Positions 1 to 64,000 of a stretch of DNA of 64,000 nt are shown here, piece after piece (the first letter of the stretch is position 1; every line of letters starts with the position of its first letter). The DNA comes from Okeania sp. SIO2C9 (GTDB lineage: Bacteria > Cyanobacteriota > Cyanobacteriia > Cyanobacteriales > Microcoleaceae). The notes under the pieces were generated by a model that made no database searches, had not been told where the DNA came from, and saw only the letters and a program-made list of their open reading frames with translations. The stretch is taken from contig NZ_JAAHGO010000027.1 in assembly GCF_010672455.1 (NCBI RefSeq), forward strand, positions 1 through 64,000, written 5' to 3'. Both the position numbers and the translations under genes were made by a program.

Positions 1-1495
1 TTAATGAATGAAGCAAGTATTTGTTATAAGTGTTCCGGAACAGTATTGGTCTTAAATATTTTTGTCTGATTAAAGTTTTGAACATTTTTCCTCCTAATCA
101 TCAGCTATGAGCATTTGAGAATTTGAGAATTTGAGCTTTTTAATGAATGAAGCAAGTATTTGTTATAAGTGTTCCGGAACAGTATTGGTCTTAAATATTT
201 TTGTCTGATTAAAGTTTTGAACATTTTTCCTCCTAATCATCAGCTATGAGCATTTGAGAATTTGAGCTTTTTAATGAATGAAGCAAGTATTTGTTATAAG
301 TGTTCCGGAACAGTATTGGTCTTAAATATTTTTGTCTGATTAAAGTGTTGAAAATTTTTCCTCCTAATCATCAGCTATGAGCATTTGAGCAATTGAGAAT
401 TTGAGCTTTTTAATGAATGAAGCAAGTATTTGTTATAAGTGTTCCGGAACAGTATTGGTCTTAAATATTTTTGTCTGATTAAAGTGTTGAAAATTTTTCC
501 TCCTAATCATCAGCTATGAGCATTTGAGAATTTGAGAATTTGAGCTTTTTAATGAGTGAAGCAAGCATTGGTTATAAGTGTTCCGGAACAGTATTGGTCT
601 TAAATATTTTTGTCTGATTAAAGTGTTGAACATTTTTCCTCCTAATCATCAGCTATGAGCATTTGAGCAATTGAGAATTTGAGCTTTTTAATCAATGAAG
701 CAAGTATTGGTTATAAGTGTTCCGGAACAGTATTGGTCTTAAATATTTTTGTCTGATTAAAGTTTTGAACATTTTTTCTCCTAATCATAAGCTATGAGCA
801 TTTTAGAATCTGAGAATTTGATAATTTCAGCTTTTTAATGAATGAAGCAAGTATTTGTTATAAGTGTTCCGGAACAGTATTGGTCTTAAATATTTTTGTC
901 TGATTAAAGTTTTGAACATTTTTTCTCCTAATCATAAGCTATGAGCATTTTAGAATCTGAGAATTTGATAATTTCAGCTTTTTAATGAATGAAGCAAGTA
1001 TTTGTTATAAGTGTTCCGGAACAGTATTGGTCTTAAATATTTTTGTCTGATTAAAGTGTTGAAAATTTTTCCTCCTAATCATAAGTTATGAGCATTTTAG
1101 AATCTGAGAATTTGAGCTTTTTAATCAATGAAGCAAGCATTGGTTATAAGTGTTCCGGAACAGTATTGGTCTTAAATATTTTTGTCTGATTAAAATTTTG
1201 AACATTTTTCCTCCTAATCATCAGCTATGAGCATTTGAGCAATTGAGAATTTGAGCTTTTTAATGAGTGAAGCAAGCATTGGTTATAAGTGTTCCGGAAC
1301 AGTATTGGTCTTAAATATTTTTGTCTGATTAAAGTTTTGAACATTTTTTCTCCTAATCATAAGCTATGAGCATTTTAGAATCTGAGAATTTCAGCTTTTT
1401 AATGAATGAAGCAAGTATTTGTTATAAGTGTTCCGGAACAGTATTGGTCTTAAATATTTTTGTCTGATTAAAGTTTTGAAAATTTTTCCTCCTAT
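1..1495. repeat. Tandem array of a ~139 bp unit, 11 copies
   Basis: Eleven direct copies run off the left edge of the window. Each contains the perfect 12-bp palindrome TGTTCCGGAACA, starting at 31, 170, 301, 440, 579, 719, 865, 1012, 1151, 1290 and 1429, so the period is 131-147 bp and most often 139. Length differences come mainly from an 8-bp GAGAATTT-like subunit present one to three times per copy. The conserved core follows the palindrome and ends in TTTTTCCTCC. No long ORF crosses the array. A diverged half copy lies at about 1590-1636, directly upstream of recJ. Confidence 0.95.
105..224 (-). CDS. Example of a repeated mini-ORF with strong SD (speculative)
   Basis: On the minus strand the array unit reads AGGAGG, four A, then ATG, and an open frame of about 38-40 codons beginning MFKTLIRQKYLRP. 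In this copy the frame is 39 codons and ends in TAG. In shorter units the stop overlaps the AGGAGG of the next unit. Seven of the eleven copies keep ATG; the others read ATT at that position. I recognise no family. The AGGAGG could be a by-product of the repeat, so this is recorded as a possibility only. Confidence 0.2.
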   Translation of the reverse strand: MFKTLIRQKYLRPILFRNTYNKYLLHSLKSSNSQILKCS

Positions 1496-1842
1496 AATAT
1501 AGTTTCTGTTTAGATGGGGTGGGTTCATCTCAATTTAATGTTGAGCAATTAATTTAACGCCGAACCTGCCCCTACTATTACAATATTCAATATTGTTGTC
1601 TGATTAGATTGTCGAACATTTTTCCTCCTAATAATTATGACTCTGAATATCAACAATTTAATAAATCAACTTATTCATCTTTTGATTTTTGGTTTAATAC
1701 TCTGCCGTCTACACGGTGTTTACAAACTTGTTGGGGTTTGACTCCCCGTCCACTTTTTCCTTCTTCCTTCTTCCTCCCCTCCTTTCAAAGGCAAGGGGGG
1801 ATGCCTTCTTCCTTCTTCCTTCTTCCCTCTTCCTTCTTCAAT
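1496..1842. repeat. recJ 5' region: half array copy, R7 unit and STRR
   Basis: About 1590-1636 resembles the 3' half of the upstream array unit. About 1691-1750 is an inverted copy of the dispersed unit R7 (a run of the type GGGTTTAATACCCC...CCGTCTACACGGTGTT...GGGGTTTGAGTCCCC). It is followed by TTCTTCC heptads that end at the recJ start codon. No Shine-Dalgarno motif is visible in this leader. Confidence 0.75.
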
Positions 1843-4038
1843 ATGCAAAATAATTTCTCCCTTCCACCAAAACAGCAAAACCTACCTAACCAAAGATGGC
1901 TAATATATCCAGAACAACCAGAAATAACTAAAGGACTAGCCAAAACTCTAGAAATATCACCCCTAATTGCCCAGACATTAATTAACCGGGATATTTCTAC
2001 TATAGAGCAAGCACAAGCATTTTTGGACCCTGAGTCAATAAAACTACCTCTACCAATACAAGAATTTCCTGACTTAGATATTAGTCTCAACTTATTACAA
2101 GCTACAATTTCTCAACAACAAAAAATTGCTATTTGTGGTGACTATGACGCAGATGGCATGACCAGCACTGCTTTATTGTTGCGCGCTCTCAAACATCTAG
2201 GGGCAAAAGTTGACTATGCTATTCCTAGTCGAATGCAGGAAGGTTATGGCATCAATCAACGTATTGTTGAGGAGTTTCATCAGGAAGGAGTAAGTCTCAT
2301 CCTGACTGTAGATAATGGTATTGCTGCTTATGAACCTATTGCTAGAGCAAGGGAATTAGGTGTAAATGTCATTATCACTGACCACCACGACATTCCACCG
2401 CAACTACCACCAGCTCACGCTATCCTCAATCCCAAACTTATTTCGGAAACTTCTCCTTATCGCGGTGTGGCAGGAGTGGGGGTTGCTTACATTTTGGCAG
2501 TATCTCTTGCGCAACGTTTGGGAAAACACCAAGGTTTAATTAAGCCACTTTTGGAATTATTCACCTTGGGTACTATTGCTGACTTGGCACCTTTAACTGG
2601 AGTAAACCGTCGCCTGGTGAAACGGGGGTTACAATATTTGCCTCACTCTCAGTTAGCAGGAGTGCAAGCATTAATTCAGGTATCTGGTGTTAAAGCGAGG
2701 GAAGAAGGAAGAGGGAAGAAGGAAGAAGGAAGAGGGAAGAGGGAAGAGGGAACTTATCAAGAAGGAAGAGGGAAGAAGGAAGAGGGAAGAGAGAAGAGGG
2801 AAGAGGGAACTCAAACGCCAATCAATTTTCAACACCCTATAGATGGCGGGGTATTAAACACAAAATCAAAAGATAATCAAAAATCTCTTAAACCTGATGA
2901 TATTGGTTTTCGCCTTGGTCCCCGCATCAATGCAGTGGGACGTATTGCTGACCCACAAATTGTGATTGAACTTTTGACGACTGATGATATGGGAATAGCT
3001 TTGGAAAGGGCGATGCAATGTGAAGAAATTAATCAGCAACGACAACTGTTATGTGAGGAAATTGAACAAGAGGCGATCGCTTGGTGCGAGTCAAGTCAGA
3101 TAAATTTACAGGAGGAAAGGGTTTTAGTGGTGGTGCAACCGGGATGGCATCATGGTGTTATTGGTATTGTTGCTTCTCGGTTGGTGGAGCGTTATGGGGT
3201 GCCTGTTTTTATTGGCACTTATGAGGAGGAGGGGGAAGAAATAATTCGTGGTTCTGCTCGTGGCATTCCTGAGTTTCATGTTTTTGAGGCGTTACAATTT
3301 TGCGATGAGCTATTAGGAAAGTATGGTGGTCATAGAGCGGCTGGTGGTTTTTCTTTTTCGGCAGAAAATTTGGATAAGTTTCGTTCTTGTCTGAGTGAGT
3401 TTGCTCATCAATGTTTAGAAATTCAGCATCTAAAACCGTTAATTAGTATTGATGCGGAGGCAGAAATTAAGGAATTAAATTTTGACCTTTATCGTCAAAT
3501 AGATTTACTTCATCCCTGCGGAATTGAAAATAAAGACCCTGTGTTTTGGAGTCGGAATGTCAAAATTTCTGAACAAAGAATTGTGGGTAAGGGGCATATT
3601 AAATTAACTTTAATTGAGGGGGAAATAATTCAGGCGATCGCTTGGCGTTGGGGCGATTATTTTCCTTTACCTTCGGTGGTAGATATTGCTTATAAAATGC
3701 GGGAAAATACTTGGAATGGTCAGAGTAATATTGAGTTGGAATTATTAGGAGTACGTTTGCCAATGGAAGTTTCTAGGAATTCACAAACTTCACCTCAAAA
3801 TTTTCCTCAAAAAGTAGAATTTTATTATAATAATCGTCCTTATACTTGCAGTCTTTATCAAATGGGAGATGTGAAGGAGTTAAGAATTAGAAATTCCCGT
3901 GGAGAAGTATTAGCAATTCAACAGGGACAAAAAATAGGTTTGTTAGGTAAAACTCGTAATAATGCCAAGCAAGTAAATGTTACGGATGCTCGTTTTTTTA
4001 ATTTAGTTAAAGCAGCTATGAGTGCTTTAAAGTTATAA
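1843..4038 (+). CDS. recJ: Single-stranded-DNA-specific exonuclease RecJ
   Basis: RecJ degrades single-stranded DNA 5' to 3' in recombination and mismatch repair. The DHH-family motifs are present: GDYDADGMTST, TVDNGI and TDHHDIP in the N-terminal half, then GFRLGPRINAVGR and the DHHA1 motif GGHRAAGGFSF, with an OB-like C-terminus. I start at the ATG at 1843 (MQNNFSLPPK; 731 residues). An in-frame TTG at 1609 would add 78 residues translated from repeat DNA. Residues ~286-343 (REEGRGKKEEG... to NTKSKDNQK) are a translated heptad STRR plus an R7 unit, inserted between conserved blocks. A GGAAGAA STRR begins right after the stop codon. Confidence 0.95.
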   Translation: MQNNFSLPPKQQNLPNQRWLIYPEQPEITKGLAKTLEISPLIAQTLINRDISTIEQAQAFLDPESIKLPLPIQEFPDLDISLNLLQATISQQQKIAICGDYDADGMTSTALLLRALKHLGAKVDYAIPSRMQEGYGINQRIVEEFHQEGVSLILTVDNGIAAYEPIARARELGVNVIITDHHDIPPQLPPAHAILNPKLISETSPYRGVAGVGVAYILAVSLAQRLGKHQGLIKPLLELFTLGTIADLAPLTGVNRRLVKRGLQYLPHSQLAGVQALIQVSGVKAREEGRGKKEEGRGKREEGTYQEGRGKKEEGREKREEGTQTPINFQHPIDGGVLNTKSKDNQKSLKPDDIGFRLGPRINAVGRIADPQIVIELLTTDDMGIALERAMQCEEINQQRQLLCEEIEQEAIAWCESSQINLQEERVLVVVQPGWHHGVIGIVASRLVERYGVPVFIGTYEEEGEEIIRGSARGIPEFHVFEALQFCDELLGKYGGHRAAGGFSFSAENLDKFRSCLSEFAHQCLEIQHLKPLISIDAEAEIKELNFDLYRQIDLLHPCGIENKDPVFWSRNVKISEQRIVGKGHIKLTLIEGEIIQAIAWRWGDYFPLPSVVDIAYKMRENTWNGQSNIELELLGVRLPMEVSRNSQTSPQNFPQKVEFYYNNRPYTCSLYQMGDVKELRIRNSRGEVLAIQQGQKIGLLGKTRNNAKQVNVTDARFFNLVKAAMSALKL
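2697..2870 (+). repeat. In-frame STRR plus R7 unit inside recJ
   Basis: GGAAGAA/GGAAGAG heptads run from about 2697 to 2808. They are followed by an R7 unit (ACTCAAACGCCAATCAATTT... GGCGGGGTATTAAACAC) to about 2864. The same STRR-R7 pairing is intergenic elsewhere, e.g. after tmk. Translation gives a seven-residue period (EEGRGKK, EEGRGKR), because three heptads equal seven codons. Confidence 0.9.
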
Positions 4039-4400
4039 AAGAAGGAAGACGGAAGAGGGAAGAAGGAAGAAGGAAGAAACTAGATACAGCAAATTCCAAG
4101 TATATGAAATACAAATATGAAAAATTAAATTTTCCCAGTGCGAGCATCTTGCTCGCTTCGGGTTGTACCTCACCAAGGTGGAACTCGAACCCGCTGTAAT
4201 TTCCACTATCATTCTTCCTTTCTCCTGACTCCTGATATATAATCCGGTTATATAGTATATGTTTATAACTATACTTTAAGCCTTAAATCTCCCCTACTCC
4301 CCTACTCCCCGACTCCCCTACTCCCCCGAACTATATAATAAGTGTTCAACAGAATTTGATATGACTCCTGACTCCTGAAATTTTACAACTATTTAATCAA
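4039..4400. repeat. Intergenic: STRR, R1 MITE-like copy, CCCCTACT heptads
   Basis: Heptads of GGAAGAA type start one base after the recJ stop. An R1 element lies at 4085-4198, with TACAGC at the left end, GCTGTA at the right and a central GCGAGCATCTTGCTCGC hairpin. About 4290-4330 is a run of CTACTCCCC-type heptads. I see no gene. Confidence 0.8.
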
Positions 4401-5021
4401 ATGAATAATCAACTATTGAAAGAAAAATTACAAGCAACAATCAAAAATATTCAAACTAAGAATGATGGTTCTCCTGTAACGAATTTGAAGTTAGATAAAA
4501 CTTTAGTTGCAGAAATTGAACAGTTAACAATAGACTTAGAAAATCTTAATCCTCATCCTCAACCTCTCCGAAATGCTACTAATTTATTAGATGGAACTTG
4601 GCAATTGCAATACTCTACAGCTAGAGAAATTCGTTCTTTAGATTCCCTACCATTGGGTTTACAAGTAGGTAAAGTTTATCAAGTAATTGATGTTACTAAT
4701 AAAGTATTTTTTAATCAAGCTGAAGTACAACATCCTCTGAAGTTAATCTCAGGAAATGTAAAAGTAACTGCTAGTTTTGAACTAGCTATAGATAAATCTG
4801 GTTTAGCAGATAAACGCATCAATGTTTATTTTGATAAACGTTATTTGGCAATTGAGAAAATTGTGGGTATTAATACTCCCAAACTAAATCCTTTTAAAGT
4901 TGTAGCAGCTAATAATCCTCAAGGTAGAGTTGCTACATTAGATATTACTTATTTAGACGAAACTTTAAGAATTGGACGTGGAGGGGATGAAAGTTTATTT
5001 ATTTTGAATAAAGTTGTATAG
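4401..5021 (+). CDS. PAP/fibrillin-domain protein
   Basis: A 206-residue protein of the plastid-lipid-associated protein (fibrillin) family. These lipocalin-like proteins associate with thylakoid membranes and plastoglobules in plants and cyanobacteria. The family core is visible as LLDGTWQLQYSTAREIRSL, followed by the GLQVGKVYQVID stretch and a beta-rich second half that ends with LDETLRIGRGGDESLFIL. The N-terminal ~50 residues are helical and charged. There is no signal peptide or membrane segment. Which lipid or quinone it binds cannot be read from the sequence. The gene stands alone between repeats. Confidence 0.85.
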   Translation: MNNQLLKEKLQATIKNIQTKNDGSPVTNLKLDKTLVAEIEQLTIDLENLNPHPQPLRNATNLLDGTWQLQYSTAREIRSLDSLPLGLQVGKVYQVIDVTNKVFFNQAEVQHPLKLISGNVKVTASFELAIDKSGLADKRINVYFDKRYLAIEKIVGINTPKLNPFKVVAANNPQGRVATLDITYLDETLRIGRGGDESLFILNKVV

Positions 5022-5563
5022 GGGAAGAAAGAAGGTATTTCAGTTATCAGTTATCAGTTATCAGTTATCAGTACCGCTGCAATAAGGAGGTTTGAAATAT
5101 GGAATATTCTATTTTTTTTATCTCCTTATACCAATTTGAAAAAAGAATGTTCTGACAATTTTTCCGACTACCTCCTCTATAATTCCTATTTCTCCTGTCT
5201 CCTGTCTCCTACCCCTACTAAAAGACTTTTTCAGCAAACCCTAGTTATCTTGGACAGAAGTAAGAATGCGTTTAATTCTCTTGGACAGAAGGAAAAATCT
5301 AGAATTATAGCAATGAGCGCTGGTATATTTACAAATTGCAAGAAAGGCCAAATAGCTAAAAGTCTTATATTATCGGCAATTTATTCCCCCTTCCGGAGCT
5401 GTTGCTTTCCGGAGCTGTTGCCTGCGCACAGCGCTATATCTGAGTTTTAAACTTGATGATATTTCCTAACAGTAATGGCGACTGCTATAGGACCTAAAAT
5501 CTAAAACCTAGCACCTACCACCTAAAACCTAAAACCTAGCACCTACCATCTTAATTAAAAATC
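5022..5563. repeat. Intergenic: STRRs, partial R3, R2 MITE-like copy
   Basis: CAGTTAT heptads lie at about 5039-5072 and a partial R3 tail at about 5136-5250. R2 occupies 5306-5438, with terminal inverted repeats TATAGCAATGAGCGC and GCGCACAGCGCTATA. It is the reverse-orientation relative of the copy at 14997-15121. CCTAAAACCTA-type repeats follow at about 5500-5545. A 104-codon open frame across 5136-5450 consists only of these repeats. Confidence 0.8.
5306..5438 (-). mobile_element. R2 MITE-like element
   Basis: About 133 bp with imperfect 15-bp terminal inverted repeats (TATAGCAATG... / ...CAGCGCTATA). The interior matches the reverse complement of the element at 14997-15121, including the ATATTTACAAATTGCAAGAA and TAGCTAAAAG blocks. 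It encodes no protein. Confidence 0.75.
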
Positions 5564-5833
5564 ATGGAAGAGATATTAAAAAATTTACTATCACATAAAA
5601 ATGTCAAAATTAATAAAATAATTTCACCCCCTAATTTCGTCAGTGAAGAATTTATTCAAGATGAAGATGAATGGGTAACATTACTTCAAGGTTCCGCCAT
5701 ATTAGAAATCAATCAAAAAAACACAAAATTAGTCAAAGATAGTCATATTTTTATCCCCGCTAAAACCCCACATAAAATTATTTCAACAGATCCAAATATA
5801 GAAACAATTTGGCTTGCTATTCATATTTATTAG
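5564..5833 (+). CDS. Small cupin-domain protein
   Basis: Eighty-nine residues forming a single cupin_2-like barrel. The first cupin motif is approximated by DEWVTLLQGSAILEIN, and the second by DSHIFIPAKTPHKIIST, whose His fits a metal ligand. IETIWLAIH closes the barrel. Small cupins of this shape are common in cyanobacteria, and the substrate is unknown. The first motif lacks the usual HxH pair, so metal binding may be weak. A GGAAGAA STRR begins one base after the stop codon. Confidence 0.75.
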   Translation: MEEILKNLLSHKNVKINKIISPPNFVSEEFIQDEDEWVTLLQGSAILEINQKNTKLVKDSHIFIPAKTPHKIISTDPNIETIWLAIHIY

Positions 5834-6750
5834 CAGAAGGAAGAAGGAAGAAGGAAGAAGGAAGAAGAAATAAGGAAAAATTTTTGGTTGTCTGAGTTTT
5901 AAGCTTTTGATATGTATTAACCTTTCCTTCGACTGCTATATTTCTAATATCAAATATCATCTCTGATAAATAGGGCTTACTGATTAATTATAAAAGCATT
6001 GACATATAAATACTTTAGCCTTTTTTTGTCGAAAAAAGTGCCTGGTTTTCAGTCTAAAACGCTCAAAAAGTTAGTATTCTAGGCAAGAGTTGGGCAGAAA
6101 AATCACTCTTACAATTCTGACTCCTACTTCCTCTAAATTCCCCGTTCCTCCTGTCTCCTACTCCAGCAAAAAGACTTTCCATACGCAAACCCTAAATAAG
6201 GGAGTAGAGAGAATAGGGAATTTTGCTCTGGATAAGTTTTTTGTTTGCAGAGTGCGGAACTGAGTTATATCGCTAATTATCCGGACAGAATATAATACCT
6301 ATTCTCAAAAAAATGCTATGTTTAATTAAACTCTAAAAAAAATATTTTTCACACTTTACTCGGAAGTAATGGAGGAGCTATTTGTACTTCATAATTGAAT
6401 AATTGAGTCATTCTGCATTTTTTCTGTCTGATAGCAATTCCTCAAAATAATGCGATACTTATTGAACATTTCAGTTATTAAGTAATCAGCAAGGTTCAGG
6501 AATATTTTTAGCAATTTATTTCCATTAAATAAAGATATTTTATTCATTACAGCAGATTCCACCAAGCGTGAGATACACCTATCGCGGGCAAGATGCCCGC
6601 ACTACAAATATTTAATTGTTAATACTTTATACTTCTTATGGGAGGAATATGCTATATTTCCCTCCTCCCTAACCCCTACTCCCAAGAATATATGATAGCG
6701 TTTCTCAAACTAATAAGGTACACCTATCTTTATTTCTATTCTATTCTATT
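5834..6750. repeat. Intergenic 917 bp: STRR, R3, partial R1
   Basis: An STRR lies at 5835-5865. An R3 element occupies 5971-6194 (TAGGGCTTACTGATTAATTA at the left end, CAAACCCTAA at the right). A partial, inverted R1 copy spans 6548 to about 6625, with its GCGGGCAAGATGCCCGC hairpin. TTCTA pentamers and CCCTGTT heptads at 6733-6783 form the 3' end of the next gene. The rest, 6200-6545, is featureless AT-rich DNA. Confidence 0.75.
5971..6194 (+). mobile_element. R3 MITE-like element
   Basis: About 224 bp, related in sequence to 15695-15872 (truncated) and 51255-51489. Shared blocks are TAGGGCTTRCTGATTAA, TTTTTTTGTCGAAAAAAGTGC, GGCAGAAAAATC and CCTCTA(A)ATTCCCCGTTC. The ends (TAGGGCTTGC and, inverted, GCAAGCC in the best copy) suggest a non-autonomous transposon. 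Confidence 0.65.
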
Positions 6751-7731
6751 CTATTCTATTCCCTGTTCCCTGTTCCCTGTTCCCTTCTTTTGACTACAAT
6801 AAATACATAAAAACAAAAATAATCCCATTCCAACAATATACTTAAAAATATCAGGTACTAACGGACTAGGCGAGAAAAACCCCTCAATAATTCCAGCAAT
6901 AACTAACAACACCACAACACCAAGAACCAACTGTGCAGCTTGAAAACCATAAAACTTTAAAGCATCAATTCGAGCATATTTACCCGGAAATAAAATAGCT
7001 CTTGCTATTAATAAACCCGCCCCACCAGCCAAAAATATTGCAGGTAATTCTAAAGCACCATGAGGAAATACAAAAGCCCAAAAAGGAACAGCCAAATTAT
7101 GCTGACCAACTAGAGCGCCAATTGCCCCAATTAATAATCCATTAAATACCAACAAATAAACTGTATAAATACCCCCACTAATACCACCAGCTACTGCAGA
7201 AAAAGAAACCCGTAAATTATTAATCATAATATTAGTAGAAGCCATAGGTTCAACTCCTACTATTGACCCCATCCATAACTCTTGACGATCGCGTACCTGA
7301 GAAATCAAAGATTCTGGCACTATCAACGACATAAACACTGGGTCTTGCCAACTATACCACCAGGCCACCAACCCACCAACCAAAAAAAATGCCGTCGCCA
7401 CTGCCGTATAAGCCCAAGTTTTTTGCACCACTGCTGGAAACCCCCAACGACAAAACTCCCAAACTGCTTGCCATTCCTGCTTCTGGTTTCCCTGATAAAT
7501 TTGAGTGTAACCACGAGTGGTCAACCTCTGTAAATCTTGCTCCAGAATATTGCCCACTTGGTGAGTTTTAGCACGGGCAAAATCTGCCGATACAGAACGA
7601 TACAAACTGGCCATTTCTCTGATTTGAGCTGCTGGCAATGATTTTAATCCCTTTTTTTCTACTTGCTTTAATAAAGAGTCTAAATGTTGCCAATTTTTTT
7701 CTCTACGTCTAATCCAACGGTTAATATTCAT
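6751..7731 (-). CDS. Stage II sporulation protein M-like (SpoIIM/DUF95) membrane protein
   Basis: A 326-residue polytopic inner-membrane protein of the SpoIIM/DUF95 family. In non-sporulating bacteria these are of unknown function and often sit beside RDD-family proteins, as here. The N-terminal ~100 residues are soluble and charged; hydrophobic segments then start at TAVATAFFLVGGLVAWW and include a glycine-rich stretch near GGISGGIYTVYLLVFNGLL and a last helix at YIVGMGLFLFLCIY. The C-terminal KKGTGNREQGIE is a translated CCCTGTT STRR, and the stop codon comes from an adjoining TTCTA pentamer repeat. It is transcribed divergently from the paralogue array. Confidence 0.8.
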   Translation of the reverse strand: MNINRWIRRREKNWQHLDSLLKQVEKKGLKSLPAAQIREMASLYRSVSADFARAKTHQVGNILEQDLQRLTTRGYTQIYQGNQKQEWQAVWEFCRWGFPAVVQKTWAYTAVATAFFLVGGLVAWWYSWQDPVFMSLIVPESLISQVRDRQELWMGSIVGVEPMASTNIMINNLRVSFSAVAGGISGGIYTVYLLVFNGLLIGAIGALVGQHNLAVPFWAFVFPHGALELPAIFLAGGAGLLIARAILFPGKYARIDALKFYGFQAAQLVLGVVVLLVIAGIIEGFFSPSPLVPDIFKYIVGMGLFLFLCIYCSQKKGTGNREQGIE

Positions 7732-7812
7732 TAAGTTTTCCTAATAGCTACCTATAGCTAGCTTAAGATAAATATAAAATTTTCACTGCAAATAATTGAA
7801 ATAAATTTAGTT

Positions 7813-8757
7813 ATGTCTGAAAATTCAACAACACCAATTGAACTCCTGACTGTTGGGAATATTGTTAGTGCTGGTATGAGAATTTATCGAGACCATTTCC
7901 AGCCTTATTTTGGTGTAGCTATTCGAGCAACTTTATGGTCTTTTTTGCCATTTTTTGCTTTAATTCCCATACCTTTAATTTTGATTTATAGTCAAGCCAA
8001 TACTTCAAGTTTTTTATTATTAATTCCTGTATGGTTATTATTGTTTATTTATTGTTCGGCAAAGTCAATTGTTAATAATGCCATAATTGCTAGGTTAGTA
8101 TTCGGAGAGTTAGCTAATCAACCAGAAACTGTTCGTGAAGCTAGCCGTATTTTAAAACCTAAAATGTGGACTTTTTTCCTAGCATTTTTTCTATTGTCTT
8201 TAATTGGAATTGGAATTTGGCTGATTCTTTCTATTTTTATGGGAATTTTGGGTGGTATTATTGCTGGAATGGCAAATGCTGGTCAGCAAAATGTGGGAAC
8301 TATAGTTGTTTTAGCTTTAATTGGAATTGTTATTTTTATTATTGCCTTAGTTTTTATAATTCGATTATTAATTCGTTTTTTTGTTTTCGATCTGCCTTTA
8401 GCTGTGGAAGAAAATATCACAGCAACTAAAACTTTAGGACGTAGTTGGGAATTAACAAAAGGATATGTATGGCGAATTTTTGTGGTATTGTTCATCGCAA
8501 CTTTAGTGACAATACCAATTGGGATAATTGTACAAATTATTGCTGGAATACTCGAAAATATTCTGAAAGCAACTATTCCTGCTAACCCAACAGATGCAAG
8601 CTTTCAATTACTATTATTTATCATGGGATATAGTATTGGATTATTAAGTAATGTCTTCTTATTACCATTTTGGCAAGCTATAAAAGCTGTAGTTTATTAT
8701 GACCTCCGAACTCGTCGAGAAGGTATGGGTTTACAGTTAAGAAAACAAGATATTTAA
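7813..8757 (+). CDS. Polytopic membrane protein, GPDPase-membrane-like family, copy 1
   Basis: A 314-residue protein with about six hydrophobic segments. It resembles the glycerophosphoryl diester phosphodiesterase membrane-domain family, without the catalytic phosphodiesterase domain. Conserved landmarks shared by all copies are VGNIVSAGMRIYRDHF near the N-terminus, RLVFGELANQPETVREA, LPLAVEENITATKTLGRSWE and the C-terminus YYDLRTRREGMGLQLRKQDI. This copy is intact. It heads a run of five paralogues followed by an RDD gene. A role in membrane assembly or transport is only inferred from the SpoIIM/RDD neighbourhood. Confidence 0.7.
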   Translation: MSENSTTPIELLTVGNIVSAGMRIYRDHFQPYFGVAIRATLWSFLPFFALIPIPLILIYSQANTSSFLLLIPVWLLLFIYCSAKSIVNNAIIARLVFGELANQPETVREASRILKPKMWTFFLAFFLLSLIGIGIWLILSIFMGILGGIIAGMANAGQQNVGTIVVLALIGIVIFIIALVFIIRLLIRFFVFDLPLAVEENITATKTLGRSWELTKGYVWRIFVVLFIATLVTIPIGIIVQIIAGILENILKATIPANPTDASFQLLLFIMGYSIGLLSNVFLLPFWQAIKAVVYYDLRTRREGMGLQLRKQDI

Positions 8758-8824
8758 TTTTGTTGTAATAGGGTTATTCCAGTTATCAGTTATCAGTTAT
8801 CAGTTATCAGTTGCAAATTTAGCC

Positions 8825-9770
8825 ATGTATCAAAGTCCAATAACAGTAACTAAACTTCTCAGCGTGGGGAATATTGTTAGTGCAAGTATCCGAATTTATC
8901 GAGATAATTTTAAGTCTTATTTTGGTGTAGCTATTCGATCAACTTTATGGTTTTTTTGCCACTTCTATCTTTATTTCCCATACCTTTAATTTTGATTTAT
9001 AGTCAACAAGCCAATACTTCAAGCTTTTTATTATTGATTCCTGTATGGTTATTATTATTTGGTTATTGTTCGGCAAAGTCAGTTGTTAATGATGCCATAA
9101 TTGCGAGATTAGTATTTGGAGAGTTAGCTAATCAACCAGAAACTGTACTTGAAACTAGGCGTATTTTAAAACCTAAAATGTGGACTTTTTTCCTAGAATT
9201 TTTTCTATTGTCTTTAATTGTTATTGTAATTTTGCTGATTCTTTCTATTGTTATTGGAATTTTGGCTGGTATTATTGCTGAAATTACAAATGCTGGTCAG
9301 CAAAATATGGGAACTAGAGCAATTTTAGTTTTAATTGGAATTGTTATTTTTATTATTACCTTAATTTTTATAGTTCGATTATTGACTCGTTTTTTTATTT
9401 TCGATCTGCCTTTAGCTGTGGAAGAAAACATCACAGCAGCTCAAACTTTAGGCCGTAGTTGGGAATTAACAAAAGGATATATAGGACTAATTTTTGTCGT
9501 ATCGTTTATCGCAACTTTAGTGACATTACCAATTCTGATAATGGTACAAGTTATTGCTAGAATACTCGAAAATATTTTGACAGCAACTATTCCTGCTAAT
9601 CCAACAGATCCAAGGTTTCAATTACTATTATTTCTCATGGGATATAGCATTGGATTATTAAGTAATGTTTTTTATTACCATTCTGGCAAGCCATAAAAGC
9701 TGTAGTTTATTATGACCTCCGAACTCGTCGAGAAGGTATGGGTCTACAGTTAAGAAAACAAGATATTTAA
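8825..9770 (+). pseudogene. GPDPase-membrane-like paralogue, copy 2, two frameshifts
   Basis: The ATG at 8825 starts MYQSPITVTKLLSVGNIV. The frame is lost at about 8950, where TATGGTTTTTTTGCCA has one base fewer than the TATGGTCTTTTTTGCCA type of the other copies. The middle 249 codons remain open. A second one-base loss at about 9667 (AATGTTTTTTATT versus AATGTCTTTTTATT) moves the C-terminal YYDLRTRREG block out of frame. The ancestral stop is at 9768-9770. Both lesions fall in T runs. Confidence 0.85.
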
Positions 9771-9837
9771 TTTTGTTGTAATAGGGTTATTCCAGTTATC
9801 AGTTATCAGTTATCAGTTATCAGTTGAAAATTTAGCC

Positions 9838-10788
9838 ATGTCTGAAAATCCAATAACACTAATTAAACTTTTAAGCGTGGGGAATGTTGTTAGTGCGAGT
9901 ATCCGAATTTATCGAGATAATTTTAAGTCTTATTTGGGTGTAGCTATTCGAGCAACTTTATGGTCTTTTTGGCCTTTTTTAGCTTTAATTCCCATACCTT
10001 TAATTTTGATTTATAGTCAAGGCGATATCTCAATGTCAATTTTTTTATTATTAATTCCTGTCTGGTTATTATTGTTTATTTATTGTTCGGCAAAGTCAAT
10101 TATTAATAATGCCATAATTGCTAGATTAGTATTCGGAGAGTTAGCTAATCAACCAGAAACTGTTCGTGAAGCTAGGCGTATTTTCAAACCTAAAATGTGG
10201 ACTTTTTTCCTAGCATTTTTTCTATTTTTTTTAATTGGAATTGGAATTTTGCTGATTCTTTCTGTGGTTATTGAAATTTTGGCTGGTATTATTGCTGGAA
10301 TTGCAAATGCTAGTCAGCAAAATGTGGGGACTATAGTTGTTTTAGCTTTAATTGGAATTGTTATTTTTATTATTGCCTTAGTTTTTATAGTTCGATTATT
10401 AATTCGTTTTTTTGTTTTCGATATGCCTTTAGCTGTGGAAGAAAATATCACAGCGACTCAAACTTTAGGACGTAGCTGGGAATTAACAAAAGGATATGTA
10501 GGGCGAATTTTTGTGGTATTGTTCATCGCAACTTTAGTGACATTACCAATTCTGATAATGGTACAAGTTATTGCTAGAATACTCGAAAATATTTTGACAG
10601 CAACTATTCCTGCTAATCCAACAGATCCAAGGTTTCAATTACTATTATTTCTCATGGGATATAGCATTGGATTATTAAGTAATGTCTTTTTATTACCATT
10701 CTGGCAAGCCATAAAAGCTGTAGTTTATTATGACCTCCGAACTCGTCGAGAAGGTATGAGTCTACAGTTAAGAAAACAAGATATTTAA
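9838..10788 (+). CDS. Polytopic membrane protein, GPDPase-membrane-like family, copy 3
   Basis: A 316-residue intact paralogue, very close to copies 1 and 2 over the whole length. The same landmarks are present (VGNVVSASIRIYRDNF, RLVFGELANQPETVREA, MPLAVEENITATQTLGRSWE, LRTRREGMSLQLRKQDI). It is preceded by CAGTTAT heptads that are also present before copy 2, so the repeat was part of the duplicated unit. The C-terminal third is almost identical to the copy 2 pseudogene, which suggests recent duplication or gene conversion. Confidence 0.7.
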   Translation: MSENPITLIKLLSVGNVVSASIRIYRDNFKSYLGVAIRATLWSFWPFLALIPIPLILIYSQGDISMSIFLLLIPVWLLLFIYCSAKSIINNAIIARLVFGELANQPETVREARRIFKPKMWTFFLAFFLFFLIGIGILLILSVVIEILAGIIAGIANASQQNVGTIVVLALIGIVIFIIALVFIVRLLIRFFVFDMPLAVEENITATQTLGRSWELTKGYVGRIFVVLFIATLVTLPILIMVQVIARILENILTATIPANPTDPRFQLLLFLMGYSIGLLSNVFLLPFWQAIKAVVYYDLRTRREGMSLQLRKQDI

Positions 10789-10815
10789 TTTTGTTGTAAT
10801 AGGATAAATTTAGTT

Positions 10816-10988
10816 ATGTCTGAAAATCCAATAACACTAATTAAACTTCTAAAAGTAAACTTCAGTATTTCAATTCCAATACTTCAGCGCTTGGTACTGT
10901 TAACTGATAACTGATAACTGATAGCTGAAAAGACCTCCGAATTCGTCGAGAAGGTATGGGTCTACAGTTAAGAAAACAAGATATTTAA
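10816..10988 (+). pseudogene. GPDPase-membrane-like paralogue, copy 4, internal deletion remnant
   Basis: The first ~12 codons (MSENPITLIKLL) and the last ~20 codons (RREGMGLQLRKQDI, then TAA) of the family are present. They are separated only by ~85 bp that includes GATAACT heptads. The whole membrane core is missing. It carries the same 5' and 3' flanks as its neighbours, so it is a deleted member of the tandem array. Confidence 0.85.
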
Positions 10989-11015
10989 TTTTGTTGTAAT
11001 AGGATAAATTTAGTT

Positions 11016-12125
11016 ATGTCTGAAAATCCAATAACACTAATTAAACTTTTAAGCGTGGGGAATGTTGTTAGTGCTAGTATCCGAATTTATCGAGATAATT
11101 TTAAGTCTTATTTTGGTGTAGCTATTAGAGCAACTTTATGGTATTTTTTGCCATTTTTAGCTTTAATTCCAATACCTATAGTTTTGATTTATGGTCAACA
11201 AGGCAATAGCTCCAGTTTTTTATTATTAATTCCTGTTTGGTTATTATTGTTTGCTTTTTGTACGGCAAAATCAATTGTTAATAGTGCAATAATTGGTAGG
11301 TTAGTATTCCGACTATTAGCAAATCAACCAGAAACTGTTCGTAAAGTTAGGCGAAATTTAGCACCGAAAATACGGTCTTTTTTCTGGGCATTTTTTCTAT
11401 TATTTTTAATTGTAATTGGCATTTATATAGGTTTTCCTGTAGCGGTAGTAATTATTAGTTTTATTATTCTTATTCCTGTAAGTGTTATTGCTGCTATAGC
11501 GAATATTGAGCTAAATATTCAGCCAGATATGATGCAAAATAATATAGTGGTTATCATAATCTCTGGATTGATAGGTATAACATTTCTAGTGATTTGGTAC
11601 TACTTAATAATTCGACTATTGACTCGTTTTTTTATTCTTGATATGCCTTTAGCAGTTGAAGAAAATATGACAGCAACTAAAAGTTTAGGACGAAGTTGGG
11701 AATTAACAAAAGGGTATGTAGGGCGAATTTTTGTGATACTGCTAGTCGCAATTTTAGTTGCTTTACCTATTGGCACGGTATTGTATATTATTTCAGAAAT
11801 ATTTTCAAAATTTTTAATCCTAAAAACACCATCTTTTGATCTTTCACTTAATAATTTACTTAGTACATTTATAGAAGGAATAATATTTGTATGGCCGTTT
11901 AGTATGACAATTGCATTACCGTTTGTCATTATAGGAATTATGTTAGAAAATGGACTAAGCAACCCAAACTATTTACTAGCATTTTTAGTACAAAGTTATG
12001 CTATTTTTTCCTTAAGCAATATACTTTTATTACCATTCTGGCAAACAATTAAAGCTGTGATTTATTATGACCTCCGGACTCGTAGAGAAGGTATGGATTT
12101 ACAGTTAAGAAAACAAGATATTTAA
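11016..12125 (+). CDS. Polytopic membrane protein, GPDPase-membrane-like family, copy 5 (long form)
   Basis: A 369-residue, more diverged member. The N-terminus up to SVGNVVSASIRIYRDNFKS is nearly the same as copy 3, but the central and C-terminal membrane segments differ. An insertion of about 45 residues (around SLNNLLSTFIEGIIFVWPF) precedes the common ending LRTRREGMDLQLRKQDI. The identical first 30 residues next to a diverged core suggest conversion of the 5' end. It probably forms one transcript with the RDD gene 49 bp downstream. Confidence 0.7.
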   Translation: MSENPITLIKLLSVGNVVSASIRIYRDNFKSYFGVAIRATLWYFLPFLALIPIPIVLIYGQQGNSSSFLLLIPVWLLLFAFCTAKSIVNSAIIGRLVFRLLANQPETVRKVRRNLAPKIRSFFWAFFLLFLIVIGIYIGFPVAVVIISFIILIPVSVIAAIANIELNIQPDMMQNNIVVIIISGLIGITFLVIWYYLIIRLLTRFFILDMPLAVEENMTATKSLGRSWELTKGYVGRIFVILLVAILVALPIGTVLYIISEIFSKFLILKTPSFDLSLNNLLSTFIEGIIFVWPFSMTIALPFVIIGIMLENGLSNPNYLLAFLVQSYAIFSLSNILLLPFWQTIKAVIYYDLRTRREGMDLQLRKQDI

Positions 12126-12174
12126 TTTTATTAGCAGCAAAGAAGGTAAGCAGAAAATCTCATCAATATTAACA

Positions 12175-12951
12175 ATGAAATTTTTTAATCGAATCTCTCT
12201 AGAAACTCCAGAAAGTGTGGAATTAGATTTTAATTTAGCTGGAGTGGGCAACCGTGCTTATGCTTTGTTAATTGATTACATTATTTGGAGTTTGATTTTA
12301 CTTTTTGTCCTGATATTTGGCATCTTTTTTTCTATTCAACTTTTAGATATATGGAAAGCTTTTGGAGGTGATGATGAGCAGGCATCGTTATGGATAGCTT
12401 CAATTCAATTATTAATTTTATTTGTTATCTATGTCGGATATTTTGTGATTTTTGAAACTATCTGGCAAGGGCAAACTCCGGGAAAACGTTATGTGAAAAT
12501 TAGGGTTATTCGTGATGATGGTAGACCAGTTAGATTGCAACAAACAACTCTGAGAGCTTTATTCCGTCCGGTAGATGATACTTTATTTATCGGAATGTTA
12601 TTAATTTTGTTTAGTAAAAAAGAAAAACGTTTAGGAGACTGGATAGCAGGTACAATTGTTATTCAAGAAGTTAAGGCAGTTGCCGATATAATTTCGACTT
12701 CCGAAACAGCAAAAAAATTGGCAAATTATTTACTAGAAGAAGCAGATATTTCTCAATTATTGCCTGAAGATTTTGCTGTAATTCGGGAATATTTACAACG
12801 TTCTAAGTTAATGACTAAACAAGCAAAAATAGAGTTGAGTAAAAAATTAGCATCTCAAGCAAAAGAAATTATTGGATTGACACAAACTCCACAAAAAGTT
12901 TCTGCTACAGAATTTTTAGAAGCTGTTTATTTAGCTTATCAGCAAAAATGA
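12175..12951 (+). CDS. RDD family membrane protein
   Basis: A 258-residue protein. The RDD domain starts at residue ~25 with the Arg of GNRAYALLIDYIIW, in which Asp follows, and continues through two to three membrane segments to FETIWQGQTPGKRYVKIRVI. A further Asp lies in LGDWIAGTIVI. A soluble C-terminal tail of ~90 residues follows. RDD proteins are proposed transport or ion-related membrane proteins of uncertain role. SpoIIM-like and RDD genes commonly cluster, and here they flank the paralogue array. Confidence 0.8.
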   Translation: MKFFNRISLETPESVELDFNLAGVGNRAYALLIDYIIWSLILLFVLIFGIFFSIQLLDIWKAFGGDDEQASLWIASIQLLILFVIYVGYFVIFETIWQGQTPGKRYVKIRVIRDDGRPVRLQQTTLRALFRPVDDTLFIGMLLILFSKKEKRLGDWIAGTIVIQEVKAVADIISTSETAKKLANYLLEEADISQLLPEDFAVIREYLQRSKLMTKQAKIELSKKLASQAKEIIGLTQTPQKVSATEFLEAVYLAYQQK

Positions 12952-13780
12952 AGCAGGTTTTAGGTTTTAGGTGATAGTTTTTAGGTGGTAGCTTTTAGAT
13001 TTTAGGTAAAATCTTATTGGGGTTTAATTAATAAAAGTTGCCGGAAGCAAATATTAAAAAATTAAGTTAACTATTTCCCTCTTTTATGGAGATGCCGATT
13101 GAGCGATCGTTATTTTTATTTCGATATTAAAAAAAGTAAAATAAGAAAGTGCTAGATAGTAGATAAAATCTTATTGGGTTGAAATTAATAGATATCTCCA
13201 AAAAATAAACTTGCTCTTTATTTAACATAAGCTAGAGTTGTAACAGTCACTGAAAAAATAATTTTTCGTATCTTTGTGAAAATCTACTCCCTGTTCCCTA
13301 TTTCCTGTTCCCTAATATGAGCAAAAAGTCTCTTTTTCACGCCTATGTCTAATAGACATCTCTAAAAATAAAAAATAGAATCAATCATGGCGCAGAAATA
13401 ATCAATTATTTCCCCCTTATTCCCTATTCCCTATTTCCCTCTTCCCTCTTTTGGAGGAGATGTCTAATAAATAAAAGTTGCCTGAAGCAAATGTTAAAAA
13501 ATTAAGTTAACTACTGAGCGATCGCTATTTTTTTTCCTATATTAGAGTTGTTGGGAAATAACTTTAAAAAGCAAGTTAAAGCCACAGAAATAATCTAACT
13601 TTCTTACTGCTTTTTCTCTGTGAATTTTTCCTGAGAACTAAATAGATGTATCTTTTCCCTTATGGGTTTAATACCCCACCGTCAACGGGAGTGCTTAAAA
13701 TTGTTTGGGGTTATCCCCATACGATTTTCCCTTCTGCCTTCTGCCTTCTTCAAAACCGAAATTCTTAGGAGTATTATAAG
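12952..13780. repeat. Intergenic 829 bp: repeats, R4 and R7 copies
   Basis: TTTTAGGTG-type repeats lie at 12955-13010. R4 occupies 13353-13466 (TAGACATCTCT at the left end, AGATGTCTA at the right). An inverted R7 copy is at about 13663-13720, followed by TTCTGCC heptads at 13727-13752. A clear AGGAG precedes the next gene. I see no coding sequence. Confidence 0.75.
13353..13466. mobile_element. R4 MITE-like element
   Basis: About 114 bp bounded by inverted TAGACATCTC/GGAGATGTCTA. A second copy at 50362-50484 shares AAATYATCAATT, TTTCCCCCT and TCCCTCTTTTGG, and a partial copy ends at about 62818. It has no coding content. Confidence 0.65.
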
Positions 13781-14407
13781 ATGCTTATTTCAACAGAAAA
13801 ACCGGATATTAAGTTAATGAATTTAGAGGAGTTTTGGGACTGGTATCCTGATGGTTATGGTCGATTTGAACTACATAATGGAGAGATTGTTGAAGTGCAA
13901 CCTACTGGAACTCATGAAAAAGTAGCTGGTTTTCTAGCTTTGGAATTAGGTGTGGAAATTAAACGCCTGAATTTACCTTTTTTTATCCCTCGACAGGGAC
14001 TAATTAAAGCTATAGATTCGGATAAATCAGCTTATATTCCTGATGTAATGGTATTAGATGATAATGCTATGGAAAACGAACCAATGTGGAAAAAACGATC
14101 GACTATTACTCAAGGTAAAAGTGTTAAATTAGCCATAGAAGTAGTAAGTACCAATTGGCAAGATGATTATTTAAGTAAGCTTGGAGAATATGAAAGATTA
14201 GGCATAAACGAGTATTGGATAGTTGATTATTTAGGTTTAGGAGGTCGCCGATATATTGGAGACCCTAAACAACCAACTATTTCGGTTTGTAATTTAGTTG
14301 AAAGTGAATATGCGATTAATTTATTTAGAGGTCAAGATGTGCTTAGTTCCCCGACTTTTCCAGAACTCAATTTGACCGCAGAACAAATATTTCAAGTCGG
14401 ACAGTAG
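13781..14407 (+). CDS. Uma2 family endonuclease (DUF820)
   Basis: A 208-residue protein of the Uma2/DUF820 family, PD-(D/E)xK-fold nucleases greatly expanded in cyanobacteria and of unknown in vivo role. Visible motifs are YGRFELHNGEIVEV, YIPDVMVLDDNA (the Asp), LAIEVVSTNWQDDYLSKLGEY (the Glu and downstream Lys) and YERLGINEYWIVDYLGLGG. The start has an AGGAG about 10 bases upstream. It is a single gene with no partner, flanked by an R7/STRR copy and a tandem array. Confidence 0.85.
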   Translation: MLISTEKPDIKLMNLEEFWDWYPDGYGRFELHNGEIVEVQPTGTHEKVAGFLALELGVEIKRLNLPFFIPRQGLIKAIDSDKSAYIPDVMVLDDNAMENEPMWKKRSTITQGKSVKLAIEVVSTNWQDDYLSKLGEYERLGINEYWIVDYLGLGGRRYIGDPKQPTISVCNLVESEYAINLFRGQDVLSSPTFPELNLTAEQIFQVGQ

Positions 14408-15430
14408 TGTCGCTGCGCGGAAGTTAAAAGTCAAAATTCAAAAGTCAAAAGTCAAAAGTAAGATTTTATCCGCTCAAAACTTTAAAGTTTGGGCTTTGCT
14501 GAATCAAGGGATGAATCTTTTTTGAACAGGTAAATCTTATCCTTAATTAAAAGGCAAAAATCAAAAGTAAAAAGTAAGATTTTATCCGCTCAAAACTTTA
14601 GAGTTTGGGCGTTGCTGAATCAAGGGATGAATCTTTTTTGAACAGGTAAATCTTATCCTTAATTAAAAGGCAAAAATCAAAAGTAAAAAGTAAGATTTTA
14701 TCCGCTCAAAACTTTAAAGTTTGGGCTTTGCTGAATCAAGGGATGAATCTTTTTTGAACAGGTAAATCTTATCCTTAATTAAAAGGCAAAAATCAAAAGT
14801 AAAAAGTAAGATTTTATCCGCTCAAAACTTTAAAGTTTGGGCTTTGCTGAATCAAGGGATGAATCTTTTTTGAACAGGTAAATCTTATCCTTAATTAAAA
14901 TTCAAAATTCAAAAGTCAAAAGTAAGATTTTATCCGCTCAAAACTTTATAGTTTGGGCTTTGCTGAATCAAGGGATGAATCTTTTTTGAACAGGTATAGC
15001 GCTGTGCGCAGGCAACAGGCAACAGGCAACAGGCAACAGGGGGAATAAAAAACCGATAATATAAGGCTTTTAGCTATTGGACAGTTCTTGTAATTTGTAA
15101 ATATGCCAGCGCACATTGCTATAAATCTTATCCTTAATTAAAAGTCATGCATTCAAAAGTAAAAAGTAAGATTTTATCCGCTCAAAACTTTATAGTTTGG
15201 GCGTTGCTGAATCAAGGGATGAATCTTTTTTGAACAGGTAAATCTTATCCTTAATTAAAAGTCATGCATTCAGAAGTAAAAAGTAAGATTTTATCCGCTC
15301 AAAACTTTATAGTTTGGGCGTTGCTGAATCAAGGGATGAATCTTTTTTGAACAGGTAAATCTTATCCTTAATTAAAATTGAAAATCCAAAAGTCAAAAGT
15401 AAGATTTTATCAGTTCAAAACTTTGATGTT
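14408..15430. repeat. Tandem array of a 116-bp unit, 7 copies plus a diverged 8th
   Basis: TCCGCTCAAAAC recurs at 14469, 14585, 14701, 14817, 14933, 15177 and 15293, with a diverged copy near 15411. Five intervals are exactly 116 or 118 bp. The 244-bp interval contains an inserted R2 element. Each unit also holds an imperfect CAAAAGT heptad stretch. No ORF is conserved across units. Confidence 0.95.
14997..15121 (+). mobile_element. R2 MITE-like element inserted in the tandem array
   Basis: A 125-bp element flanked by a TA duplication (14995-14996 and 15122-15123). Neighbouring array copies read GAACAGGTAAATCTTATCC; here the element splits that sequence after GGTA. Ends are TAGCGCTGTGCGC and GCGCACATTGCTA. 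Near the left end are GGCAACA heptads. TA duplication is typical of IS630/Tc1-mariner-type MITEs. Confidence 0.9.
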
Positions 15431-15488
15431 ACAGTAATTTACGGAAGTTATTTAACATTAAAAGTTTGAATACTCGGTTACTAAAGTT

Positions 15489-15652
15489 GTAAGTATTCAG
15501 CCGTCAGCCATCAGCTATTACTTTTAGTTTAGGATAAAAGCAATATTTAATTGTCTTGCTACAAAAGTTGCCTCCTTTGCACTTAAAGTCAGTTGTTAAT
15601 TTAAACACTCTCCTATATGAGAGAGTCTTATTGCTAATAGCTGAATACTTAC
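15489..15652. mobile_element. R9 MITE-like element with perfect 13-bp TIRs
   Basis: Bounded by GTAAGTATTCAGC and its exact reverse complement GCTGAATACTTAC, 164 bp in total. It contains a hairpin ACTCTCCTATATGAGAGAGT near 15607. A longer relative lies at 22629-22901. It has no coding content. Confidence 0.7.
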
Positions 15653-15694
15653 CTCAAGTTTAAATCCATTTTATGTTATTTATCCCATCCTAAT

Positions 15695-15872
15695 TAGGGC
15701 TTACCGATTAAATATAAAAGTCTTTATAGATAAAGGTAAGTGCCTTTCTAAGTATCAAAAAATGCGAGGTTTTAGGTGCTAATGATTCAAAAATTTAGGA
15801 TTTTGGTCAAGAATTGGGCAGAAAAATCAAGGGATGATTCTTCCTACTATCTCCTCTATAATTCCCCTAACT
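15695..15872 (+). mobile_element. R3 MITE-like element, right-truncated
   Basis: It begins TAGGGCTTACCGATTAAATATAAAAG and keeps GGCAGAAAAATCAAG and CCTCTATAATTCCCC, but lacks the AAAAGACTTTT right end. GATAACT heptads follow at 15918-15936. Confidence 0.55.
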
Positions 15873-15979
15873 CCATTCTCCTGACTCAGTATTTCAAGCC
15901 TCCTACTGAATAGGAGGTACTGATAACTGATAACTGAAATAACTCCTTCTTCAATAGTTTAATTAGTAGAGAAAATTTT

Positions 15980-18310
15980 ATGCAAGTTGCCTCCAAACCA
16001 GAAACAACAAATATCGATCGCTCCCCATCAGAAACCATCACCCTTGATGTTAGTGGGATGAAATGCGCTGGATGTGTCAAAGCAGTCGAACGCCAACTCA
16101 CCCAACAAACAGGTGTTATCTCCGCTCTAGTCAACCTAGCAACCGAAGTAGCAACCGTCCAATGCGAAACAGGGGCGATCGACCCAAACACCCTCGCCGA
16201 AAAACTCACAAATAACGGTTTCCCTACTCAACCACGTCTCGATACCTCCGAAATAGACGCAACCAAAAAACAAACCGAACGCCATAACCAAGAAATTAAA
16301 CAACAAATTAGACGGATAGCGATCGCTGCTTTCCTCATTATTCTCTCAGGTATGGGACATTTGGGTCACTTCATTGGTCTAGAAATTCCCATTTTGAGTA
16401 ATATTTGGTTTCATGCAGCATTAGCAACCTTAGCTTTATTACTACCAGGTCGCGAAATTATCATCGACGGTGTTCAAAGTCTTTGGCGAAACTCCCCCAA
16501 CATGAACACCCTAGTTGGTCTCGGCGCCATGACCGCTTACATTGCCAGTATTGTTGCTCTACTATTTCCCGAATTAGGTTGGGAATGCTTTTTTGACGAA
16601 CCAGTAATGATCCTTGGTTTTATCCTTCTTGGTAAAACCCTCGAACAACAAGCAAGATATCGAGCAGCATCTACCCTCCAGTCATTAATAGCACTCCAAC
16701 CTGCCACCGCACGTTTAGTCCCACCACCAAACGGGGAGAATAATTTTGAGTCTGTAGAAATTCCAGCTTCACGAGTCAAAGTTGGAGAATATCTCCAAGT
16801 ATTGCCTGGAGAAAAAATTCCTGTGGATGGAGAAATATGTAATGGCAAAACAACAATAGATGAGTCGATGCTGACTGGGGAGTCTATACCTGTAACAAAA
16901 GAATGTGGCGCTAAAGTTACTGCGGGAACTATCAATAACTCAGGCGCTATAGTTATCCAGGCAACTCACACAGGTTCGGAAACTACATTAGCTCAAATAG
17001 TTAAATTAGTCGAAACCGCTCAAACCCGCAAAGCACCTATTCAAAATTTAGCAGATACTGTGGCAGGTTATTTTACCTATGGCGTAATGACTATAGCTTC
17101 CGCAACCTTCCTCTTTTGGTATTTAGCAGGTACTAATATCTGGCCGAATGTGTTGCAGATGACCGACCATGAAGGGATGATGATGGCACATTCCACTTCC
17201 ACTTCCCCACTATTATTAAGTTTGAAATTAACTATCGCCGTTTTAGTTATTGCTTGTCCTTGTGCATTAGGTTTAGCAACACCCACAGCAATATTAGTAG
17301 GTTCGGGTGTTGGTGCAGAAAGAGGTTTATTAATAAAAGGTGGGGATGTACTGGAAAAGGTACATGAATTAGATACTATTGTCTTTGACAAAACCGGAAC
17401 ATTAACCACAGGTCATCCCACCGTTACCGATATTGTCGGGGATAACCCACAATGGTTATTACAAATTGCAGCGACGGTGGAAAGTGGTGCGAGTCATCCC
17501 TTGGCAAAAGCAATTTTACAAAAAGCTGAACAAGAGAATATCTCATTACTCACAGCAACAGACTTTCACACCGAAGCTGGTTTAGGAATATCTGCTGTTG
17601 TAGATGGTAAACCTGCTTTAGTGGGAAATTTGGAATGGTTGAAAAGCCATAAAATTGTTGTCAATGCTGAAAATATCCCCACTTTAAACGGCAAAACAAC
17701 AGTTTATATTGCTGTGGATGGAATATTAGCTGGAGTTATCGGAGTTAGCGATGTGCTTCGAGATGACGCTAAAGCAACAGTGCAGCGTTTACAAAGTATG
17801 GGTTTAAGAGTGATGTTATTAACAGGCGATCGCTCTTCTGTTGCCGAAACTATTGGACAACAGTTAAATATCAACTCAAAAGATATTTTGGCAGAGGTAG
17901 TACCATCTGGAAAAGCAGAAGCGATCGCTTCTTTGCAGTCAAATGCTGGAAAAGTGGCAATGGTGGGAGATGGTATTAATGATGCTCCTGCTCTAGCTCA
18001 AGCAAATGTGGGTATTGGGATGCAAGCTGGTACAGATGTGGCAGTGGAAGCTGCTGATATTGTGTTGATGCAGGATAAATTGATGGATGTGGTGCAGTCA
18101 ATTAAACTCAGTCGTACTACTTTCAACAAAATTCGTCAAAACTTATTTTGGGCTTTTGCCTATAATATTGTAGGCATTCCTGTAGCTGCGGGAGTGTTGT
18201 TGCCGACTTTTGGTATTATTCTCAACCCTGCGGCGGCTGGTGCTTTTATGGCATTTAGTTCTGTAAGTGTTGTGACAAACTCTTTATTGTTGCGTAGTAC
18301 ATTTCATTGA
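15980..18310 (+). CDS. Heavy-metal P1B-type ATPase, Cu+ type (CopA/PacS-like)
   Basis: A 776-residue copper-exporting P-type ATPase. An N-terminal HMA domain carries the metal site GMKCAGCV near residue 30. The phosphatase loop contains TGES; the P-domain has DKTGTLT, SHPLA and GDGINDAPAL. The transmembrane metal signature is of the Cu+ subtype (P1B-1): CPC in VIACPCALGLATP, YN in AFAYNIVGIP and MAFSSVSVVTN in the last helix. Cyanobacteria have plasma-membrane (CtaA) and thylakoid (PacS) versions; I cannot say which this is. The leader holds GATAACT heptads and follows the 116-bp array, and no CopY-type operator is evident. Confidence 0.93.
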   Translation: MQVASKPETTNIDRSPSETITLDVSGMKCAGCVKAVERQLTQQTGVISALVNLATEVATVQCETGAIDPNTLAEKLTNNGFPTQPRLDTSEIDATKKQTERHNQEIKQQIRRIAIAAFLIILSGMGHLGHFIGLEIPILSNIWFHAALATLALLLPGREIIIDGVQSLWRNSPNMNTLVGLGAMTAYIASIVALLFPELGWECFFDEPVMILGFILLGKTLEQQARYRAASTLQSLIALQPATARLVPPPNGENNFESVEIPASRVKVGEYLQVLPGEKIPVDGEICNGKTTIDESMLTGESIPVTKECGAKVTAGTINNSGAIVIQATHTGSETTLAQIVKLVETAQTRKAPIQNLADTVAGYFTYGVMTIASATFLFWYLAGTNIWPNVLQMTDHEGMMMAHSTSTSPLLLSLKLTIAVLVIACPCALGLATPTAILVGSGVGAERGLLIKGGDVLEKVHELDTIVFDKTGTLTTGHPTVTDIVGDNPQWLLQIAATVESGASHPLAKAILQKAEQENISLLTATDFHTEAGLGISAVVDGKPALVGNLEWLKSHKIVVNAENIPTLNGKTTVYIAVDGILAGVIGVSDVLRDDAKATVQRLQSMGLRVMLLTGDRSSVAETIGQQLNINSKDILAEVVPSGKAEAIASLQSNAGKVAMVGDGINDAPALAQANVGIGMQAGTDVAVEAADIVLMQDKLMDVVQSIKLSRTTFNKIRQNLFWAFAYNIVGIPVAAGVLLPTFGIILNPAAAGAFMAFSSVSVVTNSLLLRSTFH

Positions 18311-19011
18311 ATTAGGAGTCAGATGGGAGATGGGGAGATGGGGAGATGGGGAGATGGGGAGATTAGGAGATGGGGAGATGGGGAGATGGGGAGAGTTCTT
18401 GAGGACGCGGGGAGGGGGAGACACGGAGACGCGGAGACACGGAGAGGGGAAGACGCGCAGATAGATGGACACGAGGGTTTTCTTTAATAAATAGAGAAAA
18501 TAGATTGAATTAATTACTCAATTATCCAATCTCCGCATCCTCGTCTAATATAATGTCCGGATAAGAGCGTGATGAAAAAACTTATAATGAGTGCTTCAAC
18601 AGTAAATCTTTCTATTTTCCCTACTCCCCTACTCCCCTACTCCCCCACTCCCCTACTCCCCTACTATCTTAATCAGGACTTACGCAAAGAAACTGTGTAT
18701 AGAGTCCAGTAACTATTGGACAATAGTTATGAGTACTATATATAGCATATCTGCGTAAGTCCTAAATTAATAATTAATAATTAAATTATTCTGGTTTAAA
18801 GCCTCCCCTTTTAAGGGAAAAAAAAGAAATAATATCTTCTTACTATTCAATTCCGTAACGGTTTTAACCAGAGGTAATTATCAATTAATGAACATTACCA
18901 TGCAGGTACTACCCAAAAACTTTCTTCTTCTGTTCTTTCTTTTTTCCTCCTGCACATCGCCCTATCTAACTCCTGACTGATAACTGATAACTGATAACTG
19001 ATAACTGAAAT
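18311..19011. repeat. Intergenic 701 bp: GGGGAGAT repeats, R6, R5
   Basis: Repeats of GGGGAGAT (period 8) and GGAGACGCG types run from 18320 to 18470. CTACTCCCC heptads lie at 18620-18664. R6 occupies 18675-18763 and a partial R5 about 18770-18895. GATAACT heptads at 18977-19006 abut the 3' end of the next gene. Confidence 0.75.
18675..18763. mobile_element. R6 palindromic MITE-like element (AGGACTTACGCA ends)
   Basis: Inverted ends AGGACTTACGCA and TGCGTAAGTCCT enclose about 65 bp, itself partly palindromic (AACTATTGGACAATAGTT). The same ends flank the copy at 45264-45347, and single ends are seen near 19855 and 36790. Confidence 0.8.
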
Positions 19012-19350
19012 TCAAATGCTGTCGATAAATTCCCAATTAGGGTTTTCTATTATGGACTGAGTTAACAAATCAAATTTTTGACGACAATGATTATCTGATT
19101 TTAAAGGGATTTCTTCATTTCTAACAACTATATTTATGCGTGTTTTTTCAGCAGTAGTTGCAATGCCAACATTGATTTCTATAGTAACAAGTTGAGAGAA
19201 AATAACTTGACTATCCACTTCACTAGCCATTAAATAATTGCCTCGAATATAGACAACTTCAAAACCACAATAACTCAGAATATCTGTCAAAATTAACTGT
19301 AGATTTTCTACATCAACAGCTACAGTAAATACACCAGTATAGCGAGCCAT
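19012..19350 (-). CDS. Conserved hypothetical protein
   Basis: A 112-residue protein starting MARYTGVFTVAVDVENLQ. I choose the ATG at 19350 because TTGGAG lies 7-10 bases upstream; the in-frame TTG at 19362 overlaps that ribosome site. The sequence alternates beta strands and a helix (LQLILTDILSYCGF) with a conserved-looking NHCRQKFDLLTQSI near the end. There is no signal peptide or membrane segment. I do not recognise the family by name; its codon use looks like a normal chromosomal gene. GATAACT heptads begin within a few bases of the stop. Confidence 0.65.
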   Translation of the reverse strand: MARYTGVFTVAVDVENLQLILTDILSYCGFEVVYIRGNYLMASEVDSQVIFSQLVTIEINVGIATTAEKTRINIVVRNEEIPLKSDNHCRQKFDLLTQSIIENPNWEFIDSI

Positions 19351-19599
19351 AAAAAACTCCAATCACAGAAAAATTATTTGAATTTAAGAAGGAAGAAGGA
19401 AGAGGGAAGAAGGAAGAGAGAAAAAGGAAAAAGTGGATGGGGACTCAAACCCAAACAAGCTTTTCAACAATTAATAATTAATAATTAATTTTGATAAATA
19501 TTTACTACAAATAGTTAGGCTATTTCTTAGGATTCAATCCACCCCTCGCCCCTCCCCCTCCCTGGAGGGGAAGTCAAGAGTCAGGAGTCGTATGGGAAT

Positions 19600-19822
19600 G
19601 GCTTTAATACCATTTTTTAGGGTGTAAATTATCTTTTTCTCTTGGTGCGCGTTCCCTCTCTTGGTCGGCGTTCCCTTGCGCCTGTCGGCGGCGCGGGGTC
19701 CGACCGCTTGCGACTGGCGTCGTCGCGGGGTCGCACCGCTTTGTCAAAGGGACATTTTGTGTAAAATCTTTTTATCACACTTATTATTAGTAACATTCTT
19801 TTTTCAAATTGGTATTAAACCC
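19600..19822. repeat. Dispersed repeat containing a ~100-bp GC-rich insert
   Basis: The outer parts (TTAATACCATTTT... CAAAGGGACATTTT... TTATTATTAGTAACATTCTTTTTTCAAATTGGTATTA) recur at about 53540-53626 without the insert. Between them, 19644-19742 is strongly GC-rich (GGCGGCGCGGGGTCCGACC, GTCGTCGCGGGGTCGCACC) in a genome that is otherwise AT-rich. Confidence 0.7.
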
Positions 19823-19931
19823 AAAAGAAAAAAATAAAATATAAACAGGACTTACGCATGAGGTAGGAAAAACTAGGATTTGAGATTACTTCCCTATGGG
19901 TAGTAATGACGAAAATACATTGCAGGTGCTT

Positions 19932-20063
19932 CAACAATTAATAATGAATAATGAATAATGAATAATTACCTCTCCTTGAAAGAAGAGGATTGACTAATAA
20001 AGAAAATTTTTCTTTATTATACCCTTAAAAGGGGAGGCTTTAAACCACAATTTTTCGGTAATA
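19932..20063 (+). repeat. R5 dispersed element
   Basis: A representative full R5 copy: CAACAATTAATAATGAATAATG, then ACCTCTCCTTGAAA and GAGGATTGACT, an internal A/T stretch, CCCTTAAAAGGGGAGGCTTTAAACC and TTTTTCGGTAA. Related copies lie at about 18770-18895, 20388-20535, 21808-21930, 22985-23165, 40968-41093 and 41252-41437. Confidence 0.8.
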
Positions 20064-20767
20064 TTATGTCCGGATAATTAGCGATCAAAAAAAACTTTCT
20101 CCTTTTCCTCCTCTTTTTTTCTTGCTTCTTCCTTCTTTCCTCCTGACTCCTGACTCCTGACTCCTCCGTCATTTATTTATCACTATTCAACCGGACATGA
20201 TATAAGTCGTAATAAACTAATATTCTATATACTGCCTATAGGTGATAATATACAGCAGATTCGTTGGTATATGAGGTACAAATATTAATGATAATTTGGT
20301 TGATAGGAATCCTAGATAGTGAGCATGGTTATTTCATTATAGATTTTGACAATGAGTTTATTGATTTTCAAGCAGGGTAAAGATAAATTTACCGAATTAT
20401 TAATTATTAATTATTCATAATTAAATAATCCGCCCCTTGAAGCCTCCCCTTTTAAGGGGAAAAAAAAGAAATAGTATTTCCTTATGTTCAATTCCGTAAC
20501 GGTTTTAACCACAGGTAATTATCAATTATCCATTATCCATTAATGAATAAAGCTTGAAATAACATGGTTTCGTCAAGAAATAAAATGGCGCAGTTTAGAA
20601 TGAAACAACCCTGGATAATTAGTAAGAATTTTATTACTTCGATGTCTGCCATTCCTTCTTCCCTAAAAGTCGAAGAACACAACTCAAATAAAATTGCTCC
20701 TATAAATAAATTAGTAATTATTAGCAAATTGTAAAAAATCAGTTAAACATAGATAAACAAATGCAAA

Positions 20768-21433
20768 ATGATAGGTAAATTAATTGTCTTTGAAGGCGTA
20801 GAAGGAGGTGGAAAAACCACTCAAATTCAACTTTTACGAAATTGGCTATTAGAAAAAAAACAATCGAGCAAACTTTTCTCAAAGTTTATAGATTTAGAAG
20901 TAATTGTCACACGAGAACCAGGAGGAACAAAATTAGGTCAAGCTTTACGAGAATTACTATTAAATACAGATATATCTGGAGAACAAATTCAAGAAAGAGC
21001 CGAATTATTACTATATGCAGCAGATAGGTCTCAACATATAGAAAACTTGATTAAACCCTATTTAAAAAAAGGGGCTATAGTATTGTGCGATCGCTTTATT
21101 GACTCGACTATTACTTATCAAGGATATGGTCGTGGTTTAGATTTAGATTTAATTCAAAAACTCAATCATATTGCTACAGGTGGGTTAAAAAGCGATTTAA
21201 CTTTTTGGTTAGATATTGATGTTGAAATTGGTTTAACTAGAGCTAAAAATCGGGGAAAAATTGATAGGATGGAACAAGCAGATATTCAATTTCATAAAAG
21301 GGTACAACAAGGCTATCAAGAATTAGCTAAAAGTAATCCTTTGATAGTACGAATAGATGCTAATCTGACCATAGATAAAATTCAAGAACAAATTCAAGAA
21401 GTTCTGATGAAAAAATTAATAGAATGGGCTTGA
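20768..21433 (+). CDS. tmk: Thymidylate kinase
   Basis: Converts dTMP to dTDP. It is 221 residues long, a typical length. The P-loop GVEGGGKTTQI is at residues 9-19, the DR-type motif CDRFIDSTITYQGYGRGL is central, and TREPGGT near residue 57 is the thymidylate kinase signature. The lid region reads AKNRGKIDRME. The ATG at 20768 gives the expected MIGKLIVFEG start. A GGAAGAA STRR begins immediately after the stop codon. In many cyanobacteria tmk lies just upstream of holB; here about 4.2 kb of GST, hydrolase and repeats separates them. Confidence 0.95.
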   Translation: MIGKLIVFEGVEGGGKTTQIQLLRNWLLEKKQSSKLFSKFIDLEVIVTREPGGTKLGQALRELLLNTDISGEQIQERAELLLYAADRSQHIENLIKPYLKKGAIVLCDRFIDSTITYQGYGRGLDLDLIQKLNHIATGGLKSDLTFWLDIDVEIGLTRAKNRGKIDRMEQADIQFHKRVQQGYQELAKSNPLIVRIDANLTIDKIQEQIQEVLMKKLIEWA

Positions 21434-22029
21434 AGAAGGAAGAAGGAAGAAGGAAGAAGGAAGAAGGAAGAAGGAAGAAGGAAGAAAAAATGGATGAGGA
21501 CTCAAACCCCAACCAATTGTCAACACCGTGTAGACGGTAAGGTATAAAACTCATAAAGGGAAAGAGATTTTTTTTAAGTATTTATATTAAAATAGCGTTT
21601 CTCAAGTTACTAAGGCATTGTTGTTTTTCTTATTTTTTATCAAAATAATATGGTTCTAAAACCCCACCTTTTAAGGCGATCGGGTTTTTGGATAGTTGCT
21701 CACACATCCCCTACTTCCCCTCCTGGGAGGGGTTAGGGGTGGGTTAACTTCTGACTTGTGACTTCTGAGTTCGTTAATCCCTAGCTCCTACTCCCTAAAA
21801 AAAATTCAGCAATTAACAATTAATAATTAACAATTAATAATTACCTCTTCTTAAAAGAAGAGGATTGACTAAAAGGATTTTTTTTGATTTTATCTCCTTA
21901 AAAGGGGAGGCTTTAAACCTGAATTGTTGAATGAATAATTATTAACTATCAACTCTTAATTATTAATTATTCATTATTAATTATTAATTATTCAGTAATT
22001 TTGTACTTCACAATCATGGGAATTGCTAT
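21434..22029. repeat. Intergenic 596 bp: STRR, R7, R5
   Basis: GGAAGAA heptads at 21434-21485 lead directly into R7 (about 21494-21554), the same STRR-R7 composite as inside recJ. A TAGCGTTTCTCAA end typical of R8 is at 21593. R5 lies at about 21808-21930, and ATTATTAATT repeats follow up to 21993. No gene. Confidence 0.75.
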
Positions 22030-22632
22030 ATGTTAAAACTATACGAATTTTCTACTTCTGGTAACTGCTATAAAATCCGTTTACTGTTAACTCAGTTAGA
22101 AATCCCTTTTGAAAGAATGGAAATTGATATTACAAAAGGAGAAAGTCGTACTCCAGAATTTTTACAAAAAAATCCTAATGGCAAAATACCTGTCTTAGAA
22201 ATAGAACCAGAAAAATGTTTATCTGAATCTAATGCAGTTCTTTTTTATCTCAGTGAAGGAACAAAATTTTTACCGACCGATAAATGGGAAAAAGCTCAAG
22301 TTATGCAATGGTTATTCTTTGAACAATATAGCCATGAACCTTATATTGCAACCTCTCGTTATTGGATAAGTATTTTAGGAAAAGCAAAAGAATATCAAGC
22401 AGAAATTAAGCAAAAACAACCAGGAGGTTATGCAGCTTTAAATGTCATGGAAAAACATTTAGAAAATCATCAATTTTTTGTAGGTAATAGTTACACTATT
22501 GCGGATATTTGTTTATTTGCTTATACCCATGTTGCCGATGAAGGAGGATTTAATTTAAGCCAATTTCCAGCAATCCAAAATTGGATAGAAAGAGTAAAAA
22601 ATCAGCCCCTTTATCGTTCTATATTAAGGTAA
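22030..22632 (+). CDS. Glutathione S-transferase family protein
   Basis: A 200-residue two-domain GST. The thioredoxin-like N-terminal domain begins MLKLYEFSTSGNCYKIRLLL, with the usual cis-Pro motif at NGKIPVLE and the glutathione gamma-glutamyl contact SES in CLSESNAVLFYL. The all-helical C-terminal domain includes the N-capping box FVGNSYTIADICLFAYTH. The substrate cannot be inferred. The gene lies between tmk and holB without close neighbours. An R9 element starts within its last codons or just after the stop. Confidence 0.85.
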   Translation: MLKLYEFSTSGNCYKIRLLLTQLEIPFERMEIDITKGESRTPEFLQKNPNGKIPVLEIEPEKCLSESNAVLFYLSEGTKFLPTDKWEKAQVMQWLFFEQYSHEPYIATSRYWISILGKAKEYQAEIKQKQPGGYAALNVMEKHLENHQFFVGNSYTIADICLFAYTHVADEGGFNLSQFPAIQNWIERVKNQPLYRSILR

Positions 22633-22901
22633 GCATTTCCTAGGTCATGCTGCGCAAACAGCAGTCAGCTAGCCTCCTATCGGAGGAACTGCGTTATCAG
22701 CTATCAGCTTTAAGTCATATCTAATATATTTCCTACTACAAAATTGCTTATATTAATAACTCAGACTTCTAGTTCTAGTGCTTCAATTTATGAGTTAAAA
22801 ATGTAGTAGAAGTTCAAAGAGCAATTCCTTAATTAAAAAGCTGAACTTGAGTGCATTTTACAGGAAAAGCTGACCGCTGAATGCTATAGCTGAATGCTTA
22901 C
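22629..22901. mobile_element. R9 MITE-like element, long form
   Basis: Ends GTAAGCATT and AATGCTTAC are perfect inverted repeats, 273 bp apart. Inside are TGCTGCGCAAACAGCA, GGAGGAACTGCG and TCAGCTATCAGCTTT blocks shared with the fragment at about 58000-58053, which ends in GGAAATGCTTAC. Confidence 0.6.
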
Positions 22902-23169
22902 ATATTAAGTTAAATAGACATTTCCGAAATTCTTCAACCAGAAGTTGTATGTATTTAGTAATAACGTAATTATTCTGGGAGATTAAATTAGATTGAGATT
23001 AACGAAATCAAAAAATCTCATCTAAATTTATTAATATTTTACCGAATAATTAAGGTTTAAAGCCTCTCCATTAATGGAGAAAAAAGAAAAAAAGTTCTTT
23101 GATCCAATCCTCTTATTTATAAGAAGAGGTAATTCTAAATTCTAAATTCTAAATTCTAAATTCTTGAAT
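22902..23169. repeat. Leader region of the glycoside hydrolase: R5 and ATTCTAA heptads
   Basis: Inverted R5 spans about 22985-23165 (GGTTTAAAGCCTC then AATCCTC and AAGAAGAGGTAATT). It ends in AATTCTA heptads that reach the start codon of the next gene. No Shine-Dalgarno motif is visible. Confidence 0.65.
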
Positions 23170-24636
23170 ATGTCTAAAAAAAAGGATAATTCTTCTCGTC
23201 TTTTTGATTCAGGTTGTTTGGTAGAAATTCTAATTTTTTTGATGCTTTTAGGTGGAAGTTACTGGTGGTTTATCCAGAGAAATCAGATCGATTTATCTAA
23301 ATTCGTATCTAATAATTCAGTGGTTTCTTGGCTCCAAGATAAATTTCCAAATCTTCCTATTCCCACTGTAAAATCAGAAGATACATCAACCGAAAAAGAA
23401 ACTGTTTTAAAATCAAAAGAAACTGACTCAACTCCAACCGAATCATCTCAATCATCTTCACCAGAAATTTCCAAAAATACACCAGATTTACCTAAAAAAG
23501 AATCACCATCACCTATTCCTGCCGAAGAAAAGATTGTGAATCCAGTTAAGCCTAATAATAATTCCCTTGAAAAAGAAACTGTTTTAAAATCAAAAGAAAC
23601 TGACCCAAATCAAACCGAATCATCTTCATCAGAAACCGTCAAAAATACACCAGATTTACCTAAAATAGAATCACCATCACCTACTCCTGCCGACAAAAAG
23701 ATTGTTAATCCAGTTAAGCCTAATAATAATTCCCTCAACGATAAAGTTTTAACTCCTTGGGAGAAAAAAGAAATTAGAGGAATTTACTTAAGTCGTTATT
23801 ATATAACTAATAATGCAGATGAAAAAACAATTCGTGAAAGGGTTCGTTATTATAAAAAACAAGGATTTAATGCCATAATTCATGGGGTTTGGGGAAATGG
23901 TTGTACTATGTACAAAAGTGAAGTAATGCAAGAAATACTAGGAGCAAATAGTTGTCCTAATGAATTTAATGAACAATGGTTAGTTTGGTTAATTGATGAA
24001 GCACATAAACAAGGAATAGAAGTTCATGCTTACTTCGAGAAAGGCATTAAAATTGATAAAAATAGTCCGATTTTTGACTTAGCAATTGCTAAAAAATGGA
24101 TAGTTCCCGGAGTGGATAAAACCTACGATGGAATTGAGCATTATGTCTTGGATGTAGAAGAAGAAGAAGTGGCTAACTTTTTTACTAATATTTTAGTTGA
24201 ATTTGTCAAAAAATATCCAACAATTGATGCCGTTCAATGGGATGATTATCTAGGATATCATGCAGAATTGCCAGGAAAAGTAGACCGGACAGCGAAATTA
24301 ACAAGCTTTACCAAGCAGATGGTAACAGAAATGAAAAAAGCCAATAATTCAGTTAGTTTTGATCTTAGTCATCATAACCCTTACTGGGCAAAAAAATATT
24401 TTGCTGCAGACTGGGAAAAATGGTTAGTAGATCGAGTCTTTATTCAAGCTTATAATGAAGATAACTTTCAGGAAGAATTGAATTATGCCAAACAATATGA
24501 CGGTATTGGTATTACCGATAAACAATTACACCGCCTTGACGAATTAGTTAATAATTCTAATATTAAGAGCGTATTAGTCTTCCCACTTTCTGGAGAACCA
24601 GAAAAAGCAGCAAACAGAGTTAAATCATCTTTTTAG
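23170..24636 (+). CDS. Membrane-anchored family 10-like glycosyl hydrolase (DUF187/GHL10 type)
   Basis: 488 residues from the ATG at 23170. A single N-terminal membrane anchor (VEILIFLMLLGGSYWWF) is followed by a ~160-residue Ser/Thr/Pro/Lys-rich linker that carries a tandem duplication: two ~57-residue units starting EKETVLKSKETD and ending VNPVKPNNNSL. The catalytic TIM-barrel part begins at EIRGIYLSRYYI and contains GFNAIIHGVWG, GIEVHAYFEKGI, the Asp pair in IDAVQWDDYLGYH and FDLSHHNPYWAKKY. It resembles putative glycosidases of the DUF187 group, with unknown polysaccharide substrate, probably acting on the outside of the inner membrane. Confidence 0.75.
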   Translation: MSKKKDNSSRLFDSGCLVEILIFLMLLGGSYWWFIQRNQIDLSKFVSNNSVVSWLQDKFPNLPIPTVKSEDTSTEKETVLKSKETDSTPTESSQSSSPEISKNTPDLPKKESPSPIPAEEKIVNPVKPNNNSLEKETVLKSKETDPNQTESSSSETVKNTPDLPKIESPSPTPADKKIVNPVKPNNNSLNDKVLTPWEKKEIRGIYLSRYYITNNADEKTIRERVRYYKKQGFNAIIHGVWGNGCTMYKSEVMQEILGANSCPNEFNEQWLVWLIDEAHKQGIEVHAYFEKGIKIDKNSPIFDLAIAKKWIVPGVDKTYDGIEHYVLDVEEEEVANFFTNILVEFVKKYPTIDAVQWDDYLGYHAELPGKVDRTAKLTSFTKQMVTEMKKANNSVSFDLSHHNPYWAKKYFAADWEKWLVDRVFIQAYNEDNFQEELNYAKQYDGIGITDKQLHRLDELVNNSNIKSVLVFPLSGEPEKAANRVKSSF

Positions 24637-25646
24637 ATTTAATTTTAAAAATTGTATTAAACATATTCATTCTGATTCCTGACTCCTTTTCATAGCATTC
24701 AGGAAAAACTTTATTCTCCTCTTCCTCCTTGTTCCCTCCTGACTCCTTCTTTTAGGTTGTAGGTAGGGGATGAAAATCTCATGTTCCGTATTCTTCTAAC
24801 TTTTAACTTTTAACTTTTAACTTTTGACTTTTGAATTAGGTTATAGGTAGGGGATAAAAATCTCATGTTCCGTATTCTTCTAACTTTTAACTTTTAACTT
24901 TTAACTTTTGACTTTTGAATTAGGTTATAGGTAGGGGATAAAAATCTCATCTCCCGTATTCTTCTAACTTTTGACTTTTAACTTTTAACTTTTGACTTTT
25001 GAATTAGGTTATAGGTAAGGGATAAAAATCTCATCTCCCGTATTCTTCTAACTTTTGACTTTTAACTTTTAACTTTTGACTTTTGAATTAGGTTATAGGT
25101 AAGGGATAAAAATCTCATCTCCCGTATTCTTCTAACTTTTGACTTTTAACTTTTAACTTTTGACTTTTGAATTAGGTTATAGGTAAGGGATAAAAATCTC
25201 ATCTCCCGTATTCTTCTAACTTTTGACTTTTAACTTTTAACTTTTGACTTTTGAATTAGGTTATAGGTAAGGGATAAAAATCTCATCTCCCGTATTCTTC
25301 TAACTTTTGACTTTTAACTTTTAACTTTTGAATTAGGTTGATAGGTAGGGGATGAAAATCTCATCTCCCGTATTCTTCTAACTTTTGACTTTTAACTTTT
25401 AACTTTTGAATTAGGTTGATAGGTAGGGGATGAAAACCTCATCTCCCGTATTCTTCTAACTTTTGACTTTTAACTTTTAACTTTTGAATTAGGTTGATAG
25501 GTAGGGGATGAAAACCTCATCTCCCGTATTCTTCTAACTTTTGACTTTTAACTTTTAACTTTTAACTTTTGAATTAGGTTGATAGGTAGGGGATGAAAAC
25601 CTCATCTCCCGTATTCTTCTAACTTTTGACTTTTAACTTTTAACTT
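24637..25646. repeat. Tandem array of ~84/78-bp units, 11 copies, ending at the holB start
   Basis: CGTATTCTTCTAAC recurs at about 24786, 24871, 24957, 25039, 25123, 25207, 25291, 25369, 25447, 25525 and 25610. Each unit is ~46 bp of unique sequence (ATTAGGTTATAGGTAGGGGATAAAAATCTCATCTCC) plus CTTTTAA/CTTTTGA heptads. The period is 84 bp in the left part and 78 bp in the right. The last copy contributes the TTTTGAATT that overlaps the TTG start of holB. Confidence 0.95.
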
Positions 25647-26606
25647 TTGAATTTATTTACCTCAATTATCGGACAAAACCAAGCCATAGAATTATTAACT
25701 CAAGCAGTTACTCGCCAACGTATTGCCCCTGCCTATTTATTTGTAGGCACTCCAGGAATAGGAAGGGGTTTAACTGCCCAATGTTTTATTGAACTCCTAT
25801 TCTCCAATAACCACTCCCCCGCTAACCCATCCCTAAAAAATCGCATTCATAAAAGGAACCATCCAGACCTATTATGGGTAGAACCCACCTATCTACATCA
25901 AGGAAAACTACTCTCAGCAAAAGAAGCAACAGAAGCAGGAGTCAAACGCAAGTCACCACCTCAAATTCGTCTCGAACAGGTACGGGAAATTAGTGAATTT
26001 CTTGGCCGCCCCCCCCTAGAAACTGCAAGATCAGTAGTAGTCTTGCAACAAGCTGAAACAATGAGAGAAAGTGCCGCAAATGGTTTGTTGAAAACTTTGG
26101 AAGAACCAGGTAAACGGGCAACTTTAATCTTAATTGCTCCGGGAGTTGATTCATTATTGCCCACCTTGGTGTCCCGATGCCAGCGCATTCCTTTTTATCG
26201 CTTGGCCAACGAGAATATGAAGCTCGTATTGGAAAAAGCTGGCCATGAAGAAATTTTGAGGCATAAAGAAGTGATGATGATGGCTCAAGGTAGTCCAGGA
26301 GAGGCGATCGCTGCTTGGCAACAACTACAAGAAATTCCTGCGGATATTTTGGAAAGGGTAACTCAGGGTATTAAGACTATTCGTCAAGCACTAGAAGTAG
26401 GGCGAGATATTAGTAAAAATTTGGATATGGAGGCGCAGTTATGGTTGATAGATTATCTACAGCATAGTTATTGGGCAAAACCACAACAGCACCTTGACAA
26501 AGTGGAATGTCTCAAACATCTGGAGACAGCGAGAAAATATTTACTCTCCTATGTCCAACCTAGATTAGTTTGGGAATGTACTTTCATGGCGATGTGTTCT
26601 TTTTGA
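25647..26606 (+). CDS. holB: DNA polymerase III delta' subunit
   Basis: 319 residues, the clamp-loader delta' subunit. The AAA+ fold starts at SIIGQNQAIELLTQAV. The P-loop-like GTPGIGRG has Arg where ATPases have Lys, consistent with delta' not hydrolysing ATP. The sensor/SRC motif is present in TLVSRCQRIPF, and LLKTLEEPGKRATLILIA is family-typical. The only plausible start is TTG at 25647 (MNLFTSIIGQ), and it lies inside the last unit of the upstream tandem array. A GGAAGAA STRR starts right after the stop codon. Confidence 0.92.
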   Translation: MNLFTSIIGQNQAIELLTQAVTRQRIAPAYLFVGTPGIGRGLTAQCFIELLFSNNHSPANPSLKNRIHKRNHPDLLWVEPTYLHQGKLLSAKEATEAGVKRKSPPQIRLEQVREISEFLGRPPLETARSVVVLQQAETMRESAANGLLKTLEEPGKRATLILIAPGVDSLLPTLVSRCQRIPFYRLANENMKLVLEKAGHEEILRHKEVMMMAQGSPGEAIAAWQQLQEIPADILERVTQGIKTIRQALEVGRDISKNLDMEAQLWLIDYLQHSYWAKPQQHLDKVECLKHLETARKYLLSYVQPRLVWECTFMAMCSF

Positions 26607-26984
26607 AGAAGGAAGAAGGAAGAGGGAAGAAGGAAGAGGGAAGAGGGAAGAGGGAAGAAGTAGTTAGGAAATTCAGAAATAGAATAGGGGAACAAGGTAG
26701 AAAAATTCTTCCATCTCGCCATCTCCCCACATTCCCCTCCTGGGAGGGGTTAGGGGTGGGTCACCATCTCAAGATTGAATCAAAAAAAATCACCCCAGCA
26801 GAATATCTACTTGGGATGAAAATAGTTCAGTTAAGTTTCAAAGAGAGGAGTCAACGAAAAATCAAACCATAAATCTTTACAGCAGTTGAAGGATAAGGTG
26901 AGGACAGATCAAAAGCTTAAAAATTAGACAAAGCAATATTTTTCCTTCTTCCTTCTTCCTTCTTCCTTCTTCCTTCTGCTATAC
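26607..26984. repeat. Intergenic: STRR, terminator, ~110-bp insertion
   Basis: GGAAGAA/GGAAGAG heptads at 26607-26658 are followed by CCCCTCCTGGGAGGGG (26733-26748). A terminator for the minus-strand gene lies at 26782-26815. About 26876-26985 is an insertion ending in TTCTTCC heptads that is absent from the otherwise parallel 3' region at 27590-27605. Confidence 0.75.
26782..26815 (-). terminator. Rho-independent terminator of Psb35-like copy 1
   Basis: Read on the minus strand: CCCAAGTAGATATTCTGCTGGG hairpin, then TGATTTTTTTTG. The same structure is duplicated at 27500-27534. Confidence 0.7.
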
Positions 26985-27224
26985 CTATACATTTGAACCA
27001 TCAGCAAGGTTCTGGCTAGCATAGGCGTCCATACTATAGGCCGGAATTCGCTGATTGTAGTCCAATCTATTGCCAGTTAAAGATTCAGACAAATTTTCAA
27101 AAGACTTAGAATTCCAGTTGCGCTCGTGGATAGGCTTAGTTTGTTCGCCCAATAAATAAGCTTGGCTTCCAATTACTGCTGCAGCTACCCAACCGATAAC
27201 GAATAGTGAGATTAAAATAACCAT
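26985..27224 (-). CDS. Small single-TM protein resembling Psb35, copy 1
   Basis: A 79-residue protein with one N-terminal membrane helix (VILISLFVIGWVAAAVIGSQAYLLG) and a conserved soluble part, EQTKPIHERNWNSKSFENL. It resembles the cyanobacterial photosystem II assembly protein Psb35 (Ssl2148 type), which associates with the CP47 module. That identification is from memory of the family pattern and is moderate. The coding sequence differs from copy 2 by two adjacent bases (Asn to Arg near the C-terminus). The leader TGTAAACAAATGTAACAATTTA is also duplicated. The 3' region carries an extra STRR-bearing insertion. Confidence 0.65.
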   Translation of the reverse strand: MVILISLFVIGWVAAAVIGSQAYLLGEQTKPIHERNWNSKSFENLSESLTGNRLDYNQRIPAYSMDAYASQNLADGSNV

Positions 27225-27604
27225 AATTTTTTTCTTTTTTTTCTTTATATTTATTTACCTTTATGTAAACAAATGTAACAATTTATTGCGGTAAGTGTCA
27301 AGTTAGGATAATTTACGGCAAACCAGATAAAAAGATGTGGAAATCCGTATCTATTAAGTATTGACATTTTGATAAATCAAAATCGTTGGGTCGCGCCACC
27401 CCACCTTTTAAGGCGAAATATTTTTGGAGAGTTGCTCACGCATCCCCGTTACAAAAATAACTTCTGACTTCTGACTTCGTTAAAAACAGTCCCTGGATCA
27501 AAAAAAAATCACCCCAGCAGAATATCTACTTGGGATGAAAATACTTCAATTAAGTTTCAGAGAAGAGAGAGGAGTTAGGGAAAAATCAAATCAAAAATCT
27601 TTGC
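27225..27604. other. Intergenic 380 bp between the Psb35-like duplicates
   Basis: The right side of copy 1 (its promoter/leader up to ~27360) parallels 27845-27990. 27380-27500 holds the GCGCCACCCCACCTTTTAAGGCG dispersed block, also seen inverted at 54190-54222. 27500-27604 is the duplicated 3' region of copy 2 with its terminator. The duplicated unit is thus about 620 bp. Confidence 0.75.
27500..27534 (-). terminator. Rho-independent terminator of Psb35-like copy 2
   Basis: Minus-strand hairpin CCCAAGTAGATATTCTGCTGGG followed by TGATTTTTTTTTG. It is a duplicate of the one at 26782-26815. Confidence 0.7.
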
Positions 27605-27844
27605 CTATACATTTGAACCATCAGCAAGGCGCTGGCTAGCATAGGCGTCCATACTATAGGCCGGAATTCGCTGATTGTAGTCCAATCTATTGCCAGTTAA
27701 AGATTCAGACAAATTTTCAAAAGACTTAGAATTCCAGTTGCGCTCGTGGATAGGCTTAGTTTGTTCGCCCAATAAATAAGCTTGGCTTCCAATTACTGCT
27801 GCAGCTACCCAACCGATAACGAATAGTGAGATTAAAATAACCAT
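27605..27844 (-). CDS. Small single-TM protein resembling Psb35, copy 2
   Basis: A 79-residue near-duplicate of copy 1, differing only at one residue (QRLADG instead of QNLADG). It has the same single N-terminal helix and EQTKPIHERNW core. Upstream and downstream flanks are also homologous but show several more differences per 100 bp than the coding part. Both copies keep intact leaders and terminators, so both are probably expressed. The likely location is the thylakoid membrane, if the Psb35 resemblance holds. Confidence 0.65.
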   Translation of the reverse strand: MVILISLFVIGWVAAAVIGSQAYLLGEQTKPIHERNWNSKSFENLSESLTGNRLDYNQRIPAYSMDAYASQRLADGSNV

Positions 27845-28196
27845 AATTTTTTTCCTTTTTTTTCTTTACATTTATTTACTTTTATGTAAACAAATGTAAC
27901 AATTTATTGCGGTAAGTGTCAAGCTGGGATAAATTACGGTATTGTGGGTAAAAAAATATAGAAATCCACACTTCTTGAGTCTTGACTTATTGTCAAGAAT
28001 GAGGTACTTAGTACTTAGTACTGACGCTAAAGCTTAGATAGAGAAATGTTTTTCCCACTTTTCCCAACTCTCTACCTGGATATTTGAGATAACATCAAGT
28101 CCGTTTAATTCGGTATAAAAAAATGTTCTATCTGAGTGCCATTGCCAAATATTTCCCCCACTCCCCCACTCCCCTACTCCCCCACTACCCTACTCC
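27845..28196. other. Intergenic 352 bp
   Basis: The leader of copy 2 (to ~27920) is followed by AT-rich DNA. The inverted TACTTAGTACTTAGTACTGA lies near 28001, and CCCCCACTCC-type heptads at 28154-28195 abut the stop codon of the glycosyltransferase. I see no gene. Confidence 0.6.
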
Positions 28197-31100
28197 CTAT
28201 TTAAGATAACGCCACGCCTTGATTAAATTTCCTTGCATCAAAGCAGCAACTCCATTTAAAGCTCTAATTTCTGGCTGAGTGGGGTCCAGCTCCAAAGCAG
28301 ACTTCAAAGCTATTTCTGCCGCCCCTGGATTTAAGTTATATAGATAAACAAAAGCCAAATAAGCATAGGCAAAGGGGTTTTGGGAATCTAATTCTGTCAC
28401 CCTAGTCAAAGCAGCGATCGCTCCATCCGCATCCTGTTGTAAAACTCTGGCCAAACTCAACCCATAAAGCCACTCTAAATTATTGGGGTCTTGCTGCAAA
28501 CGATATGCCAAAGTTTTTTCTGCTTGTTTGGTATAATCTTGGACTGGATCGTACTGGTTAACTCGCCCCACTTCCTCAAATACGGTTTCTAAACCTTTTA
28601 TCCCCAGAGGCAACTTTTGCCCCCACATCCGCAACTGTGTCACCAAATCTAATTCTGGTGCTGGTAATATTTCCGCCTGGGGGTCTACTTCGACACGCAC
28701 GGGGGGTTGTATGGGAATAGGATAAGTTTCTCCAGTTTTCCGGTTAAGGTAAGTTGCTTCTAATATGTAATTTCCCGATGAAATATTGGCAGGAGGTAAC
28801 ATTCCTATTCTTTCAATAATTTCAAACCCGACTTCAGACTTTTTTGTTGGAGACAGACCAGGGTATAAACTCCCCATTCCAATAGCGCGATCGTGAATGA
28901 AACTTGTAATAGATTTTTCTGAGATATTGTCAGAAACTAATTGCTGAAATTGTGGTTGATTAATACAGCAGTTCTTTAATCTATGAAGTACAGTTTTATA
29001 TCCCCCCTTTGCCCCCCTTTGTAAGGGTGGAACGTTCAAAGTCCCCCTTTCTAAGGGGGATTTAGGGGGATTATAAATGTACTTCGTAACTGTGGGAATT
29101 GCTATATTTTCTCGGCGATAAGTTAACAACACTAAACCGGACTGTAATTCTTGCCAAGAACCAGACCATTTATAGGTAATAGGTATTGGTACTCCCGGTC
29201 TAATTTTTGGCGATAAAATAACATAGTCTAATTTGACTTTTTCTTGTGGTTTATTCAGAGGATGAACCTCTACAGGTAAAAACTGATTATGATAAAGATT
29301 TAAGTTGCTATTATCTGGCAACTGCCAAGTTTTTTGTAATTGAAAATTAGGGTTTTGTTCGATGATATTAACAATAGCAGATTGAGCTTTTTTAATTCTT
29401 TTTACCGAACCTTGGTCATTAGTTTTCGTGACAAACCAAGAGAGCGATCGCACATCTTGAGGTACTTGTTTTAAATTAGTTCCTACTTGTCTACCGTAAA
29501 CCTGTAAATTTTGCAAAGCACCGTAATAATTTAAGTTATGTTGATTAATTTCTGGAGTGGAAGGTAAAACTCCTAAAGTTGACCGTAAATAGGGGTCAGT
29601 TTTGATAATTTCAGCAATTACTTTTTGGTGAGGCCATTCTTTACCTAAATGAGCATAATAAACACCGCCAGGACTCAACCAGGCAGAAATTTTTCTGAAG
29701 AAAATTCCACCTACAGGCCAGATATTTAACAGCATTAAAATAATGGCTAAACCAATAGTAAACCAGCGAATTTGTTTTCCTACTTTTATCGGAAATTGCA
29801 TTAAACCAAAGGCTAATAAAATTGATAAAACTGGCAATAATGGCAAAGTGTAGCGAAAATCTTTGTTGATATTGAGAGAGCAAATGAGATAACCGCCAAT
29901 TAAAAATATAGCTAACCATCGGCAAGAGCGGAGGTAATTTGATGATAATTTATCCTGTTTTTTGAACGACCGAATTAGGTAAAAAAATAATCCGCCAATG
30001 GGAATAATTAATAGGGGTAAAGAAATATGATAAGGCAGCAGTTTCCAATAATAAAGCCAAGCATCCAAACTCAATAAATTGGGGTCGCCTTCAGCAATAG
30101 CAGAATCTACAGTTGCCCGTTTACCAGCAGTTAACATTAATAGCCAATTTTTTCTCGCCCAAGGGTAAAAAGTTGCTACAGATAAACACAGAGAAAAAAT
30201 TAGTTGAATTAACTTTTGCCACTGCCGTTTTCTGAGAATATTTACTCCTATCGAAAGTAACGGAATGAATAGAAAAAATATGGTAGTTTGTTTAACTAAA
30301 ATTGCAGCACCAAAAGCCAAACCAAAAGCAATCGCCCAAAGCCAATCTTTTAGATTTAAAGATATAAGTAAATTACAGCAAATTGCAGGTATATGAGGTA
30401 CAAATATAAATCGTAAAGTTTTTGTAGTGCGGGCATCTTGCCCGCGACTGGTGTACCTCACTAATATGAAATACGCTGTATTTGCTAGAGTAGATATTCT
30501 TGACAGTAATTTATCGAAGATAGAGGTTTTTTCAGAATTAAAATTAAAATTTTCTTGGTCAATTTTTCCCGTTTTATTTTCCCTGTTCCCTGTTCCCTGT
30601 TCCCTGTTCCCTATAGGAGATATTTTTGACAGTAATTTATCGAAAATAGAGGTTTTTTCAGAATTAAAATTAAAATTTTCTTGGTCAATTTTTCCCGCTT
30701 TATTTTCCCTGTTCCCTATAGGAGATATTTTTGACAGTAATTTATCGAAAATAGAGGTTTTTTCAGAATTAAAATTAAAATTTTCTTGGTCAATTTTTCC
30801 CGCTTTATTTTCCCTGTTCTCTATAGGAGATATTTTTGACAGTAATTTATCGAAAATAGACGTTTTTTCAGAATTAACATTAAACTTTGTTTTGTCAACT
30901 TTCCCCATTCCCTGTTCCCTGTTCCCTGTTGCCTGTTGCCTATTCCCTATAGCAGATATTTTTGACAGCAATTTATCGAAAATAGACGTTTTTTCAGAAT
31001 TAAAATTAAAATTTTCTTGGTCAATTTTTCCCGTTTTATTTTCCCTATTGCCTGTTGCCTGTTGCCTATTAAAATTAAAATTTTCTTTGTCAATTTTTCC

Positions 31101-31658
31101 CGTTTTACTTTCCCTGTTGCCTGTTGCCTGTTGCCTGTTGCCTATTGAAAAATACCAAAACGTTAAACAACAGAAACTTAAAGTCACCATTGCCGTGAGA
31201 GGATAGTCGAGTAAATACTGTAAACGATATCTATATAAACCTGGAAATAATATACATAAAACTGCTGCCCAAAAACCAACTTTTTGATTAAATAATTTTT
31301 TACCCAAACAATAAACTGAACTAAGTAAAATAGCACTAAAAAATAGATGTACTAAAGTTGCTTGGTCAGCACCCCTACCAAAAATAACTTGAAATGGAAC
31401 AGTAAGAATATAAGTCAACGGCGGAACCTTCGGCGAAAGCTCCCAAAAATGCTGCCACCATTCCCCAGAAAACAGATGCACATTTTGAAAAGCACGCCAG
31501 TAAGTCAGGGAACCCGTGAGATAGTCAGCTTGATCCCAAGCAGGAACAGACTTATCAAAAGCAAACCAGAGGCGATCGCTCACCGCTGCGAATAACCATA
31601 AGATAGTTAAGGTAAGGATATGATTAGTTTTGTGTTGTTTTTTTTCTTGGGCAATCAT
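28197..31658 (-). CDS. Family 39-type membrane glycosyltransferase with TPR tail, enlarged by in-frame repeats
   Basis: A polytopic glycosyltransferase of the GT-C/family 39 type, which transfers sugars from lipid-linked donors at the membrane. The first luminal loop shows the acidic pair in AWDQADYLTGSLTYW, followed by many hydrophobic segments (e.g. WLWAIAFGLAFGAAILV, FTIGLAIILMLLNIW). A soluble domain follows and then a C-terminal TPR region (YGLSLARVLQQ, YAYLAFVYLYNLNPGAAEIAL). At 1153 residues it is unusually long. Residues ~171-429 are a repeat array plus an R1 MITE-like copy (translated SIGNRQQATGN... KTGKIDQENFNF), and another MITE-like insertion adds ~47 residues near NPPKSPLERGTLNVPP. 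GATAACT heptads precede the ATG. Confidence 0.8.
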   Translation of the reverse strand: MIAQEKKQHKTNHILTLTILWLFAAVSDRLWFAFDKSVPAWDQADYLTGSLTYWRAFQNVHLFSGEWWQHFWELSPKVPPLTYILTVPFQVIFGRGADQATLVHLFFSAILLSSVYCLGKKLFNQKVGFWAAVLCILFPGLYRYRLQYLLDYPLTAMVTLSFCCLTFWYFSIGNRQQATGNRESKTGKIDKENFNFNRQQATGNRENKTGKIDQENFNFNSEKTSIFDKLLSKISAIGNRQQATGNREQGMGKVDKTKFNVNSEKTSIFDKLLSKISPIENRENKAGKIDQENFNFNSEKTSIFDKLLSKISPIGNRENKAGKIDQENFNFNSEKTSIFDKLLSKISPIGNREQGTGNRENKTGKIDQENFNFNSEKTSIFDKLLSRISTLANTAYFILVRYTSRGQDARTTKTLRFIFVPHIPAICCNLLISLNLKDWLWAIAFGLAFGAAILVKQTTIFFLFIPLLSIGVNILRKRQWQKLIQLIFSLCLSVATFYPWARKNWLLMLTAGKRATVDSAIAEGDPNLLSLDAWLYYWKLLPYHISLPLLIIPIGGLFFYLIRSFKKQDKLSSNYLRSCRWLAIFLIGGYLICSLNINKDFRYTLPLLPVLSILLAFGLMQFPIKVGKQIRWFTIGLAIILMLLNIWPVGGIFFRKISAWLSPGGVYYAHLGKEWPHQKVIAEIIKTDPYLRSTLGVLPSTPEINQHNLNYYGALQNLQVYGRQVGTNLKQVPQDVRSLSWFVTKTNDQGSVKRIKKAQSAIVNIIEQNPNFQLQKTWQLPDNSNLNLYHNQFLPVEVHPLNKPQEKVKLDYVILSPKIRPGVPIPITYKWSGSWQELQSGLVLLTYRRENIAIPTVTKYIYNPPKSPLERGTLNVPPLQRGAKGGYKTVLHRLKNCCINQPQFQQLVSDNISEKSITSFIHDRAIGMGSLYPGLSPTKKSEVGFEIIERIGMLPPANISSGNYILEATYLNRKTGETYPIPIQPPVRVEVDPQAEILPAPELDLVTQLRMWGQKLPLGIKGLETVFEEVGRVNQYDPVQDYTKQAEKTLAYRLQQDPNNLEWLYGLSLARVLQQDADGAIAALTRVTELDSQNPFAYAYLAFVYLYNLNPGAAEIALKSALELDPTQPEIRALNGVAALMQGNLIKAWRYLK
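28964..29106. mobile_element. MITE-like insertion in the glycosyltransferase (C-terminal domain)
   Basis: Ends TACAGCAGTTC...GAAGTACA and TGTACTTCG...GGAATTGCTATA are imperfect inverted repeats. The centre is the CCCCTTTCTAAGGGGGATTTAGGGGG dispersed block, which translates as NPPKSPLERG. Assuming a TA duplication it adds 141 bp, exactly 47 codons. Confidence 0.75.
30374..30480. mobile_element. R1 MITE-like copy inside the glycosyltransferase
   Basis: TACAGCAAATTGCAGGTATATGAGGTAC at the left end and GTACCTCACTAATATGAAATACGCTGTA at the right form imperfect inverted repeats around the hairpin GCGGGCATCTTGCCCGC. Intergenic copies are at 4085-4198, 6548-6625, 20251-20305 (half) and 53190-53287. 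With a TA duplication it adds 105 bp, i.e. 35 codons. Confidence 0.85.
30488..31148. repeat. In-frame composite repeat array inside the glycosyltransferase
   Basis: Six imperfect units of about 105-130 bp. Each combines a conserved segment (GACAGTAATTTATCGAAAATAG, TTTTTTCAGAATTAAAATTAAA, TCAATTTTTCCCG) with a variable number of CCCTGTT or GCCTGTT heptads. On the coding strand this gives ENFNFNSEKTSIFDKLLSKIS and GNREQGTGNR repeats. The array is open throughout. Confidence 0.9.
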
Positions 31659-31848
31659 AAATGTCAGTTATCAGTTATCAGCAAAAATTGTAATGGACTG
31701 ACACATCTAAAACGGTGTAATAGTAGGGGCGGGTTTTAGCTAGAATTTTAATGCTTACTCTAAGATTTATATAAACCCGCCCTAATGTACACCCATTAGT
31801 TGTATCAGTCTACTACCGGAATTTGCACCAGCGAAAACGATCCTCAAA

Positions 31849-32184
31849 TTAACAAACTGCAAAATCGCCGATCTTGCGTGTTTCTGGGTGATAAAATCCT
31901 AAAACAATTTTGTCTTTAGGAACTCCTTCTGCTAACAATTCTCCTGCTATACCATCTTCCATTCCATCCCGATGAATCCAAATTTTATCATCTATAATTT
32001 CTAGATGAAGTATGCAACCATGAACCATTTTATGACCTTCTACTCCCACAATCATTAATAGATAATGGTTTTGTTCTCGGTCAAAAACCGTTTTTCTTTC
32101 TACTTCGCTATCAGAATATCGCAACTTAGCGTATTCGCTGATTATTTTCTCGATTATTTGTTGATATTTACTGATGGTATCCAT
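31849..32184 (-). CDS. xisI: XisI family protein
   Basis: A 111-residue protein of the XisI (fdxN element excision controlling factor) family. The typical pattern is seen in MDTISKYQQIIEKIISEYAK, the DREQNHYLLMIVGV strand, KIWIHRDGMEDGIAGELL and the C-terminal VLGFYHPETRKIGDFAVC. XisI is widespread in cyanobacteria as a partner of XisH. Only some copies relate to nif element excision, and no such element is visible here. Its start lies 31 bases inside the 3' end of the upstream xisH remnant, the usual overlap for this pair. The partner is 5'-truncated, so this XisI appears orphaned. Confidence 0.88.
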   Translation of the reverse strand: MDTISKYQQIIEKIISEYAKLRYSDSEVERKTVFDREQNHYLLMIVGVEGHKMVHGCILHLEIIDDKIWIHRDGMEDGIAGELLAEGVPKDKIVLGFYHPETRKIGDFAVC

Positions 32185-32432
32185 TTAATAATTATCTCCT
32201 CTGATTTGTGGAAAACTAATAAATTTAAGCGTTGGTTTTCTAGCATTAATTCACCAATGGGTTCGCTGAATATGCCATTATAAGGTTTTACATCTACTGC
32301 TAAATAGAGGATTCTTTCTGGATTTGTTTTTTTGAGTACATCATGGTAAACGATATACTGACCAACCGCATTTTCTAGATCGTTCATTGGGGAAGGACTT
32401 GCAAAACTTTTCAATTCTACTGCTATTTTTCC
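32154..32432 (-). pseudogene. xisH: xisH remnant, 5'-truncated
   Basis: The C-terminal two thirds of XisH is present: GKIAVELKSFASPSPMNDLENAV, then GQYIVYHDVLKKTNPERILYLAV and the end EEIIIKWIPSV. Intact XisH is ~135-140 residues and begins about 55 residues earlier with a DLYIDLGAE-type block. Here, upstream of GKIAVEL, the frame runs into unrelated sequence and a TGA without a plausible start. TTG at 32414 could start an 86-residue fragment, but without the N-terminal half of the nuclease-like fold. Confidence 0.8.
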
Positions 32433-32701
32433 TAAAAAACAAGGTCTAAAGTTTCTCCTTTCAAGGGAATGAAAAAAATCAGCTTTAGTCTTTCAATCCC
32501 GATGCTGAGTGCCAAAGATACTGATAACTGATAACTGATAACTGATAACTGAAATGGAACCCCACTTGATAACGTAAGGGTCATCAGTTATGCTCCAATT
32601 ATCTTTGATTAAAGCATTAATTAAGTTGTTATGGTAAGCATCTCTAGCTGGCATAAAGAAATACTGAGGGTAGTTTTTATATAGAAACCGGGTTTATTGA
32701 A
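32433..32701. other. Intergenic with GATAACT heptads
   Basis: It contains four GATAACT heptads (32519-32552) and otherwise unassigned sequence between the xisH remnant and the dead toxin-antitoxin copy. No gene seen. Confidence 0.5.
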
Positions 32702-33022
32702 TTGTCTTACCAGGTAAACTTGCCTCTTTCCTAAAGGAAAAAATGGGGAAATTTAGAACGTAAGCTAATAGAAATAATTGTGATATAAGCTTATCGTTAA
32801 GGTTCTATTAGTAGCGGTAAATTGCGAGAATTATTAGGTTTTTCAACTCCTTTAGAGGCAGATAAATTTCTTAAGTCTAAAGGAGTAGATTTAGATTACG
32901 ATAAAGAGGATTTTATGAGCGATCGCCAAACCCACGAACAACTAGAAAAAGAGGGAAAGTTAAAGAGGTTATGATAGTTGTTTCGGATACTTCGCCGATT
33001 TTTTATTTACTACTACTTTCCT
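32702..33022 (+). pseudogene. Dead copy of the UPF0175 antitoxin and start of the PIN toxin
   Basis: The sequence follows 33491-33800 closely. It has one extra A in GGAAAAAATGGGG (frameshift), a TAA in GTGATATAAGC where the live copy reads GTGGTAGAAGC, and a second TAA in CGTTAAGG. The start region is lost. The junction TTATGATAG and the first ~15 codons of the toxin (MIVVSDTSPIFYLLL) remain before homology ends at about 33022, next to the convergent gene. Loss of antitoxin and toxin together suggests segmental decay after duplication. Confidence 0.88.
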
Positions 33023-33396
33023 GCGGGAGAGCGATCGCCAACCTTACTCTTTTTAGTCAAAATTGCTGGTTCTTGCGCTACTCCAGGTAGGCATCCCAGT
33101 AATCCTGCAAATAACTCAGCTATAGGTGGTAAAAGTGCAGGCAAGTGTTTTTCTCTCAAATTTTCATACTTTGGCTGATAAATAAAACCATGACATTGCC
33201 TAAGCTTCTCTGTAAACCAACGCAAATCAGCATTATCTTCCACTCCTTCAATTTCATTGCGGGTAGCTATAGATTCAGCAGCATCAGCGAGATCCCCATC
33301 CCACTCTTCAATTACTTCAAGAGCTTCTAGAGCTTCTGCATTATTTGCCAGTTCGGAACGTAAGTTTTCAATCTGTTCTAGTGTAAGTTTCATCAT
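33013..33396 (-). CDS. Hypothetical protein
   Basis: A 127-residue acidic protein, MMKLTLEQIENLRSELANN then a Leu/Glu-rich helical first half and WDGDLADAAESIATRNEIEG. The second half (FIYQPKYENLREKHLPALLP) may be a short globular part. No membrane segment or known catalytic motif is visible and I do not recognise the family. Its C-terminal GDRSPAGK overlaps a HIP1 site and reaches the end of the dead toxin copy, so the last residues may have been created at that junction. Two ATG codons are adjacent at the start. Confidence 0.6.
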   Translation of the reverse strand: MMKLTLEQIENLRSELANNAEALEALEVIEEWDGDLADAAESIATRNEIEGVEDNADLRWFTEKLRQCHGFIYQPKYENLREKHLPALLPPIAELFAGLLGCLPGVAQEPAILTKKSKVGDRSPAGK

Positions 33397-33472
33397 AGAG
33401 TTATTCTAATTTACTTACTGAATTTTACTACACCTTTATGATATGATAAGTTAATAACTAGAAGAAATACTC

Positions 33473-33760
33473 ATGCAGCAAATTCAGATTGTCTTACCAG
33501 ATGAGCTTGCCTCTTTCCTAAAGGAAAAATGGGGAAATTTAGAAAGTAAGCTAATAGAAATAATTGTGGTAGAAGCTTATCGCGAAGGTTCTATTAGTAG
33601 CGGTAAATTGCGAGAATTATTGGGTTTTTCAACCCCTTTAGAAGCAGATAAATTTCTTAAGTCTAAAGGAGTTGACTTAGACTATGACGAAGAAGATTTC
33701 ATCGCCGATCGCCAAACCCACGAACAACTAGAAAAAGAGGGAAAATTAAAGAGGTTATGA
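33473..33760 (+). CDS. UPF0175-type antitoxin
   Basis: A 95-residue UPF0175 family protein. The family's helix-turn-helix-like core is recognisable in EAYREGSISSGKLRELLGFSTPLEADKFLKSKGV, preceded by the N-terminal strand QIQIVLPDEL. The acidic C-terminus (DLDYDEEDFIADRQTHEQLEKE) would fit toxin binding. Its TGA overlaps the ATG of the PIN-domain gene by four bases, a tight translational coupling usual for toxin-antitoxin pairs. A degraded duplicate lies about 770 bp upstream. Confidence 0.85.
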   Translation: MQQIQIVLPDELASFLKEKWGNLESKLIEIIVVEAYREGSISSGKLRELLGFSTPLEADKFLKSKGVDLDYDEEDFIADRQTHEQLEKEGKLKRL

Positions 33761-34227
33761 TAGTTGTTTCGGATACTTCGCCGATTTGTTATTTACTTCT
33801 AATTAAGCAAATTCAACTGCTGCCTCAACTGTACGGTCAAGTTTTAATTCCTCGAATAGTGCAACAAGAATTATCCGATGAGCGATCGCCTATTGTGGTC
33901 AAAAATTGGATTAAAACTCCCCCAAAATGGTTAATAATTAAAGAAGTTACCGTTCCTGTAGACAAGGATTTAGAGGTCTTAAATGCCGGGCAAAAAGCAG
34001 CTATGATTTTAGCCATTCAGCAAGAAGCAAATTTGATTATTATTGATGAAGCTTTAGGCAGAAAAGTTGCCCGCAAGAAAGGACTGAAAGTAACTGGATT
34101 ACTTGGTATTCTGGATCGAGCTGCTCAACAAAATCTAGTAGATTTTTCCCAAGCTATTGCTGCTTTGGAAAAAACTACTTTTCGTGCTTCGTCAAAGTTA
34201 ATTAAATCTCTTTTAAGTCAGTATTAA
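33757..34227 (+). CDS. PIN-domain (DUF3368-type) toxin-like protein
   Basis: A 156-residue protein of the DUF3368/PIN group, ribonuclease-like toxins that pair with UPF0175 antitoxins. The first acidic residue lies in VVSDTSPICYLLL and a later Asp in LIIIDEALGRKVARKKGL. The central position usually reads GE(x)xAI in this family; here it is NAGQKAAMILA, Gln instead of Glu, so nuclease activity may be reduced. It ends with KLIKSLLSQY. The upstream antitoxin overlaps its start by 4 bp. Confidence 0.82.
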   Translation: MIVVSDTSPICYLLLIKQIQLLPQLYGQVLIPRIVQQELSDERSPIVVKNWIKTPPKWLIIKEVTVPVDKDLEVLNAGQKAAMILAIQQEANLIIIDEALGRKVARKKGLKVTGLLGILDRAAQQNLVDFSQAIAALEKTTFRASSKLIKSLLSQY

Positions 34228-34403
34228 TATCATGTCCGGACTAATTATGATTTGATACCTGGCCAGATCTCTTGTTTTGATCGGAGGTCAAGGTATGATA
34301 GGAAATGAAGTTTAAGTTAAGTCTGGAAAAAACAGGGTTGTATTTGTAGAAAAACGGGATTGAATACAATATACCATACGATTAATTTATAGGAAAATAA
34401 CTG

Positions 34404-34931
34404 ATGACAACTCAAGAATTAATTGATTTAAGAACTTGCATTCTCCAAGGGCGAACCGGGGATGCTTTGGTAATTATTGACGAATTGGATGCCATGAGTA
34501 AAAAAGACATCATCAGAAAAATCAAATCCTATTTAATTGTGATGTTAACTCACTTAATTAAAAATCAGGTGGAAAGACGTTTAACTAATTCCTGGGCAGT
34601 ATTCATCCACAACGCAACTCTTGAAATTCAAGACTTAAATTTGCAGCCAAATAATACCTCTTATTTCATCAAAGAAAATGAATTGGATGAGATGCTAGAA
34701 GTGGCGATAGAGTTTGCTATTGGCGATGCCAGCGTGGAGGTTAAAAATGGCGCTTACAGTCCATTTAAACTGGAGGAAATGGTAGATAAAAATTCTGTAA
34801 TCGCAACTGCTAAGAATTTTTTAGCTTTAACTTACGCTGATTCTGCTAAAGATTTGTTAGCTGTTATTGACGATAATTTGACTTTATTACCCGGTGGGGA
34901 AGATTGGAAATTTGGCAGGAGAAATAAGTAG
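34404..34931 (+). CDS. DUF29-like protein, tandem copy 1
   Basis: A 175-residue, mostly helical protein resembling the DUF29 family, which is abundant in cyanobacteria and without known function. Typical elements are ALVIIDELDAMSKKDIIRK, SYLIVMLTHLIKNQVERRLTNSW and ELDEMLEVAIEFAIGDAS. The ending LPGGEDWKFGRRNK is shared by all four copies. It is the most diverged of the four (LQGRTGDAL instead of MEGRNRDAL near the N-terminus). An AGGA-type site precedes the start. Confidence 0.65.
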   Translation: MTTQELIDLRTCILQGRTGDALVIIDELDAMSKKDIIRKIKSYLIVMLTHLIKNQVERRLTNSWAVFIHNATLEIQDLNLQPNNTSYFIKENELDEMLEVAIEFAIGDASVEVKNGAYSPFKLEEMVDKNSVIATAKNFLALTYADSAKDLLAVIDDNLTLLPGGEDWKFGRRNK

Positions 34932-34967
34932 TATTTTTAATTGTTAATTTCAGGAGAAAAATAACTA

Positions 34968-35495
34968 ATGACAACTCAAGAATTAATCGACTTAAGGACT
35001 TGCATTATGGAAGGTATAAATCACGATGCTTTAGCAATTATTGACGAACTGGATGCCATGAGTAAAAAAGACACCCTTTTCAAGATAGATTCTTATTTAA
35101 CTGTGGTGTTAATTAACTTAATAAAAAATCAGGTGGAAAAACGATTAACTAATTCCTGGGCTGCATCAATTCGGACTTCGATTAGAAAAATTAAAAGCTT
35201 AAATTTAAAGGAAAATAAAATTTCTTATTACATCAAAGAAGATGAATGGGGAAAGGCGATCGCGCAAGTTATAGAAGCAGCTATTCGAGATGCAAGCGTA
35301 GAAGCATTAGATGGCAATTGCAGTCCGTTTCAACTCAAAGAAATGGTGGAAACAACTCAAGTTACCGAAAATGCTTTGAGTTTATTGTCCTTAATTTACG
35401 CACATCAACCGGAGATTATAGCCGCAATTATTGACGATAATTTGGCATTATTACCCGGTGGGGAAGATTGGAAGTTTGGTAGGAGAAATAAATAG
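34968..35495 (+). CDS. DUF29-like protein, tandem copy 2
   Basis: 175 residues, 36 bp downstream of copy 1 with a CAGGAGAAAAA ribosome site. The N-terminal two thirds matches copies 3 and 4 closely (LTVVLINLIKNQVEKRLTNSW, IRKIKSLNLKENKISYYIKE). The last third (KAIAQVIEAAIRDASVEALDGN, TTQVTENALSLLSLIYAHQPE) is clearly different. This mosaic pattern suggests recombination among paralogues. The common ending LPGGEDWKFGRRNK is retained. Confidence 0.65.
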   Translation: MTTQELIDLRTCIMEGINHDALAIIDELDAMSKKDTLFKIDSYLTVVLINLIKNQVEKRLTNSWAASIRTSIRKIKSLNLKENKISYYIKEDEWGKAIAQVIEAAIRDASVEALDGNCSPFQLKEMVETTQVTENALSLLSLIYAHQPEIIAAIIDDNLALLPGGEDWKFGRRNK

Positions 35496-35627
35496 CATTG
35501 TTAACTAAGCAATCAGCAGTCAGCAATCAGCAATCAGCATAATTTTTTGGGAAATTGAGGAGAAAGTTCCAATCTATAAAAGCCTGGGATTTTAACTCAG
35601 AGCTGCTAAAAGCTGATAGCTAGTTAA

Positions 35628-36182
35628 TTGTTGATTTCAGGAGGGAAAAAACTAATGACAACTCAAGAATTAATCGACTTAAGGACTTGTATTATGGAAG
35701 GTAGAAATCGCGATGCCTTAGCAATTATTGACGAACTGGATGCCATGAGTAAAAAAGATACGCTTTTCAAGATAGATTCTTATTTAACTGTGGTGTTAAT
35801 TCACTTAATAAAAAATCAGGTGGAAGGGCGATTAACTAATTCCTGGGCAGCATCAATTCGGGCTTCAATTAGAAAAATTAAAGGCTTAAATTTAAAGGAA
35901 AATAAAATTTCTTATTACATTAAAGAAGAAGAATGGGATGAGATATTAGAAGAGGCGATTGAGTTTGCTATTCGTGATGCAAGTACAGAGGTTAAAAATG
36001 GCGCTTATAGTTCCTTTCAATTGAAGGAAATGGTGGATAAAACTTCTGTGTTCACAACTGCTAAGAGTTTTTTAGCCTTAACTTATAGTTATTCTTCTAA
36101 TGATTTGTTAGCTGTTATTGACGATAATTTAGCATTATTACCCGGTGGAGAAGATTGGAAGTTTGGTAGAAGAAATAAATAG
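35628..36182 (+). CDS. DUF29-like protein, tandem copy 3
   Basis: 175 residues if started at the ATG at 35655 (MTTQELIDLRTCIMEGRNRD), which has GGAGGG upstream. The in-frame codon at 35628 would add nine residues across that ribosome site and is unlikely. Very close to copy 4 through residue ~125. The 132-bp gap to copy 2 contains CAGCAATCAG repeats absent from the other gaps. Confidence 0.65.
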   Translation: MLISGGKKLMTTQELIDLRTCIMEGRNRDALAIIDELDAMSKKDTLFKIDSYLTVVLIHLIKNQVEGRLTNSWAASIRASIRKIKGLNLKENKISYYIKEEEWDEILEEAIEFAIRDASTEVKNGAYSSFQLKEMVDKTSVFTTAKSFLALTYSYSSNDLLAVIDDNLALLPGGEDWKFGRRNK

Positions 36183-36218
36183 CATTTTTAATTGTTAATT
36201 TTAGGAGGAAAATAACTA

Positions 36219-36746
36219 ATGACAACTCAAGAATTAATCGACTTAAGGACTTGCATTATGGAAGGTAGAGATCGCGATGCCTTAGCAATTATTGACGAAC
36301 TGGATGCCATGAGTAAAAAAGACACGCTTTTCAAGATAGATTCTTATTTGACTGTGGTGTTAATTCACTTAATAAAAAATCAGGTAGAAGGGCGATTAAC
36401 TAATTCCTGGGCAGCATCAATTCGGGCTTCAATTAGAAAAATTAAAAGCTTAAATTTAAAGGAAAATAAAACTTATTATTACATTAAAGAAGAAGAATGG
36501 GATGAGATATTAGAAGAGGCGATTGAGTTTGCTATTGACGATGCAAGTGCGGAGGTTGAAAATGGCGCTTACACTCCGTTTCAACTGAAGGAAATGGTGG
36601 ATAAAAATTCTATAATCACAACTGCTAAGAGTTTTTTAGCCTTAACTTACAGTTATTCTGCTAAAGATTTGTCAGTAGTTATTAACGATAATTTTGCATT
36701 GTTACCCGGTGGAGAAGATTGGAAATTTGGTAGGAAGAATAAGTAG
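36219..36746 (+). CDS. DUF29-like protein, tandem copy 4
   Basis: 175 residues, 36 bp after copy 3 with TTAGGAGGAAAATAACT upstream, the best ribosome site of the four. Same domain order as the others; the final part reads LSVVINDNFALLPGGEDWKFG and ends RKNK. The set is probably transcribed together. Function unknown. Confidence 0.65.
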   Translation: MTTQELIDLRTCIMEGRDRDALAIIDELDAMSKKDTLFKIDSYLTVVLIHLIKNQVEGRLTNSWAASIRASIRKIKSLNLKENKTYYYIKEEEWDEILEEAIEFAIDDASAEVENGAYTPFQLKEMVDKNSIITTAKSFLALTYSYSAKDLSVVINDNFALLPGGEDWKFGRKNK

Positions 36747-36908
36747 GAGATCTATTAAAAAAGCGATCGCTTCCATTATAATACGATCGGGACTTACGCA
36801 AAATATCAAGTTATACACCATCTGTAGGGGCGAATGGCATTCGCCCTCACTCGATATAGTGTCTGTCCTGATGATGAGTTAATAATTAGAGGAGTGAAAA
36901 ATATCAAA

Positions 36909-38369
36909 GTGCTAAAAAAACTAAAATCATATCATAGCCTTTTTATCTACAGTATTTTAATCTTAATATCTGCCTGTAGCAACACATCAAATATTTCCGA
37001 AAACCCTACACTCACTAACAATAAAAGTTCTAAATTAGAGACATTAAAATTTGAAAAAAAGCCCATTAACGACAAAGGTGGATACTTCTATACTAACGGT
37101 GAATACGCTCTTGGACCATTCACTCCAACAATGATAAAAAAATGCCAAGAATGGGGAGGTGGAGGCAGTTGCAATAGTAACCAATGGTCAGAAAAATTAT
37201 TTCTCCAAGCTTATGGAAACACAAGATGTCCGGAGGGAGCTACTCTCAACAAAATTATCGGTTATTGCGTCGAAAATAACCAAGTCATGGGTCCTTTTCC
37301 TCAAGAATTAATCACTGCTTGTGTCAAAGCTAACGGTGGAAATAGCTGTCAGTTGAACCTTTGGAATGCACGTTTTCTCTACAAATTGATGCAAGATGAA
37401 GGTATCGTGAGCAAAATAGATAAACCGCCCCAGTTTGTGATGTTAGCATTTGATGGTTCCAGTTCCCTAGACGCTTGGAAAAGATCGCGCAACTTTGCCC
37501 AAGAAATGGAGAAAAAAGGCATTAACCTACGGTTCACTTATTTTGTCAGTGCAGTATATTTTCTCAGCAAAGACAAACGAAAACTTTACGATGCTCCCGG
37601 TGGGAAAGGAAAAGGTCGGTCGGATATTGGTTGGGGTGGTACTGCGGAAGATATTGCTCTCAGACTGGAACAGGTTAACCTCGCTTATCAAGAAGGTCAC
37701 GAGATCGGGTCTCATGCAGTGGGTCATTTTGATGGTAGTAAATGGAGTGAGAAAGACTGGAGCAAAGAGTTTAAATATTTTGAGCAATTTTTCTTTGGAG
37801 CGCATAAAATTAATAATTTACCAGGGTCTCTAGTATTCGATGGCAGTGCGATCGAAGGTTTTCGCGCACCACTATTAGCTCGAAGTCCTGGTTTGTATAA
37901 AGTTTTAGCCAAAAATGGTTTCCGCTATGACACTAGCAAAGTAGCATTATCTAACTATTGGCCGCGAAAGGAAAATGGTATTTGGAACTTTCCGTTAGCT
38001 AGTCTGACTAACTCTCGTGGAAAAAATGTACTGTCAATGGATTATAACTTTTATTATTTGCATTCTAAGGCAAAACCAAATCCTCGTAATGCGAAACGTT
38101 ATGAGGAGGATACTCTGAAAACTTACATGAAATATTTCCAGAAGAACTACAATGGCAACCGCGCTCCTATAGATATTGGGCATCATTTTTCAGCTTGGAA
38201 TAACGGTGCTTACTGGAGAGCAATGTTTCGGTTTGCTGAGTCTGTCTGTGGTTTACCAGAAGTTCGATGTATTACTTATAGCGAGTTAGCAGATTTTATG
38301 GATCTGTTGAGTGACGAGCAAATTACTGCTTATCAGCAGGGAAATTTTCCGAAAAGTTCAGAGGATTAA
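36909..38369 (+). CDS. Polysaccharide deacetylase family lipoprotein
   Basis: I prefer the GTG at 36909 (MLKKLKSYHSLFIYSILIL), 487 residues. It gives a normal lipoprotein signal with lipobox LISAC, preceded by AGAGGAG. The longer frame from 36834 crosses an R6-like fragment. After a Ser/Asn-rich spacer are two Cys-containing WGGGGSCNSNQW/NGGNSCQLNLW repeats that resemble carbohydrate-binding modules. The deacetylase NodB-type fold follows: MLAFDGSSSLDAW, then the metal-binding EIGSHAVGHF and EGFRAPLLARSPG, with DIGHHFSAWNNGAY near the end. It is likely an exported enzyme that deacetylates an N-acetylated polysaccharide. Confidence 0.82.
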   Translation: MLKKLKSYHSLFIYSILILISACSNTSNISENPTLTNNKSSKLETLKFEKKPINDKGGYFYTNGEYALGPFTPTMIKKCQEWGGGGSCNSNQWSEKLFLQAYGNTRCPEGATLNKIIGYCVENNQVMGPFPQELITACVKANGGNSCQLNLWNARFLYKLMQDEGIVSKIDKPPQFVMLAFDGSSSLDAWKRSRNFAQEMEKKGINLRFTYFVSAVYFLSKDKRKLYDAPGGKGKGRSDIGWGGTAEDIALRLEQVNLAYQEGHEIGSHAVGHFDGSKWSEKDWSKEFKYFEQFFFGAHKINNLPGSLVFDGSAIEGFRAPLLARSPGLYKVLAKNGFRYDTSKVALSNYWPRKENGIWNFPLASLTNSRGKNVLSMDYNFYYLHSKAKPNPRNAKRYEEDTLKTYMKYFQKNYNGNRAPIDIGHHFSAWNNGAYWRAMFRFAESVCGLPEVRCITYSELADFMDLLSDEQITAYQQGNFPKSSED

Positions 38370-38579
38370 ATCTAACATTTCAAATATTTCTTGAAAATAT
38401 ATCCTGTTGTTACTTAATATTTCCTGAACCCAATAATTAATCAACTGCTGCAACATCTTATCTTTTGTAGTCCAGTTAACTTTACTATCAGCTTCTTAGC
38501 TAACTTGCATAACACATTTAATATATACTTCTCTCAAAAAATCATAACCAATTATGACCATGACATAGCCAACTTAAAT
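38370..38579. other. Convergent intergenic gap
   Basis: 210 bp between convergent genes. AT-rich, with no clear T-tract hairpin and no repeat recognised. Confidence 0.4.
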
Positions 38580-39323
38580 TTAACTCAAAATTGGTACAGC
38601 TAAAGACTCATACATTTCACTAGAAAAAGGTTGAAAATCATCATGTTCGACTATTAAATGACAAAGCAATCTCATTTGTAATGGCGCTGGTGGTAGATTT
38701 ACCCGTTCTAATGTTACTTTAACTGCATCAGGATACTTTTTGAGTAGGGGAAAAACATCATTTAATAAATATCGAGGGCAAAAACCTAAAAGGTAAAAAT
38801 CTTTGGTGCGTAGCATTAAAGCATTTGAGTCAAAATCATTTTGCGCATCGTGCATTAAATACAAAGTTTCTCCTACCTCTAATTTTTTGATTCTGTCAAT
38901 AGTTTCAGATGCCATATATCGGAAACCATGAGTAAAGAAATATAGATGATAAGCACCATTTTTATCTTGTTCTGGGTAAGGAAAAATTTCATAATTATCT
39001 GTTACTTTTTTACCTCCGCTACGAGACAATAAAACCATAGAGTCATCTTCTGTTTTTGAGAGATTTTGCCAGCTAATAAAATCTGGATAATCTGGTCTGG
39101 TTTTCTTCATAATTCTATGAGAAAATACAGGCAATAATTCCTGAGAGCGATAAACTTTATCAAAGTCATTTAAAGACCAAACACCAGAAAAACCAATTTT
39201 TTTTGCTTCTTCTGCACCTCTAAGATAAACAAACTCATACCAATTGTTTTTATAAGTTAAAGAACCTACGGGAAACCACTTACGACTATTGGAGTCTTGC
39301 CAAGCTAGGAATAATTTTTTCAT
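38580..39323 (-). CDS. HIRAN-domain protein
   Basis: A 247-residue protein. The C-terminal half matches the HIRAN domain, a beta-barrel DNA/nucleic-acid end-binding module usually fused to helicases: the strand FFTHGFRYM, then LEVGETLYLMHDAQNDFDSNALMLR (with the family's N-x-D-x-x-A core) and YLLGFCPRYL. The N-terminal ~110 residues (FLAWQDSNSRKWFPVGSLTY) look like a separate domain whose ending, VFSHRIMKKTRPDY, recalls proteins adjacent to HipA-like kinases. Its start overlaps the 3' end of the HipA-like gene by 4 bp, so the two are co-translated. Confidence 0.78.
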   Translation of the reverse strand: MKKLFLAWQDSNSRKWFPVGSLTYKNNWYEFVYLRGAEEAKKIGFSGVWSLNDFDKVYRSQELLPVFSHRIMKKTRPDYPDFISWQNLSKTEDDSMVLLSRSGGKKVTDNYEIFPYPEQDKNGAYHLYFFTHGFRYMASETIDRIKKLEVGETLYLMHDAQNDFDSNALMLRTKDFYLLGFCPRYLLNDVFPLLKKYPDAVKVTLERVNLPPAPLQMRLLCHLIVEHDDFQPFSSEMYESLAVPILS

Positions 39324-40231
39324 AGCAAATTTTTTCTTATTTGTAGAAGTCTATTTTGATTAATTGTCAGAATTTCTTGAGCAAATTCAATAGAAATTTC
39401 AGAAATATAATTTTTAGGTATACGTTTAAATAAAGACAAAGTATTTTCTGCTGATATATTGGCTAAATTTTGGAGCCAAATTAGAGCAGCTTTGGGATAT
39501 ATTTGTGCTGCATTTTTAAATACATCTAGTGTCAACATAGGTTTGTTATCTCCTATTTTATCATACATTGCCGATTTTGATTTTGCTAAATAATTTTTAA
39601 CAGCTTTACTATTGATTATATTCTTCTTTTTGGAATCTAGTAATTCTCTACCTAGACTAGATGCGTGGTCAAATGTTGGTGCTAAATGTACTGAATTATT
39701 CATAATAAATCCCCAATTTTCGTGATGCCTATCGGTGTTACCTATCCAAGCATCTAATAATAAGTAACCAACAAAAGTTTCTATTGCTGTTTCAATACCT
39801 TGAGGAGGTTTCCAGTTTAAAGGTAATTTAATAGGCATAGGATTATTGGCGATCGCCTCAACTACAATATCAAGAGTATGTTCAGAAATTCTATAATTAT
39901 TAGGACTAAATTTGGGATAACTTTTGTCTATTTTTACTAAAATTTGGTTACCAAGAATAAGAGTCTTATTTTGTGGTACGAAAGAAGGAGAAATTATTCC
40001 TAAATTACCTTGAAAAATTGCTAGTTCATAATGTGCATGAGGTAGGTCTAGTAACTCACATAATTCTGATGCTATTTTTTCTGACCAAGCTTCCCCAGTA
40101 TCAGGTCTAGCTTTTTTGTATAAATAGTTAAGTTCATCGTGATAATACCAATTTTTTTTCTTAGTTCCAAGTTGTTCAGGTTCTGAGATTGAATCTTCTG
40201 AAACTTCAATAATTTCAAATAAATTGCACAT
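39320..40231 (-). CDS. HipA-like kinase-domain protein
   Basis: A 303-residue protein with the HipA C-terminal kinase-like fold. The catalytic loop is intact in YLLLDAWIGNTDRHHENWGF (Asp, His and Asn), followed by the metal-binding Asp in HLAPTFDHASSLGREL. The N-terminal part contains YKKARPDTGEAWSEKIASEL, which may supply the ATP Lys. It lacks the N-subdomain of E. coli HipA, and no HipB-type helix-turn-helix gene adjoins it; the upstream gene is DUF4926. HipA family kinases phosphorylate proteins, in known cases aminoacyl-tRNA synthetases or translation factors. The target here is unknown. Confidence 0.8.
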   Translation of the reverse strand: MCNLFEIIEVSEDSISEPEQLGTKKKNWYYHDELNYLYKKARPDTGEAWSEKIASELCELLDLPHAHYELAIFQGNLGIISPSFVPQNKTLILGNQILVKIDKSYPKFSPNNYRISEHTLDIVVEAIANNPMPIKLPLNWKPPQGIETAIETFVGYLLLDAWIGNTDRHHENWGFIMNNSVHLAPTFDHASSLGRELLDSKKKNIINSKAVKNYLAKSKSAMYDKIGDNKPMLTLDVFKNAAQIYPKAALIWLQNLANISAENTLSLFKRIPKNYISEISIEFAQEILTINQNRLLQIRKNLL

Positions 40232-40323
40232 TATTAGCTATTAATTTTTAATCTAAATTAACTTCTGCTGTTGAGTTTTAATAGAGCGATCGCCTTAATT
40301 TTTTAAATTTATTAAAATGTTGT

Positions 40324-40575
40324 TTAGAACTTAACTGTAGTAGTTTCCGAACGCACAGTAGGTCTATCATTATTCGTGGGTACTCGTAATAAACTCCCAG
40401 GCAAAGTCAAAACTGCTAGTGTATTTCCGAGCATATCAAAAAATTCGACACTGTAACCTGTTTCTAACCCTGGAATGTTATGACGTTCAACTATTGTGCC
40501 AATATCTCCTGCTTGAAGGTTTTCTTCTGGTGCATCTTCTAAAAGAATTACATCTGTATAAAGTTGAAAATCCAT
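40324..40575 (-). CDS. DUF4926 domain protein
   Basis: An 83-residue protein matching the DUF4926 pattern: FQLYTDVILLEDAPEENLQAGDIGTIVER, an SH3/KOW-like beta barrel (GYSVEFFDMLGNTLAVLTL) and the LLRVP ending. DUF4926 genes often sit next to DUF6883 genes, as here. Whether the pair is a toxin-antitoxin or other small module is not established to my knowledge. An AGGAG site precedes the ATG. Confidence 0.78.
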   Translation of the reverse strand: MDFQLYTDVILLEDAPEENLQAGDIGTIVERHNIPGLETGYSVEFFDMLGNTLAVLTLPGSLLRVPTNNDRPTVRSETTTVKF

Positions 40576-40715
40576 AATTTCTCCTTATGTATCAAATTTA
40601 CTGTCATTTTATTTTATATATAAACAATTATATTATACCTATCATTATCAGACACAACTATTCTCTTTTTATTCACTCTTTGGAAACAATTTACAAACCA
40701 ATATTATTGATTTAG

Positions 40716-41154
40716 TTAATTGGGATATGCTGTAATCAATCTTGGTATTTCTTTGCCTTTGTCAATTTGCCAAACAGTTTTTAAATTTAGAAGTTTACCG
40801 CTTGGAGTTAGTATTTCTGCACTAATTTCATAGCTAATTCCATAGGCTGTTTCCTTGACTATTTCTGGTTCGGCATTGAGATGATTTTGCCGAATATCCG
40901 CTTCTACCAATTATTATTTCATTCAATATTCGTGCTTTATGACCTCCTTTTGGATGTTGGATATTTATTCAACAATTAATAATGAATAATGAATAATGAA
41001 TAATTAATAATTACCTCTCCTTGAAAAAAAGAGGATTGACTCAAAGAAAAAAAAATCCCCTTAAAATGCGAGGCTTTAGACCACAATTTCTCGGTAAATA
41101 TTCAGTTATTTTTGATTGTTCGATAATTGCTTGAGATTGATTAGGAATTTTCAT
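40716..41154 (-). pseudogene. DUF6883 gene split by an R5 element and a frameshift
   Basis: Minus-strand reading starts at the ATG at 41154 (MKIPNQSQAIIEQSKITEYL) and is then broken by an R5 element (about 40968-41093). Homology resumes with NIQHPKGGHKARILNEIII, the conserved HPxGxHKAR core of DUF6883. A frameshift near 40905-40912 follows, and the C-terminal part VEADIRQNHLNAEPEIV to IPRLITAYPN continues to 40716. All three parts fit one ~110-residue DUF6883 protein. It is the broken partner of the adjacent DUF4926 gene. Confidence 0.78.
40968..41093. mobile_element. R5 element disrupting the DUF6883 gene
   Basis: It contains CAACAATTAATAATGAATAATG, ACCTCTCCTTG, GAGGATTGACT, CCTTAAAATGCGAGGC and TTTCTCGGTAAA, as in other R5 copies. 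ATATT occurs at both junctions and may be a target duplication. Confidence 0.75.
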
Positions 41155-41652
41155 GCTAGTAAAATTACTTTTTCCTTCTTTTTTATTATCACATATTTTT
41201 AATCTATCGATCGCTTGAGATGTGAGAAAATATTTAAGCCAAACAAACATATTTTCAACAATTAATAATGAATAATGAATAATTAATAATTACCTCTCCT
41301 TGAAAATAAGAGGATTGACAAAGAGATGAAAATTTTTCTTCACAGGAGTCGATTGGATATGGCGAGGAGACCTCGCCATCCCTCGACCGCTTATTATCCC
41401 CTTAAAATGGGAGGCTTTAAGCCACAATTTTTCGGTAAAAAACATTAAAAATCTGTATTTTTTATGACTCAGAAAAAAAATATTATATAGCGTTTCCCAA
41501 GGTCATGAGGTGCAGTTATATTTTTGTCTTTTTATTCCCTGTTCGCTGTTCCCTCAAGCCTAAAATTTTGTACCTCACGCTTTTTGGGAATTGCTATAAT
41601 TACTATACTTGTCGCTATTATAAAAAGAAGTACATTAAACCAAAACCATAAC
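41155..41652. repeat. mnmG upstream region: R5 with insert, R8 element
   Basis: R5 at about 41252-41437 carries an inserted hairpin GGCGAGGAGACCTCGCC. An R8 MITE-like element lies at 41486-41598, with ends TATAGCGTTTCCCAA and TTGGGAATTGCTATA and internal CCCTGTT-type heptads. The 54 bp before the mnmG ATG are unremarkable. Confidence 0.7.
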
Positions 41653-43557
41653 ATGACCACAACTTTCGATTTCCAAGACGAATACGACATCATTGTAGTA
41701 GGTGCTGGCCACTCCGGATGTGAAGCAGCTCTCGCAACTGCGCGCCTCGGTTGCTGCACCCTCCTACTCACTCTCAACCTCGACAAAATAGCTTGGCAAC
41801 CATGCAACCCTGCTGTTGGCGGCCCCGCAAAATCTCAACTTACCCACGAGGTTGATGCTTTGGGTGGAGAAATTGGCAAAATGAGCGATCGCACTTATCT
41901 CCAAAAACGCATCCTTAACTCATCTCGTGGGCCTGCTGTATGGGCGTTGCGCGCTCAAACTGACAAACGGGAATACGCTGCCGTTATGCGTAACATTGTG
42001 GAAAACCAAGAAAACCTCCGAGTCCGGGAAAGCATGGTGACAGACTTAGTTCTGGGAGACAACGACGAAATTATCGGAGTAGAAACCTACTTCGGTGTCG
42101 CTTTCAAATGTAAAGCTGTCATCCTGACCACCGGAACATTCCTTGGTGGAGTCATTTGGGTAGGCAACAAATCAATGCCAGCAGGTCGCGCGGGTGAATT
42201 TCCTGCCATCGGTCTCACCGAAACCCTCAATAAACTTGGCTTTGAAACCGGGCGACTGAAAACTGGAACTCCCGCCAGAGTTGACAAACGTTCTGTTGAC
42301 TACACTGACCTGGAAGAGCAACCAGGGGATGAAAAAGTGCGTTGGTTTAGTTTCGACCCGGAAGTGTGGGTGGAACGGGAACAAATGTGTTGTTATCTGA
42401 CCCGCACTACTGAAGAAACTCACAAACTAATTCGCGATAATTTGCACTTGTCTCCTGTTTATGGTGGGTGGGTGGATGCGAAGGGTCCCCGTTATTGTCC
42501 GAGTATTGAGGATAAAATTGTTCGCTTTGCTGATAAAAGTAGTCATCAAATATTTATTGAACCGGAAGGTCGTGATATTCCTGAACTTTATATTCAGGGG
42601 TTTTCTACTGGTTTGCCTGAGAAATTGCAATTACAAATGTTGCGCAGTTTGCCTGGTTTAGAAAATTGTGTGATGTTGCGACCTGCTTATGCTGTGGAAT
42701 ATGATTATTTGCCTGCAACTCAATGTTATCCGACATTGATGACTAAGAAAATTGAGGGGCTATTTTGTGCTGGTCAAATTAATGGTACCACTGGATATGA
42801 GGAGGCGGCAGCTCAAGGTTTGGTAGCGGGAATAAATGCGGTTAAATTTGTTAAGAATCAAGAGATGATTATTTTCCCCAGGGAACAAAGTTATATTGGT
42901 ACTTTGATGGATGATTTATGTACAAAAGATTTGCGAGAACCCTATCGAATGTTAACCAGTCGTTCGGAATATCGTTTGATTTTACGGTCGGATAATGCTG
43001 ACCAAAGACTAACTCCTTTGGGTCGAGAAATTGGTTTAATAGATGACCGTCGGTGGGAGTTATTTGAGAGTAAGCAAGCTAATATTATTGCTGAAAAAGC
43101 TCGGTTAAATTCAACTCGAATTAAAGAATTAGAAGAGGTAGCTATTAATATAGTTGCTGATACTCAGACAAAAATTAAAGGTTCGATTACTTTGGCGGAA
43201 CTTTTGCGCCGACCTGGTTTCCATTATGTGGATTTAGAAAAGTATAATTTGGGAAATTTAGATTTGAAATTAGTTGAAAAAGAGGGAGCAGAAATAGATA
43301 TAAAATATTCCGGTTATTTGCAAAGACAACAAAATCAAATCGACCAAATTAGTCGGCAAGAAAATCGAAAATTACCAGCTAATTTAGATTATTTTGCTAT
43401 TTCTACTTTGTCGCTAGAGGCGCGGGAAAAATTGTCAAAGGTTCAGCCTTTAACTATTGGGCAGGCTTCTAGGATTGGGGGAGTAAATCCGGCGGATATT
43501 AATGCTTTGTTGGTTTATTTGGAAGTGCAATATCGACTTGTGGGAGTTAAAAGTTAG
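41653..43557 (+). CDS. mnmG: tRNA uridine-5-carboxymethylaminomethylation enzyme MnmG (GidA)
   Basis: 634 residues from the ATG at 41653; an in-frame codon at 41524 would translate the R8 element and is rejected. The FAD-binding Rossmann motif [19 protein letters not shown] is at residues ~14-32. Family signatures are [76 protein letters not shown] and the C-terminal helical region that binds MnmE. With MnmE it modifies the wobble uridine of several tRNAs. No mnmE gene is in this window. Confidence 0.97.
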
Positions 43558-43746
43558 AGGTTAAAATTCAAAAGTAATCTTTGACTTAGTTTTCGGTATC
43601 TGTCGATAATTTGCAATTTTGTAGGGGTTTGGTCTCCAAACCCTTTCTTGATATTCCAGCTTAATAAAGAGGCGATCGCCATTTCATCCTTACCCAAAAG
43701 AAAGATAATCCACTGTGAGGTTGAAAGCACAGTCATGTGCAGTGGT

Positions 43747-45162
43747 TTAGGAATAGCCAATATTAGTTAAAGCGCTCAACTCTTTAGTATTTAAAGGAGT
43801 AGTGAGACGATTAAAAGCAGAACCCAGAGGGTGGTCAAGAGGTTGTTGGGGATTTTGGGGATCGATTAGTTCCCAACTTGGTTGTTGAAAATCACGCAGG
43901 TCGTATAGAGTTCCATTCGATGAATCCTTGTGGTATTCATATAACTTGTGAACTCGTAGAGGTTCAAGGGTACTTTTTTCACCACTAAACATTCCTTTTA
44001 AACAGTTTGCACCTCGTTGAGCAATCTTTTCATCTTCACCTAGAAAATAAACACCAACATTCCAAGAACCTAGAGATCGGGCCTGTTCAAATCTTTTGAT
44101 ATACTCTTTAATGTGTATTTCTGCTCCTTGAGCATGAGCATTGATGTATTCTCGCTTTAAAGTTTGCCCTGTAGTTTTGCTAAGTCCTGTTGTTTGACTA
44201 TCACTTGTACTAGCTGTTTCTGCGGTAGAGGATTGTGGTAATGTCTCTGACCATTTTTTGGCTATGTCAGGAATTATATGTTCAGCAGCGATCGCTCCTA
44301 TTTTTACTGCTAACAAGTGTTGTGGGTAAGCTATTTCTAGACCTAAAGATGCGAACTTTATGAGTGTTCCCATATATTGAGCAATATCACTGGATTTCCC
44401 ACCACCTGTGCTGCTGCTAATGCTTCGACTATTGGTAACTGTACGCTGTAATTCTTCAGATATGGTCTTAGTAAAGTTTTCATCTAGTGTCACTTTGCTT
44501 AAAGAAGACACTTGCCCCAGTAATTCACGCAGGTTATAGATAATTTGGTTGACTTCTGTTTCCACCATTGGTTCTGCAATCACCATGTAGCTGAATGGTG
44601 AACCCTCCAAGCTGCGCAATAAGCGATCGATTTGAGAATAACCAAGGTTAACGGAAGGAATCCCGGTGATAGCTGTGGGATAGTTAAACTGCTTTAAGGG
44701 TTCCTCAATCTGAGTTTTAAATTGGGAATCATTAGGTAAGTAAAGCTCTAGCTCTGTACCTGGCAAATTTCCCTTTAACATTGCTTGCAGGTTATCCACA
44801 AAATCTGTATTTCTGCTGCGCGTCCCTAAATATACATGGTTATTGCTGCCGTCGCTGTTAATCATAAAAACTAGGTTATCGCCTCCTAAATTGTGACAAG
44901 CAGAAAAGCTGAGTTGCAATGCTGTTAATTGTTCCTCTAGAGAATTAACTTTTGAATCATCTATCGATTTTAGATGCAAGAAATATGGATTTCCTACTGC
45001 TCCAACTGTTGGTGGAAAATAATTAATATATTCTGACTTTTTAAAGGATTGACCTAAATATTCCCTTCCTAAACTCAAGAGTAAAGAATGGGACATGACA
45101 TTGGCTACTTGGATTGCGAGGTTTATCTGTTGCAGTTCCTGGGGTTGAAGTCGATCTGTCAT
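43747..45162 (-). CDS. N-terminal region of a HerA/VirB4-type ATPase, without the ATPase domain
   Basis: A 471-residue protein. The pattern resembles the N-terminal regions of large cyanobacterial ATP-binding proteins of the HerA/VirB4 kind: GYSQIDRLLRSLEGSPFSYMV, RSLGSWNVGVYFLGEDEKIA, then LGSAFNRLTTPLNTKELSAL. In such proteins a P-loop domain follows this last block, but here the frame stops eight residues later (TNIGYS) and no Walker motif lies downstream. A Ser/Gly-rich stretch (NSRSISSSTGGGKSSD) is central. The family call is by general pattern only. It is the last gene of a three-gene minus-strand cluster, separated from the Hsp70-like gene by an R6 element. Confidence 0.5.
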   Translation of the reverse strand: MTDRLQPQELQQINLAIQVANVMSHSLLLSLGREYLGQSFKKSEYINYFPPTVGAVGNPYFLHLKSIDDSKVNSLEEQLTALQLSFSACHNLGGDNLVFMINSDGSNNHVYLGTRSRNTDFVDNLQAMLKGNLPGTELELYLPNDSQFKTQIEEPLKQFNYPTAITGIPSVNLGYSQIDRLLRSLEGSPFSYMVIAEPMVETEVNQIIYNLRELLGQVSSLSKVTLDENFTKTISEELQRTVTNSRSISSSTGGGKSSDIAQYMGTLIKFASLGLEIAYPQHLLAVKIGAIAAEHIIPDIAKKWSETLPQSSTAETASTSDSQTTGLSKTTGQTLKREYINAHAQGAEIHIKEYIKRFEQARSLGSWNVGVYFLGEDEKIAQRGANCLKGMFSGEKSTLEPLRVHKLYEYHKDSSNGTLYDLRDFQQPSWELIDPQNPQQPLDHPLGSAFNRLTTPLNTKELSALTNIGYS

Positions 45163-45263
45163 TTTGTTAAATTTTTGCGCCTGAATAGTTGAGTTTGTTT
45201 TGAAAGAATTTGGATTTAGTTTAATAGCGTTTAAGGGTTAGCTGAATAGGATTTTAAAAGCTC

Positions 45264-45347
45264 AGAACTTACGCAAAATATAAATCATACACTATCTGTA
45301 AGGAGGCCGTTCACCCCTACTAGATACGATGATTCTGCGTAAGTCCT
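45264..45347. mobile_element. R6 palindromic MITE-like element in the cluster
   Basis: Ends AGAACTTACGCA and TGCGTAAGTCCT match the R6 copy at 18675-18763. It lies between the Hsp70-like stop and the HerA-like start, and may separate their transcription. Confidence 0.75.
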
Positions 45348-45351
45348 GAAG

Positions 45352-47247
45352 CTAATCAACTAGGATTCTAGCATCATCAACTTTCTCGTCTATGGCTTTA
45401 CGTATCGCTATTCTAGTGACTGAAGTAATATTTTCCTGCTGTTTACTAAACTCATCTTTGATTTTATTCCTTAATTCTTCTTCCTTTTCTTTCAGAATTG
45501 ATGAAATTTTATCATCTGAAAGGGTGTAAATGGGAAACCTATTAAGGACATAATTAATCAAAAATCCACTTAATACAAAAGATAATCCACCTGTAATTAC
45601 ATCCAAAAATATTGGTAATGCAATCTCAAGGATGACCATAACAGCAGTCAAAGCACCGCTAACCACCAGTGCTACTATCGGAAAGTTTTCTGCAACTTTG
45701 ACTGAATCTTCTGGATTAATATAATTTTTTATTTGGTCAAGTACATCTTTATCTAAAATTCTAGATTGTTGATTTTTTTCAAGAGAAAGGGTACCAGGTT
45801 GAAGACGATATGCTTGACAAATTTCGTTTAGCTCTTGTGTAAGTTGACCCTCAATATCTGTCAAATACTTGTCTAATAGAACGGTTACTTCTTCATATAA
45901 ATCACGACTATAAAACCATTCTTTCAATCTTGCTTGTATTACATCTTCAAGTTCTTCCTTAGTTTTTATTTTCCTGTTCCGAAAATCTATGAGAGAAGGT
46001 TTTATAATTTCAGGTAGAATCTTCTTTACCATGAAATCCACTAATTCATCCAAGAAATTATTAAAATTGTTTTCGACAATATTTTCTAAATTATATTGAA
46101 GAAAGTTATCTATTTCCTCCTTGAAATCGACTGTTTTAACATCTAGTCTTCCCCAACGAGCTAATCCTGTAGCAACACAAACTTCTGGTTCGGTATCCAT
46201 TTGATATAGTGAATGTGAATCTGGAAAAACTTTTTGGCATATTTCTTCAATAAAATCCATCCTAGCTCCACCACCAGTCACAAGTATTTTGCTTGGTAAT
46301 ATCTTTTTTGCCTCAAATTTTTGTTTTGCTCTTATTAATTGCTCATGGAAGGCTTCTTTCCAACTCCGATTCTTTAAATCTGGTAATTTTGTGTTTAGAA
46401 TTGATTCCATAATTTCAGAATTTACTTTCGGGCAAAAGTAAAGATCTTCTTGTAAAGGAAAACATCCACTGTCATACAGTCCACTCTTACTAAAATACTC
46501 TTCTTTAACTTTGCGGCATATAATTTCAAACTTCTTGATGTCTTTTGGATTAACCTGAAAATGATTATCTATTTTATCTTTGTTCTTATGATTTTCACAA
46601 CAATGTTTAAAAATTTCTTTGTCTATTAGTGATGCCCCCAGAGCGTAACGATGTTCTCCAAAATCTTCAACTTTTTTCTCACTCGCAAATGTAATATCTG
46701 TAGTAGATGAACCAATATCAATTATAAGAAATCCTTTTCTTATTTGTTCAATTGTCACTTTCTTGCTTTCATAAGCGTGTATAAAAGCTGCCCTTGACTC
46801 TGGGACAACCTTAATATTAGACAAGCCAGCATCATACATCAGTTGTTTATATCTATCTACATCTTCTTGTAACCATCCCGATGGATGACCAATAAAAAAA
46901 CGTTTTTCAATTACAGGGTCGAGTTGTTTGGATTTTTTTACAATGTCATAGACTGCTGTGACGAACTTCTTTATAAGTTTTGGTGAAAAATCCTCATCAG
47001 AGGGGGATTTCTTAAAAGATATTTCAAATTCTTTTGCTTGAGACGTTTCTAGGTTTGTATATGCATCATAACCAATGATAGGCAAATTTCGTCGATTGTA
47101 GGCAAGTGCAGTCATTACAAATCTCTTCTTTTGAATTTCAATAATTTCTGGCGATTCTTTTCCCCCACTTGAAACAGATGCCAAGGCTGTTTTGCTATGT
47201 CCCAAATCAAAACCAATAATTTGATAATTTTCAGAATTACTATTCAT
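45352..47247 (-). CDS. Hsp70/actin-fold ATPase with membrane hairpin
   Basis: 631 residues. The actin/Hsp70 ATPase motifs are complete: phosphate-1 IIGFDLGHSKTALA, connect-1 VVPESRAAFIHAYES, phosphate-2 GFLIIDIGSSTTDITFA, adenosine ILVTGGGARMDFIEE and connect-2 VATGLARWG. There is no recognisable DnaK beta-sandwich substrate domain. Instead residues ~370-510 are helical and charged, and ~521-570 form two hydrophobic segments (FPIVALVVSGALTAVMVILEI, GGLSFVLSGFLINYVL), followed by a coiled-coil-like tail. It is probably membrane-anchored. The upstream gene encodes a membrane protein with a GrpE-like tail, a natural exchange factor for an Hsp70. Confidence 0.75.
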   Translation of the reverse strand: MNSNSENYQIIGFDLGHSKTALASVSSGGKESPEIIEIQKKRFVMTALAYNRRNLPIIGYDAYTNLETSQAKEFEISFKKSPSDEDFSPKLIKKFVTAVYDIVKKSKQLDPVIEKRFFIGHPSGWLQEDVDRYKQLMYDAGLSNIKVVPESRAAFIHAYESKKVTIEQIRKGFLIIDIGSSTTDITFASEKKVEDFGEHRYALGASLIDKEIFKHCCENHKNKDKIDNHFQVNPKDIKKFEIICRKVKEEYFSKSGLYDSGCFPLQEDLYFCPKVNSEIMESILNTKLPDLKNRSWKEAFHEQLIRAKQKFEAKKILPSKILVTGGGARMDFIEEICQKVFPDSHSLYQMDTEPEVCVATGLARWGRLDVKTVDFKEEIDNFLQYNLENIVENNFNNFLDELVDFMVKKILPEIIKPSLIDFRNRKIKTKEELEDVIQARLKEWFYSRDLYEEVTVLLDKYLTDIEGQLTQELNEICQAYRLQPGTLSLEKNQQSRILDKDVLDQIKNYINPEDSVKVAENFPIVALVVSGALTAVMVILEIALPIFLDVITGGLSFVLSGFLINYVLNRFPIYTLSDDKISSILKEKEEELRNKIKDEFSKQQENITSVTRIAIRKAIDEKVDDARILVD

Positions 47248-47294
47248 AATTTTGACCTCAATAAAACTACAATATTTGTGCCGATAATTTTTGA

Positions 47295-48410
47295 TTAAAA
47301 AGATACTGGCTTCACAACACGACCAGTTCTAATTACTTCATTATCTTTAATCAAAGCTGGGGTAAGAGCTATGTATTCTCTAACTTTTGGATCTATATTT
47401 TTCACAAAATCAAATTTAGATGTGTCCTCTATCCCTGGCTGATAAAATACTACATCAATACCATTGTTCTTTAAAAGATTAAGAAGTTGTTGACTCAGGT
47501 GAGTCTGTTCATCAGAAACCTCTCCAAAGAAATTTTGAAAAAAGTTTAGTATGTCTTCATGGTCTTCTAACTTGGGAATTGAAGGTTTAGGTTTTTCCTG
47601 TAGTTCATTAATTTCTTTTGCCACTTGATTATCAATATCTTCAAATTTTTCATGTAAAAAATCAAGGATGTCCTCCATAAATTTAACTTTATTTAGTTGG
47701 GGTTTTGCTAAATTAGTCTTCTGTTGAGGTTGTAGCTGTTTTCTATCACGTTGATACACAAAAAATGCTATTATTCCTGCTATCAAAAAGCCAATCAAAA
47801 ATCCTATAGCAATAGCCATTAAAGGATTAATTTGATTAATATCTGATAATTTATCAAGTTGCTCTTTATACTCACTTAAGTCAAGAAGATTCTTCTGAAA
47901 ATCAGGATAGTAACTAAGCTTCTTCTGAAAATCAGGATATTCCTCTATACCATTTTTAAGAACATTAGGAGATTTATCGGCAATTTTACGAATATTTTCA
48001 ATTAATTCCGCTGAAATCTTTGGAACCTGTTTTTGAATCTCCAAGTACCCAACAAAACTGCCAATAATTCCTCCTATACCACCACTGAGAGTGGCAATAG
48101 TTATCATAGCTTTAGAACTTTTCTTTGATGGTAATTTTATGGAGTCTTCCACATCAGAGTCTAAGGGAAAATCAGGTGGTATGGCTGCTTTCATCAAGCT
48201 CAACGATCGCTCTATATCTGCTAACCCTTTCAAAGCAATACGAGCTTGCGATCGCGTTAATTCTGGAATATATTCTCCCCTAATGTTTCTCAGAATCTTA
48301 ATATCATTTTGGATTTTATCAATTATGTAATTTGGGCTATTATTTTGACTAAATTGAGCTTTGAGTTGTTTTTTTCTGTTTTCATCAAGATATTCTAATA
48401 GTCTCTTCAT
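47295..48410 (-). CDS. Two-TM membrane protein with GrpE-like C-terminus
   Basis: 371 residues. A charged helical N-terminus precedes TM1 (~101-123, ITIATLSGGIGGIIGSFVG). The short loop holds a repeat (YPDFQKKLSYYPDFQKNLLD), then TM2 (~197-219, LMAIAIGFLIGFLIAGIIAFF). The C-terminal ~150 residues resemble the beta-domain of GrpE-type exchange factors: LLKNNGIDVVFYQPGIEDTSKFDF and EVIRTGRVVKPV. GrpE identification is moderate. It lies 47 bp upstream of the Hsp70-like gene on the same strand, so the two are probably one transcript. Confidence 0.55.
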   Translation of the reverse strand: MKRLLEYLDENRKKQLKAQFSQNNSPNYIIDKIQNDIKILRNIRGEYIPELTRSQARIALKGLADIERSLSLMKAAIPPDFPLDSDVEDSIKLPSKKSSKAMITIATLSGGIGGIIGSFVGYLEIQKQVPKISAELIENIRKIADKSPNVLKNGIEEYPDFQKKLSYYPDFQKNLLDLSEYKEQLDKLSDINQINPLMAIAIGFLIGFLIAGIIAFFVYQRDRKQLQPQQKTNLAKPQLNKVKFMEDILDFLHEKFEDIDNQVAKEINELQEKPKPSIPKLEDHEDILNFFQNFFGEVSDEQTHLSQQLLNLLKNNGIDVVFYQPGIEDTSKFDFVKNIDPKVREYIALTPALIKDNEVIRTGRVVKPVSF

Positions 48411-48878
48411 AAGCTTAGGTGAGATTAAATTTTTTAAGGGTGACTGAGGTTATCCCAACACCAAAGGGCGATATTGAATATTCTGCACTATTTAACATTA
48501 TAAATAACTGACAAAGATTGCTGTACCAAATTTCTAAACAACTTAAGACTGCTACGAGCAAATCTGAAATTTTGCCAAAAGGTTAAACAATCATTGACAA
48601 AAACTCAAAAAAATGATAATAGAGTTATGTAGTTAGCTAAAACTCATTTATATTTTATATTCCCGGTTGCCAGCTCCTGTATTCCATGTTCCCCTTTCCA
48701 AAATTTAAGATATATAGCTTAAATGCTGAACAACTTATAAACTATAGTTAAAATGTCTATAATTATTCTCATTATGAGACACAGTTACTAGATAATCTTG
48801 GTAAACTAAAATATCCGAATCAAAATTAAACAAACTCTTAAATCAAAAATAATTGAGGATAGGGAGTAAAAAAAGAGT
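48411..48878. other. Divergent intergenic region of 468 bp
   Basis: The promoter region between the minus-strand cluster and the PilP/GspC-like gene. AT-rich without recognised repeats. A TATAGTTAAAATG stretch lies near 48743 and AGGATAGGGAGT about 15 bases before the plus-strand ATG. Confidence 0.4.
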
Positions 48879-50246
48879 ATGACCACGAACTACCAAAAAA
48901 CTAAAGAAAGTTCAGAAAAAACAAGATTTCAAGAGCCTATTTCGGTAGAAAATCTTGCCGACAATTTGATGGAAGATATGTTCCGTGATATTGACCGAGT
49001 ATTGGATGGTGGTACTCGTTTGCCGACTCAAGCAACTAGACCAGAAATTGTCTCTTTAACACAGATTAAAGTTCCTGAAATTGTTCTGCCTCAAAAGAAG
49101 ACTCAACCTCAAGAAATAGACAAAGAAGAAAAGGCAAAATTAGCCAAAGCAGAAGCAGAAAAAAAACAAAGTCAATCATTAGATAAACTACTTTTAGGAG
49201 CAGCTTTTGCCTCTATATTAGTCACCCTTTCTTTATGGTTAGTAAATAGAGGAGGTCTCAATAAAATTTTGGGTTATTTAGGTTATGTAGAAAAGCCAAG
49301 TGAATCATCAGAAACTTTAAGTCCAAGAGCAGTAGCAGATAAAGAATTTGCTGAATATATAGAGCGATCGCTCCAGATGATTGAACAAAAAGAAGCAGTT
49401 CGCAAACAACAACAACAAATTCCTGGTATACCACCCGCTCCAGCAAGCAACAACTTACCAACAGTACCAGTACCTGCAAACCAACCGACAAACACTAGCT
49501 TACTATTACCGCTCAACCGACTGGTCGATCTCATGGAGGCACAAGTAGCAAAAGAACCTATAACTATTCCAGAAACTAAAGTGGTGGTAATTCCTCCAGT
49601 GCCAACTGTTGTACCTTCAGCAGTAGCAGTAGCACCAAAACCTGCCGAATCTTCCCCAAAGCCATCAGCAGCATCTGCATCTAATGCTTCTGCCTCCGCA
49701 GATGCTGCTGAAAACGTTACAGAAAGGTCGGAAGCAACAAAAACTGCAAAACTAGAAACGGCAAAAGTAGAGGAGAAACCTAAACCAGAAACGGCAAAAG
49801 CAGAAACCGCAAAAGTAGAGGAGAAACCTAAACCAACACAAGAAGTAGCAACAAAACCAGAAGCAACAAGCCAACAGGAAGCATCATCCCAGTCCCAAGC
49901 TGAAACTAAACCAGAAGCAGAAACTCAATCTGAAACAGAAGCAAAATCAGAAGAGTCACAAACGCCAACACAACCAGTACAATTACCTCCACCGCCAGCA
50001 GAAATACCTGCAACGAATACAGTGACAGAAAGTCAAGTTCAGATTCCTATTAATACCTTGGTAGGTATTTTGGAGTTAGGGGAACGTTCGGCGGCTTTAT
50101 TTGAAGTAGAGGGTGTAGCTCGTCGGATATATGTAGGCGAGAATATTGGTGGTAGTGGTTGGACTCTTGTTAATGTGGCAAACCAAGAAGCTGTGATTCG
50201 CCGTAATGGTGAAGTTCGTTCTGTTTTTGTAGGGCAACAGTTTTAG
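48879..50246 (+). CDS. PilP/GspC-like single-pass membrane protein
   Basis: 455 residues. A soluble N-terminus of ~105 residues leads into one membrane helix (LLLGAAFASILVTLSLWLV). A long Pro/Ala/Glu/Lys/Thr-rich linker has short repeats (ETAKVEEKPKP appears twice). The C-terminal ~65 residues form a small beta domain, LVGILELGERSAALFEVEGVARRIYVGENIGGSGW, as in GspC/PilP inner-membrane proteins of type II secretion and type IV pili. This suggests a periplasm-spanning pilus or secretion subunit. No pilus genes adjoin it, so the assignment rests on architecture. Confidence 0.6.
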   Translation: MTTNYQKTKESSEKTRFQEPISVENLADNLMEDMFRDIDRVLDGGTRLPTQATRPEIVSLTQIKVPEIVLPQKKTQPQEIDKEEKAKLAKAEAEKKQSQSLDKLLLGAAFASILVTLSLWLVNRGGLNKILGYLGYVEKPSESSETLSPRAVADKEFAEYIERSLQMIEQKEAVRKQQQQIPGIPPAPASNNLPTVPVPANQPTNTSLLLPLNRLVDLMEAQVAKEPITIPETKVVVIPPVPTVVPSAVAVAPKPAESSPKPSAASASNASASADAAENVTERSEATKTAKLETAKVEEKPKPETAKAETAKVEEKPKPTQEVATKPEATSQQEASSQSQAETKPEAETQSETEAKSEESQTPTQPVQLPPPPAEIPATNTVTESQVQIPINTLVGILELGERSAALFEVEGVARRIYVGENIGGSGWTLVNVANQEAVIRRNGEVRSVFVGQQF

Positions 50247-50636
50247 TTTAAGGGAACAGGGAACAGCTTATCTGTGGGAAAAATATTTCCCTATCTTACG
50301 GTTTGCGATCGGCATAAGTCCTAACCAACCTATTCTTTGCTATATAAGCTATCAAGTTAAATAGACATCTGGTGGTAATAAAAAATCAAATCAACTATCG
50401 TACAGAAATTATCAATTCTTTCCCCCTACTCTGTACGGACGTTGCATGCAACCTCCCTACTCCCTCTTTTGGTGGAGATGTCTAATTTTCCACTGCCTAA
50501 TCCTCCTAATTTTATATCATCTTGACCAAAAAATCAGGTTTCAAGCCTCTGACTTTCCTCGGTCATGCTGCGCAAACAGGCACAGAGGTACTGATAACTG
50601 ATAACTGATAACTGATAACTGATAACTGAAATAACT
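50247..50636. repeat. Intergenic 390 bp: R4, STRRs
   Basis: R4 at 50362-50484 contains the palindrome GGACGTTGCATGCAACC. TCATGCTGCGCAAACAG lies at 50563, and GATAACT heptads at 50590-50627 reach the next gene's leader. Confidence 0.75.
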
Positions 50637-51215
50637 ATGGGTTTATTTGACGATTTCAGCGAATTTCTAGAAAATAGGCTTGAAGAGTTTCTGCGGAATA
50701 ATCCTCATTTAGAACTTCAGGCACTCGAAGAGCAACTACGCAAACAAGAAGAAGACACCTTGCGTCTGATAGTGCAACTCCAGCGCCAAGAAAAAAAATC
50801 AGAGCAAGATATTCTTTCAACAGCGCAAGAAGTGAAGCGTTGGCATAACCGAGTGGAAAAAGCACGAACAGCTAATAGACCCGATCTAACTCACGCGGCT
50901 CAAGAAAGGGAAGCATTTTTCTTACGCCAAGGTAATCAACAGTGGGGACAGATGCAAGGATGTAAGCAGCGCATCCAACAAGCGAAAGAACTCTATCGTC
51001 AAATTAAACAACGTCGGGAGGAAGTACGAGCAAAAGCTGTTCAAGCTGAAGCTAATCGTTATACTGCTAAGAATGAAAGACGTTGGGAAACCGATGGCTG
51101 GAATCAAACCAATTCCTATAATTTTGCTAATTCATTAGACCCTTTGGAAGCACAGTTTAAAAGTTTGGAAACAGATGAAGAATTAGAAAAAATGAAGCGG
51201 GATATGGGAAAGTAG
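50637..51215 (+). CDS. TIGR04376-type coiled-coil protein
   Basis: A 192-residue cyanobacterial protein of the TIGR04376 kind. It starts MGLFDDFSEFLENRLEEF and continues with LQALEEQLRKQEEDTLRLI, a PspA-like long coiled coil (residues ~25-140) rich in Gln, Glu and Arg, and ends LEKMKRDMGK. No membrane segment. The family function is unknown to me; the coiled-coil form suggests an association role. Five GATAACT heptads occupy the leader immediately before the start. Confidence 0.8.
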   Translation: MGLFDDFSEFLENRLEEFLRNNPHLELQALEEQLRKQEEDTLRLIVQLQRQEKKSEQDILSTAQEVKRWHNRVEKARTANRPDLTHAAQEREAFFLRQGNQQWGQMQGCKQRIQQAKELYRQIKQRREEVRAKAVQAEANRYTAKNERRWETDGWNQTNSYNFANSLDPLEAQFKSLETDEELEKMKRDMGK

Positions 51216-51254
51216 TATTCATTAATTAATAATTAATAATTAATAATTAATAAT

Positions 51255-51489
51255 TAGGGCTTGCTGATTAAATTTCAAACCATTGATTGATATTGGTATT
51301 GGCTTTTTTTGGTCGAAAAAAGTGCAAGCTTTTTGGTGTAAAAAGCTCATGCATGCTAGTATTTTGGGACGATTATGGCAGAACAATCTTGGGATAACTT
51401 TTCTTCCTACCTCCTCTATAATTCCCCGTTCCACCTGACTCCTGACTCCTGTCTCCTACCCCTACTAAAAGACTTTTGAGCGCAAGCCA
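51255..51489 (+). mobile_element. R3 MITE-like element, best copy
   Basis: It begins TAGGGCTTGCTGATTAAATT and ends CTTTTGAGCGCAAGCCAA; GGCTTGC and GCAAGCC are inverted. Interior blocks TTTTTTTGGTCGAAAAAAGTGC and CCTCTATAATTCCCCGTTCC match the other copies. Confidence 0.7.
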
Positions 51490-51588
51490 ATTAATTATTA
51501 CCTCATTGTTTGGGGTTAGAATCCCCATGCAATCTTCCCTCCTGAGTTCTGAGTTCTGAGTTCTGACTTCTTCTTCAATAATTTTTCT

Positions 51589-53166
51589 CTAGAAAGAACT
51601 AAACCCGAAATGCTGAACGCCAAACTTACTGGAAGTTTGACAAGAAACATCTAGGTTCTTAACAACTTTTTGATAAATTTCCTCCGCTTGTTCGGGAGAG
51701 TTACCAATACTTGTTATACCTAATTTGCCAAATTGTGATAAACAACCCATCATGTGAAATACAGTTCCGGTCTCAGTACAACTATCAAAATGTAATTGAT
51801 TAAAGGCAATAATATCCATCAAATCATTAGGTAATAAACCCCGATAAGAACTTTTTTGTAAATTATCAGTAGCTTTGTAAAATTTTGCCCGCCCCTGCTG
51901 ACTATAAAATAAAGCAGTAGTACGGTCGTAACGTCCATTTGTTAATAATTTTAATGTCATAAATGGATGAGTTGTACCACCACGACGCAAGTTAATTTCA
52001 ATCGCTGATAAATCCCATTTTGGGGTAGCATTTTCACCTCGATATACAGCAATAAAATCCACGCCAAATCTATCTAAAGCACCTTTTTCAGCTAAACTTT
52101 TTCCCACTTTCATTCCTAACTCTTGTAACTGCAGTCGGTAAGCTTCATCAGCAGGAAAACGACAACCAAGAAAAATTTGCCCATCAGGCCCGCCTAAAAT
52201 TTGGTCATGGGTAGAAATTATTTCAACTTTTCCTTTGGGATTAATCAGACCTTGTACGCTTGGCGATCGCTTCACATCTCCTTCTATAAAAGCTTCTGCG
52301 ATCGCTCCTAACTCAAAAATACGCTGACTAAAATTTTCCCAAGTCTCATCACCAGACTGAAAGCGCAGTGTGCTAAAACTATCGCATATTGCTGTCACTC
52401 TGTCACTGTTAACTTTTCTATGTAATGGTTGTAAGTCTAATAACGCATTACCTTCGCCAGAAAAACCCTCATTCAACTTAATCACAATTCGTTGTAGGTG
52501 AGGTTGACGCTCCCACAACTGCGCTGTTACTAATGCCAAATCATCAACATTCCAGACTAACTCACTCCCATCAGGATGAGGTATATCGCATTCAGCAAAT
52601 ATCTGCCTGCTGCCACTTTTAGTTCCCCAACAATTCAAATCTGGGTCTGATGCTAATAGAGGAATACCTAACTGTAGGGATAGCTCTCGCTCAAGTGAAG
52701 TGGAGTTATAACAAACCATGTAGGACTTATCCCGGCGCAATGCTAAACGAATACGCTCAATGAGACGGGGACGTTCTAAAATTTTTTCTGTTAGAGGTCT
52801 TGCAGAAGTATCATAGGTGGCAAATAGGAGTAGTCGCTCGCGAGCATGGGAAAATGGGATTCCTGGTAATAGTTGTAAGTAATAGTCAATGATGCTCGGA
52901 TGTAGAGGTTCGGAAGTAATGTAAATTAATCTAGTTCGGGGGTTACGCAGACGAATTAAAGAAAATAGATATCGTTCTTCATAATTATGACTGCCCTCTA
53001 TCTTTTGCAATTCCCGTTGGTCCAGTGTCACAGAAGGAATAATCAAAATATCGGAGTCACCATGGTCACATAAATCTATACTTTCCCAGCGATCGCGTAA
53101 AGAATTTTGTAGCTCTCGAAATCTTGAGGCTTGTTTTGCTTCATAAATATGTAGTTTTGTCATCAC
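51589..53166 (-). CDS. ATP-grasp peptide ligase, PGM1-related
   Basis: A 525-residue protein. The N-terminal third has no strong motif. From ~150 onward it has the ATP-grasp features of PGM1-type (pheganomycin) peptide ligases: IPHPDGSELVWNVDDLA, RIVIKLNEGFSGEGNALLDL (the glycine-rich ATP loop), GAIAEAFIEGDVKRSPSVQGL, LGCRFPADEAYRLQLQELG, RFGVDFIAVYRG and the metal-ligand block SAIEINLRRGGTTHPFMTLKLL. PGM1 couples peptides to a carboxylate; the cyanobacterial substrate is unknown. The first codon is GTG at 53166 or ATG at 53163. No biosynthetic neighbours are present. Confidence 0.8.
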   Translation of the reverse strand: MMTKLHIYEAKQASRFRELQNSLRDRWESIDLCDHGDSDILIIPSVTLDQRELQKIEGSHNYEERYLFSLIRLRNPRTRLIYITSEPLHPSIIDYYLQLLPGIPFSHARERLLLFATYDTSARPLTEKILERPRLIERIRLALRRDKSYMVCYNSTSLERELSLQLGIPLLASDPDLNCWGTKSGSRQIFAECDIPHPDGSELVWNVDDLALVTAQLWERQPHLQRIVIKLNEGFSGEGNALLDLQPLHRKVNSDRVTAICDSFSTLRFQSGDETWENFSQRIFELGAIAEAFIEGDVKRSPSVQGLINPKGKVEIISTHDQILGGPDGQIFLGCRFPADEAYRLQLQELGMKVGKSLAEKGALDRFGVDFIAVYRGENATPKWDLSAIEINLRRGGTTHPFMTLKLLTNGRYDRTTALFYSQQGRAKFYKATDNLQKSSYRGLLPNDLMDIIAFNQLHFDSCTETGTVFHMMGCLSQFGKLGITSIGNSPEQAEEIYQKVVKNLDVSCQTSSKFGVQHFGFSSF

Positions 53167-53900
53167 ATTTATACATTATTCTTAAGTTTTACAAGAGATT
53201 CGGTGGTATATGATCTACAAATATTAACGATAAAATGCGGGCATCTTGCCCGCCAGATGTACCTCACTGATATGAAACATACTATATATAACTATAGCAG
53301 GTAACAGACAAGCTTTTGGGGAAGGCATTGAGGGCAATGGTTTTCCATGGTATGCGATCGCATTCTCATGCTCAAATTCCTCTGTACTTAGATCGCAATT
53401 TTTCTAGAGAAAGTCTGAGTCATGTCAATTTTATCAATTTTTGCTACAAATAACTAGGGTATTTCTTAGGAGTCAGGTAGGGGAGCAGTCGGATTGGCGA
53501 CTTACAGAACGAATAGCTTCAATACCAGTTTTGAGCTAGTAAATTCTCTTTTTTCTCAAAGGGACATTTTCTGTAAAGTATTTAGATCGCACTTATTATT
53601 CGTAACATTCTTTTTTTGAATTGGTATAATAAGGCAGGAGAAAGGTACAAAATTGGAAGTCGGGAATAGAGATGAATATTGAACTGTACCTCACCATCTT
53701 AAAAAGTGCTGTAAATTTTATATTTCCAGTTCCCTAAAATTTTCCTGATAGTTAGTTTGGAATTTCTGAGAATACAAAGTTAAGTTAAAATGGACTAATA
53801 AAAATAATAAAGTAATATGAGTTCTAATCTAAGAGAACTTTCCTTAATTAGCTAGAGATTTTAATCCCTGGCAGATAATACCGATGCTGGAAGATTTAAT
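53167..53900. repeat. Intergenic 734 bp: R1, dispersed repeat
   Basis: R1 at 53190-53287 has its GCGGGCATCTTGCCCGC hairpin. About 53540-53626 is the dispersed repeat TTCTTTTTTCTCAAAGGGACATTTTCTG ... AACATTCTTTTTTTGAATTGGTATAA, without the GC-rich insert seen at 19644. The rest is AT-rich with no ORF. Confidence 0.7.
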
Positions 53901-54086
53901 ATGACTGATTCTAATTTTAATAACGAATTACAATGGACCGCAGAAGCTCAAATTAAATTAAAAAACATTCCCTATTTTGTGCGAACTCAGGCCAGAAAGC
54001 GAATTGAAGATTTGGCCAGAGAAGCAGAGCAAGAAGTCGTCACAGCAGAAATAGTTGAGCAAGCTCGATTAGAATTTGGCCAGTAG
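53901..54086 (+). CDS. PCP-reductase-domain small protein
   Basis: A 61-residue protein consisting of the helical domain found at the C-terminus of light-independent protochlorophyllide reductase subunit B (PCP_red): [35 protein letters not shown] and then [16 protein letters not shown]. Stand-alone copies are common in cyanobacteria and their role is unclear; DNA or protein binding is possible. A CAAAAGT STRR follows 10 bp after the stop. Confidence 0.82.
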
Positions 54087-54360
54087 GATAATCAAGTCAA
54101 AAGTCAAAAGTCAAAAGTTAAAAGTCAAACCACCCCTAACCCCTCTGGTGGAGGGGAAGTAGGGGATTTGAGCTCCGCTCCAAAAATATTTCGCCATTTC
54201 TTGGCGGGGTGGCGCGACCCAATCCTGTTTGATAACACCATCCCCATCAACACAATTGTGATGAGGAAAACAATTATTCTTTGAAGTCTAGAAAAAGGAC
54301 TCATAAAGCCTTAGACTGGAGTGTTGCAGATAGTCAAGTTTGAGGTCTACAAAATCAACA

Positions 54361-55086
54361 GTGAGAAAAATTATAATTGCTGGGAACTGGAAAATGTACA
54401 AAACCCAAGCAGAAGCTAAAGAGTTTCTCCAGGGTTTAATGTCTCAACTCACAGAAATCCCTGAAAAACCTGAAGTAGTTCTCTGCACTCCCTTTACTGC
54501 ACTAGATTTTATGTCAAAAAATTTGCATGGGAGTCGGATAAAGTTGGGTGCCCAAAATGTTCATTGGGAAGAGGAGGGAGCATATACAGGAGAAATTTCT
54601 GGTCCAATGCTCAAGGAAATTGGAGTTAGTTATGTAATTGTTGGCCACAGTGAGCGTCGTCAATATTTTGGTGAAACTGACGAAACAGTTAATTTACGCT
54701 TACAAGCTGCTCAGAAGAATGGTTTAACCCCTATTCTTTGTGTGGGAGAATCTAAGGAGCAAAGAGCGGCTGGTGAAACAGAATCACATATCTTTTCTCA
54801 ATTGGCCACAGATTTAATTGATGTGGATCAGGAAAATCTAGTAATTGCTTATGAACCTATCTGGGCAATTGGTACTGGCGATACTTGTGAAGCTACAGAA
54901 GCTAACCGTGTTATTGGTTTAATTCGGAGTAAGTTAACTAATTCTAATGTCACTATTCAATACGGTGGGTCTGTTAAACCTAATAATGTTGATGAAATTA
55001 TGGCTCAACCAGAAATTGATGGTGCTTTAGTTGGGGGAGCAAGTTTAATGCCAGATAGTTTTTCTCGTCTGATTAATTATAAATAA
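54361..55086 (+). CDS. tpiA: Triosephosphate isomerase
   Basis: Interconverts glyceraldehyde-3-phosphate and dihydroxyacetone phosphate in glycolysis and the Calvin cycle. I prefer the GTG at 54361 ([14 protein letters not shown], 241 residues) over the in-frame TTG at 54340. Active-site residues are all visible: Asn and Lys in GNWKMYK, His in [14 protein letters not shown], Glu in [12 protein letters not shown] and the phosphate-binding YGGSVKP. It stands alone but is ~0.56 kb upstream of folP on the same strand. Confidence 0.95.
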
Positions 55087-55644
55087 TTTAAGGATTTTTG
55101 ATAATTAATTAGACTTCTTTGAGAAATTAAAAAAGGGAGGAAAAAAGAGTATGTTACAGCAAAATAGAAATATAAATTTACAAATTTCCTAAACAATTTG
55201 CACTATAACATAACTATAAATTGGTGGCAATAATTATGGATAATCAAACCTCACTATCATCTATAGATTTGGTTTAATAATTCGACCTAGTTTTTGCTCT
55301 ACTAACAGTTATAGTTGACAATTTTTTTCTTCCCTTTTGCTTAAATTATCCTAAAATCAATTCTCTTGAAGAAGGCAGCTATGCTGAAGGCAAAAGGTCT
55401 AATTCTTATGAATAGTCAACAATCGGCCACTTTGTGTCTCATAACCCCAAACAATTTTCAGTACTGTGTAGACGGTGCGGTATTTTAGCAGAAGGAAGAA
55501 CAAAGAAGGAAGAAGGAAAAGTCTTACTTTGTCTGAGTTTTAAACTTTTGAACTGTCCTAACCTTTCCTTCGACTGCTATAAAACCGCCACAGAAAAGAT
55601 AAATTATTTAACTGTTACTGCATTAATTATTAAACATCATTAAA
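55087..55644. repeat. Intergenic 558 bp with R7 and STRR
   Basis: R7 at about 55438-55486 (AACCCCAAACAATTTTCAGT... GTGTAGACGGTGCGGTATTT) is followed by GAAGGAAGAA heptads to 55518. A 69-codon frame over this stretch is repeat-derived. No gene. Confidence 0.65.
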
Positions 55645-56508
55645 ATGCACAATTACTATCAAAATTTTGCTTGGGGAAAACGTACCTATATTATGGGTAT
55701 TTTGAATGTAACGCCAGATAGTTTTAGTGATGGTGGTGATTTTAATACATTAGAAACATCTTTAAGACAAGCAAAAAAAATGGTAGAATCTGGCGCTGAT
55801 ATGATTGATATTGGCGGTCAATCTACTCGACCAGGGGCTGAAGTTGTGTCTCTGGAGGAGGAATTTAATCGGGTTTTACCAATAATTAAGTTATTAAGAA
55901 ATCAGCAAAATATTTGTGCTGAAATCCCAATTTCTGTTGATACAACTAGGGCAGTAGTTGCACAAAAAGCTGTGGAGGTTGGTGCTAATTTAATTAATGA
56001 TATTTCTGGGGGTACTTATGACCAAGATATGTTTTCGGTGGTTGCTACTCTTAAAGTACCCATTGTATTAATGCACATTAAGGGTACGCCAAAAACAATG
56101 CAACAATTGACAGATTATCAAGATTTAATTGGGGAAATATATCAATTTTTAGAGAGTCGAATAGAGGCGGCTATAACAGCGGGAATTGAACGGGATAAAA
56201 TTATTATTGACCCTGGTCTTGGCTTTGCTAAAAATTACGAACAAAATTTAGAAATTATCCGTAATTTATCAAAATTTAGAAGTTTAAATTGTCCGATTTT
56301 AGTAGGATTATCTCGTAAAAGTTTTATTGGTAAAATTTTAAATCAACCTGATGCTAAACAAAGAGTTTGGGGAACTGCTGCAGGTTGTGTGGCAGCAATA
56401 GCTGAATCTGTAGATATTTTACGAGTTCACGATGTGAAAGAAATGTCTGAAGTTTCTCGAGTTGCAGATGTTATTTTTAGGAAGGAAGAAAAAGGATTAA
56501 ACAATTAA
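55645..56508 (+). CDS. folP: Dihydropteroate synthase
   Basis: Joins p-aminobenzoate to the pterin pyrophosphate in folate synthesis. 287 residues, typical length. Signatures in order: GILNVTPDSFSDGG, DIGGQSTRPGAE, SVDTTRAVVAQKA, NDISGGTYD, VLMHIKGTP, IDPGLGFAKN and VGLSRKSFIGKIL. The ATG at 55645 has little upstream ribosome-site signal (AAACATCATTAAA). The N-terminus YYQNFAWGKRTYIMGILNV is normal for cyanobacterial forms. ATTCAGA heptads follow the stop. Confidence 0.96.
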   Translation: MHNYYQNFAWGKRTYIMGILNVTPDSFSDGGDFNTLETSLRQAKKMVESGADMIDIGGQSTRPGAEVVSLEEEFNRVLPIIKLLRNQQNICAEIPISVDTTRAVVAQKAVEVGANLINDISGGTYDQDMFSVVATLKVPIVLMHIKGTPKTMQQLTDYQDLIGEIYQFLESRIEAAITAGIERDKIIIDPGLGFAKNYEQNLEIIRNLSKFRSLNCPILVGLSRKSFIGKILNQPDAKQRVWGTAAGCVAAIAESVDILRVHDVKEMSEVSRVADVIFRKEEKGLNN

Positions 56509-56817
<309 letters not shown>

Positions 56818-57843
56818 ATGTCTCGCTCTAAAGCCCTATATTCTTATATATTAATACGTTTGCTATTAGCCCCACTGATGTTATGGACTATTAGCACATT
56901 AGTTTTCTTGTTATTAAGAGCAACACCGGGAGACCCCGTAGATGCTATTCTTGGACCAAAAGTATCAACTGCAACGAAAGAAGCTCTGCGAGTAGAACTT
57001 GGTTTAGATGGCTCACTACTAGAACAGTATCTTAATTATCTAGGAAAATTACTCAGTTTTGACCTTGGTACATCAATGACTACTCGCGGGGAGTCAGTCT
57101 GGCAAATTATTCAAAATTATTTTCCTGCCACTGTAGAATTAGCAGTATTTAGTATGGCGATCGCTCTAATTGTTGGTATTACTGTTGGTTCTATTGCTGC
57201 TTCTAACCCTGATACGAAGTTAGATATTGGTGGGCGTTTATTCGGAATTATTACTTATGCAGTTCCACCTTTCTGGGCTGGGATGATTTTACAATTAATT
57301 TTTGCAGTACAGTTAAAATGGTTTCCTTTAGGTACTCGTTTTCCTATTACTGAAAATCCGCCTCCAACCATTACAGGTTTATATACAATTGATAGTATTT
57401 TTAATGGTAATATAAATCATTTTTTCACCTCTATATATTATTTAGCTTTGCCGAGTTTAACATTAGGAATTTTGCTTAGTGGTATTTTTGAAAGAATAGT
57501 CAGAATTAATCTCAAACAAACACTAAAATCTGATTATGTAGAAGCTGCTAGAGCTAGAGGTATTCCCGAATTGAAAATACTATTTGCTCATGCTTTCAAA
57601 AATGCCATGATTCCAGTAATTACAATTTTAGGATTGACTTTTGCTGCTTTATTAGGAGGAGCAATATTAACTGAAGTAACTTTTTCTTGGCCTGGTTTAG
57701 CGAATAGATTATATGAGGCAATTAGTTCGCGAGATTATCCTACAGTACAGGGAATTGTGGTATTTTTTGCCGGAATTGTTGTGGTAGTTAGTATTTTTAT
57801 TGATATTTTAAATGCTTATATCGATCCGAGAATTAGGTACTAA
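56818..57843 (+). CDS. ABC transporter permease, oligopeptide/dipeptide (DppB/OppB) type
   Basis: A 341-residue inner-membrane permease with six predicted helices. The N-terminal part shows the family block LLRATPGDPVDAILGPKV. The cytoplasmic EAA loop that contacts the ATPase is YVEAARARGIPELKILFAHAFKNAM, followed by PVITILGLTFAALLGGAILTE, typical of the DppB/OppB group. The partner permease, ATPases and binding protein are not in the window, so substrate is undefined; peptide or nickel-type uptake is possible. Confidence 0.9.
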   Translation: MSRSKALYSYILIRLLLAPLMLWTISTLVFLLLRATPGDPVDAILGPKVSTATKEALRVELGLDGSLLEQYLNYLGKLLSFDLGTSMTTRGESVWQIIQNYFPATVELAVFSMAIALIVGITVGSIAASNPDTKLDIGGRLFGIITYAVPPFWAGMILQLIFAVQLKWFPLGTRFPITENPPPTITGLYTIDSIFNGNINHFFTSIYYLALPSLTLGILLSGIFERIVRINLKQTLKSDYVEAARARGIPELKILFAHAFKNAMIPVITILGLTFAALLGGAILTEVTFSWPGLANRLYEAISSRDYPTVQGIVVFFAGIVVVVSIFIDILNAYIDPRIRY

Positions 57844-58093
57844 AGTTATTGGAAAAATTTTTTGCTGTTTGATTAAGAAAAGCAGGGAATAGGGAATAGG
57901 GAATAGGGAACAGTGGGAAAAGCATTTCTCTGTCCAAGGTTAATTATCAATCTATGTCCTATAAGGTTAAATAATAGGCTTTTACTCATACTTTTAATTC
58001 TATAAAGCTGATAGCTGAGGTGCTGTTTGCGCAGCATTCCGCAGGAAATGCTTACAAAAAATCAAACATTTTGAAGGAGTTGAAGGTTAAAAA
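57844..58093. repeat. Intergenic with GGGAATA heptads and an R9 right end
   Basis: GGGAATA/GGGAACA heptads at 57889-57913. About 58000-58053 (AAAGCTGATAGCTGAGGTGCTG ... GGAAATGCTTAC) resembles the right part of the R9 element at 22629-22901. An AAGGAG lies 15 bp before the next ATG. Confidence 0.55.
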
Positions 58094-58855
58094 ATGCAGA
58101 AATTTTTTACTTATCTTATAGCTGCTATTTGTCTAATTCAGGTTAGTCATTTTTATGTAACTGACCACAGGGTGAATGCTCAAACTGAGGTAAATATTCC
58201 GACATACCTCAACGAAGGAGGAATCAAAGTTTATCCAGTTGATGAAGCTAGTAAAAACCCAGATTTTTTAAAATTTCGGCAAGAATTAGAGCAGGCTATA
58301 ACTAATAAAGATTTGGGTTTTTTAATCAAACATACAGATGAAAATATTCAACTTTTTGGAACCTACCAAGGAATAGACACTTTTATGAATTTTTGGGAAC
58401 TTGATAAACAGCCACAACAGTCCAGGCTATGGAAAACTTTAGAAGATACGATTAAATTGGGGGGAAAATTTCAAGATAATAATTTCAATTTTTTTATTGC
58501 TCCTTATACTTTTTTTACTCCAGGAATTAGCGATTTTTATTCTAAAATAATTGTCACCGACACAGATGTTGCGATGAGAAATATTCCTTCATCAGAAGGA
58601 GAAATTTTGGGCTTACTTAGTTATGATGTTGTGAGTTTGATTTCTCCGACACAGTCTGATATAGAAACACGCCAAACAAACCCGCCGTTAGAAACAATAG
58701 ATGGAGAAACATATCCTTGGTTAAAAGTACAAACAGCAGAAGGTATTCAAGGATATGTTTATGGAAAATATCTCCGCCAACTATTAGATTATCGTGTTGG
58801 TTTTAAAAAGAAGAATGATACATGGAAAATGGTTTTTTTTGTGGCAGGGGATTAA
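58094..58855 (+). CDS. Exported SH3-domain protein
   Basis: 253 residues with a signal peptide (MQKFFTYLIAAICLIQVSHF, cleavage probably after NAQ near residue 30). The first half (residues ~45-150) is a soluble domain without a motif I recognise. The second half contains a bacterial SH3-like block, MRNIPSSEGEILGLLSYD and TYPWLKVQTAEGIQGYVYGKYL, which commonly binds cell-wall peptides. It ends LDYRVGFKKKNDTWKMVFFV. AAGGAG lies upstream of the ATG. Function is probably periplasmic; no operon partner is apparent. Confidence 0.75.
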   Translation: MQKFFTYLIAAICLIQVSHFYVTDHRVNAQTEVNIPTYLNEGGIKVYPVDEASKNPDFLKFRQELEQAITNKDLGFLIKHTDENIQLFGTYQGIDTFMNFWELDKQPQQSRLWKTLEDTIKLGGKFQDNNFNFFIAPYTFFTPGISDFYSKIIVTDTDVAMRNIPSSEGEILGLLSYDVVSLISPTQSDIETRQTNPPLETIDGETYPWLKVQTAEGIQGYVYGKYLRQLLDYRVGFKKKNDTWKMVFFVAGD

Positions 58856-59167
58856 TATCAAATCCGGTTAAATACTTATTCTGTAGTTGGGAGTGTGGGA
58901 GTGGGGGAGTGGGGGAGATTGAATAAACTATAGAATTATCAACTTATGTTATGTAACCGGATTCTATATAATACAAAATCTGATATTATTCATATCATCC
59001 CATGATTATGCAACGCCGGATAAAACAAACAAAGATTTAATTTGGTAGATACTAATATAAAATATCAACTTCCTTCTTCCTCCCCTCGCATCATCGGGGG
59101 GCAAGAGGGGATTTTTCCTTCTGCCTTCTTTCTTCTTCCTTCTTCCTTCTTCCCTCTTCCCTCTTCC
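58856..59167. repeat. Intergenic 312 bp with STRRs, convergent
   Basis: GTGGGGGAGTGGGGGAG heptads lie at 58890-58918 and TTCTTCC heptads at 59120-59165. The latter read GGAAGAA on the strand of ubiA and begin within two bases of its stop codon. Confidence 0.7.
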
Positions 59168-60049
59168 TTAAAAAATTAACCCCGTAATCATACCAGCCAA
59201 TAATATAAAACCAATCCAAACATTTTGTCTGAATATCTGACCGTAGGGTTTTAAAACTTCTTCTTGCCGTAATTTTCCATATTGAATAGACCAGAAAACT
59301 GTAGCAATACCAAGAGCTATCCAAAAGCCAAAATGTAGCTCCATTTCTATTCCTAATACTCCCAATAAAACGGCAGTCAAAAAGAAAAATATAGCTACAG
59401 CATTAGCTGCATATTCACCAAAAAATAGAGCGCTCGAATTAACCCCTAAAACTCGGTCATCTTCCCGATCGCTCATGGCATAAACCGTATCAAAACCCAA
59501 AGTCCAAACAATAGTAGCGCCCCACAAAATCCAGGTAGCAGTGTCCAACTCAGCTACTGCAGCACTCCAACTAATTAATACAGCAAAACCCCAAGCAATA
59601 GATAATACTAACTGAGGTACTGGAAAAAATCGTTTGGCCAGGGGATAACAAATAATTACCGGAATTGCTGCTACGGAGAGCCAAAAACTAAGTCGGTTGA
59701 GATAAAGTGCTATAACTCCAGCACAGGCAAAAGCAATAATGGCAATAACAATACCTGTTTTAATAGTCAAGGCACGGGACGCCAGAGGGCGATCGCGAGT
59801 TCTCTCCACTTCTGGGTCAATATCTCGGTCCCACAAATCGTTAATTACACAACCTGCTGCACTGGTGGCCAAAGTCCCGACAATAATTACTCCGACTAAT
59901 GGTAAGGGTGGCGTTGCATGAGTAGCCAAAAATATAGCCCATAGGGCAGGAATCATTAAAATGAAGCGTCCGGCAGGTTTATCCCATCTTAGAAGCCTGA
60001 TTACTTTCATCAAAGTTGATTCTGATTGAGGAGCATGAGATTGGGTCAT
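59168..60049 (-). CDS. ubiA: 4-hydroxybenzoate polyprenyltransferase (plastoquinone pathway)
   Basis: A 293-residue UbiA-family integral membrane enzyme that prenylates 4-hydroxybenzoate, in cyanobacteria the step toward plastoquinone. Two Asp-rich Mg/prenyl-diphosphate sites are intact: CVINDLWDRDIDPEVERTRDRP and FDTVYAMSDREDDRVLG. The start MTQSHAPQSE is normal. Helices are spread over the whole length. GATAACT heptads precede the ATG almost directly, and a GGAAGAG STRR follows the TAA. The ppx gene is divergent, 219 bp away. Confidence 0.93.
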   Translation of the reverse strand: MTQSHAPQSESTLMKVIRLLRWDKPAGRFILMIPALWAIFLATHATPPLPLVGVIIVGTLATSAAGCVINDLWDRDIDPEVERTRDRPLASRALTIKTGIVIAIIAFACAGVIALYLNRLSFWLSVAAIPVIICYPLAKRFFPVPQLVLSIAWGFAVLISWSAAVAELDTATWILWGATIVWTLGFDTVYAMSDREDDRVLGVNSSALFFGEYAANAVAIFFFLTAVLLGVLGIEMELHFGFWIALGIATVFWSIQYGKLRQEEVLKPYGQIFRQNVWIGFILLAGMITGLIF

Positions 60050-60268
60050 TTCAGTTATCAGTTATCAGTTATCAGTTATCAGTACCTCTAGCTTCAGCCA
60101 TAAACTTGAAATACTGAAGTTTATTTTTTTATTTCCTTTATTACCTTAAATAATGGTATTTTGTCAAGGGTTAAAGGCCATATTACTAATTTTCAATCAT
60201 AATCAAAAAGATGACATTATTTAATTTAAAATTTATGCAACTTGTAAATTTAAACACATTTATAAAAT

Positions 60269-61909
60269 ATGGTTACATCTGTTCCTTTAGTAAAAATACC
60301 TTTGATATCGGATAACCGAGAACAGATATTAGCAGCAATAGATATGGGTACTAACTCTCTACATTTGGTAGTAGTGAAAATAGACCCCACTTTACCTGCT
60401 TTTACAATTATTGACCGAGACAAAGAAACGGTAAGACTCGGAGACTGTGAAGCGAATGGTAATTTGAAAGCAGAAGTAATGAATAGAGCGATCGCTACCT
60501 TAGACCGCTTCCAAAAAATTGCTAAAAGTGCCAATGCCGAGCAAATTATTACTGTCGCTACCAGTGCTGTACGAGAAGCACCCAATGGCACAAAATTTCT
60601 GAATAAAATTGCTGATGAGTTAGACTTATACGTTAACTTAATTTCTGGTCAAGAAGAAGCACGCCGAATTTATCTAGGAGTGCTCTCAGCAATGGAGTTT
60701 AACAACAAACCCCATGTAATTATTGATATTGGTGGGGGTTCCACAGAGTTAATATTAGGTGACGGTAATGCAGCGCGGACTCTAAGCAGTACCAAGGTAG
60801 GTGCAGTACGTTTGACCAAAGAATTTGTCACTACTGACCCCATTAGCAAAATAGAATTTGCCTATCTGCGAGCTTATATTAGGGGTTTATTGGAACGTCC
60901 GACAGAGGAGTTATTAGCTAATATCCAGGAAGGCGAAAAACCAAAGTTAGTTGGTACTTCTGGCACTATTGAAGCATTAGCGACTATTCATGCTTATGAA
61001 CAATTCGGGAATGCACCGACTTCCCTCGCAGGTTATCAGTTTAGTTTAGCTGAATTGGAAGGGTTAGTTAATAAGCTGAAAAAAATGTCAGTCTCCGAAC
61101 GACAAGAGTTACCGGGAATGTCACAGAAGCGCTCGGAAATTATTTTGGCAGGTGCTTTAGTATTACAAGAGGCAATGAGTTTATTGGGAATGGAGTCAAT
61201 AACTGTTTGCGAACGTAGTTTGCGGGAGGGAGTAATAGTTGACTGGATGTTGAATCATAGTTTGATATACGACCGCCTCCGTTTCCAAAGTTCCATTCGT
61301 CAGCGTAATACCCTAAAAATTGCTCAAAAATACCAAGTAAATTTGGAATGTAGCGAGCGGGTTGCTTCTTGGGGGTTACATTTATTTGACCAAACTCAAG
61401 GAGTGCTACATGAGTGGGGGAATGATGAACGAGAGTTATTATGGGCAGCCGGAATTTTGCATAACTGTGGTTTATATGTGAGTCATGCATCCCACCATAA
61501 ACATTCTTATTATTTGATTAGGAATGGAGAATTATTGGGTTATAGCGAGATTGAGATTGAAGTAATTGCTAATTTGGCTCGCTATCACCGCAAAAGTTTA
61601 CCGAAGAAAAAGCACGAAAATTATCAAAATTTACCAAAAAAATATCAGCATATGGTATCTCAGTTGAGTGCGTTGTTGCGGTTAGCGATCGCTTTAGACC
61701 GACGACAAAAAGGAGCGATCGCTGATGTGAAATGTGATTTCAGTCAAAATAAACAGGAATTTTATATGTGGTTACGACCAGCTAACCCTGAAGATGACTG
61801 TGCTTTGGAGTTGTGGAATTTAGACTACAAGAAGGAGGCGTTTGAAGAAGAGTTTGCTTTGAAGTTGATAGCAAAGTTGGAACCTGTGATGGTCTCTGTA
61901 TCGTTTTAG
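60269..61909 (+). CDS. ppx: Exopolyphosphatase, Ppx/GppA family
   Basis: A 546-residue Ppx/GppA phosphatase that removes terminal phosphate from polyphosphate or pppGpp. The actin-like fold shows AAIDMGTNSLHLVVVKID at residues ~19-36, VATSAVREAPNG, DIGGGSTELILGDG and GTSGTIEALA. The C-terminal HD-type domain contains LHNCGLYVSHASHHKHSYYLI and RYHRKSLP. The length fits full-length Ppx with the C-terminal domain. It is transcribed divergently from ubiA. Confidence 0.93.
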   Translation: MVTSVPLVKIPLISDNREQILAAIDMGTNSLHLVVVKIDPTLPAFTIIDRDKETVRLGDCEANGNLKAEVMNRAIATLDRFQKIAKSANAEQIITVATSAVREAPNGTKFLNKIADELDLYVNLISGQEEARRIYLGVLSAMEFNNKPHVIIDIGGGSTELILGDGNAARTLSSTKVGAVRLTKEFVTTDPISKIEFAYLRAYIRGLLERPTEELLANIQEGEKPKLVGTSGTIEALATIHAYEQFGNAPTSLAGYQFSLAELEGLVNKLKKMSVSERQELPGMSQKRSEIILAGALVLQEAMSLLGMESITVCERSLREGVIVDWMLNHSLIYDRLRFQSSIRQRNTLKIAQKYQVNLECSERVASWGLHLFDQTQGVLHEWGNDERELLWAAGILHNCGLYVSHASHHKHSYYLIRNGELLGYSEIEIEVIANLARYHRKSLPKKKHENYQNLPKKYQHMVSQLSALLRLAIALDRRQKGAIADVKCDFSQNKQEFYMWLRPANPEDDCALELWNLDYKKEAFEEEFALKLIAKLEPVMVSVSF

Positions 61910-62014
61910 GTAAGTTTGATATTTTGATCTCAAGGTTGGTTGAAGACCCGCGCTCTCCCGAAGGGGAGCGTCGGGATGAATGCGAGCGCATTCCGCAGGA
62001 AAAACCAATCAATA

Positions 62015-62043
62015 TTGCGGTTTTTACAAGGGTATGCTATACT
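62015..62043 (+). promoter_or_regulatory. Candidate promoter upstream of the IS remnant RNA
   Basis: TTGCGG (62015-62020) and TATACT (62038-62043) are separated by 17 bp. The -10 box is good; the -35 matches TTGACA at only three positions. Confidence 0.35.
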
Positions 62044-62234
62044 AAACACAATTAGGCTGCTGGGCTAGCAGTGTCAGTCTGTGAAGCGCGCCTTTAGACC
62101 AAAAAGAGGTTTGGCCTCGGAGGCAGGTGCTACGTTAGCGCAGCTCCTCTGTCAAGAGGAAGCAGAAAGTCCTGAACCGCGAGGTTTAGGAATCCCGCGT
62201 TGTCGCGCCATGCGCAACGTCGGGAGGATGTCAA
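62044..62234 (+). ncRNA. IS200/IS605 right-end remnant, reRNA-like (omega RNA-type)
   Basis: The frame at 62056-62097 reads AAGLAVSVCEARL and stop, like the C-terminus of TnpB proteins, and an in-frame TAG directly precedes it. About 135 bp of structured GC-rich sequence follows and ends GAGGTTTAGGAATCCCGCG...GTCGGGAGGATGTCAA. A hairpin close to a terminal TCAA is the right-end arrangement of IS200/IS605 elements. TnpB guide RNAs derive from this end. No tnpB body remains. Confidence 0.45.
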
Positions 62235-62831
62235 AGTAGAGGCGTTTCATCGAATGTCTCTACATTTTTATCAAACAATTGTGTAATATATTAAAGTTAA
62301 TGAACAAATAAAATGCTTATACCAATTCACTTTAAAAATGTCGAATTAGTGTATGATATTAATCTTAATTATTTAGGAGTCAACCCACCCCTAACCCCTC
62401 TCAGGAGGGGCATTCAGGAGTCAGGAGGGAAGAAAGAAGAAGAAAGAGTAGTAGAAGAAGAAAGTTGTTTGTTCGCGCTCTTATCCGGACATGATATCAT
62501 ACTTCAAATCACCAACGCCAATGTCACAAATAGTTGGTAACTGATAATGTTAAATAATAACCAGAAATTTCTGTATAATTGAACTTTTAAGCCATTCAAA
62601 TCTGACTTTTGACTTCTGACTTCCGTTAAACGGTATTAGTTCCCTATCCCCAGAATATCTCAGGAGGTAAAATAATGAAAGACTTTTCCGGACATGATAT
62701 CATATCTCAAATCACCAACGCCCAAAAATAAAATCAATTCTCACACATAAATTATCAATTATTTCTCCCTATTGCCTACTGCCTACTGCCTACTCCCTCT
62801 TTTCTGGAGATATCTAATTGTTAAATTGATA

Positions 62832-63974
62832 CTATCCACCGTCACCGCCGCCACCACCGTCGCCACCGCCACCACCGTCACCGCCGCCCCAACTGCCACC
62901 GTCGCCACCACCACCACCGTCACCGCCGCCACCACCGCAACCGTAACCACCGTAACCACCGTAACCATCCCAACCGCCACCACGGCCACCACGGCCACCA
63001 CGGCCACGACCACGGCCACGGCCACGGCCACGGCCACTGCTGCTACAACTACTAACAACAAATAAGGCGATGTATAAAAGCACTATAAACATTATTGGAT
63101 ACGAAGAGATTAGCTCTAATAGTCCTGAAAAAAGAGAACTAACTGCTTGAGTGAGGTGCAAAATAGCTGTTGAAACATCAAGAACATTATGGAAAAACAT
63201 CGCCATAACTTCTATTTCTTGTTGCGAAATAGAACTAACTGCTTGAATGCGCTGCCAATTAGGTGTTGAAACATCAAGAATATTATGGGGAAACTGCACC
63301 ATAACTTCTATTTCTTGTTGCGGTGGAATTGCTTTTTTAGCGACAAATTCAACAACAGTGGAATTTATTTTTCTAGGGTTAGTTGGTGTGCCAAAACTTT
63401 TAAAAGTTTGGATTTTTTCTGATAAAATTTCCGGTAGTCGGACTATGATTTTGGCATTTTGTATAGGAGCATTACGGTTGGCAAATATTGCTTTCCAATA
63501 AACCTTATCTCCATTTTCATTAATATGTAAACCACCTATTACGCGATATTTTAAGACAAAAGTATGGGCTTCAGGTGCATTGAGTTGATGTTGCCATTTA
63601 ATCCATATCTGGTTATTTTTTATTCCAGTTTGGCTAGGAATCTGTTCCTGATTTTCCCAAACTGTGACATCGGTAATCTTATCTACTTTGTCTAGTGGAA
63701 TATATCGATATCGTTGGTTTGTATGAGATTGCGTAAAGACATATTTCTGGGTTTCGCTTACCAGCATATCTCCATTTTTTTGAACATCTATTTCCACATT
63801 GATAAAATCCCAGTAAAAAGGAGAGGTTCCCTGAGCAATAGTTTGTAATGCTGGAGATAAACCAATCAATATAGCCACAAAAAATGTCAATATTTTTCGC
63901 AGTTTTATTCGGATTTTTATCCGGGAGTATGGTTTGATTAAACTTGGTAAATAGTTCATATTTTTCTTGTCCAC
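62832..63974 (-). CDS. DUF2207-domain membrane protein with Gly/Asp tail
   Basis: 380 residues; ATG at 63959 (MNYLPSLIKPYSRIK) is the better start, with an upstream GTG possible at 63974. A signal peptide (ILTFFVAILIGLSPALQTIAQG) precedes the DUF2207 region (YWDFINVEIDVQKNGDMLVSET, IPLDKVDKITDVTVWEN, APEAHTFVLKYRVIGGL). A second hydrophobic segment (PIMFIVLLYIALFVVSS) leads to a ~75-residue Gly/Arg then Gly/Asp tail (GRGRGRGGRGG, GGGGDGG). Around residue 220-285 a 32-residue block (QQEIEVMVQFPHNILDVST) is tandemly duplicated. Such proteins are of unknown function. Confidence 0.75.
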   Translation of the reverse strand: MDKKNMNYLPSLIKPYSRIKIRIKLRKILTFFVAILIGLSPALQTIAQGTSPFYWDFINVEIDVQKNGDMLVSETQKYVFTQSHTNQRYRYIPLDKVDKITDVTVWENQEQIPSQTGIKNNQIWIKWQHQLNAPEAHTFVLKYRVIGGLHINENGDKVYWKAIFANRNAPIQNAKIIVRLPEILSEKIQTFKSFGTPTNPRKINSTVVEFVAKKAIPPQQEIEVMVQFPHNILDVSTPNWQRIQAVSSISQQEIEVMAMFFHNVLDVSTAILHLTQAVSSLFSGLLELISSYPIMFIVLLYIALFVVSSCSSSGRGRGRGRGRGRGGRGGRGGGWDGYGGYGGYGCGGGGGDGGGGGDGGSWGGGDGGGGGDGGGGGDGG

Positions 63975-64000
63975 CGTATAGTTTAATAATTTTGTTTTCA

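Follow-up and report, generated by a model that had tools for sequence, protein, structure and literature searches.

Short TA-target mobile repeats as probable in-frame loop extensions of a predicted membrane glycosyltransferase in Okeania

How a single open frame for a membrane enzyme can come to hold several kinds of repeat, and whether the encoded protein tolerates the added residues or is selected to keep them, is the question raised by a gene of Okeania sp. SIO2C9 that lies within a 64,000-nucleotide stretch of contig NZ_JAAHGO010000027.1 (hereafter, the window). An earlier note on this DNA, made from the letters alone, had described an open frame of 1153 codons at 28197–31658; the frame is present and is read from the minus strand, which the earlier note had not given. 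It encodes a predicted PMT-type glycosyltransferase, a membrane enzyme that we take to be GT39-like. In a Pfam search with the window protein, PF02366 (PMT) scored 32.1 bits, above its curated cut-off of 22.7, and PF13414 (TPR_11) scored 27.5 bits against a cut-off of 26.8, while PMT_2, with 24.9 against 26.1, fell slightly under. The frame and its domains are placed as follows.

28197..31658, minus strand: PMT-type membrane glycosyltransferase with C-terminal TPRs, 1153 aa (open frame, PF02366 and PF13414 matches)
31128..31478, minus strand: PMT domain match, residues 61–177 (coordinates computed from residues)
28341..28529, minus strand: TPR region, residues about 1044–1106 (coordinates computed from residues)

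Matches to the glycosyltransferase were found in 57 of the 59 genomes searched, counting its own genome (10.9 Mb in 317 contigs); those in four of the 57 (G005, G050, G053 and G056) are weak, with E between 3.5e-7 and 7e-4. The nearest named relatives belong to Okeania (loci L001–L004, 95–96% identical in core DNA), followed by Trichodesmium. For the orthologue comparison 61 loci were reduced to 56 by dropping the duplicates L013, L014, L015, L019 and L021. Among five Okeania-group genes the dN/dS of the core is 0.15–0.53 in part A, 0.09–0.16 in part B and 0.04–0.19 in part C, and these low values indicate that the core is under purifying selection and the enzyme maintained. The orthologous loci L008, L011 and L024 are each split into two frames, as might be seen if the frame were decayed or misassembled and no working gene. 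We regard that reading as extremely improbable, since the frame runs uninterrupted through all five Okeania-group genes with its core under constraint, and since matches, the four weak ones included, recur in nearly all genomes searched. Structural comparison added little: an AlphaFold model of A1 (9 sequences) had a mean pLDDT of 35.8 and was too poor for use, and in a profile search of solved structures (17 sequences) every match fell in the C-terminal TPR part.

The alignments indicate that the extra sequence is restricted to two loops of the glycosyltransferase. Loop 1, taken from residue 165 to residue 441 of the window protein inclusive, was measurable in 53 of the 56 loci; it spans 277 residues in the window against 13–163 in the other 52, is 107–277 residues long in all five Okeania-group genes and L018, and does not exceed 40 residues in 35 of the 53. 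Loop 2 (residues 848–921), measurable in 33 of the 56 loci, is 10–31 residues long in 20 and 60–126 in 13, although the mapping overruns the loop in at least four of these 13 (L025, L026, L057 and L061); its length in the window is 74. The earlier estimate of about 300 repeat-derived residues proves right, with a loop 1 far longer than any other measured and a gain of 47 residues in loop 2. Loop 1 and the repeats in the frame are located as follows.

30354..31148, minus strand: loop 1, residues about 171–435, filled with repeats and lying between segments conserved in orthologues (orthologue loop lengths 13–277)
30374..30480, minus strand: R1, a MITE-like, TA-flanked element with ends TACAGC...GCTGTA and a net insert of 105 bp, or 35 codons (dispersed matches, filled/empty alignment with L004)
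30488..31148, minus strand: composite tandem array built of heptamer tracts and, between them, a unit like GKIDQENFNFNSEKTSIFDKLLSKIS (unit matches and spacings)
30575..30616, minus strand: heptamer (CCCTGTT-type) tract in the composite array
30899..30950, minus strand: heptamer tract in the composite array
31039..31071, minus strand: heptamer tract in the composite array
31108..31149, minus strand: heptamer tract in the composite array
28964..29106, minus strand: second element ('MITE2'), TA-flanked, with TACAGC...GCTATA ends and a net insert of 141 bp encoding IAIPTVTKYIYNPPKSPLERGTLNVPPLQRGAKGGYKTVLHRLKNCC (dispersed matches, empty sites in orthologues)

Both R1 and the second element had been described as dispersed repeats with a copy inside the frame, and both descriptions hold. 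R1 has at least 41 matches in its own genome (40 of 181 candidates scored) and the second element at least 38 (40 of 94 candidates scored), the window copy being counted in each case. The two resemble MITEs in their length (107 and 143 nt), many copies, TA duplication and lack of a transposase gene, and the R1 terminal inverted repeats (TACAGC.../...GCTGTA) are present in many copies. The earlier note had proposed an alignment with orthologues to find the empty sites, and single-TA empty sites emerged for both elements. At the R1 site (GCAAA-TA...TA-ATTTAC) L004 has a single TA and is thus empty, L001 lacks R1 and has TC in place of TA, L003 keeps 60 of the 107 nt, and L018 is filled. Between the window and L018, identity is 96% in R1 and 86% in the core; the two loci may share R1 by descent or may each have received it independently at one and the same TA. 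The second-element site (GAAAA-TA...TA-TTAATC) is empty with a single TA in L005, L016, L017, L018, L022 and L023, empty in sequence that has drifted in L002, and filled in L001, L003, L004 and L020. Because these orthologues have one TA where the window has TA-element-TA, the net gains are 105 bp for R1 and 141 bp for the second element, as had been claimed. Orthologues carrying the same segments without nucleotide similarity to the dispersed repeats, the outcome that the earlier note had named as refuting, were not found for either element.

It is very probable, on the strength of these comparisons, that short TA-target mobile repeats inserted in a working glycosyltransferase gene and that the survivors in its two loops are in-frame loop extensions. 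Repeats of this kind would enter the gene at TA targets, presumably with an IS630/Tc1-class transposase acting in trans; a filter of selection on reading frame and fold would then let loop insertions in the right phase and orientation survive, and an element that passed would become a loop extension in the open frame. Elements with TACAGC ends at TA targets are widespread in the own genome, where the end pattern has 45 matches and a reversed control has 0. The same genome holds 15 matches to IS630-class DDE_3 genes, one of which (C24:655534-655945) has ends, TACAGCGGTTTTCATATG..., that are similar to but not exactly those of R1, TACAGCGTATTTCATAT. Among the 15 DDE_3 matches we found similar ends only and no transposase gene with exactly these ends, and no IS630-type transposase was recognized by eye in eight stretches around similar ends; one frame at L131 resembles a TnpB fragment.

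The same two loops have received other dispersed families in relatives. The loop 1 insert of L002, which sits at the window's R1 position, belongs to another family with at least 44 matches in G002 (40 candidates scored). In loop 2, the insert of L016 and L017 represents a further family with at least 12 matches in G011 and at least 45 in G034 (40 candidates scored per genome), in which matching away from those two loci starts only at about query base 30, and the insert of L018 is likewise from another dispersed family, with at least 46 matches in G021 (40 candidates scored). L020 carries two copies of the second element, with an internal duplication. Heptamer arrays follow a similar distribution: 23 of the 25 arrays in the 56 orthologous loci overlap the loops, which make up 11,526 of 147,531 bp, a count in which unmappable loops were entered as outside and in which arrays are not independent, as relatives share some of them and long loops give more room. 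The arrays in loops, found at L001–L004, L012, L016–L018, L020, L027, L028 and L055, differ in sequence and include AGGGAAC, AGGAAGA, AGGGAGT and CTCAGGA types.

The composite array of loop 1 departs from what had been claimed for it. The earlier note held that all three repeat types also occur between genes, and this statement was not confirmed: the two MITE-like elements are dispersed, whereas all six own-genome matches of the 120-nt array unit (40 of 77 candidates scored) lie at C190:30489-31118 inside the glycosyltransferase gene. Since no match of the unit turned up outside the gene, the preferred reading is that the array arose in place, one loop segment having multiplied in tandem along with heptamers, and is not a dispersed repeat. 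Heptamer arrays as such, known in cyanobacteria as STRR, are common, with 55 in the window by script count, and they occur elsewhere on their own. Spacings in the array are mainly 126 and 105 nt, a difference of 21 or three heptamers, and one spacing of 69 nt is no multiple of 21; among relatives, the unit occurs once in L018, twice in L004 and three times in L001. The array would have grown where heptamer tracts slipped or recombined unequally with one another, with selection keeping the frame. As for the non-heptamer part of the unit, its similarity to native loops was reached by 4 of 500 shuffles for L005 and by 57–152 of 500 for five other loops, so that an origin from a native loop is at best weakly suggested.

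Repeats of several other kinds are present in the window. A recJ-like gene (ORF 1609–4038, plus strand) with DHH, DHHA1 and RecJ_OB domains has heptamer arrays in frame (EEGRGKKEEGRGKREEG...) at 2697–2810, between DHH and DHHA1, so that in-frame repeats are found in a further gene of the window; just upstream of this gene, units of about 139 nt stand in tandem at 1–1535. At 24668–25702, upstream of a gene resembling that for DNA polymerase III delta, units of 84 and 78 nt that have heptamer cores stand in tandem, and GC-rich short-period repeats (9- and 15-nt steps) occur at 62828–63031, at the end of a gene for a DUF2207 protein. Gene-sized tandem duplications, two sets of four, are found at 7803–12154 and 34373–36746.

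Whether the inserts do anything for the protein was assessed from the codon positions of their variable sites. Positions 1, 2 and 3 account for 40, 33 and 123 variable sites in the core (four genes), for 5, 2 and 4 in the second element (four genes) and for 0, 2 and 2 in R1 (window against L018). When the inserts are pooled (5/4/6) and set against the core, no third-position bias is detected in them (Fisher p=0.10, a weak test), which favors toleration over selection. The suggestion that the protein tolerates or selects for in-frame insertions in loops is thus upheld in its first half: insertion into tolerant loops is supported by the empty sites, the restriction of variation to loops and the purifying selection on the core, while the position test, not significant at p=0.10, gives the second half no clear support and is compatible with some purifying selection on the inserts. 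The insert peptides would accordingly be passengers that are mostly tolerated. A functional role, with longer loops kept because they change how the enzyme binds partners, chooses its substrate or is exposed at the surface, strikes us as quite unlikely. It would agree with the long loop 1 of the five Okeania-group genes and L018, with the sharing of the second element by four of those five genes and L020, and with some third-position excess in the array unit (130, 90 and 238 pairwise differences among 13 units), yet close relatives differ in the sequence, family and copy number of their inserts. L002 has no second element, L001 and L004 have no R1, and that of L003 is truncated; most measurable loci, moreover, do with a short loop 1, and the MITE inserts show no bias at third positions.

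What counts against the account of insertion into tolerant loops is that capture in frame is rare: most second-element peptide matches lie in short frames and one of 29 R1 copies lies in a long one. The window copy of R1 is stop-free in two of six combinations of orientation and phase and the second element in one of six; across 14 near-full-length R1 copies, 6 of 84 combinations would keep the frame open with a net length divisible by three. Among the 29 R1 copies read with full flanks, a reading that leaves out two loci cut by contig ends (L074 and L103), the window copy alone is in a long frame. A search of the 59 genomes with the second-element peptide gave at least 86 matches at E up to 1e-5, G016 being a lower bound with 137 of 274 candidates scored; among the matches listed, 75 of 86 are in frames of at most 123 aa and 11, at eight loci, in frames of at least 684 aa. 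These eight loci are the glycosyltransferase in five genomes, C252-like genes in two (by BLAST to L155) and a fragment in one. Querying with the peptide of the window itself favors the glycosyltransferase, and neither STAND gene of the own genome comes within E 1e-5. In a separate stretch of the own genome (G000:C113:71803-72664) the second-element core occurs in tandem with a period of about 150 bp, outside long frames.

The STAND genes are two nSTAND1-WD40 proteins of the own genome (C224 and C252) that also hold the second element in frame. In the C224 protein the PPKSP insert lies at residue 364, before the best nSTAND1 stretch (499–806, profile from position 97), and a second nSTAND1 stretch was also counted. 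L155 (G000:C252), L152 (G003:C335) and L153 (G016:C190) form a set of related proteins of nSTAND1-WD40 type in which the NPPKSPLERGT peptide occupies one shared region, Pfam domains having been read for L155 among the three; in L153 the peptide has been amplified in frame to at least eight PPKSP repeats, with ENPPKSPLERETLKN repeated. L151 (G016:C79) is a contig-end fragment, hydrophobic by eye and without a Pfam match, that has two in-frame copies of the peptide. The recurrence of one peptide in at least three different proteins, and its further tandem growth in frame, as in L153, could point to an element adapted to coding insertion in the manner of the Rickettsia palindromic elements (RPE), its stop-free frame being kept up as a means of making genic insertions tolerable. 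Such adaptation is unlikely, given that one frame in six is open, that the great majority of peptide matches sit in short frames and that R1 copies have no open frame in common; we prefer occasional capture in tolerant loops.

The filled loop 2 of L020 may have a further history. Over the two 120-nt stretches that immediately follow loop 2, L020 is 92 and 98% identical to the window, falling to 78–86% further on; against L018, of its own genus, it is 86 and 82% identical in those two stretches and 92, 99, 98 and 87% further on. Because L020 is Okeania-like after loop 2 and closer to L018 beyond, the simplest reading is that a tract next to the filled loop, which it probably takes in as well, crossed genera by recombination. 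The stretch would have moved by homologous recombination, as one identity profile suggests.

The kind of event is known, in that it would work as RPE do. According to sections of a review (PMC10969869), which cites Ogata et al. 2000 and 2002, RPE are dispersed elements of about 150 bp found in frame in unrelated protein genes, with Rickettsia as the extreme among cases of in-frame fusion of mobile elements to genes, a route of protein evolution considered conceivable elsewhere. The likeness is claimed for the mode of working: both are dispersed palindromic elements in frame in protein genes, here open frames. The Okeania elements differ in their TA-type ends and the single-TA empty sites visible in orthologues, in the convergence of several families on the same loops with tandem amplification after, and in that most copies found lie outside long frames. 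By description only, they also recall cyanobacterial MITEs named or cited in that review (Nezha; Anabaena MITEb and MITEe, with ORFs), which are likewise short and non-autonomous, some with open frames. Cyanobacterial heptanucleotide repeats, as part of another paper describes them (PMC4692102), are likewise dispersed 7-nt tandem arrays, but over-represented in non-coding DNA, whereas those here stand in an open frame, in two loops, with main spacings that are multiples of 21. PARCEL elements, again compared by description from part of the source (PMC2996958), are also palindromic coding repeats of membrane-targeted proteins, both tandem and mobile, but form a 25-residue amphipathic motif. In literature that excludes most subscription journals, we found no paper that treats the window gene or describes repeats captured in frame in Okeania or Trichodesmium. 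What seems new is that several families converge on two loops, with empty sites in orthologues and later growth in frame.

Trichodesmium genomes are repeat-rich, according to part of one report (PMC9950141). We tentatively raise the possibility, which we do not favor, that the mobile repeats of the Okeania/Trichodesmium group are a standing supply from which ordinary proteins draw new loop sequence. In this view the second element, with its fixed frame NPPKSPLERGT..., may have entered loops of the glycosyltransferase and of STAND NTPases in several species, to be amplified in frame and spread across genera by recombination of host genes. One conserved enzyme offers sites that are filled, empty, truncated or differently filled among relatives, so that large-genome, free-living bacteria may serve to date and to test insertion, toleration, growth and loss.
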